Shown piece after piece: positions 1 to 64,000 of a stretch of 64,000 bases of DNA. The position numbers were made by a program, and so were the translations under genes. Position 1 is the first letter of the stretch. Each line of letters begins with the position of its first letter. The DNA comes from Streptococcus merionis DSM 19192 (GTDB lineage Bacteria > Bacillota > Bacilli > Lactobacillales > Streptococcaceae): positions 62,001 through 126,000 of the forward strand of contig NZ_KB904558.1 of assembly GCF_000380085.1 (NCBI RefSeq), in the 5' to 3' direction. Under the pieces are notes generated by a model. The model was not told where the DNA came from. It made no database searches and was given only the letters and a program-made list of their open reading frames with translations.

Positions 1-56
1 TAGATCCGCATAACTGTCTTCGGAGAGGCTGGTATAAAAGTAATCGGTCTCGTTTC

Positions 57-187
57 TTTTGTAGTTTAAACAGATTGACGCAGTAGTTGTCTGGGTTGTA
101 AAATACTGATAATTCACCATTCTACAACCCTAGCCAACTTTGCGGGGGTGAGACGACGAAGTCAATTATGACTTCTCTCTCACTCCC
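57..187. repeat. Mosaic intergenic repeat, left copy
   Basis: This stretch closely resembles 41041-41272: both run from a TAGTTTAAACAGAT-like start through CGCAGTAGTTGTCTGG and TTGTAAAAT to GCGGGGGTGAGACGACGAAG and a closing CTCACTCCC. The left copy lacks the internal block with the TGCTAAAGCACC hairpin that the 41 kb copy carries. A shorter relative lies at about 37060-37135. Positions 1-56 are open on the minus strand, but I could not assign a gene there. Function unknown; the end can fold as a GTGAGAC...CTCACTCCC hairpin and may act as a terminator. Confidence 0.7.
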
Positions 188-564
188 ATACGCAACCATT
201 CCTGACGGATTTTGGCAACGGTCTGCCCTACTTGCTTAAGCGTAAAGTTCATATCCCAGAAATCACCCTGAACCGTCATGCCAAGGCCTGAAATCGTATA
301 TTTAGGCTTAAAGAAGGTCCATTCTTTTTTGATCGTAAATCTCTGCCCAGTCGCCAAAGTCACTGTAAACTGAGGCAAGAAAGTCAGGATTTTCTTCTCG
401 ATTTTACTGACTAGTCTACCTTGCGTGTCTGCAATCGTAAAGGTCTTCGGAATCTGGAAAAAGCTTCCAGTGACTTCATAGGCTGGTAGACCTAGTTCAT
501 CTTTAATGGTGAATTTCCCACCTAAAGCCCACATTTTTTGCTTGATTTCAAAATATTTTGCCAT
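166..564 (-). CDS. LURP-one-related / YxjI family protein
   Basis: A 132-residue soluble protein beginning MAKYFEIKQKMW. It alternates short beta-strand segments and phrases such as FTIKDELGLPAYEV, FTIADTQGRLVSKI and FTIKKEWTF, the tubby-like beta-barrel pattern of the LURP-one/YxjI (DUF567) family. The length is a little short for the family (about 160). It has no signal peptide or membrane segment. The start is fixed by GGGAGG seven bases upstream. It is the first gene after a T-box leader, an odd partner because T-boxes normally control aminoacyl-tRNA synthetases or amino-acid genes. The molecular function of the family in bacteria is unknown; family assignment is fairly firm. Confidence 0.75.
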   Translation of the reverse strand: MAKYFEIKQKMWALGGKFTIKDELGLPAYEVTGSFFQIPKTFTIADTQGRLVSKIEKKILTFLPQFTVTLATGQRFTIKKEWTFFKPKYTISGLGMTVQGDFWDMNFTLKQVGQTVAKIRQEWLRMGVREKS

Positions 565-574
565 AAGAACCTCC

Positions 575-790
575 CTAAGACAAGAAGAAGCCCATCAAAC
601 GAAGGGCGAAAACCGCGGTACCACCTTCATTCGATGAACTTGTCATCCTCGTTGAGCCAAAGCTCAGCTATAAAAAGTGCAGAAGCACTTATTGTCAAAC
701 AAGTAGCAACATCCGCTCAGCAAAGATGGCTCGCACTAACCGCCACTTCCCTGAATTTGCTTTAAGAGGGAGGATTCTTGTTTGTTGATC
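575..790 (-). promoter_or_regulatory. T-box riboswitch, probable alanine specifier
   Basis: Read on the minus strand, the T-box sequence AAGGTGGTACCGCGG lies at 627-613. Stem I closes by AAACAAG (783-777) pairing with CTTGTTT (703-697). Two bases before that 3' arm is GCT (707-705), in the place of the specifier codon, suggesting tRNA-Ala. The apical part contains GGTTAGTGCGAGCC. The terminator is GCCC...GGGC followed by TTCTTCTT (607-581). The gene directly downstream is the LURP-like gene at 166-564; an alanyl-tRNA synthetase may lie beyond the left edge. T-box identity is firm; the Ala specificity is inferred from the stem I geometry. Confidence 0.92.
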
Positions 791-794
791 TTCA

Positions 795-1757
795 TCATTC
801 AGAAGTTGATGATGACGTCTCTGTCTTGTCGGTCTTGGTGTATTGCGAAAGAAGACCTTGGAAGGCTTGATCTTTAACTTTCACATTGGCTGCTTGAAGT
901 TCATCAGAAACAACGCCTGTGATAAAGGTTGCATCAGCTTTTTTCTGAGCCAAGATCGCTTTTTTCAACGTATCCTGATAATCTTTCCAGTTATCAGACT
1001 TCTCTGTTTTTTCGTTAAGTTTAACCACATAATAGCTGGTTGCATAAGTTTGAGGATCAACGACAGTCACCACAGACTCTCCAACTTTACCTGCTTCAAG
1101 AGCGAAAATAGCCTTTTGCAATTGGGCTGGAATGTCAGTAGAGGTAGAATCAAAAGTGACATTTCCCCCTTTTTCTTTAGTGGCAGTGTCTATCGAATTG
1201 TCCTTAGCTAATTGAGCAAAATCAGCACCCTCGGCCTTAGCTTTTTCAAGGACTTCGTTAGCTTTTGCTTCGTCTGCCAACTTGATGATTTGAGCTTTCA
1301 CTTCAGGTGTATAAGCATCGTAAGCTGCTTTGTAAGCTTCATCAGTCAATTCTTTTTCGGCTGCTTGAGATACTGCATACTCTACCAATTTATTGGTGCG
1401 GATTTGAGACCTATAGCTCTCCTCGGTCATACCGGCTGATGACAGAGCTTTAGCAAAGTTATCACCATATCGCTTCGCACTTTCCTCGTAAGCCTTTTGA
1501 ACCTCTTCATCGGTCACCTTTGAGCCATATTTAGCTTCAAAGATAGAGGTGATGACTTGTTCGAGAAGAACTTGTTGAGCGGCCTTATTGTTTTTGACCA
1601 CATCATAAAATTCTGAAACGGTGATGGTATCACCTTTCATCGTAATGATGTCTGAATCTGCGTTTGTTTTTGAAGTCACTGATAAGGTTGCTACTGAAGC
1701 AATGACTGCTGTCGCAATCAAGGCAATACCAGTGCCGACAATAGATTTTCTATTCAT
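795..1757 (-). CDS. prsA: PrsA-like foldase (parvulin-type), no lipobox
   Basis: A 320-residue exported foldase that helps secreted proteins fold outside the membrane. The N-terminus (MNRKSIVGTGIALIATAVIA) is a signal/anchor segment, followed by the conserved IITMKGDTITVSEFYDVV and a SurA-like helical part. A parvulin-like domain occupies roughly residues 150-250 (KAEGADFAQLAKDNS). The usual parvulin HIL motif reads QII, so the catalytic histidine is absent, as in pneumococcal PpmA. The lipobox cysteine expected in PrsA lipoproteins is also missing: the segment runs VATLSVTSKTNADSD with no Cys. It may be a cleaved secreted protein or membrane-anchored. The start follows GGAG at a normal distance. 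Confidence 0.88.
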   Translation of the reverse strand: MNRKSIVGTGIALIATAVIASVATLSVTSKTNADSDIITMKGDTITVSEFYDVVKNNKAAQQVLLEQVITSIFEAKYGSKVTDEEVQKAYEESAKRYGDNFAKALSSAGMTEESYRSQIRTNKLVEYAVSQAAEKELTDEAYKAAYDAYTPEVKAQIIKLADEAKANEVLEKAKAEGADFAQLAKDNSIDTATKEKGGNVTFDSTSTDIPAQLQKAIFALEAGKVGESVVTVVDPQTYATSYYVVKLNEKTEKSDNWKDYQDTLKKAILAQKKADATFITGVVSDELQAANVKVKDQAFQGLLSQYTKTDKTETSSSTSE

Positions 1758-1826
1758 AGAATTCGTTTACTCCTTCTTTAAAATTAGCTTGTCTATTATA
1801 CCATAAAACCTTGAAGAATACTTAAA

Positions 1827-2534
1827 TTAGTCTGGCAGAATGATATTTTCTGCTTTTTTTCGAATCATGAGCAGGCCATCGCCAAGCGGGACAAGGCTTG
1901 CTGTTAGGTCAGGATGGTCAAGAGTCGCCTCAAAAAGCGCTTGAAGTCCCTTATAAATAGCGCGTTGCCCTCGCTTGATTTCTGAAAAATCCAACGCCAC
2001 GTCGCCACCTTGGAAGACATCGTCGATGATAATAACTCCTCCGACCTTGGTTCGCTTGAGAATCTCAGGCAAGAAGACAATGTACTTAGACTTGGCCGAA
2101 TCCATAAAGACCAAATCATAACTGTCTTTTAAAGTCGGCAGGACTTCCATGGCATCACCCTCTAGCAGAGTCACCTGGTGTCGCCTATCATACTGGGCAA
2201 AATTTGCCTTGGCTAGTCCAATCATCTCAGGATTGCGGTCGATGGTTGTAATATTGGCATTTGGCGCATGATGAGCCATGAGAAGTGCTGAAAAGCCGAT
2301 GGCTGTACCGATTTCCAAAATCATCTCAGGCGCTAAACTCTCAATCAGGATACGAAAATAGGCGACTGTCTCATGAGGAATGATGGGAATATTGTGCTCT
2401 TTAGCAAAGCTCTCTAAAACTGCCAGATCATCTGTCACAGGAGCCTGACGCTGACGCATGAAGTCTACTATTTCCTGCTTGACCACGGGCCGTCTCATAT
2501 TAGGGTTTGCGTGTTGACTATATGTTTCTACCAT
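1827..2534 (-). CDS. SAM-dependent O-methyltransferase (YrrM/TrmR-like)
   Basis: A 235-residue class I methyltransferase of the COMT-like family. It has the SAM-binding motif ILEIGTAIGFSALLMA near residue 95, the acidic ITTIDRNPEMIGLAKANF, and DLVFMDSAKSKYIVFL with IIIDDVFQGG, the metal-binding core. Bacillus TrmR (YrrM) methylates 5-hydroxyuridine in tRNA; whether this protein does the same is inference from family resemblance. It sits just upstream of prsA, a common streptococcal arrangement. No ribosome binding site precedes the ATG; instead an extended -10 (TGGTAGAAT) ends exactly 6 bases before it, suggesting a leaderless mRNA. Confidence 0.85.
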   Translation of the reverse strand: MVETYSQHANPNMRRPVVKQEIVDFMRQRQAPVTDDLAVLESFAKEHNIPIIPHETVAYFRILIESLAPEMILEIGTAIGFSALLMAHHAPNANITTIDRNPEMIGLAKANFAQYDRRHQVTLLEGDAMEVLPTLKDSYDLVFMDSAKSKYIVFLPEILKRTKVGGVIIIDDVFQGGDVALDFSEIKRGQRAIYKGLQALFEATLDHPDLTASLVPLGDGLLMIRKKAENIILPD

Positions 2535-2540
2535 GACGCT

Positions 2541-2549
2541 ATTCTACCA
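2541..2549 (-). promoter_or_regulatory. Extended -10 promoter of a possibly leaderless methyltransferase gene
   Basis: On the minus strand TG-G-TAGAAT (2549-2541) is followed by six bases (AGCGTC) and then the ATG at 2534. Initiation 7 nt after the -10 would fall on the A of ATG. The spacing matches that of rlmD and uvrB in this window. Confidence 0.6.
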
Positions 2550-2642
2550 CAAAAAGTAGAGAAAACCTAGTCTGACGAAGTAGCCACTCTCTATATAATT
2601 AAGTTTAAGTCAAAAACGAATTTTCTTTATCACTCCTCGGAT

Positions 2643-2677
2643 AAAAGGGGATTGAACAGACTGTCCCATCCCCTTTT
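2643..2677 (-). terminator. Terminator after the wall-protein gene
   Basis: Ten-base inverted arms AAAAGGGGAT (2643-2652) and ATCCCCTTTT (2668-2677) form a hairpin with a T-tract on either strand. It lies 45 bp downstream of the wall-protein stop codon. Confidence 0.8.
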
Positions 2678-2721
2678 ACATGTATACGCTAAGAGCGTTC
2701 TTGCGCTCTTTTGGACTCATG

Positions 2722-5031
2722 CTAGTCTCTTCTTCTCTTGGATTTGATGGTCAAGAGACCACCTGTCAGAAGGAAACTGCCTAAGAGGGAGAGAAGAGAG
2801 GTCGCTTCGTTGGTCTGTGGCAATTCTTTGCGCTCTTTCTGCTCTGTCATTGGCTGGGTGTTTGAGCCAGTAAGCTTGTCAGATGAAGCACTTGGCGTTT
2901 TAGCTGACTGGTCTGGAATTTTATTTCCGAGACCGGTGTCCGCAGGTGCCTTTTCTGACTTCATGTCTGGCTTAGCCTTTGTACCGCTGTCCTTTTCTGG
3001 AGTTTTCGGCATTGGAGTAGGATTTAGCGTTTGAGTGGTTTCTTTGGTTCCGATTTCGATGACTGTATCAACGGCTGGTTTGGTGATCAACTCATTGATC
3101 TTTTCACGCTTGGTTTCTACGCCATCTACGGTGACAACCGCATAGGTAATCACTTTTTCACCGTTTTGCCCAGCAACAAGGGTACGGGTCTTGCCTTTTT
3201 CCAAATTGGCATTTTCAATTTTTTTCGTGCCATGCAATATGACTTGGGTTTCTTTGACCTCAGACTTGACGATTACTGGGCGTTTTTTCGTGCCATATTC
3301 CACCACTTGATCAACCGCTGGGGTCTGAACTTGTGTGGAAACCTTTTCTTTCTTGGTTGGCGCGCCATTTACCTTGGTAATCTTATAAGTGACAAAGGCT
3401 GTACCATTTTGCCCTTTAGTCACTACGTTTTCCAAGCCTTCAAATAACTCTGGATTCGCCCTACGGATCGTCTTAAACGGAAGGACTTCAGCTTCGACGA
3501 TATGCTCAACCTTTGGTTGTTGTGGAATTTCCTTTTCTTTAGGTTGTGTGTTATCTGGCTCTTTTGGTGTTGGAGCTTCTTCACCCTTGTCTGGGGAATC
3601 ATTTGGAGCTGGATTTTCAGCTTTTGGATCGTCTTTTGGTGCTTGGGAATCGTTCTGCTCTGGTTTGTTTTCTGGGATTTGTTCGTCCTGTTTTGGAGCG
3701 GACTCACCATTTTCTTTTGGAGATTCTGGGGCTAGCGGAACATCTTCTTTGTCCTTTGGTGTATCGTCTGGAGCTGGTGCTGGCTCAGGCTGACCATCAT
3801 CTTCTTTTGGTGCCTCTGGAATCATTGGAGCAGTGCTTCCATCCTCTTTGGGGTGGTCATTTTGAGGTGGAGTTGGCAGTTTTGGCTGTTCTTCCTCAGG
3901 ATTTGGTTGCTCTGGCTGATCCATCTCTGGGGATTCTGGATTGTTTTCTGGAGCTGGTTGCTCGTTTTCTTTTGGTTCTTCTGGAGATTCTGGATTTTCG
4001 TCCGTTTGAGGTGGTTGTGGAGGAGTGTCTTCTTTAGGTTCCATGCTCTCTGGCTCTTTTGGTGCTGGAGCTTCTTCACCCTTGTCCTCTGGAGAATCAT
4101 TTTGTTCTGGTTTCTCCTCTGGGATTTCCTGTTTTGGAGTAGACTCACCGTTGTCTTTTGGAGATTCTGGGTTTAGCGGAGTAGAATCGTCTTTACCTTT
4201 TGAAGAATCGTCTGGAGCTGGCGTTTCAGCTTTTGGCTCATCTTTTGGAACAGGCGGATTCTCTTGGGGAGTGTCTTTCGGAGCCTCTGGGGTTTTGGGC
4301 GGGGTTTCTTCCTTTTCTTTTTGAGGATTCTCTGGCTGCTCATTGTCTTTTGGAGCTTCAGGTGTTTTTGGAGGATGTTCAGTTGGTACAACAGCCTTGA
4401 CACGAACATAGCTATAACTAGGGGTTGTCATAGCCGCCAAAAAATAGAGTTCGTTAAATTGGAAATCTTTTTTCATATCTAAGCTAAATGTATAAGTATG
4501 CTTTGAAGTCAATACATCGCTGTATCCCACATAAAAAGATTTAAAATTCAAATCTTTTAAGGTACTCTTGTAATCTGTTTGTCCTCTATTTACAGCATCA
4601 ATAATGCCATAAAGAACTCCTTGTGTCCCAGTATCTTTAAATGATTTATCGGTAGCTATAGTTTCATCTCTACCCTGAGTACTTTTTACACCAATCTCAG
4701 AGAACGATACAGCATTAGCTGGTAAAAACATATACACACGAGAAAGAAACCAAGTCCAGTTTTCCTCGCTAGGATTGAATGTAACTACAAAATTTACCTT
4801 GTTGGTTGTCTTATCATATGTCGCTTTAATATCAACAGATTTACTAACTTTAGACGGATCTTCCCCATAAGCTAAGGGAATGATACGGCTCGGATCAAGA
4901 GGGACTTGCTCTTCTGCTTTTGCCGTCTCAACAGCAGGTACGGATGCTGCTTCCACAGCCTGAACAGCTGAAGCAGATAATAAAGCACCACACAGCAAGC
5001 ATGTGGATAGGATAACTTTCTTAGATTGCAT
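2722..5031 (-). CDS. Proline/glutamate-rich LPXTG-type surface protein with G5-like domains
   Basis: A 769-residue cell-wall protein. Residues 1-28 look like a signal peptide (VILSTCLLCGALLSASAVQA). Residues about 45-215 form a folded domain I do not recognise (SVDIKATYDKTTNKVNFVVT, NELYFLAAMTTPSYSYVRVK). Residues about 219-505 are low-complexity Pro/Glu/Lys/Asp repeats with recurring PKTPEAPKD, PAPDDSPKD and KEDxPP-like units. Two G5-like domains follow (about 508-580 and 582-660), each ending in VxYGTKK or IEIGTKE. The C-terminus is a sortase signal LPQTN (about 735-739), hydrophobic stretch and KSKRRRD. The fifth sorting-motif residue is N rather than G. Likely an adhesin-type protein; the ligand is unknown. 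A terminator follows, so it appears monocistronic. Confidence 0.88.
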   Translation of the reverse strand: MQSKKVILSTCLLCGALLSASAVQAVEAASVPAVETAKAEEQVPLDPSRIIPLAYGEDPSKVSKSVDIKATYDKTTNKVNFVVTFNPSEENWTWFLSRVYMFLPANAVSFSEIGVKSTQGRDETIATDKSFKDTGTQGVLYGIIDAVNRGQTDYKSTLKDLNFKSFYVGYSDVLTSKHTYTFSLDMKKDFQFNELYFLAAMTTPSYSYVRVKAVVPTEHPPKTPEAPKDNEQPENPQKEKEETPPKTPEAPKDTPQENPPVPKDEPKAETPAPDDSSKGKDDSTPLNPESPKDNGESTPKQEIPEEKPEQNDSPEDKGEEAPAPKEPESMEPKEDTPPQPPQTDENPESPEEPKENEQPAPENNPESPEMDQPEQPNPEEEQPKLPTPPQNDHPKEDGSTAPMIPEAPKEDDGQPEPAPAPDDTPKDKEDVPLAPESPKENGESAPKQDEQIPENKPEQNDSQAPKDDPKAENPAPNDSPDKGEEAPTPKEPDNTQPKEKEIPQQPKVEHIVEAEVLPFKTIRRANPELFEGLENVVTKGQNGTAFVTYKITKVNGAPTKKEKVSTQVQTPAVDQVVEYGTKKRPVIVKSEVKETQVILHGTKKIENANLEKGKTRTLVAGQNGEKVITYAVVTVDGVETKREKINELITKPAVDTVIEIGTKETTQTLNPTPMPKTPEKDSGTKAKPDMKSEKAPADTGLGNKIPDQSAKTPSASSDKLTGSNTQPMTEQKERKELPQTNEATSLLSLLGSFLLTGGLLTIKSKRRRD

Positions 5032-5073
5032 ATTAAAATAGACCTTTCTGTAAACAGTGGTTAAACCTTATTC

Positions 5074-5082
5074 ATTTTACCA
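5074..5082 (-). promoter_or_regulatory. Probable promoter of the wall-protein gene
   Basis: An extended -10, TG-G-TAAAAT, on the minus strand ends 42 bases before the ATG of the surface-protein gene. No good -35 is visible. The rest of 5083-5252 shows no gene. Confidence 0.45.
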
Positions 5083-5252
5083 GCCCAACCTGTACGGAAC
5101 TATAAGATTATCTGTTTTTTTGGTAATTTTTCATCAGCGGCTAAGGTAAGCCGTTTGCCTAACTATTTCTGCTATTTTCTAGGAATTTCTTGCACTTTTT
5201 TCTAACCAATTTTAGAAACTAATATCTGTTGATCATCAAAAAGTTCGAAAGT

Positions 5253-5307
5253 AAAAAACGAACGCGTGAACTCCTTTACTTTAAAGAAACACAATCGTTC
5301 GTTTTTT
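5253..5307 (-). terminator. Terminator after the GNAT pair
   Basis: Perfect 12-base arms AAAAAACGAACG (5253-5264) and CGTTCGTTTTTT (5296-5307). It lies 76 bp downstream of the GNAT stop on the minus strand. A closely similar hairpin (AAACGAATGAT...ATCATTCGTTT) ends the glnQ transcript at 62 kb. Confidence 0.85.
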
Positions 5308-5383
5308 GTTATTTATCGTTAGGAAAACTGTCGCCTGAATTCAAGTTTTAGACTTGTGGGTGTTCGTCTAAAAAGACAGGCTT

Positions 5384-5893
5384 TTATAACTGAACCCAGT
5401 AACGAGCCAATTTTTTATTATTTTCTAGCGTTATGATATTTTCGAGTTGTCCGCCAGCTTTTTCAATGGTTTTACGACTGGCAAGATTGTCTTTATTCGC
5501 CGTAATCAGGACCTCCAAAATGCCCCGTTCACGGTAGCGTTCAAGGGCAAAGGCCAATAGTTCGGTCATGATTCCCTGCCTGCGAAAAGCTGGTGAAGTG
5601 ACATAGCCGATGTGACCTCCGACCATTGCCAAATCGCCCTTGTCTAATTCCCAACGACAGCCGACACGGCCTGCGATTTGTCCATCTTTAAAAGCATAAT
5701 AATTAGTCGAGGTGGACCAATCTGGATTGTCCGTCTCGGTCTCTTGACGCTTAGAACGCTCTACAAAAGCTGCAAACTGACCTGCTTCTAGCTGTTTAAC
5801 TTGGATAAAGGGATTTCCTTCTTCCGCCAATAAAGCTTGAAAGTCATGGTAAGCTTTTTCGTCTCTCAGTTCAATCGTTCTAATTTCTAGCAT
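5384..5893 (-). CDS. GNAT family N-acetyltransferase
   Basis: A 169-residue protein with the GNAT fold. Motif A is the acetyl-CoA-binding turn SPAFRRQGIMTELLAFALERY (about 108-128), followed by EVLITANKDNLASRKTIEKAGG, the usual motif B. It begins MLEIRTIELRDEKAYHDFQALLAEEGNPFIQV, almost the same opening as the gene immediately upstream (5895-6410), so the two are tandem paralogues one base apart and surely cotranscribed. The substrate cannot be read from the sequence; the QCI-like N-termini resemble acetyltransferases of uncharacterised small-molecule or peptide substrates. Ends at a strong terminator. Confidence 0.85.
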   Translation of the reverse strand: MLEIRTIELRDEKAYHDFQALLAEEGNPFIQVKQLEAGQFAAFVERSKRQETETDNPDWSTSTNYYAFKDGQIAGRVGCRWELDKGDLAMVGGHIGYVTSPAFRRQGIMTELLAFALERYRERGILEVLITANKDNLASRKTIEKAGGQLENIITLENNKKLARYWVQL

Positions 5894-5894
5894 T

Positions 5895-6410
5895 TCACTC
5901 TCCTGTTTTTAGCCAGTATCTGGCAACGGTGACTTCTTGGTTTTGATATGTGATAGGAATCAGCCCCTCTTCTACTGCTCCTAATTTTTTTAACAAGGTA
6001 CGGCTAGCATGATTAGCTTCAAGGACTGTCAGCAAAATCTGCTTTTCTCCACGCTTAGCAAAGACTTTTCTAGCAAATTGGAGCAATTCTTGAGCGAAGC
6101 CTTGACGACGATAGGGCTTGGCAACCTTGTAACCAACATGACCTAATTCATTGATTACTGGCTTGTCCGAATCCCAGAAGCAGTCAACTTGACCAACTAT
6201 AGTCCCATTGTAAAAGCCATAAAAATGTGTCAGACGTGACATTCCCTCTTGGGGTGCCTGCTTGGTATAGAGCGCAGCTTTTTCCAAAAAATCTTGAAAA
6301 TCTTCGACAACATAAATCTCCAGAAAGGGATTGTCCTCTACCAGCAAGGCCTGCTGGTAATCAAAAAAAGCCTGCTCATCCTGAAGCGAAAGTGGTCTGA
6401 TTTCTAGCAT
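5895..6410 (-). CDS. GNAT family N-acetyltransferase (tandem paralogue)
   Basis: A 171-residue GNAT protein, first gene of the pair. It starts MLEIRPLSLQDEQAFFDYQQAL. The CoA-binding motif is AKPYRRQGFAQELLQFARKVF and the next strand LLTVLEANHASRTLLKKLGAVEEG. The downstream neighbour is its paralogue and begins one base after its stop, so the pair arose by duplication. The substrate is unknown. A weak upstream region (6411-6608) contains only repeat-like hairpins: GAGTGGGAC...GTCTCACCC, GGGGC-GCTTT-GCCCC, and TGATGaGCTTGT...ACAAGCcCATCA. Confidence 0.85.
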   Translation of the reverse strand: MLEIRPLSLQDEQAFFDYQQALLVEDNPFLEIYVVEDFQDFLEKAALYTKQAPQEGMSRLTHFYGFYNGTIVGQVDCFWDSDKPVINELGHVGYKVAKPYRRQGFAQELLQFARKVFAKRGEKQILLTVLEANHASRTLLKKLGAVEEGLIPITYQNQEVTVARYWLKTGE

Positions 6411-6608
6411 GCTGACACCTCTCTATGATTTTCCCCATGATAGCACAAAAAGGAGTGGGACGCAATCGGTATTCAAAGAAACCGCTGTTATCGTCTCACC
6501 CCTACACAAGACTGATGAGCTTGTGAAGTCATAAACGACAAGCCCATCAGCTACTGCGAAAAGTTACACAAGATTGAGGGGCGCTTTGCCCCTAACTCTC
6601 ATGTGTTT

Positions 6609-8408
6609 TTACTCTTTCAACTTAGACACCAAGGCTTCTAACTCATCCAGACGGCGTTCAAAAACTTTGAAAGCATCGTTGAGGTAGTCTTCTTTGGTCA
6701 TGTCAACACCTGCTTTTTGCATGACATTGATCGGATAATCTGAGCTACCTGCGCTGAGATAGCTGATGTACTTGTCCTTGTCTTCCTGAGTTCCATTCAC
6801 GATTTTCTCTGCGAGAGCTGTCGCTGCTGCAAATCCTGTGGAATATTGGAAAACGTAGAAATCATAATAGAAATGCGGAATCCGAGCCCATTCGTACTGA
6901 ATTTGCGGATTGTCTTCCTTGGCAAGTCCATAGTATTTCTCATTGAGGTCTGCGTAAAGCGAATTGAGGTACTCGCTGGTTAGGACTTCGCCTTTCTGAT
7001 CAGCCAGATGAATGGCCTGTTCAAACTCTGCAAACTGGGTCTGACGGAAAATAGTTCCACGGAAACCATCCAGATAGTTGTTCAAAATCGCAAAGCGGGT
7101 CGCGTCATCTTCAACTTCGTTGAGCAAGTGTTCGGTCAAGATATTTTCATTGGTCGTTGAGGCAATCTCAGCTAGGAAAATCGAGTAATCGCCATAGACG
7201 TAAGGTTGATTTTCACGAGTATAGCTAGAGTGCATGGAGTGACCAGTCTCATGAACCAATGTGTAAAGGTTATTGAGAGTATCCTGCCAGTTGAGCAACA
7301 TGAAGGCATTGGTGTCGTATGAACCGCCTGAGTAGGCACCCGAACGCTTACCAGCATTTTCATGAACATCAATCCAGCGATTCTTAAAGGCTGTCTTGAC
7401 ACGGTTGAGGTAATCCTCACCCAAGATGGCCAAGGCTTCTTCTGATTTAACGAGGGCTTCTTCATAGGTATAGGCGACATCGGTCTCAGCCAGCGAGGTA
7501 TACATATCGTACATCTTAAGATCATCTAAGCCCAAAACTTCCTTGCGGAGCTTGATGTAACGGTGAAGCAGCGGCAGATGCTTATTAACCGCAGACACGA
7601 GCGTGTCATAGACTGCTTCTGGCACAAAGTTACGAGCCAAGGCAGCTTCGCGCGCACTAGCATAATGACGCAGGGTCGCGTTGAGGTTATGGGTTTTGAC
7701 AGTCGTCTGCAAGGTCTTGGCAAAGACATGCTGGAATTGCTTGTAGGTTGCATACATAGCCTCATAGGCACCTTTACGAACCTCACGATCCTTAGACTCA
7801 ACAATGGTGATGTAGTTCCCGTGTGAGAGCTGAACCTCTTCGCCCTTTTCATTTTTAACATTTGGAAATTCTAGGTCTGCGTTGTTGAGGATCGAGAAGG
7901 TTTCAGAGCCTGCAGACAAGACTTCACTGGCAGCGGCTAGAATAGCTTCTTCTGATTTTGACAGTACATGCGGACGGTTTTGGAACAATTTTTCAAAATA
8001 ATGGGCATAGGCTTCAAGACCTGGTGCAGCCTTGACAAACTGAGCGTAAGTCTCATCAGAGATTTCCAGCAACTCTGGCTCAAAGAAAGCAAAGACTTGA
8101 CTGAATTTAGCATAAGCACTAGTCGCTTTAGCCTGAAATTCTTGGTATTTAGCCTCGCGAGTGTCTTGGTCATTCTTCATGCTAGCATAGACATAAAGCT
8201 TTTCAATCCGACGCATGAGGGCGAGCTGAGCGTCTGTCACCGCTAAAAGGGCTTGTCCAGATTCAGAAAGCGTCCCTTCAAAAGCCTTCGCTTCATCAAG
8301 AGCTGTCATAATCTCAGCTAATTCTGCTTCCCAAGCCTCATCTGTCGCAAAAACGGTAGACAGATCCCAAGTGTATTTTTCATCGATTTCGTTTCTATTT
8401 TTTACCAT
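6609..8408 (-). CDS. pepF: Oligoendopeptidase F (M3B metallopeptidase)
   Basis: A 599-residue cytoplasmic zinc peptidase that cuts medium-length peptides. The zinc motif HETGH ([17 protein letters not shown]) is near residue 385, with the second-helix glutamate in [18 protein letters not shown]. Length and motifs match PepF/PepB of lactic acid bacteria, where it works with other peptidases to recycle imported or internal peptides. It is preceded by a GGAGG site and an extended -10 (TGGTAAAAT). Its neighbours are coiA upstream and the GNAT pair downstream, and coiA-pepF adjacency is common in streptococci. A terminator between coiA and pepF suggests separate transcription. Confidence 0.96.
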
Positions 8409-8443
8409 GTGTAAAATCCTCCGTGGAGACTATTTTACCATAA

Positions 8444-8493
8444 AAAGTGAAAAAGCACCTGATTTCTCGAATCTATCTTTTCTGTGATCAGGT
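8444..8493 (-). terminator. Terminator after coiA
   Basis: On the minus strand ACCTGAT (8493-8487) pairs with ATCAGGT (8463-8457), followed by GC and a T-rich run (8454-8444). It lies between coiA and pepF and just upstream of the pepF promoter. Confidence 0.7.
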
Positions 8494-8602
8494 ATGGCCA
8501 TTAACGCGTCGGCAATACTATCGCATATCACAGGGTAACGCTATTCGTCAGAACGATTGCCAGCCCAACTTTTTCTCTTACCCCTTGGGTTTACTTAATC
8601 AT

Positions 8603-9562
8603 TCACATATCTCTAGTCATTCTTTCATAAAAGGCTGGCGAATAAAGCGTTTGGCGAGATTTATCCTCGAGATTTTCATAATACTTTTGAAAATGGGCGT
8701 AGTAAGCGCTCAGATCTTGTCGCACTTGCGTGAGATGCTTGCCCTTGACTGGCTGAATTTGTGGGTAAAAGTCAGCAAGACTTTGGGTCAGTAGATTGTC
8801 TCCTTGCGCATAACATTTTTCCTGCTTGGCCAGCCATTTAGGGTTACGATAGTAGAGCTGTTGAGCAATGTAGTCTATAATCTTAGCGTCCATCTTCCCC
8901 TGAAAATGAGCAAGTTCTTGCTGCTTAAATGGTGTTCTAAGACAGTCCAGCAAGTTCTGCTCCTCAAAAGGAAATTCCTCCGTCAGGTGCTGAATCTTGC
9001 CATGCAGATCTTCGTGAATCAGGTATTTAAGACGTAAAATGGCTTTTTGCTCGTCCAATTCCCAGAGATGAAAGCCACGATTCTGGCTAAAGTAGATAAA
9101 GTGACGCTGGAGAGTGGTCAAGCTGTCCTTGAGCCAGAGCTTACGCCCCAAGAGCCAGAGAACTTCTAAGCCAGCGCTGTGATAACTCTTTGTCCGCTCA
9201 CGCAGTCGCTCTACAGACAAATGCGAGCATTGTACCTCCAAAGCGATTCTGCCACTAAGCATGAGATCAGCTATTTGCCCCAACTCTGGCAGGCAATGCT
9301 CCAAGCTAATCTGATCTATCTGTGACTTTCTTGCCCACCGATAAAGTTGTCCCTTGAGATTGAGATGCTCGGCTGATTCATTTTCTGTGAAGAATTGGCA
9401 TTGCGCCAAAGTAGCATGAGCAAAGTGAGGACGATTGATCTTGCCTTTTTTAAAACGAACCTGACTTTGGCAACCTGGGCAAGCAAACGGCGCCTGATCA
9501 GGTGTCACTTTATCACTAACAGTATTAACCAAGCGCCCAAAGCGATTCACTGCAACTAACAT
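8603..9562 (-). CDS. coiA: Competence protein CoiA
   Basis: A 319-residue late-competence protein required for transformation in pneumococcus, thought to act with RecA/DprA in recombination of incoming DNA. An N-terminal zinc-finger-like CPGCQSQVRFKKGKINRPHFAH is followed by a nuclease-like segment (ADLMLSGRIALEVQCSHLS with RT.SYHSAGLEVLWLLG), the typical CoiA domain order and length. A cin-box lies 20 bases before the start codon, so expression should depend on the competence sigma factor ComX. The annotation is firm from the combination of domain order and promoter. Confidence 0.95.
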   Translation of the reverse strand: MLVAVNRFGRLVNTVSDKVTPDQAPFACPGCQSQVRFKKGKINRPHFAHATLAQCQFFTENESAEHLNLKGQLYRWARKSQIDQISLEHCLPELGQIADLMLSGRIALEVQCSHLSVERLRERTKSYHSAGLEVLWLLGRKLWLKDSLTTLQRHFIYFSQNRGFHLWELDEQKAILRLKYLIHEDLHGKIQHLTEEFPFEEQNLLDCLRTPFKQQELAHFQGKMDAKIIDYIAQQLYYRNPKWLAKQEKCYAQGDNLLTQSLADFYPQIQPVKGKHLTQVRQDLSAYYAHFQKYYENLEDKSRQTLYSPAFYERMTRDM

Positions 9563-9581
9563 AAATCACCTCCAACTCTTT

Positions 9582-9589
9582 TATTCGTA
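9582..9589 (-). promoter_or_regulatory. ComX-dependent cin-box (combox) of coiA
   Basis: Minus-strand TACGAATA is the exact 8-base core recognised by streptococcal ComX/SigX. It is centred about 23 bases before the coiA ATG and is preceded by an A/T-rich stretch. Confidence 0.88.
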
Positions 9590-9600
9590 GAAAAAAGGAA

Positions 9601-9654
9601 AAAGAGAGCGGGACAAGACTACCATGACTCATAGCTGTCTGTTCCACTCTCTTT
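9601..9654 (-). terminator. Terminator after pepN
   Basis: Arms AAAGAGAGcGGGACA and TGTTCCaCTCTCTTT surround a 20-odd base loop. On the minus strand this lies directly after the pepN stop and before the coiA cin-box. Confidence 0.75.
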
Positions 9655-9665
9655 CTTCAATTAAC

Positions 9666-12206
9666 TTACACTGCTTCTTCAATCGCTGCATGGACAGCTG
9701 ATTTTTGGCGTTCAATGAGGTCAACTCGAGCAGCGATTTCCTTGATGCCCATAGAGATATTACGGCTGATGGCCATATCATCTAGTTGAGGCTCAAAGAA
9801 AGCTTTAAACTCATCCAAGCGCTCCTTAGTTTTGAACATCATAGCTGGGTAGATGACAAACTTGTCAAAGCTCATGTCGCCACCGAGGGCTGATTTGATC
9901 CAGTCCCAATTCTCACGCGCCCATGCCCAGACATACTTCTGAGTGAACGGACGGCTGAGCAAGAAGGCATACCACATAGACAAATCCTGCGGCTTGATGA
10001 TGTCCTTATTCTTGAAGCTTTCTAAAATACGGGCAACAGTTGTTTCGCACTTGCTTTGTGCTAACGCTAGAGCCAAATCGCGACGGAAGTTATTGTCATT
10101 CGTTGCTACATAGGCTTTTAGATATTGTTCAACCAAGTCATCTGTTTCAGCTGTTTTCAGCTGATTACGCAGGACCTCGCCACGTAAGCTGGCTGGAAGT
10201 TTGCTCAGATCATCCTTGTGAATTTCAAAGAGCTCGCTAGCCTTAGCAACCGCCTCGGCATGGTCTGCGTAAAGCAGATTAGACAAGACAATTTCACGAG
10301 TCATTTCGTCTTCGTCAGACTCACCAGCAACTTTTTCAAAACCAAGACGGGCATAGTCTGCGCCAAAGATATTAATCAATAACTCTTTGTACTTGGATTC
10401 AATAGCAGAGCCTTCATCGACAAAACGGTCTAAACCTGTACCAATTTGGCTGATCCCAGCGGCTACCATGTAGGATTTCTCACCTGTCAGTTCAGCTATT
10501 AGACCGACCAAGTCACCGTAAGAAATTTGTCCTGCTTCAGCTAAAAGACGGCGCTCTTGCAAAATCTGATGCACTGTGACAGCATCCAAATCTGGCAATG
10601 CTTTAAGAATATTTTCCAAAAGCTGTCCTTGGTAGTTGGTGATGTAATGAGCAGTATTTTCAGTGTTGAGACGTAGAGCATTGCTATTGTCTGCAGCTAA
10701 ACCGTCAAAGTTAGCAATGGTCATACTCTCACTAGACAAGGTGTCTGGTAATCCAGCCCAATTGCTATTAAGCGGGATTTCCCAAAGGCGTCCTTTATTC
10801 TCGTGCTCCCCAATGAAGAATTGCTCTTGGCTTAGCTTGAGAGCACCATCTTCAACGTTGGCAGATACTACTGGGTAACCCGGTTGTTCCAACCAAGAGT
10901 CCATAAAGCTAGCAACATCCTTACCAGAGGTCTGGCTGAGAGCTTCCCAAAGATCATGACCAACCGTGCTGCCATACTGGTGCTTTTCAAAGTAAATCTT
11001 GAGACCAGCCGCAAAGGCTTCATTGCCCAGCCAACGGCGGAGCATATGCATAAGGCGGCTCCCCTTAGCGTAGACAATCGCAGGGTCAAAGAGGGTATTG
11101 ATCTCATCAGGATGGTTGACTTCAACGTGTACTGATTGCACACCATCTGTCGCATCTCGTTTAAGAGCTGCTGGGCAACCAGTCGTTTGGAAGTCTTCCA
11201 TGATGTTCCAGCTTGGCTCGATAGCATCAATTGCCACGTATTCCATCATGTTCGCAAAGCTTTCATTGAGCCAAAGATCGTCCCACCATTTCATGGTAAC
11301 GAGATTTCCGAACCACTGGTGAGCAAGTTCGTGAGCAATGACTAATGCCACCTGCTGACGGCTGGACACACTTGAATTTTCATCAACCAAAAGATAGATT
11401 TCACGGTAGGTAATCAATCCCCAATTTTCCATGGCCCCTGATGAAAAGTCAGGGTGAGCCAACTGGTAGGAGAGCGGAATAGGGTATTTCACCCCGAAAT
11501 AGTCCTCGTAGAAATCAATGACCCTAACAGCGATATCAAGGGCAAAATCCAGAGATGATGCAGGGTGAGCCTTGGTCGCAAAGATTCCTACTTCAGTACC
11601 ACCCTTGGCCTTAGCTTTCTTGGACTGCAAATCTCCCAAACCAAAGGCAAGCAGATAAGACGACATGCGTGGGGTCGTGTCAAAAGTCCAAACACCTGTT
11701 TCTTTGCGGTGTTCAACCTTGATTTCAGGCATGTTGGACAGAACAATCTCTCCCTCTTCCTGATCAAATGTCACAGAGAAATCAAAGGTGGCCTTAGCTT
11801 CTGGCTCGTCCACACATGGAAAGGCTTCACGGGCAAAATGGCTCTCAAACTGAGTAGCAATCACTTCTTTTTTCACACCGTCAACAGTGTAGTAAGATGG
11901 GTAGATCCCTGTCATATTGTCCGTGATGTTTCCAGCAAACATCACTGTCAAGGCCACATCACCAGTCCGTCCAACCGCGATGTGCACTGCTTCATTGGCA
12001 TCATCTTTGGTAAAATTCAAGGATTTCCCTTCTAAAGTCACCGAAAGAATTTCCAAATCGTGTTGGTGGAGGGAAATCTGCTCCTTGAGCGCTTCTCCTG
12101 TGATAGTCACACGACCAGAGAAGGTCTTGCTGCTGCGGTTAATGTCCAAGAAAAGGTCATAGTTTTCAGGAACAAAAGTTTCAATTAAACGTTTTACAGC
12201 TGTCAT
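9666..12206 (-). CDS. pepN: Aminopeptidase N (M1 family)
   Basis: An 846-residue broad-specificity zinc aminopeptidase that removes N-terminal residues from peptides in the cytoplasm. It carries the M1 substrate motif GAMENWG (about residue 253) and the zinc motif HELAHQWFGNLVTMKWWDDLWLNE (from about 292), with the third ligand Glu in LNESFAN. The N-terminal beta domain and the long C-terminal ERAP1-like helical domain are complete, and the length fits streptococcal PepN. An extended -10 (TGGTACAAT) and AAAAGGAG lie upstream. Monocistronic, flanked by terminators. Confidence 0.97.
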   Translation of the reverse strand: MTAVKRLIETFVPENYDLFLDINRSSKTFSGRVTITGEALKEQISLHQHDLEILSVTLEGKSLNFTKDDANEAVHIAVGRTGDVALTVMFAGNITDNMTGIYPSYYTVDGVKKEVIATQFESHFAREAFPCVDEPEAKATFDFSVTFDQEEGEIVLSNMPEIKVEHRKETGVWTFDTTPRMSSYLLAFGLGDLQSKKAKAKGGTEVGIFATKAHPASSLDFALDIAVRVIDFYEDYFGVKYPIPLSYQLAHPDFSSGAMENWGLITYREIYLLVDENSSVSSRQQVALVIAHELAHQWFGNLVTMKWWDDLWLNESFANMMEYVAIDAIEPSWNIMEDFQTTGCPAALKRDATDGVQSVHVEVNHPDEINTLFDPAIVYAKGSRLMHMLRRWLGNEAFAAGLKIYFEKHQYGSTVGHDLWEALSQTSGKDVASFMDSWLEQPGYPVVSANVEDGALKLSQEQFFIGEHENKGRLWEIPLNSNWAGLPDTLSSESMTIANFDGLAADNSNALRLNTENTAHYITNYQGQLLENILKALPDLDAVTVHQILQERRLLAEAGQISYGDLVGLIAELTGEKSYMVAAGISQIGTGLDRFVDEGSAIESKYKELLINIFGADYARLGFEKVAGESDEDEMTREIVLSNLLYADHAEAVAKASELFEIHKDDLSKLPASLRGEVLRNQLKTAETDDLVEQYLKAYVATNDNNFRRDLALALAQSKCETTVARILESFKNKDIIKPQDLSMWYAFLLSRPFTQKYVWAWARENWDWIKSALGGDMSFDKFVIYPAMMFKTKERLDEFKAFFEPQLDDMAISRNISMGIKEIAARVDLIERQKSAVHAAIEEAV

Positions 12207-12315
12207 AAAAGCTCCTTTTAAAATTAAGTATGATTAAATCAATCGTCTTTCTTATTGTACCACATTTTGAAAAAATGGTAATAAAAAGATCGGTTCTCAC
12301 ATGGCAAATGTACGA

Positions 12316-12354
12316 AAAATTGCACCTATCCTAGCTTTTGATAAGTGCAATTTT
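12316..12354 (-). terminator. Terminator of the arginine deiminase operon
   Basis: Ten-base arms AAAATTGCAC (12316-12325) and GTGCAATTTT (12345-12354) form a hairpin about 108 bases beyond the arcT stop, with T-runs on either strand. Confidence 0.82.
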
Positions 12355-12461
12355 AAAAAATAATTTCATAGCTTTTTTGAAAGAACTATTGGATTTTCTC
12401 TCAACAAGAGGTATGTATACCACAATTTCAGCGACTGCATTTAGCTACGAAATACAGAGCC

Positions 12462-13580
12462 TTAATCATACGCTCGCAGAAATTCTGATAATTTTTCAAG
12501 ACCTTTTTCCAGAACTTCCGTCTGGCAACAATAGCCAAGTCTAGCATAACCTGGCATGTCAAAACGATTGCCTGGAACCAACAGGACTCCTTTTTCCTTA
12601 AGCAGGCGAATGCAAAACGTTTCTGTTTCTTCTGGCACGTCTAGCTTGATAAAAGAAGTTGATACATGACGAGGGAAGATCAGCGACACTCGCGCCTCCT
12701 TAGCCACCCAATTTTTCACAATTTCCAGATTTCGGCTAACAATCTCCTGATTACGCTTGAGGATGGTTTTTCGATGTTTGAGAACATAGGTCGTGATAAA
12801 ATCGTCAAAAACACCCGCACAAATCATGGTATAGTCACGATATTTCCTGAAACGATTAGCCAAGTCATCGTTAGAGACGACCCACCCTACTCGAACACCT
12901 GGTACTGAGTAAGTTTTTGACAGGCTGTTTGTCGAAATTCCCCTGTCATAAAGATCCACGATAGCAGGCACATCAAGTCCATTTTCCAACGGTTTGTAGA
13001 CCTCATCGGATAGGATATAAGCACTAACCTTACTAGCAATGGCGACCAATCCTTCTAAGAAAACTTTGTCCATAACAGCCCCTGTTGGGTTATTGGCATT
13101 GTTAATGCAGATCATCTTGGTATTGGAGCGAATCAGCTGACGCAATTCATCCAAAGATGGTAACCAATTGTCCTTCTCATGAGTCCGCCACAGCGTTACC
13201 TCAGCTCCGAAAGACCTCGGAATATCATAGAGCTGCTGATAGGTCGGATAAAGTGAGATGACATGATCTCCTGGCTCAATCAGGCTGTATAGAGCTAGAA
13301 AGTTTGCGCCTGTCGCACCATTGGTCTGCAAAATCTGGCTTGGCCGCACTGTCGTATAGAGTTTAGCAACCTCTTCCTTAAACTCAGGAGATCCCTCTAT
13401 CCAACCGTAGTCCATCTTTTTAGCAAGGAGAATCTCCATCAGCTCCTCACGACCAGCTGGATTCAAGTCCAAAATCTCATCGAGAGTCATAGAAGCTATA
13501 GAGCTCCCAGCGATATCGTAAATCGTATCCTTTTCCCAAATGTTCAGCCATTCTTCCACGCCAAATGCATTAATATCCAT
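12462..13580 (-). CDS. arcT: ArcT-type PLP-dependent aminotransferase
   Basis: A 372-residue fold-type I aminotransferase, last gene of the arginine deiminase operon. The PLP-lysine motif SLSKTYSVPGVRVGW is near residue 221, with the cofactor-binding NNANNPTGAVMD and YILSDEVYKPL segments upstream. The closing CRLLKEKGVLLVPGNRFDMPGYARLGYC is typical of class I/II enzymes. ArcT is conserved in streptococcal arc operons, but its reaction is not settled; a transaminase acting on an arginine- or ornithine-related amino acid is the usual suggestion. It is separated from arcD by a perfect 11-bp hairpin that may reduce its transcription. Confidence 0.88.
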   Translation of the reverse strand: MDINAFGVEEWLNIWEKDTIYDIAGSSIASMTLDEILDLNPAGREELMEILLAKKMDYGWIEGSPEFKEEVAKLYTTVRPSQILQTNGATGANFLALYSLIEPGDHVISLYPTYQQLYDIPRSFGAEVTLWRTHEKDNWLPSLDELRQLIRSNTKMICINNANNPTGAVMDKVFLEGLVAIASKVSAYILSDEVYKPLENGLDVPAIVDLYDRGISTNSLSKTYSVPGVRVGWVVSNDDLANRFRKYRDYTMICAGVFDDFITTYVLKHRKTILKRNQEIVSRNLEIVKNWVAKEARVSLIFPRHVSTSFIKLDVPEETETFCIRLLKEKGVLLVPGNRFDMPGYARLGYCCQTEVLEKGLEKLSEFLRAYD

Positions 13581-13630
13581 AAGTCTCTCCTTTCCAGATC
13601 AACATCTATTCGTTCTGAATTTCCTGATGC

Positions 13631-13682
13631 AAATGGCAGGAAGAAGGTGACATTCAGATTATCGCACCTACTCCTGCCATTT
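13631..13682 (-). terminator. Intra-operon hairpin between arcD and arcT
   Basis: Perfect arms AAATGGCAGGA (13631-13641) and TCCTGCCATTT (13672-13682). There is no T-run after the stem on the minus strand, so this may be an RNA-stability or partial-attenuation element rather than a full terminator. Confidence 0.6.
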
Positions 13683-13716
13683 TGGTATTTGGTAAACAAA
13701 TATATCAATTTGTGCA

Positions 13717-15126
13717 CTAAAGCGCAATCTGTCCAGTCGCCAATCGATATAAAGCAAGAACTGCACCGGCTACTAATAGCCCTAGTAAGATCCGTTCAGT
13801 CTGAGAGAAGACCTTCTTGACACCTTTTTGTTTGCGGGCTTGGATATAAAAGAAAATCCCAACCAAGTAAGCAATCAAACAAAGTAAGAAGTAATCGATT
13901 CCTGATGCCCAAATGACCCAGATAAAGAAAGCTGAGCCTATGATACCAAGAAGCAACTGGCCTGTGTCTTTTAGATCACTTGATAACTTGACCTGATAAA
14001 GCACCACGTAAAGCCATGAAATAAACATCGCTGCTGTACAGAGTGAGAAAGCAAACTGATAAGCCGATTCCGTAAAGAGCAAGGTAAACATGAAAGCTTG
14101 GGTCAAAGCGGTCATAAAGAACAATGAATACGTTGGAACCCCCTTGTCATTTAAGTCTCCAAATTTGCTTGGTAACAATTCTCGCTGAGCCATAATGAGC
14201 GTGGTCTCAGCTGGAAGCATGGTCCAAGACAGCCAAGCACCAAAAATAGAGACGATGAGCGCGATATTGACCACAACTGGAAACCACGAACCGACATTGC
14301 TTGCCAAAACATAACCCATGGCTGGACTTGGTAGTTCAACAATCTGCTCTTGGCGCATTATTCCATAAGGTAGGATAGAAGCCGCAATATAGACGACTAA
14401 AAGTCCAATTAGCCCTAAAACTGTTGATTTACCAACGATTTGGCGACTGCTAGCGCGGTCTGACATCATTGCAGCGCCTTCAATACCGACAAACACCCAC
14501 ATGATGACCATCATCGAATTTTGAACTTGGCTTACGACACTTGACCATTCAAAACCACCTGAAGCAGTTCCCCAGAAATTAGCCGTAAACGTATCTAAAT
14601 CAAAGAACAAGCAGGCCAAAATAATATAAAGAGCTAGTGGTAATAACTTACAAAGTGTGATGATGGTGTTGAGTGCAGCAGCACTTTCAACGCCACGATT
14701 AACTAAGAAATAAAGTCCCCAAAGAACGACCGATGCTACCAATATCGATAAGAGGTTACTACCATCTTCAAAAGCTGGGATAAAGCGACCTACCGTTTTC
14801 ATCATCATAGTGGCAAAGGCAACGTTACCAAGCCAAGCCGATAGCCAATATCCCCAACCACTGATAAAACCATTGAAGGGGCCAAAACCATCCTCAGCAT
14901 AGCTGACAATCCCTGATAACTCAGGTTTCTTATTTCCAATATTAACAATGGATAAACAAAGCGTTAAAACCCCTAAACCTGCGATTAGCCATGCCACTAA
15001 GGCACTACCTGGTGCTGCCGCATCAGCCATGTCAGTTGGTATTGCAAATATCCCTGATCCAATTGACGAGCTGATAATTAAAGCCGTTAAGGCAATAATA
15101 CCTAATTTTTTAGGCTCTGTTGACAT
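13717..15126 (-). CDS. arcD: Arginine/ornithine antiporter ArcD
   Basis: A 469-residue membrane transporter of the APC superfamily (basic amino acid/polyamine antiporter group). It exchanges external arginine for internal ornithine, so arginine catabolism costs no energy for uptake. The first helix contains the family motif SSSIGSGIFAIP, followed by about twelve hydrophobic segments, including VFVGIEGAAMMSDRA and GAWLSWTMLPAETTLIMAQ. It begins 26 bases after arcC on the minus strand with GGGGGAG before the ATG. Length and placement within the arc operon make the call firm. Confidence 0.95.
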   Translation of the reverse strand: MSTEPKKLGIIALTALIISSSIGSGIFAIPTDMADAAAPGSALVAWLIAGLGVLTLCLSIVNIGNKKPELSGIVSYAEDGFGPFNGFISGWGYWLSAWLGNVAFATMMMKTVGRFIPAFEDGSNLLSILVASVVLWGLYFLVNRGVESAAALNTIITLCKLLPLALYIILACLFFDLDTFTANFWGTASGGFEWSSVVSQVQNSMMVIMWVFVGIEGAAMMSDRASSRQIVGKSTVLGLIGLLVVYIAASILPYGIMRQEQIVELPSPAMGYVLASNVGSWFPVVVNIALIVSIFGAWLSWTMLPAETTLIMAQRELLPSKFGDLNDKGVPTYSLFFMTALTQAFMFTLLFTESAYQFAFSLCTAAMFISWLYVVLYQVKLSSDLKDTGQLLLGIIGSAFFIWVIWASGIDYFLLCLIAYLVGIFFYIQARKQKGVKKVFSQTERILLGLLVAGAVLALYRLATGQIAL

Positions 15127-15151
15127 ATAATCTCCTCCCCCTTAAACCAGA

Positions 15152-16099
15152 CTATCCTTTTTCAATAATCGTTCCGCTTTCTGAAGCAATCAATGCTCCA
15201 AGATTTTCAAGGGAAGTGATAACTGCCTTGGATTCTGGTTTGTTATTAACAAAAGCCATCGCTGCTTGAACCTTGGGAAGCATGGAGCCTGGTGCAAACT
15301 GATCCTGCTTGATATACTCTTCTAGTTCTGCGACAGTAACGCGCTCCAACTTCGCTTGGTCTGGCTTGTTATAATTCACAAAGACATAATCCACACCAGT
15401 CAAGACAATAAAGAGATCCGCATCAACCAATTCAGCCAAGGTTTGTGAAGCAAAATCTTTGTCAATAACTGCTTCAACGCCTGTCAAATAGCCATTGTCC
15501 TCCTGAATCACAGGAATACCACCACCACCTGCAGCAACGACCACAGAGCCTGCATTTAGCAACGTACGGATGGTACCAATTTCTTTTATTCCCACAGGTT
15601 TTGGTGAAGCAACCACTTTGCGCCAACCACGTCCAGCATCTTCTTTGAAGGTCGCACCTGTCTTCTCCGCCTCAACCCTAGCTTCTTCTTCCGTGTAGAA
15701 CGGTCCAATTGGCTTAGTTAAGTTTTCAAAAGCAGGATCTTTCTTATCAACAATAACCTGAGTCACAACAGATGCTACTTCCTTTTCAATGCCTTCATCC
15801 AAAAGAGCATTTTGGAGGGCATTTTGCAACCAAAAACCAATAGAGCCTTCCGTCATAGCTACCAAAGAATCCAGCGGAAAGGCAGGATTCTTCTCAGAAT
15901 CAGCTGCTAGATTTTGAAGCAAGAGATTCCCAACTTGAGGGCCATTGCCGTGAGTGATGATGAGATCATCACCATTTTTAATAAGCTTGACGAGGTGTTT
16001 AGCAGTGTCTTCAAGAGCTTTCTGCTGTGCTTGAGCGCTAGGATCGCTTGAAAGAATAGCATTCCCTCCAAGAGCAACAACAATTTTACGATTAGACAT
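15152..16099 (-). CDS. arcC: Carbamate kinase
   Basis: A 315-residue amino-acid-kinase-fold enzyme. It converts carbamoyl phosphate and ADP into ATP, CO2 and ammonia, the energy-yielding last step of the arginine deiminase pathway. Characteristic pieces are [11 protein letters not shown] at the N-terminus, [30 protein letters not shown] and the nucleotide site [14 protein letters not shown]. The size is normal. About 530 bp of repeat-rich DNA separates it from argF upstream, an unusual gap inside this operon, so it may be transcribed partly by readthrough. Confidence 0.97.
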
Positions 16100-16122
16100 A
16101 TAACAAAATCTCCTTATAAATA

Positions 16123-16507
16123 AGATATGAGGCCGTTAAAAAATCCGATGAAAAATGAGAAAACAGACGACAAGTCTCTGGACTTGAGGAAGTTTTCGAA
16201 TTTTATCAAGGATTTTAGGCCGAATTCAATTCTAAGATATGAGGCCGTTAAAAAATCCGATGAAAAATGAGAAAACAGACGACAAGTCTCTGGACTTGAG
16301 GAAGTTTTTGAATTTTATCGAGGATTTTAGGCCGAATTCAGTTATTAAGATATGAGAGTATTTTAGCCCGAATTCCATTCCAAGATACAAAGGGTGTTCA
16401 AAAATGCGATGGAAAATGGCGGTAAGTCAGCCATCTTTGATGGCGTCGACGCACCCCGGCCAAGACGATTAGGATTTTCACAGATGAAATCAATGGAAAT
16501 CCAGACA
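16123..16507. repeat. Tandem 112-bp repeats plus further repeat blocks inside the arc operon
   Basis: Two nearly identical units start at 16123 and 16235 (AGATATGAGGCCGTTAAAAA), differing at a few bases. A degenerate third starts at 16348, and an AGATACAAAGGGTGTTC unit at about 16384. Each full unit contains a CAAGTC-tctg-GACTTG hairpin. Related units lie at 58687-58812 and, inverted, at about 41268-41325. A second block at 16443-16507 (GCGTCGACGCACC...GGATTTTCACAGATG) recurs inverted at 40949-41010. No open reading frame of note. Whether the elements are mobile is unknown. Confidence 0.85.
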
Positions 16508-16576
16508 ACTACTGATTTTCAAAGAGTATGACCGATCACGCTGTTCATCTTGGCATATCACCTTTTTGGGAACACG

Positions 16577-16607
16577 AAAGGGCTGGGCCTCAGCCAGTCC
16601 AGCCCCT
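16577..16607 (-). terminator. Terminator after argF
   Basis: GGGCTGG (16578-16584 region) pairs with CCAGCCC on the other side of a CCTCAGCCAGT loop, 30 bases past the argF stop on the minus strand. The minus-strand transcript continues with CTTTCG, so termination may be only partial, allowing arcC, arcD and arcT expression. Confidence 0.6.
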
Positions 16608-16635
16608 TAACGCGGTATGGTCGATTAGCAATACT

Positions 16636-17649
16636 TTAAACTTTTGGAATGAAAAGGTTTCCGAGTGTCGCTGCCATCACAGCTTTGATCGTGTGCATGC
16701 GATTTTCTGCTTGGTCAAAATGACGGGCATACTTGCTACGGAAGACTTCATCTGTCACTTCCATTTCTTTGACACCAAATTTTTCAGCAACATCTTTACC
16801 ATAGACTGTATTTGTGTCGTGGAAAGCTGGCAAACAGTGCAAGAAGATCACATCATCATTGCCTGTTTTCTTCACCAAATCCATGTTGACTTGGAATGGT
16901 GTCAACATCTTCACACGTTCTTCAAACTTATCTTCTTCACCCATTGATACCCAAACGTCTGTATAGAGAACGTCTGCTCCCTTAACGGCTTCATCTGCAT
17001 TATCCGTGATGAGGATTTGAGCACCTGATTCTTTGGCAAATTTTTCAGCAAAATCAACCACATCTTGTTCTGGGAAGAGTTCTTTTGGTGAGAAAATATG
17101 GACGTTAACCCCAAGAATAGCACCTGTCACAAGAAGAGAATTTGCCACATTGTTGCGGCCATCACCACAATAAACCAAGGTCAAACCTTCCAGTTTACCG
17201 AAGTTTTCTTTAACAGTCAGATAGTCTGCTAACATTTGGGTTGGATGCCATTCATCTGTCAAGCCATTCCATACAGGCACGCCTGAAAACTCGGCCAATT
17301 CTTCAACCATGCGTTGACTAAAACCACGGAATTCAATCCCATCAAACATACGGCCGAGAACCTTAGCCGTGTCTTCTGTGGACTCTTTTTTGCCCAGTTG
17401 GATATCATTAGCACCGAGATACTCTGGATGAGCACCCAGATCAATAGCTGCTGTTGTAAAGGCTGCACGAGTACGGGTAGATGTTTTTTCAAACAAGAGG
17501 GCAATGTTCTTACCTTCTAAATAGTGGTGCGGAATACCACGTTTTTTCAAATCTTTTAAGTGAGCTGAAAAATCAATCAGATACTCCAACTCAGCACGAG
17601 TGAAATCTTTTTCTGCGAGGAAACTACGTCCTTGGAATACTTGTGTCAT
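16636..17649 (-). CDS. argF: Ornithine carbamoyltransferase (catabolic)
   Basis: A 337-residue enzyme (also called ArcB) that splits citrulline with phosphate into ornithine and carbamoyl phosphate in the arginine deiminase pathway. The carbamoyl-phosphate motif STRTRAAF is near residue 57; the ornithine-binding parts [20 protein letters not shown] ([17 protein letters not shown]) and [10 protein letters not shown] are intact. Its ATG touches the GNAT stop (overlap of one base), so these are translationally linked. It is complete and of normal length. The catabolic rather than biosynthetic role is inferred from the operon. Confidence 0.96.
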
Positions 17650-18095
17650 TAATACTGTTCTCCTTCTAAATATTTTTCTAACGATTGGCAGGGTTCACCG
17701 TCTTCTTCGTAGATTGAACTAAATGGCTTATAGCCGATTTTCTCATAAAACGCTCTGGCAGTCAGTTCACTGTGAATAACGAGATGCTCAAATCCCTCAT
17801 CACGAGCATATTGCTCTAAAGCTTGAATAATCTGAGCACCATAGCCTTTGCTGCGCTCATCTTTAAGGGTGGCCACCCGTGTCAAACGAGCCTGTTTTTC
17901 ACCCTGAGGCAGGAAACGTGCCGTTGACACTGGCATTTGGTCTCGGTAGAGCACTGCATAGATTATTCCTTTTTCATCATTTTGGTCAAATTCATCTTCC
18001 GCTGCAATGCCTTTTTCAAGCACAAAGACAGTGTAGCGGATGAAGAGACTCGCAGCCCGAAGATAGGGCTCACAGCCGATTTTCATGGTCATCAT
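17649..18095 (-). CDS. GNAT acetyltransferase of the arc operon
   Basis: A 148-residue GNAT protein lying between arcA and argF. It has [43 protein letters not shown], with the acetyl-CoA turn at RSKGYG, and the ElaA-like [13 protein letters not shown] near the N-terminus. Only 2 bases separate it from arcA and it overlaps argF by one base, so it is an integral cistron of the operon. Its substrate is unknown; a homologous gene sits at this place in S. suis and S. pyogenes arc operons (from memory). It might acetylate a pathway amino acid or a protein. Confidence 0.87.
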
Positions 18096-18097
18096 TT

Positions 18098-19330
18098 TTA
18101 CAAATCTTCACGCACGAATGGCATTGACATACAACGTGGCCCACCACGACCCCGAACCAACTCGCTTCCGCCAATTTTAATCAAGCGTAGCCCTTTAGAT
18201 TCCAAAATAGCGTTGGTAATGGTGTTACGCTTGTAAACCACAACCACACCTGGTGCGATGGTTAAAGTATTTGAGCCATCGTTCCATTGTTCACGACCAG
18301 CTGCAACAGTATTGTCACCACCACAACGAATCAAGTCAACTTTTTCAACACCGAGGTTTGCTGCCAAAAGCTCTGCCAAATCACCTTTTTCTTCCACGAT
18401 ATGAAGAGCTTCATTTTCGTAAGTCACTGAGTAAACGCGCAGATCTCCTTCAATCTCTGGGTGAATGGTGAACTTGTCATAGTCAACCATGGTAAAGACG
18501 GTATCCAAGTGCATGAATTTACGATTATTAGCAAATTCAAAGGCTAACACTTTCTTGAATCCGAGATTTTCTTTGAAGATGTTCACTAAGAGTTTTTCAA
18601 TAGAAGCTGCATCTGTCCGCTGTGAGATACCAACTGCTAACACATCTTTTGACAGAACCAGCTCATCTCCACCTTCGATACGAGTGGTTTCATCACGGTC
18701 GTAAACCAAAGGCACTTTGCCACCGTATTCAGGGTGATAGGTGAAAATATATTTCCCATAGAGTGTTTCACGGTTACGGGTGTCAGCATACATATGGTTG
18801 AGAGAGACACCATTGCCAATCGTTGCAAACGGATCGCGCGTGAAATAAAGATTTGGCATCGGATCGATAGCAAATGGGTAGTTAGACTCTACCAAGTCTG
18901 TCAAGCCCTTTTCATCTGCTGGAACTTCTGGCAATTCAGATTTCTGAATACCGGCCATTGTTTTGTCAATCAACTCACGATTATCGTCAATTGAAAGCAA
19001 AAGTTGACGAATGGCTTTCTTTGTTGCACGACCACGGATATTCGCTTCTTCTAGGTATTCGTCTACGAATTGCTCTTTTAATTCAGGAGATGTCAGCGAT
19101 TCAGCAGCCAAGTCTTCTAAATAGAGAACTTCTACACCCTCATCACGCAGAGCTTGTGCAAAAGCGTCGTGCTCTTTTTGAGCATCTTCGAGGAAAGGAA
19201 TATCATCAAAGAGCAGGCGCTCCAAGTAGTCTGGCATCAGGTTTTCAATTTCCTTGCCTGGGCGGTGCAACATGACTTTCTTGAGTTTACCGATCTCAGA
19301 GAAAACATGAATGGGTTTAGTGTTTGACAT
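18098..19330 (-). CDS. arcA: Arginine deiminase
   Basis: A 410-residue guanidino-group hydrolase converting arginine to citrulline and ammonia; first gene of the operon and a major acid-resistance and energy enzyme in streptococci. Active-site elements are visible: [43 protein letters not shown], and the C-terminal nucleophile loop [13 protein letters not shown] with Cys near residue 400. Complete and full length. The start follows AAAGGAAG. A cre site and an A/T-rich leader precede it. Confidence 0.98.
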
Positions 19331-19439
19331 AGGTGTTACTTCCTTTCTGTAACGTTAATCTTGTAGGGATTTTCCCTTGTTGACAACTTCATTTTAAGAA
19401 ATTCCCAAAGAAGCTTTTTAAGCAATCTCGCAAATTATG

Positions 19440-19453
19440 TGTGAGCGTTTTCA
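19440..19453 (-). promoter_or_regulatory. CcpA cre site upstream of arcA
   Basis: Minus-strand TGAAAACGCTCACA matches the cre consensus TGWAANCGNTNWCA at every position. It is 110 bases before the arcA ATG. Carbon catabolite repression of arc by CcpA is established in streptococci, so this is the expected site. The promoter below it is weak (TAAAAT without a good -35), as would suit an activator-dependent operon. Confidence 0.85.
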
Positions 19454-19553
19454 CGGGACCTTTCCCTTCTTTTTTTATTTATACAAATTTCACATCAGGA
19501 ACTTGTTTCTCCCTTAATTTATACTAAAAAATTAATATTTATAAATTTATGAT

Positions 19554-19604
19554 TTTATAAAAAAGATTGGCATAGACAACCATTGTAGCCATCTACACCA
19601 ATCT
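19554..19604 (-). terminator. Terminator after the Crp/Fnr regulator gene
   Basis: Minus-strand AGATTGG (19604-19598) pairs with CCAATCT (19571-19565) with further inner pairing, followed by TTTTTATAAAA. It lies 12 bases past the regulator stop. Confidence 0.85.
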
Positions 19605-19615
19605 CACCTGTTAAT

Positions 19616-20296
19616 TTAATTCAAAAACTGTGAAAAATACTCTCTATCTAGAAAAGTGAGTCGTCTTCCTTTAAAGGCTAAAACCCCTTCTTTTTTCAAT
19701 TGCTTAAAGACATGACTGACCGTTTCACGAGTCGTGCCACTCATATTAGCAACATCTATCGTCGTAATCCCAAAAGGAAGCGTATCTGTCCCTTCGCACA
19801 TCTCATAGAGCAAGAAAGCCAATGACTGCGTGACCCTCACCGTGGCGCTGGAAACCACCAAATTTCGCAGTCGAATTTCATGTAATCTGAGCAAATTTGA
19901 TAATTTTTGATAGAGCATCTTCATTTGTGCTGGATTTGTTAATGAAAATTTTTCAAACAACTCTAAGGGAAAGCTAATATATTCAAGCTCCGCCACAGCA
20001 GTCGCTGTAAAATGGTAATTCTCCTCTGTAAACAAATCTCCATACGGAAAAACTGTTTTTTGACGAACATAATCAGTATAGATAAATGAGCCTGTAATAT
20101 CAAACTGCTCAATCTTAGCATAACCTGAAGTTAACAAAAACAGCCGATCTCGCTTATCCCCTTCAAAGAAAAGAATTTGTCCCTTTCGGACCTTTCTGAG
20201 CGTCATGGTAGCTACCAACTTGTCAAATTGTGCCATGGAGAAATATTTAAAATCATCCAAACCACGTAGCAGTTGGTACTGCTCTTTAGTAATCAT
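19616..20296 (-). CDS. Crp/Fnr family regulator of the arc operon (FlpS/ArcR type)
   Basis: A 226-residue regulator: an N-terminal cyclic-nucleotide-like beta-barrel (about 20-130; RKGQILFFEGDKRDRLFLLTSGYAKIEQFD) and a C-terminal winged helix (TTIDVANMSGTTRETVSHVFKQLKKEGVLAFKGRRLTFLDREYF). No clustered cysteines for an Fe-S cluster are seen. Homologues next to arc genes (flpS in S. suis, arcR elsewhere) activate the operon. It is transcribed in the same direction as arcA but has its own terminator. Confidence 0.9.
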   Translation of the reverse strand: MITKEQYQLLRGLDDFKYFSMAQFDKLVATMTLRKVRKGQILFFEGDKRDRLFLLTSGYAKIEQFDITGSFIYTDYVRQKTVFPYGDLFTEENYHFTATAVAELEYISFPLELFEKFSLTNPAQMKMLYQKLSNLLRLHEIRLRNLVVSSATVRVTQSLAFLLYEMCEGTDTLPFGITTIDVANMSGTTRETVSHVFKQLKKEGVLAFKGRRLTFLDREYFSQFLN

Positions 20297-20493
20297 CCGT
20301 AGTAAACCCCATTTTTTCTAAACTGTTATCCATAAACAGATTTTCCACATCAATACACCTCTATCTTACACTAAACTTTTACAATAAGCTAGCTTTTTGA
20401 AAAATTAATATAATTTTTCTTATCTTTTTATTTATGTTACAATAATGTTTATAAAGCATTAGAAAACGTTATCAAAGGAAATACAAGGTTACT

Positions 20494-20967
20494 ATGAATA
20501 AAAAAGAGGCCCGACACCAACTTATTCGCTCTCTGATTACAGAGACGAGAATCCATACCCAGCAAGAGCTTCAAGAAGCCCTCAAGAAAAATGGTATCTC
20601 TGTCACTCAAGCAACTCTCTCAAGAGATATGAAAGATTTGCACTTGGTCAAGGTTTCTAATAACGAAGATGCTCACTATGAAATCCACAAAATTTCACCT
20701 AGTCGTTGGGAGCACCGCCTTCGTTTTTATATGGAAGATGCCCTGATCATGCTAAAACCCGTCCAAAATCAAGTTGTGCTAAAAACGTTGCCCGGCTTGG
20801 CCCAATCGTTTGGATCTATTTTAGATGCCATGCAAATTCCAGAAGTTGTGGCCACCGTTTGTGGCGATGATGTCTGTCTTATTATCTGTAATGATAATGA
20901 AGGGGCTATCAAATGTTTTGAAACCTTAAGCAATTATACCCCACCATTCTTTTTTAGCAATAAATAG
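20494..20967 (+). CDS. argR: Arginine repressor family regulator (ArgR/AhrC)
   Basis: A 157-residue regulator transcribed divergently from the Crp/Fnr gene. The N-terminal winged helix is [48 protein letters not shown], with the [12 protein letters not shown] recognition helix. The C-terminal hexamerisation and arginine-binding part includes [32 protein letters not shown], with the aspartates used for arginine contact. In other streptococci an ArgR next to arc activates or represses it with arginine. Which promoter it controls here cannot be read. Confidence 0.94.
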
Positions 20968-21539
20968 GTAATACTCAAAGGAAACCATCTCCTGAATCAA
21001 CATCTCTTACTCGTGAAGACAGGTTCTTATCTTTGAACACTATTACAGCTAATTTTGCGGATAATTGATTCGACAAGTTTTGAAAAAGAGACTGGGACAA
21101 ACAGCCATGATGGCGTTGTCCACACCCAGATGTTCCACCTATGCGATAGCTGTCCAAGAGTTGCGAACATTGTAAGCAAACGATTGGAAACAGCGAACCG
21201 CTGAGTAGGGCTCTAAAAGTTGATTCATCAATGTATTAGAGCCCACTCAGCAGTGGCTCATTGGCGCTAAAGCGCCTAATAACCTGTGCAGGGGGTAAGA
21301 CTAAGTTGGCATGGCCAACAAGTCTTACTCCCAACCACTGCGTCTTGCAAGGAAATTAGAAAAATAAGCGAGTCTGGGATTGTCCCAGACTCTTTTTGTC
21401 TATATTCAATTAAACCCTCTCCTTCAGAGGCACGCTAGATGATAAGTCCGCGCTTGAGAAATATTTATACGTAATCTTCAACGATTACATGTTTTGGAGG
21501 TGTGGGCGAAGCCATCATAGCTGTCTGTCTCAGTATCTT
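20968..21539. repeat. Repeat-rich intergenic region after argR
   Basis: There is no gene here. It includes CAGCAGTGGCTCATTGGCGCTAAAGCGCC and GTGCAGGGGGTAAGACTAAG (about 21223-21342), also found at 41120-41215 and partly at 37240-37280, and a GATTACATGTTTTGGAGG...AGCTGTCTGTCTCA block (21480-21538) found again at 37315-37383. It also contains several GTCT/CCAC-type inverted repeats. The copies have diverged and are interspersed, a mosaic of intergenic repeat blocks. Confidence 0.8.
21370..21397 (+). terminator. Strong terminator, 400 bp after argR
   Basis: GAGTCTGGGA (21370-21379), loop TTG, TCCCAGACTC (21383-21392), then TTTTT. A perfect 10-bp stem on the plus strand. Confidence 0.88.
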
Positions 21540-22415
21540 TTATGTTAAACCATGAAACTGGTTGTAGACGGTCTGACGGTCTAGTCCATACTGTTTGGCA
21601 ACAGTCTTGATGGCCTGATTAGGCTTTTTGCCTTGGTCAATAAGGGCTTGAACACTGGCCACGACATCAAGCTCGGCTAAGTCTTCACTAGGAACAAGCT
21701 CCTCGCTTGCACCTGACACCACCAACAGGCACTCACCTTTAAGTGGATGCTCGGCCAGATAGTCGAGTATCTCTGTAATCGATCCCCGCTGATACTCTTC
21801 ATAGAGCTTGGTCAGCTCACGAACGATGACCACTTGTCTGTCGCCATAGATGGCCAACATATTTGCCAGCGTATCAGTCACTCGATAGGGAGAGTCGTAA
21901 AAAATCTGGGTTTCAGGATAAAGCCGTTTTTCTTGAAAAAAAGCCTTTTGCTGCCCTGCTTTTCTTGGTAAAAAACCGTAAAAAACATGGGGTTGAGGTG
22001 CTAGACCAGAGGCGATAAGAGCTGTAATTCCAGCTGATGCGCCCGGAAGAGCGACGACTGGAATTCCCTCAGCAATCACAGCCTTGACCAAATCATGACC
22101 GGGATCAGAAATAGAGGGCAAACCCGCATCTGAAACCTGAGCCAGATGCTTTCCTGCTTTAAGAAGAGCAATCAAATCAGGGATTTTCTCATAGGCATTG
22201 TGCTCATGAAAAGCAATCTGACGAGTCTCAATCTTAAAATGCTTGAGTAAGAGACCTGTGTTACGGGTATCTTCAGCAGCAATGAGGTCAACAGCCTTGA
22301 GCGTCTCAACCGCCCGAAAAGTCATATCTCCAAGATTTCCGATAGGTGTCGGCACTAAGTAAAGGGTCCCAGTTCCCTGCTCTCCTTTAAAGGAACGTTG
22401 TACTTCCACTGCCAT
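21540..22415 (-). CDS. rsmI: 16S rRNA (cytidine-1402-2'-O)-methyltransferase
   Basis: A 291-residue tetrapyrrole-methylase-fold enzyme that 2'-O-methylates C1402 in the ribosomal P-site. Conserved pieces: GTLYLVPTPIGNLGDMTFRAVETL, LIAAEDTRNTGLLLKHF, VSDAGLPSISDPGHDLV, PGASAGITALIASGL and FYGFLPRK. A C-terminal helix-turn-helix-like tail (GKKPNQAIKTVAKQYGLDRQTVYNQFHGL) is normal for Gram-positive RsmI. The gene starts immediately after the yabA stop and is the last of the tmk-holB-yabA-rsmI operon. Confidence 0.96.
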   Translation of the reverse strand: MAVEVQRSFKGEQGTGTLYLVPTPIGNLGDMTFRAVETLKAVDLIAAEDTRNTGLLLKHFKIETRQIAFHEHNAYEKIPDLIALLKAGKHLAQVSDAGLPSISDPGHDLVKAVIAEGIPVVALPGASAGITALIASGLAPQPHVFYGFLPRKAGQQKAFFQEKRLYPETQIFYDSPYRVTDTLANMLAIYGDRQVVIVRELTKLYEEYQRGSITEILDYLAEHPLKGECLLVVSGASEELVPSEDLAELDVVASVQALIDQGKKPNQAIKTVAKQYGLDRQTVYNQFHGLT

Positions 22416-22739
22416 CTAGACATCCTCGCGGTAGATAAGTTCTAAGCAAAAGGCACAGGGCTCATCATTATCCCTACGTTGCCCAAAGAAATCCTTACAG
22501 ATGTGAAACCCATCATCGTAAATTTTTTCCAGATTGCTGGTGTTGCGAACTAGTTTAACATCTTCTGCTGTCTCTAATTGTTGTAAATGCTCGCGCAGTT
22601 TGTCGTTTTCTAATCTGAGTGCTGTATTTTCTTGAGCCAAGTCCTGCAAATGAGCCTTGATGGACTCAACTTCTGCTAGAGTCAACATCAAATTCTGGGA
22701 AAATGTCTCTAGGGCGTTAAATAATTCTCGTTTGTCCAT
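22416..22739 (-). CDS. yabA: Replication initiation control protein YabA
   Basis: A 107-residue protein that binds DnaA and the sliding clamp DnaN to prevent over-initiation. Residues 1-60 are a coiled coil (MLTLAEVESIKAHLQDLAQENTALRLENDKLREHLQQLE). The C-terminal zinc module is GFHICKDFFGQRRDNDEPCAFC, with the HxC...CxxC ligands. It sits between holB and rsmI as in other Firmicutes. The residues after CAFC (LELIYRED) are usual. Confidence 0.93.
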   Translation of the reverse strand: MDKRELFNALETFSQNLMLTLAEVESIKAHLQDLAQENTALRLENDKLREHLQQLETAEDVKLVRNTSNLEKIYDDGFHICKDFFGQRRDNDEPCAFCLELIYREDV

Positions 22740-22765
22740 ACTATTTCTTTTCTATTTCTATTATC

Positions 22766-23653
22766 TCACGCTGTCAAAATCATGTATTCTAAAGCGTTTT
22801 GCAGGCTGACATTAGCCTGCCACATGAGCCTTACTTCTAGGAGCTGACTCAGTCCTTCCTGCGCCTTTTTCGTTGGCATCGCCTTAGCTAAAAGCAAGGT
22901 CAAAAGGTCAAATAATTGCCCTTGCTCTGCTTTATCAGAGGGAAGACTTGACAATTTGGCCGTGGTCAGATATGCCATCGCATCGCCTGCCAAATAGCGT
23001 TCAATCCATGTCTCTGCGACACTTAGCGTTTCCATAAAATGACTATTTTGTCCCAAAGCCAAAGCCTGATCCAAAGTTGGACACAAATCTGACAAGAGCT
23101 GAGCTTGTGTCTTAAGTAGGCCAGCTGCCTCTAATTCTTCCTGCATCAGTGCTTGATTTTTAGGAAAATGAAAGATCTGACAACGACTCTTAATAGTTGG
23201 CAAAACAGCTGTCTCCTGATCGGTCAAAAGAAAAATATTGACCTTGCTTTGAGGTTCCTCAATAAACTTGAGTAGGCTATTTGCTGCATTGACATGCATC
23301 TTATCAGCGCCTTCAATGATCAATAGTTGATGATCTGTCTCAAATCCCGATTGGACAAAGTCCTGCATGACCTCACGCACTAGATCGGTCTTGATGATAT
23401 TATTAGTCGGGGTCAAACGCTTGACATCTGAAAACTCATCGGCTTCAATCAAGCGACAAGCTCGGCAAATCTGGCAAGGCAGGCTATCAAGAGGTGCTTC
23501 ACAATAACTAGCCTGAGCCAGCATAACAGCCATGTCTAGACTTGCAAAAGCACCTGTGAAGAGGTAAGCGTGGGCTAGTTTTCCTGCCTGCAAAATCTGT
23601 TGAAACTCGTCAAATAACTTGGGCTGCTGGCGCTTTAAGATTTCTAATTTCAT
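22766..23653 (-). CDS. holB: DNA polymerase III subunit delta'
   Basis: A 295-residue clamp-loader subunit. The AAA+ fold is recognisable: LAHAYLFTGAFASLDMAVMLAQ at the degenerate P-loop, a zinc module CQICRACRLIEADEFSDV, LIIEGADKMHVNAANSLLKFIEEPQSKVNIFLLTDQETAVLPTIKSRCQIFHF covering Walker B and the SRC motif. It lies 3 bases after tmk and 26 bases before yabA. The loss of a working P-loop is normal for delta'. Confidence 0.94.
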   Translation of the reverse strand: MKLEILKRQQPKLFDEFQQILQAGKLAHAYLFTGAFASLDMAVMLAQASYCEAPLDSLPCQICRACRLIEADEFSDVKRLTPTNNIIKTDLVREVMQDFVQSGFETDHQLLIIEGADKMHVNAANSLLKFIEEPQSKVNIFLLTDQETAVLPTIKSRCQIFHFPKNQALMQEELEAAGLLKTQAQLLSDLCPTLDQALALGQNSHFMETLSVAETWIERYLAGDAMAYLTTAKLSSLPSDKAEQGQLFDLLTLLLAKAMPTKKAQEGLSQLLEVRLMWQANVSLQNALEYMILTA

Positions 23654-23656
23654 AGG

Positions 23657-24289
23657 CTAGTCCTTAAAAAAGCGCGTTTCAATGACTGACCAAGCGTCAG
23701 CTACTACTTGCTCCAAGGGCTGGCTGGCATCAATTTTGACCAGACGATCGGGCTGCTTGTTCAAAATGGAAAGATAGCCTTCTCGCACTCGCTGGTGCAG
23801 GCCAAGGCTCTCCATATCCAAACGATTGACCTCATGACCGCGGGTCTGAGCGATCCTTGCCAAGCCTTCTTCCACATCAATGTCAAAATAGAGGGTTAGA
23901 TCAGGTACTAGACCATCTGTCGCAAAATGGTTTAGCCAGTCAATATCTGCTGGATTCAGACCTCGTCCAAAGCCCTGATAAGCCACAGAAGAATCAATAA
24001 AACGATCGACCAAGAGAATGTTCCCTGCTTCCAAAGCTGGCTCAATCCGTTCTTTCAAATGCTGCCGACGAGCGGCGATATAAAGCAAGAGCTCAGTCTT
24101 ATCGTCCATACCGGTGTGTTCTGGATTCAAGATCACTTCACGGATTTTCTCCGCAATTGGCACTCCTCCAGGCTCCCGAGTCGTCACTACCTTGCCATAA
24201 TCTGCCAATCTTGGCAGCAGCTGAGTGATTACGCTGGTCTTGCCTGCTCCATCTGGCCCTTCCACTGAAATAAAAATTCCCTTTTGCAT
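23657..24289 (-). CDS. tmk: Thymidylate kinase
   Basis: A 210-residue kinase making dTDP from dTMP. Walker A is [11 protein letters not shown] near the N-terminus; the DR motif is [20 protein letters not shown] and the lid region [29 protein letters not shown]. It heads the tmk-holB-yabA-rsmI operon, preceded by an extended -10 TGGTACAAT about 45 bases upstream and an AAGGAAAT ribosome-binding site. Confidence 0.96.
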
Positions 24290-24382
24290 GTCATTTCCTT
24301 TTCTCTACACGATTATGATCTTTTCTATTGTACCATTTCAGAGAAGATTTTACCTCATCGAGGCAATGCTTCGCAAAATTTT

Positions 24383-25261
24383 TCAGCGCCTTAAAAGAGA
24401 TGCGCGCAATAACATTATCCCTGTATAAAATGCAATGAAAATCACTAAAATTTTCAGATGATTGATGTCTAGACTAGTCAGAAAAACAGCTGCTGTCAGA
24501 ACTCCAACAACACCTCCAACAATAATCCCCAGTACACCTGGCCAATGAACCCGATCTGACTGGATAAATTGCTTAGCCCCCGCGGCCATGATCATCGCCG
24601 CATTTAGCATCATCACAGGAAGAGCCACAGATGGATTAATGCCCATAAGAGAAAAGAAAATCAACTCAGGCGCATAATTACCAAGTCCCATCGTCATGAG
24701 GAGGCCGACTAAAAAGTCAAAAGCCATCCCGATAACAAGCCAAATTCCAGAAAGTCCGCGAATTTCCTCTGATAATCCCGTACCCGGATTAGTTAGAAAG
24801 CGATAAACCATGAAGCAAGCTGCCACAATTAACAAAAAACCTAAAATCCGCTGCACCTGCTTAGTGTCCCAACTCTTAGTGATACGAGCCCCCACAAACG
24901 CACCTGCAAAGGCCGAGGACGCCATGCAAACAAGGGTCGTGATATCAACCTTGACAATGGTGATAAAGCACAGTGCCTCAACCATCACTGGAATCACATG
25001 GGCTGTCGTCAGAGTTGCAGGAATTTTACGGTCATCGTCTACCAACTTGGTCACCTTAAACAAAGTCGTTGTCGTCGCAAAGGTCCCGATACCAAGCGTG
25101 TCTAGAAGATCTGTCACAAAGCCAATCCACAGCCCTGTCCAGAAGCGCTCTTTCAAATTAATGTTCTGCTTTTGAGTATGTTGCCAAATCATCCATGCTA
25201 CCCAGATAATCAGCGCAACTAAGAGAAATTGAATACTTCGTAGGATAAGTTCATTTGTCAT
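24383..25261 (-). CDS. TSUP (TauE/SafE) family permease
   Basis: A 292-residue integral membrane protein with about eight hydrophobic segments in two similar halves. Typical TSUP phrases are GFVTDLLDTLGIGTFATTTTLFKVTKLVDD, ASSAFAGAFVGARI and IGMAFDFLVGLLMTMGLGNYAPEL. The family exports or imports sulfite, sulfoacetate or related organic anions; the substrate here is unknown. It stands alone on the minus strand upstream of tmk. There is no obvious ribosome-binding site before the ATG. Confidence 0.88.
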   Translation of the reverse strand: MTNELILRSIQFLLVALIIWVAWMIWQHTQKQNINLKERFWTGLWIGFVTDLLDTLGIGTFATTTTLFKVTKLVDDDRKIPATLTTAHVIPVMVEALCFITIVKVDITTLVCMASSAFAGAFVGARITKSWDTKQVQRILGFLLIVAACFMVYRFLTNPGTGLSEEIRGLSGIWLVIGMAFDFLVGLLMTMGLGNYAPELIFFSLMGINPSVALPVMMLNAAMIMAAGAKQFIQSDRVHWPGVLGIIVGGVVGVLTAAVFLTSLDINHLKILVIFIAFYTGIMLLRASLLRR

Positions 25262-25356
25262 TGTTTCATTTTAAGCTAAATCCCCTTATTTGTAAAGTTA
25301 CTTTCACTATCTTGGATTCTCTTTTGATAACAATGTTCTATAAGGCGAGCGTATGG

Positions 25357-25362
25357 TATAAT
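25357..25362 (+). promoter_or_regulatory. Probable promoter far upstream of the GNAT-S51-mvaA group
   Basis: TATGGTATAAT gives an extended -10 (TG-G-TATAAT). The next gene starts 267 bases later, so the transcript would carry a long leader (25370-25629) with little coding potential but several small inverted repeats. Alternatively a separate ncRNA begins here. Confidence 0.5.
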
Positions 25363-25629
25363 AGCTTTAGCAAGAAACACAGCCTTCTGTTTGTAAACAA
25401 CTGTATTCACAAGTAAGAGCTCTTGGTTCAGGAAATTCTTTTTCGATCATCAGGAAAGCTTTTGGAAGGAGTACTTGATAGCATTTAAAAACGCACGTTG
25501 AGTGGTAGAAAAACAACCGCTGGACAGGCTAGTTCTAAAATGCTCAACTTTCCCTCAAAAATCGTTGATAATCCTTCTATTTTCAAGACATTTTATGATT
25601 TCTTTGCATTTTAAAATAGGGAGAATTCT

Positions 25630-26037
25630 ATGCACTTTAACTCTTTTGACTACACAGATTTTAGCGAAGCAATTAAACACCTTTATGCTAGTGTCGGCTG
25701 GACCAGCTACCTGAAAGACGAAAGCCTCTTGCCGTCTGCTTTTGATCAGTCTTTAGATTTGCTCGGAGCTTTTGACAAGGATCAGCTAATCGGCTTTATC
25801 CGTATCGTTGGAGACGGTCAACACATTGTTCTCATTCAAGATTTGCTAGTCCATCCTGACTATCAAAAGCGTGGCATCGGAACAGAACTGCTAAAAATAA
25901 TGTGGAATCGCTATGCCCATGTCCGAATGTTCCAACTTAACACTGACCTTCACGATGTCAAAGCCAACGCCTTCTACCAGTCTCTGGGAATGGTCCCTAT
26001 CGCAGAGGGGCAAATCATATCGTATTATAGAAAGTAA
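25630..26037 (+). CDS. GNAT family N-acetyltransferase
   Basis: A 135-residue small GNAT protein. The CoA-binding motif is VHPDYQKRGIGTELLKIMWNRYA with the preceding strand IRIVGDGQHIVLIQDLLV. It closes with VKANAFYQSLGMVPIAEGQIISYYRK, the family's motif B. The ATG follows GGGAG at seven bases. It is followed after 4 bases by the S51-like peptidase and then mvaA, likely one operon. The resemblance to short streptococcal GNATs is clear; the substrate is unknown. Confidence 0.85.
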   Translation: MHFNSFDYTDFSEAIKHLYASVGWTSYLKDESLLPSAFDQSLDLLGAFDKDQLIGFIRIVGDGQHIVLIQDLLVHPDYQKRGIGTELLKIMWNRYAHVRMFQLNTDLHDVKANAFYQSLGMVPIAEGQIISYYRK

Positions 26038-26041
26038 AACG

Positions 26042-26641
26042 ATGCTATTTCTAACCTCAAATGGACTGACTTCGCCAATGTTAATAAAAGAAGTCCAAAA
26101 AACACTAGACCATACTCTATCAGGTCATCGGGCTGCCCTAGTGGTAACTGCCGACCCTGATTACAAAGAGCAAAATTGGCATGTCAAGCCTTGTCAACAG
26201 ATACTTCAGAATCTGGGATTAACCGTTGATCTTTTTGACCTTGACCAAACCGATGTCAAAAATCTCTTAAACTACGATGTGGTAGAGTGTATCGGTGGTA
26301 ATCCCTACTACTTCCTGCACCGATTGAACCAATCAATGGCCAAACCCATCTTTCAGCAACTGGCTCAAGCCCCAGACAAGCTCATCATGGCATGGAGCGC
26401 AAGCGCTCTAGCTCTTGGACCAAGTCTGAGACTTATCGACCGCCTAACCCCTGAAATGAATAAATGGCTGACAGACCTAACAGGGTTACATCTTTTTGAT
26501 GATGACCTTTTACCACATTTTGATCAATGTCAAAAACGTTTTAAAAATCTTGACACCATTTTAAAACAATTTGAAAGCGATCTTCACACAAACGTTCGTC
26601 CTTTACAGGACGGTGAGGGCTACTGGCCCAACCTCAGATAA
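26042..26641 (+). CDS. Type 1 glutamine amidotransferase-like protein (peptidase S51 family)
   Basis: A 199-residue protein beginning MLFLTSNGLTSP. It has the S51 pattern LVVTADPDYKEQNWH, VVECIGGNPYYFLHRLNQS and MAWSASALALGPSLRLIDR, where the serine of AWSASAL corresponds to the nucleophile (usually GxSAGA). Members are cyanophycinase/PepE-like peptidases; many are uncharacterised. The ATG at 26042, four bases after the GNAT stop, gives the natural start; an earlier in-frame opening overlaps the GNAT gene. Ten bases before mvaA. Catalysis has not been established for this branch. Confidence 0.8.
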   Translation: MLFLTSNGLTSPMLIKEVQKTLDHTLSGHRAALVVTADPDYKEQNWHVKPCQQILQNLGLTVDLFDLDQTDVKNLLNYDVVECIGGNPYYFLHRLNQSMAKPIFQQLAQAPDKLIMAWSASALALGPSLRLIDRLTPEMNKWLTDLTGLHLFDDDLLPHFDQCQKRFKNLDTILKQFESDLHTNVRPLQDGEGYWPNLR

Positions 26642-26651
26642 AAGGAGCCTT

Positions 26652-27908
26652 ATGACACATTTTTCTGGATTCCATAAAAAAACACGCCTAGAGCGTATAG
26701 AACTGCTTAAAAATCAGAACCCCTTAACTGCTGAAACCTACCAAAACTTAGTAGAGGACAACAATCTCCCTGAGAGCACCGCTGGCCAAATGACTGAAAA
26801 CCATATCGGCACTTTTGCCCTTCCTATGAGTGCGGTGCCTGATTTTCTGGTCAACAGCCAAGCATATCAGCTGCCTCTCGTCACGGAGGAACCTTCGGTG
26901 GTTGCGGCGTTAAATTATGCTAATAAAATCATCAGCAAATCAGATGGCTTTTCGACTCAAGTGCATGAACGCCTGATGATCGGCCAAGTAGCCCTCTATG
27001 ATGTCCCCGATTTATCAGAAGCACTCTACCAGATTGCCCAGCATGAACAAGATATTTTAAACCTAGCTGACGCGGCACACCCGTCCATTGTCAAGAGAGG
27101 CGGCGGCGCCAGATATCTCCGCACAGAAGTCAAGGAAGACTTTCTCATCGTCTACCTCCATGCTGATGTCCAAGAAGCCATGGGCGCCAATATTCTCAAT
27201 AACATGCTAGAAGGTATCAAGCCTTATTTGACGGAGCTGACAGGTGCTCAAGCCCTCATGGCCATCCTGTCCAATTACGCGACCGCCTCTCTAGTCACAG
27301 CCAGCTGTCGTTTGAACGTCAATACTATTTCTGGTGGTCTTGAGACTGCTCAAAAAATCGTCAAAGCTAGTCGTCTAGCTCAGGTAGATCCCTATCGGGC
27401 AGCAACTCACAATAAAGGAATTTTTAATGGCATTGATGCTGTCGTAATGGCAACAGGAAATGATTGGCGAGCCATTGAAGCAGGTAGTCACGCCTATGCC
27501 TGTCAAGATGGACAGTACCGAGGACTAGCAAAATGGACGCTAGACGGAGAATGTCTCATGGGCCAGCTGAGCCTGCCCATGCCCATCGCCACTGTCGGTG
27601 GCTCTATTGGCTTAAATCCCAAGGTCAAGGCTGCTTTTGATCTACTAGGCCATCCCAATGCCAAAACTTTAGCTGGTCTAATCGTTGCAACAGGACTCTG
27701 CCAAAACTTTGCAGCCCTCAGAGCTCTAGTAACTACTGGTATCCAAGCTGGCCACATGAAACTCCAAGCCAAGTCTTTGGCCATGCTAGCAGGAGCTACG
27801 GAAAGCGAAATCGAGCAGGTTGCCCAAAAACTCCGCCAAAGCCAGCACACCAATTTAGCGCAAGCTAAGGCCATACTAGAGAAATTGAGAAAACCAAACA
27901 TAGACTAA
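26652..27908 (+). CDS. mvaA: Hydroxymethylglutaryl-CoA reductase (class II)
   Basis: A 418-residue enzyme converting HMG-CoA to mevalonate, the committed step to isoprenoids in streptococci. Conserved elements: the MTENHIGTFALPMSAVPDF region, EPSVVAALNYANKI, a DPYRAATHNKGIFNGIDAVVMATGNDWRA substrate/cofactor loop, and the LPMPIATVGGSIGLNPKVKAAF motif; the catalytic histidine lies in HMKLQA near the C-terminus. The start is fixed by AAAGGAG seven bases upstream. Its usual partner mvaS is not present on either side. Confidence 0.97.
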   Translation: MTHFSGFHKKTRLERIELLKNQNPLTAETYQNLVEDNNLPESTAGQMTENHIGTFALPMSAVPDFLVNSQAYQLPLVTEEPSVVAALNYANKIISKSDGFSTQVHERLMIGQVALYDVPDLSEALYQIAQHEQDILNLADAAHPSIVKRGGGARYLRTEVKEDFLIVYLHADVQEAMGANILNNMLEGIKPYLTELTGAQALMAILSNYATASLVTASCRLNVNTISGGLETAQKIVKASRLAQVDPYRAATHNKGIFNGIDAVVMATGNDWRAIEAGSHAYACQDGQYRGLAKWTLDGECLMGQLSLPMPIATVGGSIGLNPKVKAAFDLLGHPNAKTLAGLIVATGLCQNFAALRALVTTGIQAGHMKLQAKSLAMLAGATESEIEQVAQKLRQSQHTNLAQAKAILEKLRKPNID

Positions 27909-27920
27909 AGTAAGAAAAAA

Positions 27921-28062
27921 TACTTTGTTCCAGAAAATCAAAAACGGATTAGAGAAAGTAGACTTTGCGGTGTATCCCTCAAAGCCTACTACTAGCCAGA
28001 TTTATTCCTATGTCACCAAACCATTAAAGGCAAATGTAGCAGAAATCATGGAAAACTACTGA
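27921..28062 (+). pseudogene. Possible gene fragment after mvaA
   Basis: One frame reads a plausible protein tail ending ...VYPSKPTTSQIYSYVTKPLK...MENY and a stop at 28062, with no start codon. Composition looks coding-like, but I do not recognise the family. A relic or chance reading cannot be told apart. Confidence 0.3.
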
Positions 28063-28093
28063 TTTTATGCCAAAAAAATGCCCCAAAACACAG

Positions 28094-28140
28094 AAAAAGC
28101 CTACTGCACAACGCCGAAACGTTGATACAATAGGCTTTTT
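28094..28140. terminator. Bidirectional terminator between mvaA and hup
   Basis: AAAAAGCCTA (28094-28103) and TAGGCTTTTT (28131-28140) with an inner CAACG...CGTTG stem; T-runs on both strands serve the two convergent genes. Confidence 0.92.
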
Positions 28141-28149
28141 AAGCTGTTA

Positions 28150-28425
28150 TTATTTAACAGCGTCTTTAAGGGCTTTACCAGCTTTGAACGCTGGAACTTT
28201 TGATGCCGCGATTGTGATTTCTTTACCAGTTTGTGGGTTGCGACCCTTACGAGCAGCACGTTCACGTACTTCAAAGTTACCGAAACCGATCAATTGAACT
28301 TTTTCACCAGCTGCAAGGTAGTCAGATACTGATGCAAATACTGCATCAACAGCAGCTGTTGAATCTTTCTTAGTCAACCCTGTAGCTTCTGCTACTTTTG
28401 CGATCAAATCTTGTTTGTTAGCCAT
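28150..28425 (-). CDS. hup: DNA-binding protein HU
   Basis: A 91-residue histone-like protein, the main nucleoid-compacting factor. [30 protein letters not shown] forms the helical dimer part; [24 protein letters not shown] is the DNA-binding arm with the intercalating proline (RNPQTG). Preceded by GGAGG and by a strong promoter (TTGACC, 17 bp, TATGAT). Codon use is strongly biased, as expected for a highly expressed gene. Confidence 0.98.
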
Positions 28426-28476
28426 TGTGCTAAAACCTCCAAATAATTTTAATGAGCTATTGCTCTAACATGTACT

Positions 28477-28505
28477 ATCATATCCTAAAAAATGTATTCG
28501 GTCAA
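28477..28505 (-). promoter_or_regulatory. Promoter of hup
   Basis: Minus strand: -35 TTGACC (28505-28500), 17-bp spacer, -10 TATGAT (28482-28477). The ATG is 52 bases past the -10. Confidence 0.8.
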
Positions 28506-28626
28506 GTATTAAAGGCGTTTTGACGTCATTTTTGAGGGTTTTATTGAAATTTTTTAAAACGAGAACCTTTTATCTGTGATAAAGTGCTTTTATTATCCTA
28601 AATCGTAGGATATTCAGCGTTTTAAC

Positions 28627-29217
28627 TTATTTTTGGAAAACTTCAAAAATCAGCTGATCATTGTACAAATCAATGCTTCTTGCCTTAACAGCCATACCTA
28701 ATTTATTTTCAATATGCGGTAAATCAACGGTAATCTTTCCTGTTTTAGGATCGATTAAAATGGCCTTAGGCAATTTGTAGTTTTTACTGATATAGTTTAA
28801 AATCTCCGATTTTGGCAAAGACAGGGTGCCTGCTGAGACCTCATTGACCTCTAAAATAACAGCTCCTGTCTCATCGCGATAGGGCGAAAAGTAGACATAA
28901 AGCGGAATTTTCGCCCCTAAAATTTCATAAAATCCCTCAAAAACGACCCTTTTCTCTGTCAAATAGATAGCGTAAGTAAAGGTCTTAGATTGGTAATTCT
29001 TGAGATAACTCTTTAGAGCAAGATTGAGTTGGTCCCTTGTCGTTGAAAATGTCCCAACTTGAAAATTCGTGGTCACTTCTTGAGCAGTCCTATCGGTTTC
29101 TCGTGGGCTAGACATTCTCAAAAAGAGAACCGTCATCAGAGCTAACTGAACGCCCACTAAACCAATAAAAAGCCATTTCCAGATATTAATCTTGTTGCCA
29201 AATCTGACGCGTTTCAT
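28627..29217 (-). CDS. YpmS-like membrane-anchored protein (DUF2140)
   Basis: A 196-residue protein with one N-terminal transmembrane helix (WLFIGLVGVQLALMTVLFL) and an extracytoplasmic domain (FQVGTFSTTRDQLNLALKSYLKNYQ, GKITVDLPHIENKLGMAVKA). It overlaps the upstream SGNH hydrolase by 32 bases, and the ATG has GGAG before it. The YpmS family is linked with the YpmR-like hydrolase in many Firmicutes; the function is unknown, possibly envelope related. Confidence 0.82.
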   Translation of the reverse strand: MKRVRFGNKINIWKWLFIGLVGVQLALMTVLFLRMSSPRETDRTAQEVTTNFQVGTFSTTRDQLNLALKSYLKNYQSKTFTYAIYLTEKRVVFEGFYEILGAKIPLYVYFSPYRDETGAVILEVNEVSAGTLSLPKSEILNYISKNYKLPKAILIDPKTGKITVDLPHIENKLGMAVKARSIDLYNDQLIFEVFQK

Positions 29218-30034
29218 CTAATTTCTCCATAATTGCTGCTTGCATGATTTGATAGCCGATATTATTTGGATGGAAATGATCTCCCTCAAACAGAGCGTCA
29301 TTAACCACCACTGACTGCCCATTCGCGTTTTCTGTGATTCCTTCCTGCCCGTCAATCCCTCGGTAAAGTCGATCGTTTATGGGCACAAAATAAGCCCTAT
29401 CGATGGAAGCTAAGGTCTGCTCAGTAACGCTATTCCAATTATCGATAACCGTTTGCATCTCTGTGATCTCAGGAAAATTCAGGTAAAAAGGATTGTAAAT
29501 CCCCAGCACATAGATCGGTAAATCAGGATTTTCGGCCCGCGCCTGCGTAATAATGTCCCTCAACCGCTGGCTGTACTCTTGGGCGGGTTTTTCGAAAGTA
29601 TCCACTGTCAGATTTGCAAGATTTTGTCGAATCACCCGCATGACGTCATTTCCACCGACAGTCAAGGTCAAAAGATCTGCCTGAGCCAAGTGTTCTTGCA
29701 AATGAATATCTTCTGTCAGTCGCTTTAAAATCTGATTGCTCGTATTACCTGCTACCCCATAATTTTCAACCTGAACGTCATAGCCATATTGCAAAGAGAG
29801 GTTGCTTGCCACCAAAGGAACAAATCCTCCTTGGCCGGTTGAATCTCCGACACCTTCCGTCAAAGAATCCCCTAGTGCAACATAGTGAAATGGCTGACGA
29901 CTGGGCTTTTTCTCTTCTGTCGTTCGTAGTAAAAGTGGCTTTGCTTCTGGAATGAGAGCCTGAAATAGGAAAAAGGCCAAGCCAAAGCTCAGTCCTAATC
30001 CTATAAGGCTAGTTAAAAGGCCCCGCTTATTCAT
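29186..30034 (-). CDS. SGNH/GDSL hydrolase (YpmR-like lipase/acylhydrolase)
   Basis: A 282-residue surface hydrolase with an N-terminal membrane segment ([20 protein letters not shown]). SGNH blocks are visible: [10 protein letters not shown] (block I serine), [10 protein letters not shown] (Gly), [10 protein letters not shown] (block III, GGND) and [14 protein letters not shown] (Asp-His). It likely acts on an ester in the envelope; substrate unknown. Overlaps degV by 8 bases and YpmS by 32, so degV-lipase-ypmS form one transcript. Confidence 0.9.
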
Positions 30035-30866
30035 AGCGCACCAAGACAGCCCAAGCGTCTTCTCCCGTATGAGTCTGAATGATCGAGCCTGTTTCTAAAA
30101 CCGAAATCTCCTTAGCGACTAAATGTGATAATCTTTCTTTCATTCCAAGAGCATAATCAGCCATCCCTGCATAGGAAATACCGATTTCAGCAATCTTTCG
30201 TCCACCAGCTTCTGCCTGAGAGATGAAAGTATCCAACCACTTTGTAAATGTCTTGGTACCACGGCCTTTTAAAATCGGCTGAAGCTGATGATCAACCATT
30301 TCCATTACCACTTTGATGTTTAAAAGCGAGCTCATCATACCAGACACACGGCTGATACGACCTCCTTTTACGAGATTTTCCAGAGTTGAAATCCCTATAA
30401 AGAGTTGCGACTTGTTGCGGACTTCTTCAATCTTAGCTAAGATTTCGTCCTTACTAGCGCCAGCCTGAGCAAGCTTGGCCGCTTCAACCACTTGGAATTT
30501 GAGGCTTTGGTCGGTAAAGGTCGAATCGACCACCGTGACATCACGGTTGGCGATAAGCCCGCCCTGACGCGCAGCTTCTACCGTACCAGACAGGGCGTGT
30601 GAGGTATGAATCGAGATAATTTGGTCCCCTTCCTCGCTAATGGCCTCATAGGTTTCTGCAAAAAGACCAACAGGAGGTTGACTTGTCTTTGGTAACGCCT
30701 TGGCCTTCTTCATCAAAGCCAGAAACTCGCCTTCCCTGAGGTCGGCATCTGAATAAAGAACCCCATCAACCATAACTGACAAGGGAACTATCGTAATCTC
30801 AAGGTTCTTTACAATCTCAGGTTCAATGCTAATACAAGAATCTGTCACAATTTTAATCTTAGACAT
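30027..30866 (-). CDS. DegV family fatty-acid-binding protein
   Basis: A 279-residue DegV (FakB-like) protein: [34 protein letters not shown] at the N-terminus, [13 protein letters not shown] (ligand loop with TSQP), [19 protein letters not shown] and a C-terminal [18 protein letters not shown]. FakB proteins present fatty acids to the kinase FakA; whether this copy does so is inference. I chose the ATG at 30866; a GTG nine bases earlier is the alternative start. Confidence 0.9.
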
Positions 30867-30875
30867 GTCATACAC

Positions 30876-31309
30876 TCACTTTCTCATAATTGTTTATATT
30901 ATATCAGATTTGCTAAAAAAAGACTGTCCCTAGACTTTTATATGGGATAGTAGCTCTTTTCATCAAAGCAAGGCTTTTCTTGTCAGCATTTTTTCAAAGA
31001 ATAGCACAACAAAAGGATTTGCCATACTGTACCAGTCCTGTGAACAATACTGTTTAAAAACTAGAGGTCAGCTGTAAAAAGGCAAACTTCGTATCTCAGA
31101 TAATTATTACCCGCTTACTTCTTTGTTAAAGTTTGATTGTTTTGACCTTCTCGGTGATCTCCGCCGTACTGACTATCCATTTCACTCCCCAACGCTAGTT
31201 TCACACCAAAACTAGCTTGTAAAAGCAGGTTCTAAGTGTTTCAGAAAAAAACGGTTGCTAGCTCAGCTATTTCCCATCTCTCTCAGCTCGTTTTCCTCCT
31301 AAATCGTGC
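30876..31309. other. Intergenic region before rlmD
   Basis: No gene found. A CTgTCCC...GGGAtAG hairpin at about 30927-30950 is a weak terminator-like element. A perfect GCTAGTTT-CACACCA-AAACTAGC hairpin is at 31194-31216. The rest shows no recognisable signal. Confidence 0.5.
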
Positions 31310-31315
31310 TATAAT
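31310..31315 (+). promoter_or_regulatory. Extended -10 of a possibly leaderless rlmD
   Basis: TG-C-TATAAT ends at 31315 and the ATG begins at 31322, exactly 6 bases later. No ribosome-binding site lies between them. Confidence 0.65.
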
Positions 31316-31321
31316 AGACTT

Positions 31322-32683
31322 ATGAATCTTACCATTAAACAAACCATTCCTCTAAAAATCAAGCGTCTAGGCATCAATGGCGAAGGGATTGGCTTTTACA
31401 AGAAAACCCTCGTTTTTGTTGACGGAGCCTTAAAGGGCGAGGATATTCTCTGTCAGGTGACGGCTATTAAGCGAAATTTTGTAGAAGCTCGTCTGCTGAA
31501 AATCACTAAACCGTCAAAGTTCCGCGTTGATCCAGCCTGTCCTGTTTATCAAGTTTGTGGCGGCTGCCAAATCATGCACTTGCGCTATGACAAGCAGTTG
31601 GATTTCAAAACGGATCTGTTACAGCAGGCTCTGAAAAAATTTCAACCCCAAGGTTACGAGAATTTTGAGATTAGGCCGACCATCGGCATGACAGAGCCAA
31701 CGCATTATCGAGCGAAACTGCAATTTCAAGTTCGTAAATTCAAGGGCAAGGTAGTCGCTGGCCTCTACGCTCAGAACTCCCACCGTCTGGTCGAATTACG
31801 AGACTGTCTCGTTCAGGATGACTTAACCCAGCAAATCATCAATCAAGTAAGCCTGCTTTTGACCCGCTACAATGTTCCCATCTACGACGAACGCAAAATT
31901 GCTGGCGTCCGCACAGTCATGATTCGTAAGGCTCACGCTACTAACCAGATTCAGCTAATCTTTGTCGCCTCTAAGCCTGTCAAGCTTGATTTTGTCATTC
32001 GAGATTTGAACCAGCAATTTCCACAGATTGAGACTGTTGCCTTTAATCTCAACAAGTCGAAAACCAGTGAGATTTACGGTGACTTCACCAAGATTCTCTG
32101 GGGCAAAGAGACGATTGAAGAAGGTGTTCTGGATTACCGCTTTGCCTTGTCCCCACGCGCCTTCTACCAGCTCAATCCCAAACAAACCCAAATTCTCTAT
32201 AGCGAAGCTATCAAGGCGCTGGATGTCTCACCTGACGATCATCTGATCGATGCTTACTGCGGCGTCGGAACTATTGGACTCGCTTTTGCAGGAAAAGTCG
32301 CCTCTATCAGGGGGATGGATATTATTCCAGAAGCTATCGCTGATGCTAGGGAAAATGCTGCGCGATTAGGAGTTAAAAATGCCCTCTACGAGACAGGAAC
32401 TGCTGAAACCGTTATTCCTAAATGGTACAAAAATGGTTACCGAGCAGACGCCATCATCGTAGACCCTCCGCGGACTGGTCTGGATAGCAAGCTACTTGAT
32501 ACTCTTCTGCGCTACAAACCCCAAAAGATGGTCTATGTTTCCTGCAATGTCTCCACATTAGCTCGCGACCTAGCCCAGCTAGTCAAAGTTTACAACGTCG
32601 TCTACCTCCAATCTGTTGACATGTTTCCACACACTGCAAGAACAGAGTGTGTGGTTAAACTGGTACGGAAAAAGAAAGTCTAG
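31322..32683 (+). CDS. rlmD: 23S rRNA (uracil-5-)-methyltransferase RlmD/RlmCD type
   Basis: A 453-residue enzyme. An N-terminal TRAM domain ([34 protein letters not shown]) is followed by an Fe-S cluster set ([15 protein letters not shown]), the SAM site [25 protein letters not shown] and the catalytic Cys in [17 protein letters not shown]. Gram-positive bacteria often use one RlmCD for both U747 and U1939; substrate choice here is not visible. It probably has no 5' leader. The downstream small membrane protein starts 10 bases after its stop. Confidence 0.95.
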
Positions 32684-32693
32684 AAAGAAAAGC

Positions 32694-33056
32694 ATGCCAA
32701 AAAGTAAACTTTTAAAATCCTCTCTCATCATCACGCTGATCGAGTTAAGCCTTGTCGCACTTCTAATGGCTTATCTCTGGTTTGATGCATCATATGGATC
32801 TCATGAATATGCCTCAGATACAGCTGGTCACGGCATGGCTATTGCCATTCTCACGATTCCTTTCGCCTATTTCTTTACTTTGAGTGTGATTAATGCACTA
32901 GCTTTTATGCTCACTAATAAATGGCTAGCAGGACTTCAAGTCATTCTTTCGCTCGCTCCCCTAGCAACACCCTTCTCACATACCATTATTTTTGCCCTAC
33001 CACAGATTATTTTGCTCGTTGTTTTTATTCTCAAAAAAAGTACCTCTATTAATTAA
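32694..33056 (+). CDS. Small membrane protein of unknown function
   Basis: A 120-residue protein with about four hydrophobic segments (SSLIITLIELSLVALLMAYLWF, MAIAILTIPFAYFFTLSVI, GLQVILSLAPLATPF, IIFALPQIILLVVFIL). No family recognised. The start is ATG at 32694, 10 bases after rlmD, so they may be cotranscribed. Ends in a terminator at 33055-33097. Confidence 0.7.
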   Translation: MPKSKLLKSSLIITLIELSLVALLMAYLWFDASYGSHEYASDTAGHGMAIAILTIPFAYFFTLSVINALAFMLTNKWLAGLQVILSLAPLATPFSHTIIFALPQIILLVVFILKKSTSIN

Positions 33057-33097
33057 AAGCTCGCTGGTTTACATTCACACTGTCGAGCTTTTTTTTG
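33055..33097 (+). terminator. Terminator after the small membrane gene
   Basis: AAAAGCTCG (33055-33063) pairs with CGAGCTTTT (33084-33092), followed by a T-run. Confidence 0.85.
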
Positions 33098-33305
33098 TAT
33101 AAATAGAGACATTTGAAGTAACTTTGATATAGCGCCACTTTCGACTTGCCTAAGACAGTGATACCTACGTCTCAAATTTTTGTCTGAAAGTATTTGATTT
33201 AGCAATAGTTTCCTTGTGGTTGACAAAATCAACAAAAGTCAACTAAAAATCCATTGTTTTTCCAGAAATTCTAATATAAAATGAAAATAGGAAAGAGGTG
33301 CGTAT

Positions 33306-34421
33306 ATGACTCACAAAATTTCAATTAGCCATAGAATTAGCAAGTATCGAAAAGAGAAAGGAATCACACAAGAAGAATTAGCCAACTTTATTGGCGTCTC
33401 AAAGGCCTCAGTTTCCAAATGGGAGATTGGGCACAGTTTTCCTGATATTACCTTTCTGCCACAATTGGCGACCTACTTTAACATTAGCATCGATGAGTTG
33501 ATGGGCTATGAGCCACAGTTGACTCCTACTGCTATTCGAGAATACTATCAATCTTTAGCAACCGATTTTTCAAGAAAACCGTTTGAGAAAGTTTTAGAGA
33601 GTTGCCAAGAATTGATTAAGTCCTATTATTCCTGTTACCCTTTCCTCTTTGCAATGGGGCAACTGCTACTCAATCATTGTCATCTAGCACCTACAATCGA
33701 TAAGACGGAAGCCACAATTCGTTATGCTCAAAGCCTCTTTCAAAAGATCAAAACGGAGTCAAATGACCTTGAACTTCAAAAGCAAGCGATTTATTTAGAA
33801 GCCATTTGTTTGTTACAGCTCAAAGAACCTGAACACGTGATCGATCTTATTGAACACCCTAATACTGCGCTGATGTCCCAAGAAATTCTTCTGGCACAGG
33901 CTTATCAGGCTACTGGGCAAATCGAACAAGCTCAAGAAACATTACAGATTGAAATTTACCAGTATTTTTTGACCCTACTACAGCTTTTACAAACCTATCT
34001 GTCCCTTACTGCAGACCAACCGAAAACTGTTAGTATGATTGAGAATCGCTTATTAAAATTAATCATTGCTTTTGACCTTGAAAAGCTACATCCTTTTGTC
34101 CTTTTCCCTATCTATCTGAAATTAGCTCAAGTTTACAGCACTCATCAAAATATTGAAAAAGTTTTTCATTACCTAAATGAGTATGTCCGTTTAGCCACCT
34201 CAAAAATTTTTCCTGTTAAACTGAAGGGCGATTCTTTTTTTACCAAAATAGATGGCTGGTTTAACCAGCTTCCACTTGGCACCCAGCCACCTCAGGATGA
34301 AGTTGCTGTCAAAAAATCTCTTTATGATGGAGTGATTCTTAATCCATCTTTTACTAATCTTTCTGAAAATCCTAGCTTTTCTAAACTTTGTCACCGGCTT
34401 CAGATACTTTTAGAATCCTAA
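33306..34421 (+). CDS. XRE-family regulator with helical repeat domain
   Basis: A 371-residue regulator. The N-terminal helix-turn-helix is ISHRISKYRKEKGITQEELANFIGVSKASVSKWEIGHSFPDITFLPQLATYFNISIDELMGY. From about residue 80 on it is helical and leucine-rich with TPR-like units (AQAYQATGQIEQAQETLQIEIYQ), perhaps a peptide- or partner-sensing domain. A strong AAAGAGG site precedes the ATG. It is followed directly by PLDc_N and an ABC transporter pair, which it most likely controls. Confidence 0.85.
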   Translation: MTHKISISHRISKYRKEKGITQEELANFIGVSKASVSKWEIGHSFPDITFLPQLATYFNISIDELMGYEPQLTPTAIREYYQSLATDFSRKPFEKVLESCQELIKSYYSCYPFLFAMGQLLLNHCHLAPTIDKTEATIRYAQSLFQKIKTESNDLELQKQAIYLEAICLLQLKEPEHVIDLIEHPNTALMSQEILLAQAYQATGQIEQAQETLQIEIYQYFLTLLQLLQTYLSLTADQPKTVSMIENRLLKLIIAFDLEKLHPFVLFPIYLKLAQVYSTHQNIEKVFHYLNEYVRLATSKIFPVKLKGDSFFTKIDGWFNQLPLGTQPPQDEVAVKKSLYDGVILNPSFTNLSENPSFSKLCHRLQILLES

Positions 34422-34440
34422 TCCCTATTTGGAGGTTCCT

Positions 34441-34650
34441 ATGAACACATTTGAACGGGTTAAAGAATATCTTCCCTTCCTCGTACCACTGTTCCTTTTA
34501 CAACTAATCCTAGCTATTGTTGCCGTTATTCATATCCTTAGACACTCTCATTACCGATACGGAAATAAAGTGTTTTGGCTGATCATTGTCATATTTGGAC
34601 AACTTGTCGGGCCCATTCTTTATTTTCTGATTGGGAAAGGAGATGACTAA
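34441..34650 (+). CDS. Small membrane protein with PLDc_N-type domain
   Basis: A 69-residue protein with two membrane helices (LVPLFLLQLILAIVAVIHIL and KVFWLIIVIFGQLVGPILYFLIG) and the PLDc_N hallmark IIVIFGQLVGPILYF, ending GKGDD. The ATG at 34441 has GGAGG seven bases upstream; its stop overlaps the start of the ABC ATPase (TAATG). The gene order resembles yxlE-yxlF-yxlG of Bacillus, where the small protein is linked with an ABC exporter. Confidence 0.8.
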   Translation: MNTFERVKEYLPFLVPLFLLQLILAIVAVIHILRHSHYRYGNKVFWLIIVIFGQLVGPILYFLIGKGDD

Positions 34651-35555
34651 TGGCAATTTTAGAAATTAGCCATCTGGAAAAGCACTTTGGTGAAAAAAAG
34701 ATACTTAGCGACCTTAATATTACAGTGCCAGAGCATTCTATCTTTGGTTTTTTAGGTCAAAATGGATCTGGGAAAACAACCACCATGAAATTAATTCTTG
34801 GACTCTTAAAAGCAAACAAGGGGACAATTACCGTAAATGGCGAAAAGGTTCAGTACGGTGATACTAAAACAAATCGTTTTGTCGGCTATTTACCCGATGT
34901 CCCAGCCTTTTATGATTATATGACTGCCAGAGAATATTTACAACTCTGCGGGCGCCTAACTGGATTATCCAAGAAAAAAACTGAACTAAAAAGTCAGGAA
35001 TTACTCCAGTTAGTTGGTTTAACCTACGAAAAAAAGCCTATAAAGACATTTTCCAGAGGAATGAAACAACGTCTGGGGATTGCCCAGGCTCTACTCAACG
35101 AACCGAAACTCCTCATTTGTGATGAACCGACCTCTGCGCTTGATCCGATAGGCCGTAAGGAAATACTAGATATTCTCTTGGCCGTCAAGGAACAAACCAC
35201 TATCTTGTTTTCGACGCATATCTTATCTGATGTTGAACGTATCTGCGACCAAGTAGCTATTCTTCACAAGGGAAAAATTGTGCTCAGCAGTACTCTGGAT
35301 ACTTTAAAACGACAATACAGCAGAGATGATTATCAGATCTCCTTTGCTAAGCAAGCCGATCTAGACCGCTTCTTCACTCATCCAGATATTAAAAATTTAT
35401 GCAATCAAAAATCTAAAGAAGGGCTGGTGCTGCATCTCAAAACCAGTGATGGTCAAAAACTCCTAGAGATTCTGGCTCAAGAAAAACTTCTCCCGTCATC
35501 ATTTGCTAAGTTAGAGCCTAATCTAGAAACTATTTTTGAGGAGGTGATTCAATGA
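34650..35555 (+). CDS. ABC transporter ATP-binding protein
   Basis: A 301-residue ATPase of the drug/bacteriocin-resistance (YxlF/BcrA) class. Walker A is LGQNGSGKTTTMK, signature FSRGMKQRLGIAQALL, Walker [19 protein letters not shown] and the H-loop ILFSTHILSDVERI. The C-terminal part from residue 215 is the usual BcrA-type extension. It overlaps the PLDc_N gene and the permease gene by a few bases, so the three are translationally linked. The substrate is unknown. Confidence 0.93.
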   Translation: MAILEISHLEKHFGEKKILSDLNITVPEHSIFGFLGQNGSGKTTTMKLILGLLKANKGTITVNGEKVQYGDTKTNRFVGYLPDVPAFYDYMTAREYLQLCGRLTGLSKKKTELKSQELLQLVGLTYEKKPIKTFSRGMKQRLGIAQALLNEPKLLICDEPTSALDPIGRKEILDILLAVKEQTTILFSTHILSDVERICDQVAILHKGKIVLSSTLDTLKRQYSRDDYQISFAKQADLDRFFTHPDIKNLCNQKSKEGLVLHLKTSDGQKLLEILAQEKLLPSSFAKLEPNLETIFEEVIQ

Positions 35556-36307
35556 TTACCTTTCTAAAAAAGGAATGGGTAGAGCATCAACGTAACTACA
35601 AACTCTTTTTAATGCTCATCATTTTTGCTCTATTTGGTTTTATGAGTCCTCTTATTGCAAAGCTAACTCCCCTTATCATGGAAATCGTTATTGACGGAGT
35701 AGATCTTACTACTCTACCAGAACCAACAGCGCTGGATTCTTGGGGACAATTTTTTAAGAATGTTACGCAGACTGGCTTGATTTTTCTTGTCGTCCTGTTT
35801 AGTGGAATCCTCACATCAGATTTATCCAAAGGCACCCTAATCATTTTGCTAGCTAAAGGTTTACCAAGATGGTGTGTCATTTTGGCCAAGGGTCTACTCA
35901 TGATAAGCCTATGGACGCTCAGTCTGATACTCTGTTTTGGCATCGCCTATACTTACACAGTCTTTCTTTTTCCTCAAATATCTCTACCTCATCTTAGCTT
36001 CGCACTTTTTTGTCTTTGGCTCTTTGGCATTCTTTTGATGTCATTAATTCTCATAACTTCCGTTATTATCACAAGCAATTATCTCGTCCTGATCGTTATA
36101 GGACTCTTCGTAGCTGGACTCCTTGTGCTTAATCTCTTTCCTGGCACACTTTCTTTTAATCCGCTTTCTCTCATTACACAAAGCACAGCATTCTTAACCA
36201 ATCTGGAAAAACCTAGCAGAATCTTTCCAGCAGTTGTCATCACAATCATCACAATCACCATTTCTTTAGGAGGAGCTGTCCTCTCCTTTAATAAAAAACA
36301 ACTTTAA
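35552..36307 (+). CDS. ABC transporter permease
   Basis: A 251-residue membrane protein with six hydrophobic segments (e.g. LFLMLIIFALFGFMSPLIA, LIFLVVLFSGILTSDLSKG, LLMSLILITSVIITSNYL, LIVIGLFVAGLLVLNLFPG). It has the ABC-2 pattern FSGILTSDLSKGTLIILLAKGL, typical of permeases paired with BcrA-like ATPases. ATGA overlap with the ATPase. Role: export of, or protection from, a toxic or signalling molecule; not specified by sequence. Confidence 0.88.
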   Translation: MITFLKKEWVEHQRNYKLFLMLIIFALFGFMSPLIAKLTPLIMEIVIDGVDLTTLPEPTALDSWGQFFKNVTQTGLIFLVVLFSGILTSDLSKGTLIILLAKGLPRWCVILAKGLLMISLWTLSLILCFGIAYTYTVFLFPQISLPHLSFALFCLWLFGILLMSLILITSVIITSNYLVLIVIGLFVAGLLVLNLFPGTLSFNPLSLITQSTAFLTNLEKPSRIFPAVVITIITITISLGGAVLSFNKKQL

Positions 36308-36364
36308 TTTACCCATGATTATTTTCTAAAGTGTTATACTAAAAGAAAACCAAGGAGGAAATCG

Positions 36365-36847
36365 ATGACCCAAACTATGCGTGAAATGACTTCCATCTAC
36401 CTTTTACACGATCGCAAAATTCTTCTGCTCTTTCGACAGGGTGGGCGCGTGGTGAACAATGTCTGGGTAGCCGCTGCTGGTGGTCATTTGGAGCCTGAAG
36501 AGCTTAATCATCCTTATCAAGGTGCAATTCGTGAACTCGAAGAAGAATTAGGCCTAACCGAAGATTATCTAAAAGAGATGGCTCTGCGTTACATTACTTT
36601 GCGTAGTGTTAATGGTGAAATCCGCCAGAATTATTTTTACTTTGCCCAAGTTAGAAATACTGACAGCCTAAACCTTATCTCCAACGAGGGTCAACTTCAG
36701 TGGTTTGATCTTGATCAGATAAACCAGTTAGATATGCCTTTATCTGCCAGACTGATTTTGAAACATTACATTGAGATAGGGTGTGAGACAAGCGCTCTTT
36801 ACGGCGGCCTTGTTCATGGCGATTCTGCTACTTGGGCAGTGCAGTGA
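36365..36847 (+). CDS. Nudix hydrolase
   Basis: A 160-residue pyrophosphohydrolase. The Nudix box GX5EX7REUXEEXGU is seen in GGHLEPEELNHPYQGAIRELEEELGLTED (about 39-67). N-terminal YLLHDRKILLLFRQGGRVVNNVWVAAAGGH is the family's MutT-like strand. The ribosome-binding site AGGAGG lies before the ATG. The substrate is unknown. Independent of the ABC operon by about 60 bases containing a TGTTATACT-like -10. Confidence 0.88.
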   Translation: MTQTMREMTSIYLLHDRKILLLFRQGGRVVNNVWVAAAGGHLEPEELNHPYQGAIRELEEELGLTEDYLKEMALRYITLRSVNGEIRQNYFYFAQVRNTDSLNLISNEGQLQWFDLDQINQLDMPLSARLILKHYIEIGCETSALYGGLVHGDSATWAVQ

Positions 36848-37380
36848 TTGAGGAAAAATGAAAATAAGGCTTGTTGGCTCAATCAACCTAGTCTCACCTC
36901 TACACAGAGGGCTGAGACAGCCATTCTCAAAACCACTGCGAATGCCTCTTTTTTCGAATTAAAACTAAGAGACTGGAACTGATGAACTGCACCCCAATCG
37001 TTAGAGTTTTCGTCTAACTTTTGGGGTCTGATCATTTCCCCAGTCTCGTTTTATTTATCGTTTGACACAGTAGTTGTCTGCTTTGTAAAATGCTGATAAA
37101 TCAATCTTCTACAAACCTAGTCAGCAGTGCTTCATTGGGAGCGGGAAAGAACTCGAGCAATTAAAAAAGAGTTCGTTTTCCCACCCCCGCACAGTTGATT
37201 AGGCTAGATTTGGAGTGTAAAACACGAACAAATCTGCCAATCAGCAGTTGTTCATTGGTGCTAAAGCACCTAATGACCTTTGACAGCAAAGCCGATTTCA
37301 TTGAAACCACGACTTCTTATACGTCATCTTCAACTGTTACATACTTTGGGGCGATGTCATCATGGCTGTCTGTCTCACTC
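36848..37380. repeat. Repeat-rich intergenic region between nudix and trmL
   Basis: There is no gene here. It holds blocks also found elsewhere in the window: GCAGTAGTTGTCTG and TTCTACAAACCTAGTCAGCA (37066-37130, like 41060-41128 and 70-140), CAGCAGTTGTTCATTGGTGCTAAAGCACC (37240-37270) and the GTTACATACTTTGGGG...TGTCTGTCTCA block (37338-37380, like 21482-21538). Confidence 0.75.
36969..37052 (+). terminator. Long imperfect hairpin, probable terminator
   Basis: Four nested complementary pairs: GAGACTGG/CCAGTCTC, GAT/ATC, CCCCAA/TTGGGG and TTAGA/TCTAA, apex GTTTTCG, then CGTTTTATTT. It lies 120 bases after the nudix gene. The inner arms resemble the ends of IS3-type elements (GAACTGCACCCCAA), so it may be a relic of such ends. 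Confidence 0.65.
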
Positions 37381-37893
37381 TCATTTTAGTTTATCCTTTT
37401 CATAGGTATGCACCAAGTCTAGCCCTGCAAAATTCTGTTGGCGAAGGGCCTCATAGACAATCATACAGACTGTATTGGACACATTGAGACTTCTGACATG
37501 CTCATCATTCATGGGAATGCGCAGCGCTTTTTCAGGATGGTCTCGCATGAATTTTTCTGGCAGACCCGTATCTTCTCGACCAAAGATGAAATAATGTTCT
37601 TGGCCATCTGAGAAGCACTCCTCCGAGTAAACCTTGGACGCAAACTTAGAAATGAGATGAATCTGTCCCTGGCATCTTTCCAAAAAGTCCACCAAGGAAT
37701 CATAGAAATAAATGTCCAACTTATCCCAATAATCAAGCCCCGCCCGCTTCATCTTGCGATCATCAATGGGAAAACCCATGGGGCGAATGATGTGTAGAGG
37801 GCTATTGGTCGCCGCACAGGTACGGGCAATATTTCCAGTGTTTTGGGGAATTTGTGGTTCAAATAAAACGATGTGATTGCGAGTTTTCGGCAT
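37381..37893 (-). CDS. trmL: tRNA (cytidine/uridine-34-2'-O)-methyltransferase (TrmL)
   Basis: A 170-residue SPOUT enzyme that 2'-O-methylates the wobble base of leucine tRNAs. Motif 1 is [31 protein letters not shown]; motif 2 [16 protein letters not shown]; motif 3 [28 protein letters not shown], forming the knotted SAM site. Length is typical. The start follows AAAGGATC. Confidence 0.94.
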
Positions 37894-38074
37894 AAATTGA
37901 TCCTTTTGTTAGTTAGCAATTGTGGGGATTTAGAGGTTTAACCGCTGTCAAAGCGAATGTCAATATTTGCTAGTATCGCTCAGTTAAAACAGCTTTTCTT
38001 AACGGCCTTTATATCCACTTTTGAGAAGCCATTGCTCTCGTCCTGCTTCATTTAACGATTTGATAATTATAACA

Positions 38075-38168
38075 AAAACGACGCCAGTCGGAGTCTAGCT
38101 CGGCAACTGGCGTAGTCTGTATTGGTTAACTTAAATCACAACAGGTTTGATGTAAGCCAATCAATTTC
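38075..38168 (-). ncRNA. Candidate structured small RNA between yidD and trmL
   Basis: On the minus strand a strong promoter (TTGACA-16-TATACT with extended TG) at 38202-38175 would start transcription near 38168. The next roughly 90 bases hold no reading frame and fold as two elements: an ATTGG...CCAAT stem with inner CTTA/TAAG pairing, then a terminator hairpin ACGCCAGT (38113-38106) / ACTGGCGT (38088-38081) followed by CGTTTTTG. No known RNA family is assigned. The terminator could also serve the yidD operon. Confidence 0.68.
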
Positions 38169-38174
38169 TACTTT

Positions 38175-38202
38175 AGTATACCACTCTGAGGACTGGTGTC
38201 AA
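38175..38202 (-). promoter_or_regulatory. Promoter of the candidate small RNA
   Basis: Minus strand: -35 TTGACA (38202-38197), 16-bp spacer, TG-G and -10 TATACT (38180-38175). Confidence 0.75.
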
Positions 38203-38357
38203 GGGTTTTTAACTGGATTTCTGAAAAAAAGCTGACTTTCCTCTTTTTTTGCAAAACAAGTCATCCGTACCAATCTTAGAACCTGCAATCTTGACCAAAG
38301 TGCTTAAAAATGCTGTTTTCTTAATCATCAAGGCACTTGCTTACTGTGATTCCAATC

Positions 38358-38606
38358 CTAACTCTTATGATGATTCCAATTTCGTCTCAGACTAAAATGA
38401 TCAGGCACTGGATCATCTCCTGTAGCACTGAAAGGATGGCAACGGAAAATCCGAGCAATTCCCATCAAAATACCCTTGAAACCATGTTTTTCAATAGCCT
38501 CAATCATGTAGTTAGAACATGTTGGCCGAAAGCGACAGCTAGGCGGACTTAGTGGTGAAATCCGCCTCTGATACCAGCGCACCAGGACAATTAGTAACTT
38601 TTTCAT
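38358..38606 (-). CDS. yidD: Membrane protein insertion efficiency factor YidD
   Basis: An 82-residue protein with the YidD pattern [34 protein letters not shown], including its paired cysteines. It aids YidC-mediated membrane insertion. The start at 38606, one base past the rluB stop, is chosen because the family begins MKKLLI; a longer upstream opening only extends into rluB. Last gene of the cluster. Confidence 0.93.
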
Positions 38607-38607
38607 G

Positions 38608-39330
38608 CTATTTCTGACGGACAGCCAGCTCATGAAGCTTGGAAATGTCCTTCTTATTGAGGCGACGGAATTCACCTGGACGAAGGCCAGTCAGATCCAG
38701 ATTGCCAAAGCGTGTGCGAGATAGTTTGTCTACGGGCAAGCCCACAGCTTCAAACATCTTCTTAACCTGATGGTTCCGCCCCTCATGGATCGTCAGCTGT
38801 ACTACCGAACGGCCTTTAATCGGATCAACCTTGAGAATGTTATAAACAGCTGGTTTAGTTTTCTTACCGTCAACCACAACACCGCGTGTTAGCGGACGCA
38901 AATTTTCCTTGTTGGCGATCCCCTTAACACGCGCCACGTAGACCTTGTCAATCTCGTTTCGCGGGTGAATCATCTCATCAGTAAAATCCCCATCATTGGT
39001 CAATATCAAAATACCAGATGTGTCCCAGTCCAGACGCCCAACAGGATAAATCCGCTCCTTGACCTGTGGCAACAAGTCAACTACGGTCTGACGCCCCTTA
39101 TCATCTGACACCGAAGAAATGACACCGCGTGGTTTATTGAGAAGATAGTAGACCTTCTCCTCATTATAAATTGGTGTTCCTTCCACCTCGACACGGTCTC
39201 CCGACTTGACTGTCGTTGCCAGATCCCGCACCACTTCACCATTGATTGTGACTAAGCCTTGCTTGACCAGCTCTTCTGCCTTTCGACGACTAGCCACGCC
39301 CGCATGAGCGATAAATTTATTGATACGCAT
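38608..39330 (-). CDS. rluB: 23S rRNA pseudouridine synthase RluB
   Basis: A 240-residue enzyme modifying 23S rRNA. An N-terminal S4 RNA-binding domain ([31 protein letters not shown]) is followed by the RsuA-family catalytic motif [20 protein letters not shown] with the catalytic Asp (RLDWDTSG), and the closing [32 protein letters not shown]. It follows scpB with about 100 bases between, which carry a small palindrome. Complete. Confidence 0.95.
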
Positions 39331-39426
39331 ATTCTTCTCTTTTTCTTTTTTTTGGAAAATAGCAAAGCAGATTAGTTTGACTGATCTGCCAACTTTCTCG
39401 TCCTGATAAGCTAGTTATCAGACCAC

Positions 39427-40071
39427 CTAATCTACTGACGACTCAAAGAGACCTAACTCTTCCGGTAAATCTGGCTCAGCCAATTCACCAGCTGCTAATG
39501 GCTCAGTTTCCTCAGGCGAATCTTCTCGTTCGACAAAGAGCTGGCTCTCTTCCTGACTGAGGTCTAATGCTGTCACTTCTGGCAATTCTTCTAGGCTGTT
39601 AATTCCTAAAAAATCCAGAAAATATTCCGTCGTCGCATAAAGACGCGGACGCCCGATAGCTTCTTTATGACCAACGACTTCAATCAGCTCAAATGTCACC
39701 AGTTTCGATAAAGCAGAGCTGGAGTTGACCCCACGGATCTCATCGACCTCAAGTCGCGTGATAGGCTGTTTGTAGGCGACGATGGAGAGAGTTTCTAACA
39801 GAGCTCGCGACATGGTCTGATTGATAGGTGTCCGTGAAAAACGACGCAGTAAATCTGCATGAATCTCCTTGGTCACCAGACGGTATTTATTGCCAGACTG
39901 AATCAACGCCAAACAAGAAAACTCATCATCACGATACTTATCAGCCAGTTTTTCCAACGATTGACTGAGACCTGTTGGAGGCAACTCAAGAACTTCTGCC
40001 ATCTGGCGTAAGCTCAACCCCTCTTCACCTGCAATAAAGAGCAGAGCTTCAATTTCAGCTAATCGGTTCAT
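39427..40071 (-). CDS. scpB: Segregation and condensation protein B
   Basis: A 214-residue kleisin-associated winged-helix protein of the SMC condensin. [39 protein letters not shown] is the first winged helix; [38 protein letters not shown] and [17 protein letters not shown] the second. It overlaps scpA by 17 bases. The acidic C-terminal tail is usual. Confidence 0.96.
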
Positions 40072-40774
40072 AGCTCACCTTTCTCAAATAAACTTGTCCG
40101 AATACTTCCTCTTGGACTGCGGTAATGACCTGAGTTTTAATCAGCTCCAGCGTCGCCAAAAACATGGTAATCAGCTCATTCATAGATTGACTGACTTGGA
40201 AAATTTCTTCCAAACGGACTTCTATTTTTTCCGAAAATTGCGTCTCGATATAGGACATCATATCTTCAATCTTATAGTCATCCGCCGCGATGGTCGTGTG
40301 ACTGCGCTTAAATTCTGCTTGCTTGGCTGTCATGACTTGTGAGAAGGCCAGAAAAATATCTAAACTAGTCTTATCTTGTTTCAGCGTCACATCCTCATAG
40401 ACCAGATCCTGCTTAGGTTTAGAGAAATACTGAGCCCTCCTATCATGCTGATCCGATAATTTCTGGCTGAGTAGCTTAAACTTACGGTATTCCTCAATCT
40501 GATCAATCAGGTCGCGTTCGGGATCATCTTCTTCAGGAGCCTCAGCAACAACCTTGGGGAGAAGTTTACGGCTCTTAATCAACATGAGTTGACTAGCCAT
40601 GAGCATATAATCCCCCGCCACTTCTAAGCGCATGGCTTGTAAGGTCGCGATATAGGCCAAATACTGCTCAATCACTTCTGTGATCGGCACATCGTAAATG
40701 TCCATCTGGTATTTGGACACCAGATGGAGCAAGAGATCCAGCGGACCTTCAAAATCTTTTAATTTAATATCCAT
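40055..40774 (-). CDS. scpA: Segregation and condensation protein A (kleisin)
   Basis: A 239-residue kleisin that bridges the SMC heads. [39 protein letters not shown] is the N-terminal signature; [20 protein letters not shown] the central helix; [10 protein letters not shown] the C-terminal winged helix. I chose the ATG at 40774; a TTG three codons earlier is possible. There is no strong ribosome-binding site, which is odd for a gene heading a pair. Confidence 0.95.
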
Positions 40775-40783
40775 TATTACCAA

Positions 40784-41349
40784 ATATTATTGCCTTGCTG
40801 AGGCTGAATCTAAAAAAACAGTCTCAGCAATTTTTATACTAAACAAATGAGACACCGTAATCTAGGAAAAGTGAGTGTGGGTTTGTATCTCGGAGTTGAA
40901 CACGGTCTAAAAAGCTAAATTTAGCCTCATCTAACTGGAACCGTGGCCGTCTGGATTTTCTTCGATTCCATCTGTGAAAATCCTAGTCATTCTGGCCAGG
41001 ATGCGTCGATGAGCTGAGGCAAAGTACACAGTCTCATATCATTTATAGTTTAAACAGATCGACGCAGTAGTTGTCTGGTTTGTAAAATGTTGATAACTCA
41101 CCATTCTACAAATCTAGTCAGCAGTGGTTCATTCGTGCTAAAGCACCTAATGACCTGTGCAGGGGTAAGACTAAGTTGGCACGGCCAACAAGTCTTACTC
41201 CCAACCTTGCGGGGGTGAGACGACGAAGTCGATTTCATTGAAATCACGACTTCTGTCTCACTCCCTGACTTACCGCCATTTTCCTACGCTTTTCTTAACG
41301 TCCTTTGTAATTTCTACGAAATGGTCAATTTGCCGCTCTCCTCTTTATC
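40784..41349. repeat. Mosaic repeat region between scpA and the XerD-like gene
   Basis: There is no gene here. The left part (40949-41010) is the inverse of the block at 16443-16507. 41041-41272 is the fullest copy of the GTTTAAACAGAT/GACGCAGTAGTTGTCTGG repeat with its TGCTAAAGCACC hairpin insert. 41268-41325 is an inverted copy of the AGATACAAAGGGC repeat (16384, 58801). Different repeat blocks lie side by side in one gap, so this gap shows the modular structure best. Confidence 0.82.
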
Positions 41350-42093
41350 TCATCTTACATATTTTTCCAAAGTCACTGCAGACTTGAGCCCTAGATTTTT
41401 GGCTACTTTCTCAAGACTGACATCTGATGCTAGCTGACTTAGGATGTATTGTTCTCGCAACTTTTGCGCTGTTAGATGAGCCATGCCAATAGTCTCCAAA
41501 TAAAGCCGAAGCTGGTTAAACAACCACTGACGTGAATAAGGTTTGCCTCCCTTGGCAAACAGAAAACCAACCTCAGGTAACTCTATTAAATATGGCAAAA
41601 GCTTCTGCGGAATCTTCAAAACCCGCTTGTCCTGACCACGCCTAACCGTTAAAATCTGGAAATCCAGATTTAAATGCTCAGCTTCAAGCTGGAGTATTTC
41701 ACTGGGTTGTAGCCCCATTGTCCAGATAAACAAGGCAAACAGCTGCCCTACAGGACGTTCACTCTTTTGCCACAAAATCGCTAAATCCAACACTTCCGTC
41801 TTAGACGTAAAACGAGGACTGACAAGACGGACCTGACTTGGCAGGCTTAACTTGTGAAATTGCTTAATCTGACCAGTTTCATAGAGATAATAAAGAAACT
41901 GATTGACTGCTGAAATTTTACGCTTCTGAGCTGTAGGCTTCAAGTCTGTCAAAAATTGCTGGTAGGCCTTAAGCTTAGCAGGTTCAATCTCGCCTTCAAC
42001 CAGTTGGCGAAACTGCTCTAAGTCGTAACGATAGGCTGACAGGGAGTTTTGCGCTAATTTTTTCTGGTCAAGGAAATCATCAATGGCTGTCAT
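41350..42093 (-). CDS. XerD-like tyrosine recombinase, degenerate active site
   Basis: A 247-residue member of the phage-integrase fold, the streptococcal XerD-like branch. The N-terminal SAM-like domain is NSLSAYRYDLEQFRQLVEGE; the catalytic domain contains GLQPSEILQLEAEHL, TAQKLREQYILSQLASD and LGLKSAVTLEKYVR. Relative to true XerD (TGLRxSE, HxLRH, LGH, Y), the first arginine is Q and the histidines are missing, while the second Arg and the final Tyr remain. It is probably not a working recombinase by the usual mechanism. ATG 42093 overlaps cbpB. Confidence 0.88.
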   Translation of the reverse strand: MTAIDDFLDQKKLAQNSLSAYRYDLEQFRQLVEGEIEPAKLKAYQQFLTDLKPTAQKRKISAVNQFLYYLYETGQIKQFHKLSLPSQVRLVSPRFTSKTEVLDLAILWQKSERPVGQLFALFIWTMGLQPSEILQLEAEHLNLDFQILTVRRGQDKRVLKIPQKLLPYLIELPEVGFLFAKGGKPYSRQWLFNQLRLYLETIGMAHLTAQKLREQYILSQLASDVSLEKVAKNLGLKSAVTLEKYVR

Positions 42094-42550
42094 CTTTTTC
42101 CTCAATCACATAATCATCTGCAAACTTATGAAGCATGCTGTTGATAGCTTTCAAAATAGCTTTCCGAGTGATGATGCCCTTGAAAAAGCCATCTTGATCC
42201 ACCACCGGTAAGAAAGACTGATCAATAAGGTCATGCATGACCTGAGTCAAACTATAAAACTCACTAACAACCGCAACATCAGTCTTAACGATACTACTAA
42301 TGTCCTGATTCAAGTCTTCATCAGAAAGCTCATTTTCCAACTGATAGCGGGTAATCTCCGTCAAACCAATAGTTCCAACGAATTTCCCCTCCTGAGTCAC
42401 CACAGGCACACGAGAATAGGCCATGTGAGTCAAAACGAGCTTGGCATGATCCATATTGTGCGTGTCAATCAAGACCGCCAAATTCTCAGCAGGTGTTAAA
42501 AACGTCTCTTCCTGCGAACGTAAAAATTCTTTAAAATGTGGATTAATCAT
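42080..42550 (-). CDS. cbpB: CBS-domain protein CbpB (c-di-AMP binding type)
   Basis: A 156-residue protein made of a CBS pair: VLIDTHNMDHAKLVLTHMAYSRVPVVTQEGKFVGTIGLTEI and VSEFYSLTQVMHDLIDQSFLPVVDQDGFFKGIITRKAILKAIN. CbpB/DarB-type proteins bind cyclic di-AMP and, without it, stimulate Rel or pyruvate carboxylase in other Firmicutes; the partner here is not known. It overlaps yfcE by 4 bases and the XerD-like gene by 14. The name is by similarity of size and place. Confidence 0.87.
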   Translation of the reverse strand: MINPHFKEFLRSQEETFLTPAENLAVLIDTHNMDHAKLVLTHMAYSRVPVVTQEGKFVGTIGLTEITRYQLENELSDEDLNQDISSIVKTDVAVVSEFYSLTQVMHDLIDQSFLPVVDQDGFFKGIITRKAILKAINSMLHKFADDYVIEEKDDSH

Positions 42551-43062
42551 CGTTTTATATCTCTTGTTAAATCAGGGTAAGGTTGATGGTTACGATCCAA
42601 ATACTCAATATGGAAGTGGTCTGGATAAATATCCAGTATCGCATAAAGGCGCTCTTGTATGAGGCCACGAGGCTGGCTAATGGAGCCCGGATTGACAAAG
42701 AGACAACCATCTCGCATATCTGCTGCGGGCACATGCAAGTGTCCGTAAAGGCAAATGTCTGCACCAGCTTCTTCTGCCCAATAATTCAAGCGAGTCCAAC
42801 CGTAGTTAATAGCGTAAAGATGGCCATGGGTCTGGGCAATCGTTACACCATCAATGGTCGTTATCACACGCTCTGGAAAAGCTGTCCAGTCACAATTTCC
42901 CTTGACCACATGGATTCCGTCCCAAAGACTGTCACTAGCATCTAGCTCCGAATCACCATTATGGAAGAGCGCTGCTACCTTACCTTGATAGCGCGCTTTA
43001 ATGTCCTCGACAATCCCACGGTCACCATGGGAATCACTCATGATAATAAACCGTGTTACCAT
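42547..43062 (-). CDS. YfcE-type metallophosphoesterase
   Basis: A 171-residue calcineurin-like phosphoesterase. The metal motifs are ISDSHGD (as [10 protein letters not shown]), [20 protein letters not shown] and YGHLHVP, matching YfcE/MJ0936 phosphodiesterases. The in vivo substrate is unknown. It overlaps rdgB by 7 bases and cbpB by 4; GGAGG precedes the ATG. In streptococci it commonly follows rdgB. Confidence 0.92.
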
Positions 43063-44030
43063 GTTGGAAAGACCTCCAAAAGCTTTTTCAGAGCCAGAGC
43101 ACGATGCGACTGGCTATTTTTTTCTTCTGTAGTTAGTTCAGCCGCCCGTTTTCCCGTATCTGCAACGATAAAGAGCGGATCATAACCAAATCCATGTTCT
43201 CCTTTGGCCTCATAGGCAATAAACCCTGGCCAATCAGCCTCAACGACTAAGCTAGCCTTGCCCGGCTTGGCCAACACCAAAGTACAGTGAAATTGAGCCG
43301 AACGATCTTTTTGCTCAAAAACAACCGCTAATTCGTGCAGGAGTTTTTGATTATTCGTGTCATCTGTTGCGTCAGGCCCTGAAAAACGTGCTGACCAGAC
43401 ACCAGGTAAGCCACCGAGCGCATCAACTTTGAGACCCGAATCGTCAGCAAGAACCATCTTGCCTGTCATCTCAGCAATGGTCTCAGCTTTCAAACGAGCA
43501 TTTTCTTCAAAAGTCATTCCCGTCTCTTCTACCTCAGGAAGGTCTGGAAAATCATTGAGGTTCTGCACACCATAACCCAAGTTCGCAAAGAATTCACGAA
43601 ATTCGTTGGTCTTGCCCTCATTTCGCGTGGCAATTAAAATCATATCTCCTAAGTCCTCTGATGAGCCCGTAAAACTCTCTAACGGCACACCCTCTTCAGG
43701 TAAAACCACCTGCAAAAGCTGGTCGTTTTCCAAAACTAAGATGGCACCTTGGTGCTGTTTGACCACAAGATTACGCCCAAAACTCTCATTAATCATCTCG
43801 ACCGCAAAGCGGATTAATTTAAAAACAGAACTGTAGGTGATGACATGGATATGGATCCCCTTGTCTTCAGAAGACTGTTGATTTTCCAATAATTGCGCTA
43901 AATCATGCTGAATTTGAAAATGCACCTCATCATCTACAAAACTTGAGATGTAAGTGTAATCACTAACTGCACCGACAAACCAGTCTAGGTCATCACGATA
44001 CTCAAAAATCTTTGGGCTTTTCTCATTCAT
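43056..44030 (-). CDS. rdgB: dITP/XTP pyrophosphatase with N-terminal extension
   Basis: A 324-residue protein whose C-terminal 197 residues are a complete Ham1/RdgB nucleotidase ([72 protein letters not shown]). It removes non-canonical purine triphosphates. The 127-residue N-terminal part ([24 protein letters not shown]...) is a streptococcus-specific extension of unknown role, seen in most streptococcal RdgB. Its ATG overlaps the murI stop by 4 bases. Confidence 0.93.
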
Positions 44031-44821
44031 AATTTGACATGCTCCACTTCTATCCTTTGACCGAGCCAGCTTTCAGCCATTTTTTGAAAGGCTTCTGGAC
44101 TGGCAGTCGTGTAAAATTGATGATGTTTCTCAGCAGCATCTCGTGCTGCATTGATTTCAAAATAATTTAGTAAAACAGATATATCCCGCGCCGTCTCAGC
44201 TCCGCTATCAATCAGCTTGACCTCTGGTCCCATAGCATTTTGGATAATTGGACGCAAAAGCGGATAATGGGTGCAGCCCAGAACAAGGGTATCTATCGTT
44301 CCCTTCAAAGGTTGCAAGGTCTCGTAGATGATCTTTTTGGCAAGGCTTGAGTCTAGCTCATTGGACTCCACTAAGGGCACAAACCGCGGGCAAGCAAGAC
44401 TCGTCACCTCAGTATCAGGTGAGAGTGATTGGATTTTCTGCCGATAGATATCTGAGTTGATGGTCATCTGAGTTCCTAGGACACCAATTTTCCCCAAACG
44501 ACTAGCCTTAATTGCCGCTGAAGCTCCTGGTAAAATCACACCTAAGACTGGAATATCCAGCTCCGCCTTGATTTCCTCCCAGACGACTGAAGTCGCTGTG
44601 TTACATGCCAAGACAATCATTTTGACATCCTTGGTCAATAGGAACCTGACCATTTCCCAAGTGTATTTACGAATCTGCTCTGCTGGTCTAGGACCGTACG
44701 GTGCACGCGCTTGATCTCCAACGAAAATAACACGCTCATGAGGAAGTTGTCTCATAAATTCACGCACAACCGTCAATCCGCCCACGCCTGAATCTAAAAA
44801 TCCGATGGGTCTATTGTCCAT
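44027..44821 (-). CDS. murI: Glutamate racemase
   Basis: A 264-residue enzyme making D-glutamate for peptidoglycan. The two catalytic cysteines are in [12 protein letters not shown] (about 74) and [13 protein letters not shown] (about 185), with [13 protein letters not shown] at the N-terminus and the Asp in LIDSGAETA. It heads the rdgB-yfcE-cbpB-xerD-like cluster and is separated from yneF by a terminator. GGAGATAAAG precedes the ATG. Confidence 0.97.
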
Positions 44822-44832
44822 GCTTTATCTCC

Positions 44833-44863
44833 AAAAGAGACTGGGCAAAATCCCAGTCCCTTT
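44833..44863 (-). terminator. Terminator between yneF and murI
   Basis: Minus strand AAAGGGACTGGG (44863-44852) pairs with CCCAGTCTCTTT (44845-44834); loop ATTTTG; then TTGG. It ends the yneF transcript just before murI. Confidence 0.8.
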
Positions 44864-44871
44864 CACTATCC

Positions 44872-45108
44872 TTATTTCTTCTTAGTCGCTTCTTTTTGAG
44901 AGGCTTTAATTTGACGGTAAACTTGCTGAACCTTGGCTTCACTAGGTTTTTGGCCCATAGAAGACATCATAGCACGCACCGCATCTACATTCAAACGGGG
45001 ATTTTCTGCAAAGTCTTTTTCAATCTGCTTGCGCACTAAGAAAGCGCCCAAGAATGTTCCCCCAGCCAAGGCAAGGACAATCAATAAAATCGCTAATCCA
45101 ATATTCAT
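44872..45108 (-). CDS. YneF family membrane protein (UPF0154)
   Basis: A 78-residue single-pass membrane protein: [56 protein letters not shown]. It matches the UPF0154/YneF family in length and in the PRLNxDAVRxMMxxMGxKPSE phrase. Function unknown. An extended -10 (TGGTATAAT) and GGAG precede the chosen ATG; a TTG 9 bases upstream is less likely. Confidence 0.92.
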
Positions 45109-45281
45109 GTTACACAACTCCTAAGTTTTAATCCCTTACATTATACCAAAAATGGAAACGATTTGAAAGCGAGAGACTTACACTTTAGATGATAAATTCA
45201 ATATATTGACTTTAACGACTATAAGCGCCAAATTCTAAAAAACAACGTATCATCTTTTAACTTTACAGCATAATTTACTAG

Positions 45282-47163
45282 GCGAAATCACGCGCACCCG
45301 CAAAGGGTGCGACCTATCTATGTACGAGTTAGCACAAGTTTACAAGCCATTTCAATCCACGCACCCGCGAAGGGTGCGACAAAACGAGCTGGGAACCTCG
45401 CAAAAAGCAACCTAATTTCAATCCACGCACCCGCGAAGGGTGCGACTAAGTTGCAGGCAATGGACAATCTGGCCAAAATATTTCAATCCACGCACCCGCG
45501 AAGGGTGCGACCTAGCGCCACCATTTCGAGATCCAGTTGGTACTATTTCAATCCACGCACCCGCGAAGGGTGCGACCCTCGGAGCGACAAGTGCTGGAAC
45601 TTTGCAGACATTTCAATCCACGCACCCGCGAAGGGTGCGACAAATACCCTGTGTCTATTATACCATAAAGGAGAATTTCAATCCACGCACCCGCGAAGGG
45701 TGCGACGGGCCTATGGACGACTTTGCTAGACGCTGGCAAATTTCAATCCACGCACCCGCGAAGGGTGCGACTTGCCACCAAGTGCTTCAATGTATAGCTC
45801 ATTGAATTTCAATCCACGCACCCGCGAAGGGTGCGACCCAATTCGCATCAGCTACATCAACGACTTGTTCCATTTCAATCCACGCACCCGCGAAGGGTGC
45901 GACATGACTTATCAAATAAAAAATATCGTAAGACCCATTTCAATCCACGCACCCGCGAAGGGTGCGACATGGTCTAGGTGGTTCATCATCAAAAGCCCCT
46001 TATTTCAATCCACGCACCCGCGAAGGGTGCGAAGGTTTAGTCTGTTTTTAACCTAGTTCGAATAGTATTTCAATCCACGCACCCGCGAAGGGTGCGACGT
46101 AGCCTCCTGTGCTATAATGAAGCTATCATTACGGATTTCAATCCACGCACCCGCGAAGGGTGCGACTGTCTATGTCGATTTAGGCTTTAATGTTGGTTCC
46201 ATTTCAATCCACGCACCCGCGAAGGGTGCGACAGTACGAGGACATCTTTATAGATTATCCGCCAGCAATTTCAATCCACGCACCCGCGAAGGGTGCGACT
46301 GTTGATAGTCTTTACTCATGATAGCTGTATCAGGATTTCAATCCACGCACCCGCGAAGGGTGCGACGGTCGGAGTCCTGTCAGTGTTTGCACAGCTAGAA
46401 CGAATTTCAATCCACGCACCCGCGAAGGGTGCGACACAAATCCTAATGTATCATCAAGATATGTACTTATTTCAATCCACGCACCCGCGAAGGGTGCGAC
46501 AAGGTAATAGTCTTAGTCTCGTAACGATTACTTTATTTCAATCCACGCACCCGCGAAGGGTGCGACTCAAATCACAGAAATTATCGTCACGTCAGCATTG
46601 GATTTCAATCCACGCACCCGCGAAGGGTGCGACGCATTGAGCGATACCTGAGAGCATATACTTGGCCTATTTCAATCCACGCACCCGCGAAGGGTGCGAC
46701 CGAAGTTTTTCATGGACAAATGGAAATCACTCTTATTTCAATCCACGCACCCGCGAAGGGTGCGACTCAACATGTTTCAAAATAGCGTCTCTTGAATTGA
46801 TTTCAATCCACGCACCCGCGAAGGGTGCGACGTTTCCCGGACTTTCTGCGGCCATACATCAACCAGATATTTCAATCCACGCACCCGCGAAGGGTGCGAC
46901 TTTAGATACGCGGTCAATGCTGTACTAGCCACCGCAATTTCAATCCACGCACCCGCGAAGGGTGCGACAAAATGAGTTTCGGAGGTAGTTTATGACACCG
47001 AATTTCAATCCACGCACCCGCGAAGGGTGCGACAAAATGAGTTGCGGAGGTAGTTTATGACACCGAATTTCAATCCACGCACCCGCGAAGGGTGCGACTT
47101 GATAAGCTGGGTTAATTGAACTTATAAAATCATTTCAATCCACGCACCCGCGAAGGGTGCGAC
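45282..47163 (-). CRISPR. Type I-C CRISPR array, 28 repeats plus a degenerate terminal repeat, 28 spacers
   Basis: The 32-bp repeat, read on the minus strand, begins GTCGCACCC and ends GTGGATTGAAAT, with a GCACCC/GGGTGC hairpin. I placed 28 repeats starting at 45349 and ending at 47163, all alike except the one at 46002-46033, whose 5'-most base in crRNA orientation differs. A 29th, at 45282-45313, keeps the hairpin but has lost the handle half and is the leader-distal end. Spacers are 33-37 bp. Two leader-proximal neighbours (46969-47001, 47034-47066) differ by one base. The leader lies between 47163 and cas2. Confidence 0.99.
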
Positions 47164-47310
47164 GGCGCGTAGAGACACCGTTTGTGGGCCACATTGGCGA
47201 TCTAGAAAGCACTTTTTAGCTTCTAAAACTGCAAAAATGACCCATTTTTCCTATTTTTTTGCGCGAACCTCCCGTACTTTTATGAGTAACAAGGGTTCGC
47301 AAAGTATTTT
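47164..47310 (-). promoter_or_regulatory. CRISPR leader
   Basis: An A/T-rich, non-coding stretch between cas2 and the first repeat. It carries an inverted pair TTTGCGAACC / GGTTCGCGCAAA (about 47261-47305), common in type I-C leaders. No clear -35/-10 was found, but crRNA transcription should start here on the minus strand. Confidence 0.8.
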
Positions 47311-47604
47311 TCAAAGGAGCAAAACCCCTATATCAGGATCGTAACTGTCATCGCGTCCCATCGTTTCAACACGATTTTGCCAATTTTTGCCTAACAGGTA
47401 AAAGCGGATGCTGTCTGATTCCATATCGATTATTTTGGACAGACGATCTTTAATTTCGACAAATTCAGCTGGTGTCACTGAACATTCAAAAACAGAATTT
47501 TGCACGCGCTGACCATAATCAACACATAGTTTCGCAACATGGCGCAGACGCTTTCGACCTGCTGCCGACTCTGTGTTTACATCATAAGCAACCAAGACCA
47601 TCAT
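47311..47604 (-). CDS. cas2: CRISPR adaptation protein Cas2 (type I-C)
   Basis: A 97-residue ferredoxin-like nuclease-fold protein that, with Cas1, integrates spacers. MVLVAYDVNTESAAGRKRLRHVAKLCVDYGQRVQNSVFEC holds the conserved Asp of strand 1 (YDVN) and the VQNSVFE strand. ISSUES: two consecutive ATGs; either can be the start, with GGAG before. The end lies just before the leader. Last cas gene. Confidence 0.97.
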   Translation of the reverse strand: MMVLVAYDVNTESAAGRKRLRHVAKLCVDYGQRVQNSVFECSVTPAEFVEIKDRLSKIIDMESDSIRFYLLGKNWQNRVETMGRDDSYDPDIGVLLL

Positions 47605-47614
47605 CGTAAATCTC

Positions 47615-48640
47615 CTAAATTAAAAACGGCGGATAAGCGTCCAAGTCTCCTCGAATAGCTTTAGCCAATAGCTGAGCTTGGACGTAGGGGAGCAGCATCA
47701 ACTTCACTTTTTCTTTTAAAAATGGATGTTCAACCTCGGTGTGCTTGCGCTTCTGCCAGTTTTCAATAAAGACAGCTCGTCCCTTTTCGGTTAGAAGGAC
47801 ACTTCCATTTTCTTTGATCTCAAAGTGCTTAGCTGTCAATTGTCCACGATTGACCAGAGAAAAGACAAAACGATCAACGATAAAAGATCGGAATTCCTCC
47901 ACCAAATCAAGAGCTAAACCAGCTCTACCAGGACGGTCTGTATGGTAAAAACCGACATAGCTATCTAGGCCAACCGCTTCTAAAGCCGATTGACACTCAT
48001 AAGTCAGCAAACTATAACCAAAGGACATCAAGGCATTCAAACAATCCAATGGCGGCCTCCGCGAACGACCATTAAACCTGAAAGTCTCTTTATCAGATAA
48101 AACCATATCGTTAAAGGCGCGAAAATATTGGTTTGCAGCCTGACCTTCAATACCTAGCAGCATCTCTTTATCTTGAGCAACTTGAACGTTTTCCAATGCC
48201 CAAACCAGCTCATTATCAATTTCTTCAAACAACTTCACATCAACGCGATCCCTATGATCTCGCTTAAAGCGGAGCAAGTATTTACGCGAATTGGAGATTT
48301 TAGCAAGCATAAACCGTTTGGCAAAATCCAGTGATTCAACATCATCTGCTAATCGATAGTGTTGTCTTCGAAGAAGAACATTTCCATTGGTCGGTCCAAC
48401 AAAACGCCCGCAAAACCGACCTTGAGGCGTGTGAAAGGAAAGATTGATTTGATTTTCTGCACAGAGCTCAATCAGAGATGGTGATGCGCCGAGATAAGAA
48501 AAGCAGACAATCCCATCAATAATCCGATAGGGAAAACGATTTAGTACCTTTCCATCTTGCTTTATGACAATATTATCCCGCTCACGCGTCAAGTAAAAAT
48601 CTTCCTGCGTTAGGTAAAGGGTATTGAGTAATTTTTTCAT
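47615..48640 (-). CDS. cas1: CRISPR integrase Cas1 (type I-C)
   Basis: A 341-residue integrase. Metal ligands appear in LLGIEGQAANQYF (Glu), VGFYHTDRPGRAGLALDLVEEFR (His and Glu/Asp). Size and sequence match the Cas1c group. It overlaps cas4 by 4 bases and ends 10 bases before cas2, so the three adaptation genes are one unit. Complete. Confidence 0.97.
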   Translation of the reverse strand: MKKLLNTLYLTQEDFYLTRERDNIVIKQDGKVLNRFPYRIIDGIVCFSYLGASPSLIELCAENQINLSFHTPQGRFCGRFVGPTNGNVLLRRQHYRLADDVESLDFAKRFMLAKISNSRKYLLRFKRDHRDRVDVKLFEEIDNELVWALENVQVAQDKEMLLGIEGQAANQYFRAFNDMVLSDKETFRFNGRSRRPPLDCLNALMSFGYSLLTYECQSALEAVGLDSYVGFYHTDRPGRAGLALDLVEEFRSFIVDRFVFSLVNRGQLTAKHFEIKENGSVLLTEKGRAVFIENWQKRKHTEVEHPFLKEKVKLMLLPYVQAQLLAKAIRGDLDAYPPFLI

Positions 48641-49308
48641 AACAACGCCTCACTTCTAAGCGCAGACTGGATATAATTCGACACGCTTGGTGTCTTTTTA
48701 CTGAGCCTTGGCATACAAATATCAACCAGAGAACACAGCTGGCAATTTCTAAAATAGGCTGCCTTTTCGATTCTTTTATCTGCGTAATAAGCATGCATCT
48801 GAGCTGCCAAGTCTGCAACTTTCTGTCTACGAGCAGGAGTGATAATAATCTCTTGCTTTTGATTGACACTGTGGTAATAGAGATAGCTCTTATCAATCTG
48901 GCATCCCAATGTCTCTTCAAGGCAAATAACCTGAGCGACAAGCTGGACAATATCCCTACTATCCTTTTTAGGTTTCCCCCGTTTATACTCGACAATGGTC
49001 GGTAGCCATCTTCCTCGTCTACCCTTTAAAGCAACACCATCCTCATGCTTATGAAACTCAACGACATCTAAAATACCATACAGCCCCAGAGACTTGGACG
49101 AAACCTGCATAGCTCTAGAGGTAATGATGTCTTTTCGTTTTTCCTTGACATACGGGTTATCTGCTTTTTGATGCAGAACTTGGCCATGAGCAGTCGCTTC
49201 ATTATCCAGCCAATGCTGCTCGATATGAATTAATCCCCACTGTCTTTTGCAGAACTGAAAGTGCTGAATGCCCGAAAGCATAAGATAATCATCTTCTGCA
49301 TATCCCAT
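48637..49308 (-). CDS. cas4: CRISPR-associated exonuclease Cas4
   Basis: A 223-residue RecB-like nuclease that trims prespacers and selects the PAM in I-C systems. It has the first Fe-S cysteine in QFCKRQWGLIHIEQHW, the RecB metal motifs GILDVVEFHK and PTIVEYKRGKPK, and the cysteine cluster RNCQLCSLVDICMP near residue 190. Begins one base after cas7. Complete. Confidence 0.96.
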   Translation of the reverse strand: MGYAEDDYLMLSGIQHFQFCKRQWGLIHIEQHWLDNEATAHGQVLHQKADNPYVKEKRKDIITSRAMQVSSKSLGLYGILDVVEFHKHEDGVALKGRRGRWLPTIVEYKRGKPKKDSRDIVQLVAQVICLEETLGCQIDKSYLYYHSVNQKQEIIITPARRQKVADLAAQMHAYYADKRIEKAAYFRNCQLCSLVDICMPRLSKKTPSVSNYIQSALRSEALL

Positions 49309-49309
49309 A

Positions 49310-50158
49310 TTACAGTCCTTCTAGGATTTCAACCTTCAACCCTTTTTCTTGGTAACTTTCTAGTTTTTCTTGATTCAACCTGATGGCATAATCTTCATAG
49401 CTATTCTTGTCTAACTGCTCCTTATTAAATTCTAACAAATCAAAGACACGCGCGCTAGACACATTTCCTAATTTGCTGGAGTGTGTAAACCAAAACACTT
49501 CACGAATACGCATAGATCCCTCAGGTCGAGCCGATGAGGCATCATTTTCAAAGAGACTCAGCAGAGCTTCCTTAATAACCTCAGCATCCGCATCTGAAAA
49601 ACCAGTTTTCTCTGCAAAATGAGCATTAATAGACCCCTTAATGACATAAACACCATAATCCACAAAATGCTTAGTTCCCATCGTATCCGAAGAGCGACCA
49701 CTATCATTTTTGGCTTCCATCCCGTTGGTGCTTCGAGTAATTTGAAGGCTGGAAATGACAATTGGTTCTAAGGACTTAGCCATGCTAATCGAAACTGGCC
49801 CTCGAACACCAATAGATTTTTTCAAATAAGTGAAAACTTGTCCAAAACTACGCACATCCAACCATAGTTGATTAGCTGTTTCTTCAACTTCTTGATCAGG
49901 TGTCTTGGCAGTAAAATGATTTGAGAAACGCTTCTCAAGCGAGCGAAATTCATCTTCAATTCGATCACCAGCCTGCACAAATATCGGATACCCCATATCT
50001 TGCATGCGATTTCTGATTTTGCGTTTGATCGAAACATCACTCATCAATCCAAACCCTTTGGCATCTGTTCTGGGCATATTGCCAGATAACGGATCCCCAT
50101 TGGCATTAGCCTCTCTCACCTCAATAGTTGCCATAAAATCAATCTTATGTTCTAACAT
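49310..50158 (-). CDS. cas7c: Cascade backbone subunit Cas7c (Csd2)
   Basis: A 282-residue RAMP-fold protein forming the crRNA-binding filament (six to seven copies in I-C Cascade). HKIDFMATIEVREANANGDPLSGNMPRTDAKGFGLMSDVSIKRKIRNRMQ is the typical Csd2 N-terminus; the thumb-like finger is GTKHFVDYGVYVIKGSINAHF. It starts 3 bases after cas8c on the minus strand. Each Cas7 flips out every sixth crRNA base, relevant for the pseudo-spacer at 53009-53032. Confidence 0.96.
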   Translation of the reverse strand: MLEHKIDFMATIEVREANANGDPLSGNMPRTDAKGFGLMSDVSIKRKIRNRMQDMGYPIFVQAGDRIEDEFRSLEKRFSNHFTAKTPDQEVEETANQLWLDVRSFGQVFTYLKKSIGVRGPVSISMAKSLEPIVISSLQITRSTNGMEAKNDSGRSSDTMGTKHFVDYGVYVIKGSINAHFAEKTGFSDADAEVIKEALLSLFENDASSARPEGSMRIREVFWFTHSSKLGNVSSARVFDLLEFNKEQLDKNSYEDYAIRLNQEKLESYQEKGLKVEILEGL

Positions 50159-50161
50159 GAC

Positions 50162-50557
50162 TTAGTCCTCACTTTCAGTTTTAACTTGTTTGGTATAAAA
50201 GAAACGTTTTTCAGCATAATAGCCAAAAAGAAACATGTATTCAAGAGCTTGATTGAACTGTCTAGAAGTGAATTGATTCATTAATCGCTCCATAATTTGC
50301 TCCTTTTCCTTGGCCAATTTATGCCAAAGCCCTGGACGATTCAGCTTCAAGACTTCCTCATAAGGTTTGATCTTGTTTTCCAAAAGCATCATCATCTTAG
50401 CTGGTTGGCCAGTATAAGCAGTCCAATACCGCTCTGCATTTGTGATTCTCTCCTGAGAATTGCCATCCATCACATAGCGCTGAGTTTCAATCAACTCGTA
50501 AATCGCTAAAAGCCTTCCGAAGAGGTAAGACCTGTCATGATTTTCCTGATCTATCAT
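50162..50557 (-). CDS. cas11c: Cas11c small subunit from an internal start in cas8c
   Basis: In type I-C systems the small subunit Cas11c is translated from within cas8c. Here an in-frame ATG at 50557 (residue 495 of Cas8c) follows an AAGGTG ribosome-binding-like site 9 bases upstream and would give 131 residues (MIDQENHDRSYLFGRLLAIYE...), all helical. Position and length match those of known I-C Cas11c. The start is inferred; no separate promoter. Confidence 0.7.
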   Translation of the reverse strand: MIDQENHDRSYLFGRLLAIYELIETQRYVMDGNSQERITNAERYWTAYTGQPAKMMMLLENKIKPYEEVLKLNRPGLWHKLAKEKEQIMERLMNQFTSRQFNQALEYMFLFGYYAEKRFFYTKQVKTESED

Positions 50558-52039
50558 TGGCGTGAACACCTTTCTATTTTGCTTTTGTAATACTGCTAAA
50601 CTCACATATTGCAGTTGATACCAAGTTTTAGGATATTTTTGCCGTTGCCTAATATTTTCTTGCAGCTTATGGACCAAAGCTCTAGGAATTTCTTGTCCAT
50701 CCAGCAAAGCTGTTACCAATTGCTGATATTGATCGCTGAGAAAGCTATCGTTATCCAACTCTAAATAGCGACCACGATCAACCCCATAGGCAGCCACGAT
50801 AATCTCTCTGAAGCTCGGTGTTTTTTGATAATAACCAACACCACCTTTCAATTGACGCTCCCAAGAGTAAGAATCCTGCCATTTTTCAAGATGTTTTAAC
50901 AATCTCGATCCCTGTAATTGTCGAAAATATTTGAGAGCAATACGCCCATCATTTGTTTTGTTTAAGATAGCCGCGTTATAAGTTGAGCTATTTTGGAAGA
51001 TTTTAGTACCTCTTGTAAAAGAGTCACTAATATTACGATTATCGTCCTTGACAGTAAATGCCGCAGTCTCATCTTCCTCTTCATCGTAATCACCGAAAAA
51101 ATCAGAAGCTGTAATATCCAATGCACTGTCATTGACAAGGTCACTATCAAACCAATTAATCAGATGTTGTCCAGAACCCAACCAGGCATGGGTTTTCTCC
51201 CTTTCAAGCAGGAACTTTGCCATTAAATGAATCTTTTCAGAGGTCTTATTGCCAACTGTAAACACATCCTCACGTTCTCTAAAACGCCCCTTATAGGCTT
51301 CACCATTATTACTCACCGAAATGAGTTTGGCATTTCCTAGAAGCCCCCTATGTTTAGTTGCCAAAATCTCTAAATCGCCACTGATATTGCAGCGGATTTT
51401 TTCTGCATCTGCGGCCTCAACCACCTTGATATAATCCTGATGAAGTTCTTGGTAATTGCTGACAGAAACTGTCTTTAAACCGATAAAATTGTCTATTGCA
51501 AACTCTAGGAAACAGGCAGATAAATCCGTATCTTTTTCTTTTCCATCAAATACAGTCGTAATCTTCAAACCATCACGACGATACTCTTTTCCAAAGAGTG
51601 ATCGGCAAATCACATCCAGAAAGTCAGCTCTTTTGATAAATCCTTGAATCAGCTCAAGATATGATTTCACTGTTTTATCTTGGGAAGAGCCTATCCAGCT
51701 TTCAAGCTGACGGTGAAATGTCTGATACTGAGATTCATTCTGTTCTGAAACATAATAAGACAGTTTATCGACCAAGGGATGGGGAGCAGGATTTTTCCCA
51801 GAACGCGCCACCGAATCAGGTGTTACAGGAAAAACAATACTTGTTTCTGCTCCCATAAATTCGGCACGCATAAAGTTGCCAGACTGATCCAATTGGACGA
51901 AAATGATATTCTTTCCATTAGATTTGAGACTCGTGTGGTAACGTGGCAAAAGGAGCGTTTTTCCTTTTTCAGGATTATCCACCCATCCTGTTTCTTCTGC
52001 CTTGTCGTAAGTTTTTAAAAGCGAGGTAAAGAAATCCAT
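50162..52039 (-). CDS. cas8c: Cascade large subunit Cas8c (Csd1)
   Basis: A 625-residue large subunit that reads the PAM. It begins MDFFTSLLKTYDKAEETGWVDNPEKGKTLLLPRYHTSLKSNGKNIIF, the standard Csd1 opening, and ends with a helical part (about 495-625) which is likely also made separately as Cas11c. I chose ATG 52039, which overlaps the cas5c stop (TGATG); a GTG one codon earlier is possible. Complete. Confidence 0.95.
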   Translation of the reverse strand: MDFFTSLLKTYDKAEETGWVDNPEKGKTLLLPRYHTSLKSNGKNIIFVQLDQSGNFMRAEFMGAETSIVFPVTPDSVARSGKNPAPHPLVDKLSYYVSEQNESQYQTFHRQLESWIGSSQDKTVKSYLELIQGFIKRADFLDVICRSLFGKEYRRDGLKITTVFDGKEKDTDLSACFLEFAIDNFIGLKTVSVSNYQELHQDYIKVVEAADAEKIRCNISGDLEILATKHRGLLGNAKLISVSNNGEAYKGRFREREDVFTVGNKTSEKIHLMAKFLLEREKTHAWLGSGQHLINWFDSDLVNDSALDITASDFFGDYDEEEDETAAFTVKDDNRNISDSFTRGTKIFQNSSTYNAAILNKTNDGRIALKYFRQLQGSRLLKHLEKWQDSYSWERQLKGGVGYYQKTPSFREIIVAAYGVDRGRYLELDNDSFLSDQYQQLVTALLDGQEIPRALVHKLQENIRQRQKYPKTWYQLQYVSLAVLQKQNRKVFTPMIDQENHDRSYLFGRLLAIYELIETQRYVMDGNSQERITNAERYWTAYTGQPAKMMMLLENKIKPYEEVLKLNRPGLWHKLAKEKEQIMERLMNQFTSRQFNQALEYMFLFGYYAEKRFFYTKQVKTESED

Positions 52040-52776
52040 CACTGACCTCCTTCTTCTCGGACACGATCTACTTCATATGCCTCATATTCATCTTCTACCG
52101 AGCGAACAGGGCCAGATACTTTAAATGCATAGCTCGAAAGAGTATTGACAATCTCACAGTCTTCCTGAGGCTTAAAATGAATCCTGCCATCCGTCATAAC
52201 TGTCCTTGTAAAAAAGGATCGCAAAGGTTGACTCTTATCCTTGGGGTAAGCAAAGGAATGAAACATAACACCGAAATCAATCTCTTGACCATCATATTCA
52301 GTTGATGCTGATTCGTAGTCGTCTTGACTAATTTCTTCCACTAGACCAAGACATTCTCTCGTTCCCAAAAAAACATCTCTTCGCCCACCTTTACGGATAG
52401 AGCGTGCCATAATGGCCTCATGTTTATTGGGCAATCGGTCTTGTATCAAGTCTGGACGATCTTCATTCCAAATAAAGTGAAATTTCACTAAATAATCCAC
52501 TTCGCTAAGGTAAGAGACATAACTCAAATCAGCTCCATAGTTCGCTAGCAAGGCCCGAACACCATGCAGCTCCGTCTGTATTTGATTGACAACCTTCACC
52601 TCAGTCACGACATTGGTAATAGTTGGCTTGTGATAAACACTATCAACAATGCCTTGCAAAGCCTGCTTAGTAGGCACAGCGTAGGAGCTACGCTCTCCAC
52701 CCCCTTTGGTCGCAGGGTTTGTGAATAGTGCCCTATCACCAGTCACTCGTAAATAGAAATTCCGTGATCTATACAC
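52039..52776 (-). CDS. cas5c: crRNA endonuclease and Cascade subunit Cas5c (Cas5d)
   Basis: A 245-residue RAMP protein that, in type I-C, cuts the repeat transcript and holds the crRNA 5' handle. MYRSRNFYLRVTGDRALFTNPATKGGGERSSYAVPTKQALQGIVDSVYHKPT is the Cas5d N-terminus with the conserved YHKP-type segment; the rest is normal. The start codon is GTG at 52776, with AGGAGG seven bases before. It opens the cas5-8-7-4-1-2 operon, which has its own promoter. Confidence 0.95.
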   Translation of the reverse strand: MYRSRNFYLRVTGDRALFTNPATKGGGERSSYAVPTKQALQGIVDSVYHKPTITNVVTEVKVVNQIQTELHGVRALLANYGADLSYVSYLSEVDYLVKFHFIWNEDRPDLIQDRLPNKHEAIMARSIRKGGRRDVFLGTRECLGLVEEISQDDYESASTEYDGQEIDFGVMFHSFAYPKDKSQPLRSFFTRTVMTDGRIHFKPQEDCEIVNTLSSYAFKVSGPVRSVEDEYEAYEVDRVREEGGQ

Positions 52777-52850
52777 ACCAAAACCTCCTTTTCTTTTTAT
52801 TGGTCACAAATTAGAAAAACACTTATAAGAAGTTCTAACCTCTCACCTGT

Positions 52851-52867
52851 TTGTAAACGCTTTACAA
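52851..52867. promoter_or_regulatory. Palindromic operator at the cas5 transcription start
   Basis: TTGTAAACGCTTTACAA consists of perfect 7-base arms around CGC and overlaps the predicted +1 of the cas5 promoter. It resembles a cre site with one extra central base. A similar half-site, TTGTAAGCG, lies at 55505-55513 in the cas3 promoter. A repressor site is likely; the regulator is unknown. Confidence 0.6.
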
Positions 52868-52872
52868 GCGTT

Positions 52873-52901
52873 AGTATATCATTTTAAGAATCTCTTGTCA
52901 A
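52873..52901 (-). promoter_or_regulatory. Promoter of the cas5-cas8-cas7-cas4-cas1-cas2 operon
   Basis: Minus strand: -35 TTGACA (52901-52896), 17-bp spacer, -10 TATACT (52878-52873). A near-consensus sigma-A promoter; +1 at about 52866, giving a 90-base leader before the cas5c GTG. Confidence 0.85.
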
Positions 52902-52909
52902 CAATTTTA

Positions 52910-52936
52910 TTCATCATTCTTTGTAATAAAATTTAA
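52910..52936 (+). promoter_or_regulatory. Putative Cascade target site for the crRNA-like RNA (TTC PAM plus protospacer)
   Basis: TTC (52910-52912) followed by ATCAT-t-CTTTG-t-AA, which equals the first 14 bases of the pseudo-spacer at 53009-53022 except at positions 6 and 12. Beyond position 14 the match ends. The site lies 8 bases upstream of the cas5 -35 and just before the -35 of the divergent RNA, so a bound Cascade could block both. Confidence 0.8.
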
Positions 52937-52946
52937 AAAATAGGTT

Positions 52947-52975
52947 TTGATTTCGAAAAAATTACTTGATATACT
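52947..52975 (+). promoter_or_regulatory. Promoter of the crRNA-like RNA
   Basis: Plus strand: -35 TTGATT (52947-52952), 17-bp spacer, -10 TATACT (52970-52975); +1 near 52982. Confidence 0.8.
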
Positions 52976-52981
52976 GTTATT

Positions 52982-53085
52982 ATCATCATTAAAGATGTGG
53001 ATTGAAATATCATACTTTGGAAGTATTGATCGGTCGCAGGCAGCTTTTTCTTGTCCTAGAAGATAAAGCTGTCTGCTTCTTTTTT
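52982..53085 (+). ncRNA. CreR-like crRNA-mimic RNA (putative Cascade-guided cas autorepressor)
   Basis: Antisense to the cas genes, between cas3 and cas5c. Order: about 15 nt of leader; GTGGATTGAAAT (52997-53008), identical to the 3' end of the CRISPR repeat and covering the whole I-C 5' handle; a 24-nt pseudo-spacer (53009-53032; real spacers are 33-37); GTCGCA (53033-53038), identical to the repeat start; then a stem GCAGGCAGCTTT / AAAGCTGTCTGC and TTCTTTTTT, an intrinsic terminator. The pseudo-spacer's first 14 bases match the site beside the cas5 promoter. It overlaps the last codons of cas3 in antisense. Naming follows known CreR/CreA RNAs; activity is inferred. Confidence 0.82.
53036..53085 (+). 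terminator. Terminator of the crRNA-like RNA
   Basis: GCAGGCAGCTTT (53036-53047) pairs with AAAGCTGTCTGC (53065-53076) with one G-U pair, then TTCTTTTTT. It overlaps the cas3 stop codon region. The stem also replaces the repeat hairpin after GTC. Confidence 0.88.
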
Positions 53086-55464
53086 AACACCAATCACATC
53101 ATCGTAATATTCTTCTTGCAAAAACAAAACTTGACCATTTAGATATGATCGAGTCGCTTTGAGCAACTCGTCTGTCTCTCTGAGATTCACGGTGAATAGT
53201 TGTAACTTTTTCAAGTCCTCTTTTATGTCTCTGAGGTCTTCCAATTCTGGAAAAGTTGGCAGTGCCGCTAATCGATCTTCCAAATTCAGCAGCGCTTCTT
53301 CCCAATCTTTATGAAAGACAAAAACTCCAAGACTCTCATCATCAATCAAGTCCATCTTCTGTCCAGCTGTCTTAAAGGATTGACGCAAAGCCCCTTTTTT
53401 CGGACCAGAGTACGAGTTAGAGCTGAGATAATCGTAAACCGTGTCATTATCACCAACTGGATAAGACAGTGTTCTGGCATCTTCATTTGCAAAATATTTC
53501 TCAAAATAAATAGCATTCAATCGAGAAACATCAATCGGTGATGAGAGACCATGCAAAATGTCCTCCGTCACCTTTTTCTTGTCTCTGATAGCCTTTAATC
53601 GCGAAAGATTCTCCTCCTCTTTGCTGACATTGACAAGAGTGACACACCCTTTTTCACGCTTTCCTTCACGATTACAGCGGCCACTAGCTTGCACAATAGA
53701 ATCAAGTCCAGCATAAGAGCGAACCACCTGTTCAAAATCTAAATCAACCCCTGCTTCAATCAGTTGTGTACTCACACAAATCAAAGGAAGCCCAGCCTCT
53801 AGCCCTTCTTTTACCTCAGCAATGACATTTAGGCGGTGTTGAGGACACATGTTGGTCGACAGATAATAAAGCGGGCGATCGGTTTGCCCCTCAAGCAGTT
53901 GATAAAGCCGCCCAACACTTTTCTTTGTATTCAGAACAATGAGAGTCGATTGATTCTGCTTCAAAATGCTATCAGCTAAGTCGGTTAGACTGGTTTTCTC
54001 ATCTTGCTCATCAAATTTAAAAAGTTCTGTCCTTTGAAAAACAACCTGTTCATTCGCAGACAATTCTACAATATCAGGCTTCTCACCATTTTTTCCACCA
54101 TATTGGATAGGATGAGCAATGCTCTTAGAATCATAAATCGGTTGAGTTGCGGTGCACAAAACAACCGTAGCTCCCATAACACGGCTCAAAAAGTTCATGG
54201 TGAGATTGAAGAGCGTTGTCACTTCAATCGGCAGTGACTGGACTTCGTCCAAAATCACAATACTATCAATCAGACTGGAAAACCGCCTGATATTGGCAGA
54301 CTTAGTTTTAAAAAGCGTTTGAAAAAACTGCACCATAGTCGTTAAGACAACTGGACTATCCCAGCTATCCAACAGATAAGCAGATAATAATTCCTCTTGC
54401 TCACCAACTTCTTCTCCCTGATCACTTTTATCCTTAACCACATTTGAGTGATGCTCTAGAACGCCATTTTCTCCAATCACCTTTTTCATGGCTTGAGCAT
54501 TCTGCTCCAAGACTGATAAATAAGGCGTCACATAGAAAAAGCGTTGTTTCTGCTGGAGAACCATCTGGTGGCTTGCATATCGTAAACTTAAATTGGTTTT
54601 TCCAGCACCTGTCGGTAAATTCAAACGGTAAATACCTGGACCGTCAGTAGTTCCACGCTCTTGCACGCGAGTAGCTACTTGATTTCTGATACGATTTATA
54701 GGCGTTTTGGGATCAGCAAAACCAGCATAAAGCTCCTCGACAGATTTTAAATAGGCTTTAGCTAAATACTTGGTTTCATCAGGATTGGGAGGTGTTAATA
54801 GCGTCTCATAAGCATTGATGGTATCTAAAATATCAGCGTTTTTTAGAAGAGACAAATAAAGCCTTACCACACAGGCATTGTAAAAATCTTTTTCTCCGTC
54901 ATCATTGTAGGATACCTTTGTCCAGATCGATGAGAAATTCTCAAAAGCAAGGGTAATAAGATGATCCAAACTCTCGTATCCGTATTGGGGAAGTTGCTTT
55001 TCCAAAATACTGGCAAAATCTTCAACATCTGGTTGATAGTGATAACCTTCTTCAAAACCAAAGCATCTTTTGGCTAACTTATTGAATTGAAAAAAAGCGC
55101 TGTTATCCGCATCAAAGCGAATATCATACATGCCGTGGTGAGCAGATATGACGTAAGCCACGATCTCATTGAAGAGGTTGAATTCTTTTTTTGAAATATT
55201 CTGTCTTTTTAGGACAAGGCGAATCTTTGCAAATAGATACTTTGCTCCAGCATAGGAATGATCCACATGCAAATTCGGTTTTCGGGTTAACTTTTCTTGA
55301 AAATTCCTGTCAGCCTTTCCTAAATCATGGAAAAGACCGATAAGAAAAAGGGCATCTCCTTGATCGATAGCATCCGCTTCAGACCTAGCCTTCTCAGCAA
55401 CTAAAAACAAATGGTCCTCTAACAATTGAGATTCTCCCGTTTCTAGACGATAGTGTGCAAACAT
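53056..55464 (-). CDS. cas3: CRISPR helicase-nuclease Cas3 (type I-C)
   Basis: An 802-residue effector with N-terminal HD nuclease and SF2 helicase. HD residues are in LIGLFHDLGKADRNF, HVDHSYAGAKY and VISAHHGMYD; the helicase has Walker A NLPTGAGKTNLSLRYA (about 286), DEVQ box IVILDEVQSLP, motif III LCTATQP and motif VI QASGRCNREGKR. Complete. It has a separate promoter and a 280-base gap to cas5c, which carries the crRNA-like RNA. ATG preceded by AAGGAG. Confidence 0.97.
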   Translation of the reverse strand: MFAHYRLETGESQLLEDHLFLVAEKARSEADAIDQGDALFLIGLFHDLGKADRNFQEKLTRKPNLHVDHSYAGAKYLFAKIRLVLKRQNISKKEFNLFNEIVAYVISAHHGMYDIRFDADNSAFFQFNKLAKRCFGFEEGYHYQPDVEDFASILEKQLPQYGYESLDHLITLAFENFSSIWTKVSYNDDGEKDFYNACVVRLYLSLLKNADILDTINAYETLLTPPNPDETKYLAKAYLKSVEELYAGFADPKTPINRIRNQVATRVQERGTTDGPGIYRLNLPTGAGKTNLSLRYASHQMVLQQKQRFFYVTPYLSVLEQNAQAMKKVIGENGVLEHHSNVVKDKSDQGEEVGEQEELLSAYLLDSWDSPVVLTTMVQFFQTLFKTKSANIRRFSSLIDSIVILDEVQSLPIEVTTLFNLTMNFLSRVMGATVVLCTATQPIYDSKSIAHPIQYGGKNGEKPDIVELSANEQVVFQRTELFKFDEQDEKTSLTDLADSILKQNQSTLIVLNTKKSVGRLYQLLEGQTDRPLYYLSTNMCPQHRLNVIAEVKEGLEAGLPLICVSTQLIEAGVDLDFEQVVRSYAGLDSIVQASGRCNREGKREKGCVTLVNVSKEEENLSRLKAIRDKKKVTEDILHGLSSPIDVSRLNAIYFEKYFANEDARTLSYPVGDNDTVYDYLSSNSYSGPKKGALRQSFKTAGQKMDLIDDESLGVFVFHKDWEEALLNLEDRLAALPTFPELEDLRDIKEDLKKLQLFTVNLRETDELLKATRSYLNGQVLFLQEEYYDDVIGVKKEADSFIF

Positions 55465-55493
55465 GGCAACTCCTTATATTATTATTGTTTTTA

Positions 55494-55502
55494 TTATATC
55501 AC
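55494..55502 (-). promoter_or_regulatory. Promoter of cas3
   Basis: Extended -10 TG-A-TATAAT on the minus strand (-10 at 55499-55494), weak -35. The ATG is 29 bases past it. Just upstream are the half-site TTGTAAGCG and TTTGTAATAA (55526-55535); the latter is also found at 52921-52929. Confidence 0.65.
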
Positions 55503-55587
55503 ATTTGTAAGCGCAACCAATTATTTTTGTAATAAGTTTATTTGAAATCTATATCTTGTCTATTAAGCAAAAGGTCACATTAGAACT

Positions 55588-55639
55588 AAAACAGGATAGG
55601 ATTCGAATAGGTCAAATAACCCCTGCTCCTAACCTGTTT
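55588..55639 (-). terminator. Terminator after the uvrB-HD genes
   Basis: Minus-strand AAACAGGTTAGGA (55639-55627) pairs with TCCTATCCTGTTT (55601-55589), with TTTTAG after. It isolates the cas3 promoter from upstream transcription. Confidence 0.75.
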
Positions 55640-55662
55640 CAAACTAATATATCGCTAAAAGG

Positions 55663-56262
55663 CTAAACATCAAGATACAGTCCCTTTTTCACACTGGCGT
55701 CAATTAGATATTGAGTCAATTCCCATAATGGTTGGGACTCTTCTGCAATAAAGGCCTTACGCGCTAAGACTTGGGTTTTGGTTAGACCAGACGGATTTTC
55801 ATTTTCTTCAGCAATGAAAAAATGATTCATGAGAGGAGCTAAAGCATCAATGACTCGTGCATAGCGGGCTTCTGCTGAGTTTCCTAATTCAAATTCCTGC
55901 CAGTGTTCTAAAGCAAACTGCCGCAAATCATTGGGCAATTTTCCAAAGGTTCTTTGAACTGAGAGCCATTCACGCTCATAGGACGTGGTCTTCCCCTCCT
56001 CATCAAAAGCAGATGTATCTCCTGCATGGATTTCACCAACATCATGAAGCAAAAGCATGGTCATCACACGTTCCATATTGACCGGCTCAGGAAAATAAAC
56101 CATCAAAAACTGAGACATAATGGCCAACTGCCAGGAATGCTCTGCTGAATTTTCGTGTCTCCCGTTGTCGAACGTTTTATTCTGGCGTTTAACTGTCTTT
56201 AGCCATTCTAACTCTTTAAAGAAAGACAAAAGCTCCTGCGGTGTTCGGTAATTGTCTGCCAT
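55663..56262 (-). CDS. HD-domain phosphohydrolase (YfbR/HDDC2-like)
   Basis: A 199-residue HD protein. The metal motif is in ENSAEHSWQLAIM (His), TMLLLHDVGEIHAGDTSAF (HD) and YARVIDALAPLMNHF (Asp). It resembles 5'-deoxynucleotidases of the YfbR/HDDC2 group; substrate unproven. It lies 9 bases after uvrB on the minus strand and ends before the CRISPR locus. Confidence 0.86.
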   Translation of the reverse strand: MADNYRTPQELLSFFKELEWLKTVKRQNKTFDNGRHENSAEHSWQLAIMSQFLMVYFPEPVNMERVMTMLLLHDVGEIHAGDTSAFDEEGKTTSYEREWLSVQRTFGKLPNDLRQFALEHWQEFELGNSAEARYARVIDALAPLMNHFFIAEENENPSGLTKTQVLARKAFIAEESQPLWELTQYLIDASVKKGLYLDV

Positions 56263-56271
56263 CTCATCCTC

Positions 56272-58260
56272 CTATCCCATCGCCCGCAACTCCAAGACCA
56301 TGTCACGGATCTGAGCGGCTAATTCAAAGTCAAGCAGACCTGCCGCTTCTTGCATCTGTGCTTCGAGATCTTTAATCATTGCTTGACGCTCTTTCTTGGT
56401 CATGGTTTCTGGAGATTGCTTCTTGATATCATCTTTATCAACTGATTTGGTTACAGCGATCAAATCTCGGATATCTTTTTTGATGGTTTGCGGCACAATG
56501 CCATGTTTTTCATTATAGGCCATTTGAATAGCGCGACGACGGGCGGTCTCATCAATAGCGCGTTGCATGGACTGGGTCATATTGTCTGCGTACATGATAA
56601 CATGCCCTTCGCTATTACGAGCTGCCCTACCAATGGTTTGGATAAGTCCTCGCTCATTGCGAAGAAAGCCTTCCTTATCCGCATCAAGAATAGCAACCAA
56701 GCTGACTTCTGGCACGTCAATCCCCTCCCGTAGAAGGTTAATCCCGATAAGCACATCGAAGACCCCCAACCGTAAGTCGCGGATAATCTCGGTTCGCTCT
56801 AACGTCTTGATGTCCGAGTGCATGTACTTGACTTTGACACCCATTTCCTTGAAATAATCGGTCAAATCCTCTGCCATTTTCTTGGTCAAAGTGGTGACAA
56901 AGGTCCGCTCACCCTTCTCAGCACGGCTGGTAATCTCCCCCAAGAGGTCATCAATCTGACCATGCGTTGGACGAACTTCCACTTCTGGATCTAAGAGGCC
57001 TGTCGGACGAATAATCTGCTCTACGATTGTGTCGGTCTGTTCAATTTCATAGTCACCTGGCGTCGCAGAGACATAGACAATCTGGTGGACATGGCTTTCA
57101 AATTCTTCCCTGCGCAGCGGACGATTATCTAGCGCACTCGGAAGGCGGAATCCGTAATTGACCAGCATCTCTTTACGAGAGCGGTCACCATTGTACATGC
57201 CCCGAATTTGCCCCATGGTCATGTGACTCTCGTCAATCATAATGAGAAAATCCTCTGGGAAGAAATCCAGCAAGGTATACGGTGGCTCACCCTCAGCACG
57301 GCCATCCATGTGTCGAGAATAGTTCTCAACCCCATTGGTATAACCCATCTCACGTAGCATTTCGATGTCGTACTCAGTCCGTTGTTTAAGCCGCTGCGCT
57401 TCTAAAAGTTTGCCCTCAGCTTCAAAGATCTTGAGCTGTTGCTCCAACTCGGTCTGAATTTTAGAAATCGCCTGCTCCATATGATCAGCATTGGTCATAA
57501 AGTGAGTAGCTGGGAAGATGGACAAGTGATTAACTTCACCCAGAACACGCCCCGTTAGCGCTTCAATCTCACGAATACGGTCAATCTCATCTCCGAAAAA
57601 TTCCACTCGAAAAGCATGCTCGTCACGGCTGGCTGGAAAAATTTCGACAACATCGCCACGCACACGAAAACGCCCACGCTGAAAATCAATGTCGTTGCGC
57701 TCAAATTGGATGTCAACCAAGGCATTCAACAGACCATCGCGGGAAATTTCCTGCCCTGGACGCAGGCTAACGACACTATCAGAATATTCCTTGGGCGAGC
57801 CCAAACCGTAGATACAAGAGACAGAAGCAACGACAATTACATCGTTACGTTCCAGTAGAGCTGAGGTAGCCGAATGGCGAAGCTTATCGATCTCATCATT
57901 GACCGAGCTGTCTTTTTCAATATAGGTATCAGAGGACGGCACATAGGCCTCAGGCTGGTAGTAATCATAGTAGGACACGAAGTACTCCACAGCGTTGTCT
58001 GGGAAAAATTCCTTGAACTCGCCATAGAGCTGACCAGCTAGGGTTTTATTATGAGCGATGACCAGAGTCGGCTTATTAACTCGCTGGATAACCTGACTCA
58101 TCGTGTAGGTTTTACCAGTCCCTGTCGCTCCCATAAGAATCTGGGCTTTTTCGCCCCCTTCAATGTTGTCAACGAGTTGCTCGATCGCCTGTGGCTGATC
58201 GCCTGATGGCTCGTACTTAGATACAAGCCTAAAATGGTTTTCTGTTTTACGTTCTATCAT
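56272..58260 (-). CDS. uvrB: Excinuclease ABC subunit B
   Basis: A 662-residue DNA-damage helicase of nucleotide excision repair. Walker A is [15 protein letters not shown], beta-hairpin [25 protein letters not shown] box IMIDESHMT, motif [19 protein letters not shown], and the C-terminal UVR domain. The start [10 protein letters not shown] at 58260 fits the family; the open frame upstream is not coding. An extended -10 lies 6 bases before the ATG with no ribosome-binding site, as for rlmD. Confidence 0.97.
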
Positions 58261-58266
58261 AAAATT

Positions 58267-58275
58267 ATTATAGCA
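58267..58275 (-). promoter_or_regulatory. Extended -10 of a possibly leaderless uvrB
   Basis: Minus-strand TG-C-TATAAT (58275-58267), then AATTTT and the ATG. The same 6-base gap occurs in rlmD and the methyltransferase gene. Confidence 0.65.
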
Positions 58276-58282
58276 CATAACC

Positions 58283-58327
58283 AAAAAGAGAGTGGAAGAG
58301 AACTTTATATCCGTCCGTTCCACTCTC
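58283..58327 (-). terminator. Terminator after the YbjQ-like gene
   Basis: Minus-strand GAGAGTGGAA (58327-58318) pairs with TTCCACTCTC (58297-58288), followed by TTTTTGG. It ends 10 bases before the uvrB extended -10. Confidence 0.85.
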
Positions 58328-58341
58328 AATAGTCACTTTTC

Positions 58342-58668
58342 TTAATAGCCTGTTAACGACACCGCTGTTCCACTGCAAGTCACCATCAGCATGCCATTGT
58401 CAGCACCAAGGACTTCATAGTCCATCTTGACAGCAATAACCGCATCAGCACCCAACTCGGTAGCGCGAGCTTCCATCTCCTGCAAAGCTGTCTCACGCGC
58501 CTGAGTCAATTCACCTTCATAGCTACCCGAACGACCCCCGAAAATATTACGAAGGCCTGCACCGATATCCTTGAACATATTGATTCCAGTGATCACTTCA
58601 CCAAAAACAATTCCTTTATAGGCCGTTACTTGACGACCGTCCACACTCTGAGACGTTGTAATAATCAT
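58342..58668 (-). CDS. YbjQ/UPF0145 family protein
   Basis: A 108-residue protein: [78 protein letters not shown]. It matches the heavy-metal-binding-like YbjQ family, which forms pentamers. Function unknown. GGAGG precedes the ATG. Monocistronic. Confidence 0.93.
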
Positions 58669-58686
58669 AACTACCTCCTTATATTA

Positions 58687-58812
58687 AGATACAAAGCCCG
58701 TTAAGAAAAGCGTTGAAAAATGAAAAAATTGACGCAGAGTCACTCAGACTCTAGGAAATTTTTGAATTTTTTCTAGCTTTTTAGGGCGTGTTCAATTCCA
58801 AGATACAAAGGG
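58687..58812. repeat. AGATAC-type intergenic repeat, one full unit and part of another
   Basis: The unit at 58687 (AGATACAAAGCCCGTTAAGA) runs to 58800; the next begins at 58801 with AGATACAAAGGGC. It is related to the tandem pair at 16123 and 16235. Confidence 0.8.
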
Positions 58813-58980
58813 CATAAAAAAGTAGCCCTGACAAGAATCTCATAACTATACTATCTAACTGAAACCCCTTTCTTACATTATACCCCTTTATCCCCTAGTA
58901 TTGCAAGTGAAATCACAGCCTTTATTTCTGTTATTTTAGTTTTTAATGTGATATTTTCTAACATGAATACAGGGTTTGAT

Positions 58981-59009
58981 TTGAAAAAATTTTCAGAATT
59001 TGATATAAT
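58981..59009 (+). promoter_or_regulatory. Promoter of the glutamine-type ABC importer
   Basis: TTGAAA (58981-58986), 17-bp spacer, TATAAT (59004-59009), 64 bases before the ATG. Confidence 0.8.
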
Positions 59010-59073
59010 TGAAAAATATTTTACATTTGAAAGAGTTGACGTTACAGTTCTTTCTGATTAGAAGGAGTTTCTC

Positions 59074-61266
59074 ATGAAGAAAAAGTTTTTAGCTCTCGTG
59101 CTAAGTTTACTTCCTATCTGGACTATTTTGGGAGGACAGGAGGTCAAGGCTGAAACCATTGACATCGTCTTTGATTCAACCTATGCTCCCTTTGAATTTC
59201 AAGACACGGATGGCACCTACAAAGGAATTGATGTCGCCATTATCGAAGAAGTTGCTAAGCGAGCTGGATGGACGACCAACAACACTTACCCCGGTTTTGA
59301 TGCCGCTGTCAATGCCGTTCAGTCTGGACAGGCTGATGCCATTATGGCGGGAATGACCATTACAGAAGCTCGCCAAAAGGTCTTTACCTTCTCGGACTCC
59401 TATTTTGACACTAGTATCGTTATTACGACGACTGGAAATCAAAAAGTGACGCGCTATGATGAGCTAAAGGGAAAAACTGTTGGCGTAAAAAATGGAACAG
59501 TTGCCCAAAGCTTTCTAGACGAAAACAAGGACAAGTATGGCTATACGGTCAAAACGTTTGACACAGGAACTGAGATGTACAATAGCCTAGCAGCTGGAGC
59601 GGTTGATGCGACCATGGATGACACAGCCGTAGTCCAATACGCCATCAAACAAGGACAAAATCTAGCCATCAACATGGAACCCGAAAAAGTTGGTTCCTTT
59701 GGCTTTGCGGTCAAAAAGGGCGGTCACTACGAGTACTTAATCAAAGAGTTCAACAAGGCTCTCAAAGAAATGAAGGCTGACGGAACCTATGATGCCATCA
59801 TAGCAGAATGGGTTGGTGAAGATGAAACCTCTGAAAAGAGCTTCTCAAGTAACCTGACCTTGACTGGTAATGCGCTTGCTAAAGCTACTGCTATCAAACC
59901 TAGCTACACCATTGTCAGCGATTCTTCTTTTGCTCCCTTTGAATTTCAAGACGATAGCAACACTTATGTCGGCATTGATATGGAATTGATTAAGGCTATT
60001 GCTGAGCAACAGGGTTTTACTATCGAGATTCAAAACCCAGGTTTTGACGCTGCACTCAATGCCATCCAGTCCGGCCAGGGCGATGGTATGATTGCAGGGA
60101 TGTCAATCACCGATGCTCGCAAAGAAACCTTTGACTTCTCAGATGCCTACTACACGGCTAACGCTATCCTTGCTGTCAAAAAAGGCAGTGATATCACAAG
60201 CTATGAGGACCTAAACGGTAAAACTGTTGGGGTCAAAAATGGGACAGCTTCTCAAACATTCTTAGATGAAAACAAGAGTAAGTATGGCTACACCATCAAG
60301 ACCTTCTCTGAAGCATCGGCCATGTATGACTCCCTCAACACTGGTGCTGTCGTTGCTGTCATGGATGACGAGCCTGTTGTAAAATATGCCATCACTCAGG
60401 GACAAGACCTTGAAACACCAATCAAAGGTACTCCAATTGGTCAATACGGTTTTGCAGTCAAAAAAGGCAGTAATCCTGAACTAATCGAAATGTTCAACAA
60501 CGGTCTAGCTGCCTTGGTAGAATCTGGCGAATATGATAAGATCCTTGCTAGTTACCTCTCTGAAAGTCAGGCAACTGCCAAAACGTCCTCTGTGGACGAG
60601 TCTACCATTGCAGGCCTCCTTGGCAATAACTGGCAGCAACTCCTCAAAGGACTTGGTGTAACTTTAGGCTTGGCATTGCTGTCCTTTGCGATTGCTATTG
60701 TTATCGGAATTATCTTTGGTATGATGGCGGTTAGCCCCTCTAAAATTCTCCGTATGATTTCAAGCTTCTTTGTCGACGTTGTTCGTGGGATTCCCCTTAT
60801 GATTGTGGCAGCCTTCATCTTCTGGGGTATTCCAAATCTGATCGAATCGATGACTGGTCAGCAAAGTCCAATCAACGATTTTGTCGCAGGGGTCATTGCC
60901 CTTTCTCTCAATTCAGGTGCCTATATCGCAGAGATTGTCCGCGGTGGTATCGAAGCTGTACCACCTGGTCAGATGGAAGCTAGTCGCAGTCTAGGCATTT
61001 CCTACGGAAAAACGATGAAGCGTATCATTCTCCCTCAAGCTGGCAAAATCATGCTACCAAACTTTATCAATCAGTTTGTCATCACCCTCAAAGATACGAC
61101 TATCATTTCAGCAATCGGCCTTGTCGAACTCTTCCAAACAGGAAAAATCATCATCGCACGAAACTACCAATCTTTCCGCATGTATGCGATCTTAGCGGTA
61201 CTGTACTTGGTTATTATCACGCTTTTGACTAGATTGGCAAAACGCTTAGAAACGAGGAATACATAA
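59074..61266 (+). CDS. Fused amino-acid ABC importer: two substrate-binding domains plus permease (GlnP type)
   Basis: A 730-residue protein. Signal peptide at 1-27 ([15 protein letters not shown]). Two tandem substrate-binding domains (about 28-265 and 280-515), each with [12 protein letters not shown] or [22 protein letters not shown] or [10 protein letters not shown], and VGVKNGT. Then an HisM-like permease (about 530-730) with the EAA loop [24 protein letters not shown]. As in lactococcal GlnP, likely glutamine, glutamate or asparagine. Overlaps glnQ by one base. Confidence 0.95.
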
Positions 61267-62006
61267 TGTCAAAACTAAAAATTGACGTCCAAGATTTACA
61301 CAAGTATTACGGGGAAAATGAAGTTTTAAAAGGCATCACTACTCAATTTTATGAAGGCGATGTGGTCTGTATTATCGGGCCCTCTGGGTCTGGTAAATCC
61401 ACCTTCCTTCGCAGTCTTAACCTCCTTGAAGAAGCAACCAGTGGACACATCATTGTTAACGGCTATGATCTGCTGGATAAAAACACCAAGGTTGATGAGG
61501 TTCGCGAAAATATCGGAATGGTCTTCCAACACTTCAATCTCTTTCCTCACATGACTGTCTTGGACAATATTACCTTTGCACCGATTGAGCACAAGGTCAT
61601 GACTAAAGCAGAGGCAGAAAGCTATGCTATGGAATTATTGGAAAAAGTCGGCCTCGCTGATAAGCGCGATGCCATGCCAGATAGCCTTTCCGGTGGTCAA
61701 AAACAACGCGTGGCCATTGCACGCGCTCTTGCTATGAAGCCTGACATTATGCTCTTTGATGAGCCTACATCAGCTCTTGACCCAGAGATGGTTGGTGATG
61801 TACTCAATGTTATGAAAGATTTAGCTGAGCAAGGGATGACCATGCTAATCGTGACCCATGAGATGGGCTTTGCTCGTAAGGTTGCCAACCGTGTCATCTT
61901 CACAGATGGTGGTGAGTTCCTTGAAGACAATACCCCTGATCAAATCTTTGATAACCCACAGCATCCACGCTTGCAGGACTTCCTCAACAAAGTTCTCAAC
62001 GTCTAG
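61266..62006 (+). CDS. glnQ: Amino-acid ABC transporter ATP-binding protein (GlnQ)
   Basis: A 246-residue ATPase partner of the upstream fused importer. Walker [17 protein letters not shown]-loop [18 protein letters not shown], signature [16 protein letters not shown], Walker [20 protein letters not shown]-loop [16 protein letters not shown]. Full length and typical of polar amino-acid systems. Confidence 0.95.
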
Positions 62007-62174
62007 GATAATTTAAAACCTGTATTGACAGCTCAATACCCTTTTAAGGCTCGTTTTTTGAAGACAGGGCAGCTCGTACGTTTTCAAAAAATGCTTCGAT
62101 CATTGGAAAACAACCTCCTGAATCAACAGGATCTTGGGAGTGAGACAGCACTCCCACCCAAAAACAGACATCAC

Positions 62175-62229
62175 AAAAACGAATGATACGCATCTTTAAC
62201 GCTTGAAAAAATGCTATCATTCGTTTTTT
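62175..62229 (+). terminator. Terminator after glnQ
   Basis: AAAAACGAATGAT (62175-62187) pairs with ATCATTCGTTTTT (62216-62228); loop contains TAACGCTTG. Related to the hairpin at 5253-5307. Confidence 0.8.
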
Positions 62230-62490
62230 GTTTTATTAGAGTTGTTTGGAAACCGAAAAATGTTTCAAAAGTCAGACTTTTCCATTATCGGAAGAGTGAT
62301 TGACTGTAACAGCGATTTGAAAACGTAAAACAACAATTTATGATCAGGGAATGACCTTTCAATGAGTTTCCGAATAACTCTATTAGATTTTGTCTCTTTT
62401 TACGTTTTCAGTGATATCTTTTCTAACATGAAGAAAATCAGGAGAAGTTCTTATCATGCCTTTGTCCTGACTGCATGGAAAGTCGTTTTT
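62230..62490. other. Intergenic region between glnQ terminator and GDPD
   Basis: No gene or clear signal was found. A/T-rich with a few short direct repeats (TTTTTACGTTTTC, AAAACGTAAAA) at 62320-62410. Confidence 0.5.
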
Positions 62491-64000
62491 CTATTCTCGG
62501 ATACCTAATAATCGCAAAGCTCTGGCGAAGTAACTATCGTCTTCTAAAAGGCTAGCTTGCTCCATCTTAAAAAGAGCCAGTTCGTCAGTAATGATCCCAT
62601 TGACTGGGCTTTGTAGGTAGTTGGATAAGCTGGTCGCATCATTGATGGTCCAGACATAAAGATCTTTACCTTGCTGCTCAGCACTAAGCATGATAATTTC
62701 ATTGTAGGAAAAATCCTCAATCACGTAAAAATCTACCGAATAATTACCAAAATTGCCAAACTGTAACGGAATCACATAACCCGTGGACAACTCAGGTGCT
62801 TTCTGCTCCAATTTCTCCATGACCTTCAAATCAAGCGACATGACTTTATCGGTCTTCTTGATATTTAATCGCTTCAACTCCGCAAGTACTAAATCAACAT
62901 AATTATCTGGCTCGTCTCCATGTGGCTTGAGCTCTATTAAGAGTGGCTGATTCAACTCCTGAGCCCTCTTCACATAGGTTTCTAGAGTGACAATCTCGCT
63001 GGTAAAATCATTCTGAAAGATTTGCAAGCCTTCTATATCAACCAAGTTTTTCTCTGAAACGTTCCAATTTCGACCAGCTAAGCGTCTGAGATTATTATCA
63101 TGAATGACCACAAACTGCTTATCTGCCGTCATCAACACATCCATCTCCACCAGATCAGCTCCTTTAAGACTTGCAGCTTCTAGAGCCTCGAGCGAATTTT
63201 CCACGCCAGCTGTAGTATCCCCACGATGGGCAATCATGAGAACCTCTTTATTCAGATTGACCAGATAGAGCTGCACACCATTATAGATGACGGAAACCAC
63301 CACCGTGACAAGAAGGACAAGTTTACTCCACTTCGGATAACGAAATGGCAAAGCCTTGCTCTCAGATAGGGTCACATAGGCAATCGACTGATCTGCCTCA
63401 TCTGCTCCCAGAAGATGATTAACCAGCACCTCTATCGTCACCAGCTTATTCAAGAAAGCCACAATATATATCGTGCCCTTGACCAAACTATAAAAAAGCG
63501 TCTGTAGAGCAATATTATTCCACAAGTTATCCAGATATCCGAAGATGATGGACAAAAGATAGGTCATTAAAATCCCAGCTCCTGCCACAAGCCCTGTAAA
63601 CAGCCCGATGACAACGATTAATCTGAACTTGTTCTGGCGCGTTAACCGCCAGCTCTGCGTCACATTTTCCCAAGGGGTATTGTCATTGACCACCGACAGT
63701 GGTAAAAAATAGATGAGTCGAATATTGAGGTAAACGACCAGACCAATGACACTATAATATATAACTATTCCTAGATCCGTTTTCAGCAATTCCCCTGTGA
63801 TGAAATCAGGAATGCGAAACCGCTCCAACAAAGGCGAGCTGAGACCAAGATTACCAACGGGAATCATCAAGGCTAAATAACTCAGAAAGACAAAAAGTTG
63901 CGGGCCTGATAGCCACTTGATCTTTTGCCATGTCGCCTTGAGCATGTCTCTGATTTCCACATTGCGATAGGAACTGACAATCATATAAACCAGACAGATA
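62491..64000 (-). CDS. Membrane glycerophosphodiester phosphodiesterase (5' end outside the window)
   Basis: The visible part is about 500 residues. The N-terminal region has several membrane helices (FVFLSYLALMIPVGNLG, IVIYYSVIGLVVYLNIRLIYFLP, LIVVIGLFTGLVAGAGILMTYL). The C-terminal GDPD domain (about from 250) has MIAHRGDTTAGVENSLEA, GADLVEMDVLMTADKQFVVIHDN and LLIELKPHG. It hydrolyses phosphodiesters of glycerol, perhaps at lipoteichoic acid or lipids. The first ATG seen is at 63984, but the frame stays open to the edge, so the true start may lie outside. Confidence 0.9.
   Translation of the reverse strand, partial: ICLVYMIVSSYRNVEIRDMLKATWQKIKWLSGPQLFVFLSYLALMIPVGNLGLSSPLLERFRIPDFITGELLKTDLGIVIYYSVIGLVVYLNIRLIYFLPLSVVNDNTPWENVTQSWRLTRQNKFRLIVVIGLFTGLVAGAGILMTYLLSIIFGYLDNLWNNIALQTLFYSLVKGTIYIVAFLNKLVTIEVLVNHLLGADEADQSIAYVTLSESKALPFRYPKWSKLVLLVTVVVSVIYNGVQLYLVNLNKEVLMIAHRGDTTAGVENSLEALEAASLKGADLVEMDVLMTADKQFVVIHDNNLRRLAGRNWNVSEKNLVDIEGLQIFQNDFTSEIVTLETYVKRAQELNQPLLIELKPHGDEPDNYVDLVLAELKRLNIKKTDKVMSLDLKVMEKLEQKAPELSTGYVIPLQFGNFGNYSVDFYVIEDFSYNEIIMLSAEQQGKDLYVWTINDATSLSNYLQSPVNGIITDELALFKMEQASLLEDDSYFARALRLLGIRE

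Follow-up and report, generated by a model that had tools for sequence, protein, structure and literature searches.

The type I-C cas locus of Streptococcus merionis DSM 19192 raises the question of what is encoded in the 279-bp gap between cas3 and cas5, where, on the strand opposite to the cas genes, there lies a sequence resembling a solitary CRISPR RNA. In the window (by which we mean the whole 64-kb stretch of DNA analysed) the locus occupies the minus strand and comprises cas3, the gap, cas5, cas8c, cas7, cas4, cas1, cas2 and an array, with cas4, cas1 and cas2 identified by Pfam, and the plus strand of the gap carries, divergent to cas, a predicted promoter, a small hairpin, an intact 5′ handle, a pseudo-spacer and a terminator-like hairpin (Table 1). 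We conclude with good confidence that the gap encodes a crRNA-like RNA, the expression of which is predicted, that would guide Cascade to a site just upstream of the predicted cas5 promoter and likely repress the cas operon, in the manner of a type I-C CreR. In particular, it is very likely that the unit is a Cascade guide aimed at the cas5 promoter, and likely, by analogy with known systems and from the geometry of the site, that repression is the outcome.

Table 1 Features of the cas3–cas5 gap and of the surrounding type I-C locus (positions in the window).
Feature	Position	Strand	Basis
Predicted promoter of crRNA-like RNA, TTGATT-17-TATACT, TG before -10	52947..52975	+	Consensus match
Small hairpin CATC-ATTAAA-GATG, directly 5′ of handle	52984..52997	+	Fold and compensatory changes in relatives
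5′ handle (11 nt) TGGATTGAAAT, same as repeat 3′ end	52998..53008	+	Predicted
Pseudo-spacer (guide), 27 nt up to terminator stem	53009..53035	+	Sequence
Intrinsic terminator, hairpin 53036-53076 and T-run; overlaps cas3 end on other strand	53036..53086	+	Predicted
TTC PAM of target	52910..52912	+	Sequence
Target, bases equal to pseudo-spacer 1-5, 7-11, 13-14	52913..52926	+	Sequence
Predicted cas5 operon promoter TTGACA-17-TATACT	52873..52901	-	Best on minus strand of gap
cas3	53056..55464	-	Pfam: Cas3-like_C_2, HD and helicase domains
cas5 (Cas5c/Cas5d), first gene downstream of target promoter	52039..52776	-	PF09704
cas8c (Csd1), Cascade subunit	50162..52042	-	PF09709
cas7 (Csd2), Cascade subunit	49310..50158	-	PF05107
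CRISPR array, 32-nt repeat	45290..47165 (ends approximate)	-	Sequence

Much of this unit had been described in an initial annotation of the locus. The plus-strand promoter proposed there is present (as throughout, a predicted promoter is a consensus match and not a mapped start), and relatives have promoter-like sequences at the equivalent place of the unit, the one in locus L027 being weak. The claim of an exact copy of the repeat 3′ end likewise stands, since GTGGATTGAAAT at 52997-53008 (+) matches the 3′ terminus of the array repeat, GTCGCACCCTTCGCGGGTGCGTGGATTGAAAT, letter for letter; throughout the 64-kb window, GGATTGAAAT is found in 28 array copies (minus strand), once in the gap, and nowhere else. 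(The intervals of the array are 33-37 nt in 25 of the 26 measured; a 98-nt interval reflects an altered repeat near 46030, and two adjacent spacers at 46970-47090 are almost identical.) The second repeat is absent after the handle, so that the unit, with its single handle, does not form a two-repeat array. The letters GTCGCA, read initially as the start of a second repeat, do occur at 53033-53038 (+), but in only one of 20 units, the window's own, and their resemblance to a repeat start is probably due to chance. Similarly, the pseudo-spacer begins at 53009 (+) as annotated, but is 27 nt rather than 24 nt long when measured to the terminator stem. The proposed intrinsic terminator corresponds to a hairpin that precedes a T-run and has a folding energy of -23.9 kcal/mol (z -5.97); a simple terminator scan of the gap region listed 0 terminators, and an Rfam search around the locus returned two uninformative sub-threshold matches, one of them on this hairpin. 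A terminator-like hairpin lies 15-35 nt past the handle in all 19 units that were folded (18 streptococcal units and that of L013; the unit of L026 ends early at its contig edge), and the 3′ end of the RNA is predicted to be this hairpin and not a second repeat. Folding also indicated that positions 53009-53030 of the window's pseudo-spacer are able to fold back over the seed, an arrangement that could hide the seed and may tune the activity of the guide.

The same gap contains a candidate target for this guide. As had been reported, the bases after the TTC PAM read ATCAT.CTTTG.AA, with the only mismatches within positions 1-14 falling at 6 and 12. Counting as core the 15 positions that remain of 1-17 when 6 and 12 are left aside, the TTC-anchored match in the window extends to 13 of 15, and none of 2000 dinucleotide shuffles of the gap reached 13 (the maximum was 12), in agreement with the earlier estimate that the match exceeds chance. 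Moreover, the 17-mer TTCATCATNCTTTGNAA, in which positions 6 and 12 are free, has one exact site in the 2.36-Mb genome; at up to 2 mismatches it has 16 places, and the sole place with a single mismatch has that mismatch in the PAM. A distance of 8 bp separates the PAM from the start of the -35 element of the predicted cas5 promoter. At the predicted cas5 transcription start we also noted a palindrome, TTGTAAACGCTTTACAA (52851-52867), that agrees with the CcpA cre consensus at 15 of 16 positions; in S. mutans, the I-C operon promoter, located there before cas3, is reported to be bound by CcpA and CodY (PMC10434267).

We found cas5 of type I-C in 26 of 284 Streptococcus genomes. A crRNA-like unit lies between cas3 and cas5 in 19 of the 26, and GGATTGAAAT is kept in all 19. 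The comparison with other streptococcal cas3–cas5 gaps called for by the initial annotation therefore came out in favor of a conserved guide and target: every one of these units has a TTC-flanked match in its own gap, covering 12-14 of the 15 core positions, and the letters of guide and target differ between lineages while the pairing stays. When no PAM was demanded, the best match was still TTC-flanked for all 19 streptococcal units and for four of five other units, and TTC is the PAM in all 23 loci that have a target. Among 2000 dinucleotide shuffles per locus, the observed score was reached by none in 16 loci, by one each in L027 and L036, and by 15 in L021; guides placed in the gaps of other spacer clusters scored at most 11 in 238 trials, which is below the own-gap scores.

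Beyond the genus, across the order, 32 of 395 genomes match cas5, two of them being Streptococcus, and loci were obtained from 28 of the remaining 30 (one of these, L055, with only ~0.6 kb of upstream sequence). Five of the 28 loci contain a unit. In L049, L054, L070 and L071, which belong to other families of the order, the unit is accompanied by a matching, TTC-flanked target, and L054 additionally holds, at 961-1200 (+) between unit and cas5, a 79-aa ORF with a DUF4062 match (E 1.4e-10). The E. columbae-type unit (L013/L048) has the hairpin, the handle and the terminator-like hairpin, and we recognised no target in its gap with or without the demand for a PAM. In the phylum, where 32 of 398 genomes match cas5, none of 28 newly read loci outside Lactobacillales had a unit with a target; this search looked for ATTGAAA[TC] at most 1.5 kb upstream of cas5, so that other handles would have been missed, and two matching genomes yielded no locus.

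The unit is thus dispensable, being absent from 7 of the 26 I-C Streptococcus genomes, the gaps of which are short. (By eye, L031 and L037-L039 look as though they lost the unit through a deletion between target and guide, the two constituting a short direct repeat; these four loci retain the terminator region.) Such losses would be expected of a decayed, functionless mini-CRISPR whose guide and target match through an old duplication and common descent, and the L021 shuffles illustrate that short A+T-rich gaps favor chance similarity. However, neutral decay would scatter mismatches along the guide, whereas the mismatches in fact sit at positions 6 and 12. In particular, the numbers of mismatches at positions 1-17 across the 23 loci are 0, 0, 0, 1, 0, 15, 0, 2, 0, 4, 1, 18, 2, 1, 1, 5 and 14. 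In structures of type I-E Cascade, every sixth base is flipped out. Consistent with the earlier suggestion that the mismatches coincide with flip-out positions, 33 of the 46 cells at positions 6 and 12 hold a mismatch, which is about the expectation under free drift, versus 17 of 322 cells at the remaining positions 1-16. Taking one locus from each of the nine spacer clusters, the proportions are 13/18 and 11/126 (Fisher p 1.3e-8, a value that is indicative because the clusters are not fully independent lineages). Some rows fit less well: L036 is mismatched only at position 4 among 1-16, L049 at 8 and 16 with none at 6 or 12, L016 at 6 and 8, and L028 at 6 and 11, while L020, L054, L070 and L071 have an extra mismatch at 10. 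As judged from the letters, the mismatch pattern is what selection for Cascade pairing would leave, unlike decay. Together with the pairing that is kept despite lineage-specific letter changes, the invariant TTC of the target loci, and the covariation of the hairpin described below, this makes decay a very improbable account of the unit.

We assessed the small hairpin in a set of 16 pseudo-repeats (15 streptococcal and one from E. columbae), in which identical ones were entered once and the full repeat of L027 was left out. Both sides of the stem 5′ of the handle are changed in 10 cells, a number equalled by none of 500 shuffles, and the covariation score of the stem was likewise equalled by 0 of 500. 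Two of five covariation measures were not significant (pairs with a double change, equalled by 55 of 500 shuffles, and further pair types, by 267 of 500); three of the six stem pairs never vary, the innermost fails in 7 of the 16 pseudo-repeats, and the window's own hairpin comprises only 4 bp. The hairpin is a remnant of the repeat stem, and we predict that it serves as the Cas5 processing site. In the gap of L027, a full 32-nt repeat with an intact stem stands in place of the degenerate pseudo-repeat, and what appears by eye to be an older degenerate copy lies upstream of it.

An RNA with these properties might simply occupy Cascade as a decoy. Indeed, the Racrs are described as RNAs of phages that imitate CRISPR repeats in the form of solitary units (PMC10651486), and the window's unit shares with them the form of a solitary repeat-like RNA. 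It differs from them in being bacterial, in lying inside a cas locus, and in having a conserved promoter target, and a PAM-flanked target is nothing that a decoy would need; three patterns derived from the unit gave 0 exact matches in viral contigs, and both this and the position in the cas locus speak against a viral origin. A related suggestion, that the RNA acts as an antisense transcript against the cas3 3′ end, draws on the overlap of the RNA 3′ end with the end of cas3 in the window, but in sanguinis-like loci the hairpin precedes the cas3 end. We consider it most unlikely that either the decoy or the antisense function explains the unit.

The placing of the target relative to cas5 bears on what Cascade would do there. 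Of the 16 loci that share the window's orientation, 11 have the PAM edge at a distance of 7-9 bp from the best predicted -35. L016-L018 have a target that overlaps this element, and L020 and L021 one that adjoins it. The target is on the other strand in L023, L027 and L028, where the -35 starts 13-15 bp past position 17, approximately at the end of a full-length protospacer; in L049 and L054 no promoter of comparable placing was found. Since the -35 of the window, 8 bp downstream of the PAM edge, would be left uncovered, one could argue that Cascade bound upstream of it serves not to repress the cas5 promoter but to activate or insulate it. This appears extremely unlikely in view of the overlap with the -35 in L016-L018, and of the CreTA system of Citrobacter rodentium, in which repression is presumed to act on the UP element (PMC12055562).

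A different reading is suggested by what lies between target and cas5 in some of the relatives. In 10 of the 26 genomes (L015-L021, L023, L027 and L028), all of which keep the unit, this interval contains a small ORF of one family, in which P, I and A columns are conserved; the eight ORFs that were measured have 34-45 codons. Judged by the Shine-Dalgarno site, the predicted start is TTG, ATA or ATC in eight; L018 has an additional in-frame ATG four codons on, in L017 a stop precedes an ATG further downstream, and for L027 our script found no start. A profile built from eight of the ten recovered all ten (E <=1.9e-12), each directly upstream of cas5, and among the 284 genomes high-confidence matches occurred only in these ten, directly upstream of I-C cas5. 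Twelve weak matches (8.4e-6 to 0.0022) lie elsewhere in ten further genomes. One of them (L118:1468-1626 (-)) is located between a choline-binding amidase gene and tgt; the protein database contains 38 relatives of this peptide, one of which carries the label Caudoviricetes. Another (L117:1465-1620 (-)) is beside a helix-turn-helix gene; the surroundings of these two, which we inspected, appear prophage-like. Three family members were compared with Pfam and matched nothing. The gap of L020 contains a further small hydrophobic ORF (2587-2712 (-)), also without a Pfam match. A scan of the interval between peptide and cas5 in eight loci, which requires the -10 to end in T, found no promoter scoring >8.5, and both genes may therefore be expressed from the targeted promoter; by eye, L015 has TTGAAA-16-TATAAA in this interval.

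These observations raise the possibility of an addiction module of the CreTA type, in which the unit would be the antitoxin, the leader before cas5 would give rise to a toxic RNA or peptide, and repression of cas would be a side effect. There is a precedent in the type I-E locus of C. rodentium, where a translated toxin, CreT, is encoded between cas3 and casA and the putative target is at an UP element (PMC12055562). The window's unit resembles that system in its position between cas3 and the first Cascade gene, on the opposite strand, and in its PAM-flanked partial target in the UP region, and the ten streptococcal relatives resemble it further in having a tiny ORF downstream. The cas5 tree pairs the window with peptide-bearing L015 (support 85/87, not decisive) and places all seven unit losses inside a peptide-free group of 15 loci (weak support, 80/86); the clustering of losses fits an addiction role, and shared ancestry would produce the same pattern. 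On the other hand, the window itself has no small ORF before cas5 (of at least 20 codons with a start 3-11 nt behind a Shine-Dalgarno-like site, only cas5 starts), and the peptide profile found nothing in genome G000. A toxin gene directly under the Cascade-targeted promoter is thus lacking in the window at the level of ORFs, which leaves a toxic leader RNA as a possibility. The streptococcal peptides are, in turn, candidates for Cascade-repressed toxins, and differ from the C. rodentium toxin in that their predicted starts are mostly non-AUG. For the window we therefore regard an addiction module as improbable. Where the peptide is present, the arrangement bears a closer resemblance to a CreTA-type module, and, given that in 10 of 26 genomes the peptide comes first after the target promoter, the unit may originally have had a role other than autorepression. 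We tentatively propose, as an idea that could well be wrong, that one guide serves two circuits: in the ten genomes it would control the promoter of the peptide and then cas5, providing a CRISPR-repressed suicide or alarm peptide in the cas leader, and the lineage of the window would have dropped the peptide and retained the guide as a pure autorepressor, amounting to a conversion from CreTA to CreR.

Autorepression by CreR, to which we assign the window's unit, is named for types I-B, I-E and V-A in the available text of one review (PMC13131331), and another refers, in its available text, generally to 'Type I and Type V-A' with no subtypes listed (PMC12737573). We found no type I-C CreR in the open literature searched, and the original CreR paper possibly contains an I-C prediction. 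As in the I-B, I-E and V-A systems, the window has a gene for a crRNA-like RNA with a repeat-derived handle beside the cas operon, PAM-flanked partial complementarity to the predicted cas promoter region, and predicted autorepression; among ORFs it has no coupled toxin gene, the candidate peptide gene being confined to the 10 of 26 relatives. It differs from them in belonging to type I-C, with Cas5 instead of Cas6 as the processing enzyme, and in combining one degenerate repeat with a terminator-like 3′ hairpin. Most creA genes have two degenerate repeats, as stated in the accessible part of one paper (PMC8501985). A degenerate repeat that keeps the Cas5-binding handle is also a feature of the Haloarcula hispanica (type I-B) CreTA, since CreA of this type preserves the letters bound by Cas5 in the first of its degenerate repeats (PMC9458426); the toxin there, however, is a tRNA-sequestering RNA.

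We envisage that the RNA would be transcribed from the plus-strand promoter in the gap, cut at the small hairpin's base by Cas5, yielding the 11-nt handle, and loaded into the Cas5-Cas8c-Cas7 complex. As only ~14-16 positions pair, Cascade would then bind without efficient Cas3 action and block RNA polymerase at the -35/UP region of the cas5 promoter. With a length of 33 bp, the protospacer would extend to 52945 and leave 1 bp before the -35 of the RNA's own promoter (52947), so that this promoter would perhaps be dampened too. Repression would be released when ordinary crRNAs occupy Cascade or when an anti-CRISPR blocks it. If such guide-based feedback operates, anti-CRISPRs directed against type I-C would raise cas expression. 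The unit would also offer a natural, evolution-tested example of the positions that I-C Cascade needs for binding, namely 1-5, 7-11 and 13-16, and not 6 or 12. Finally, the peptide-bearing relatives would allow the transition between an addiction module and an autorepressor to be put to the test inside one genus.
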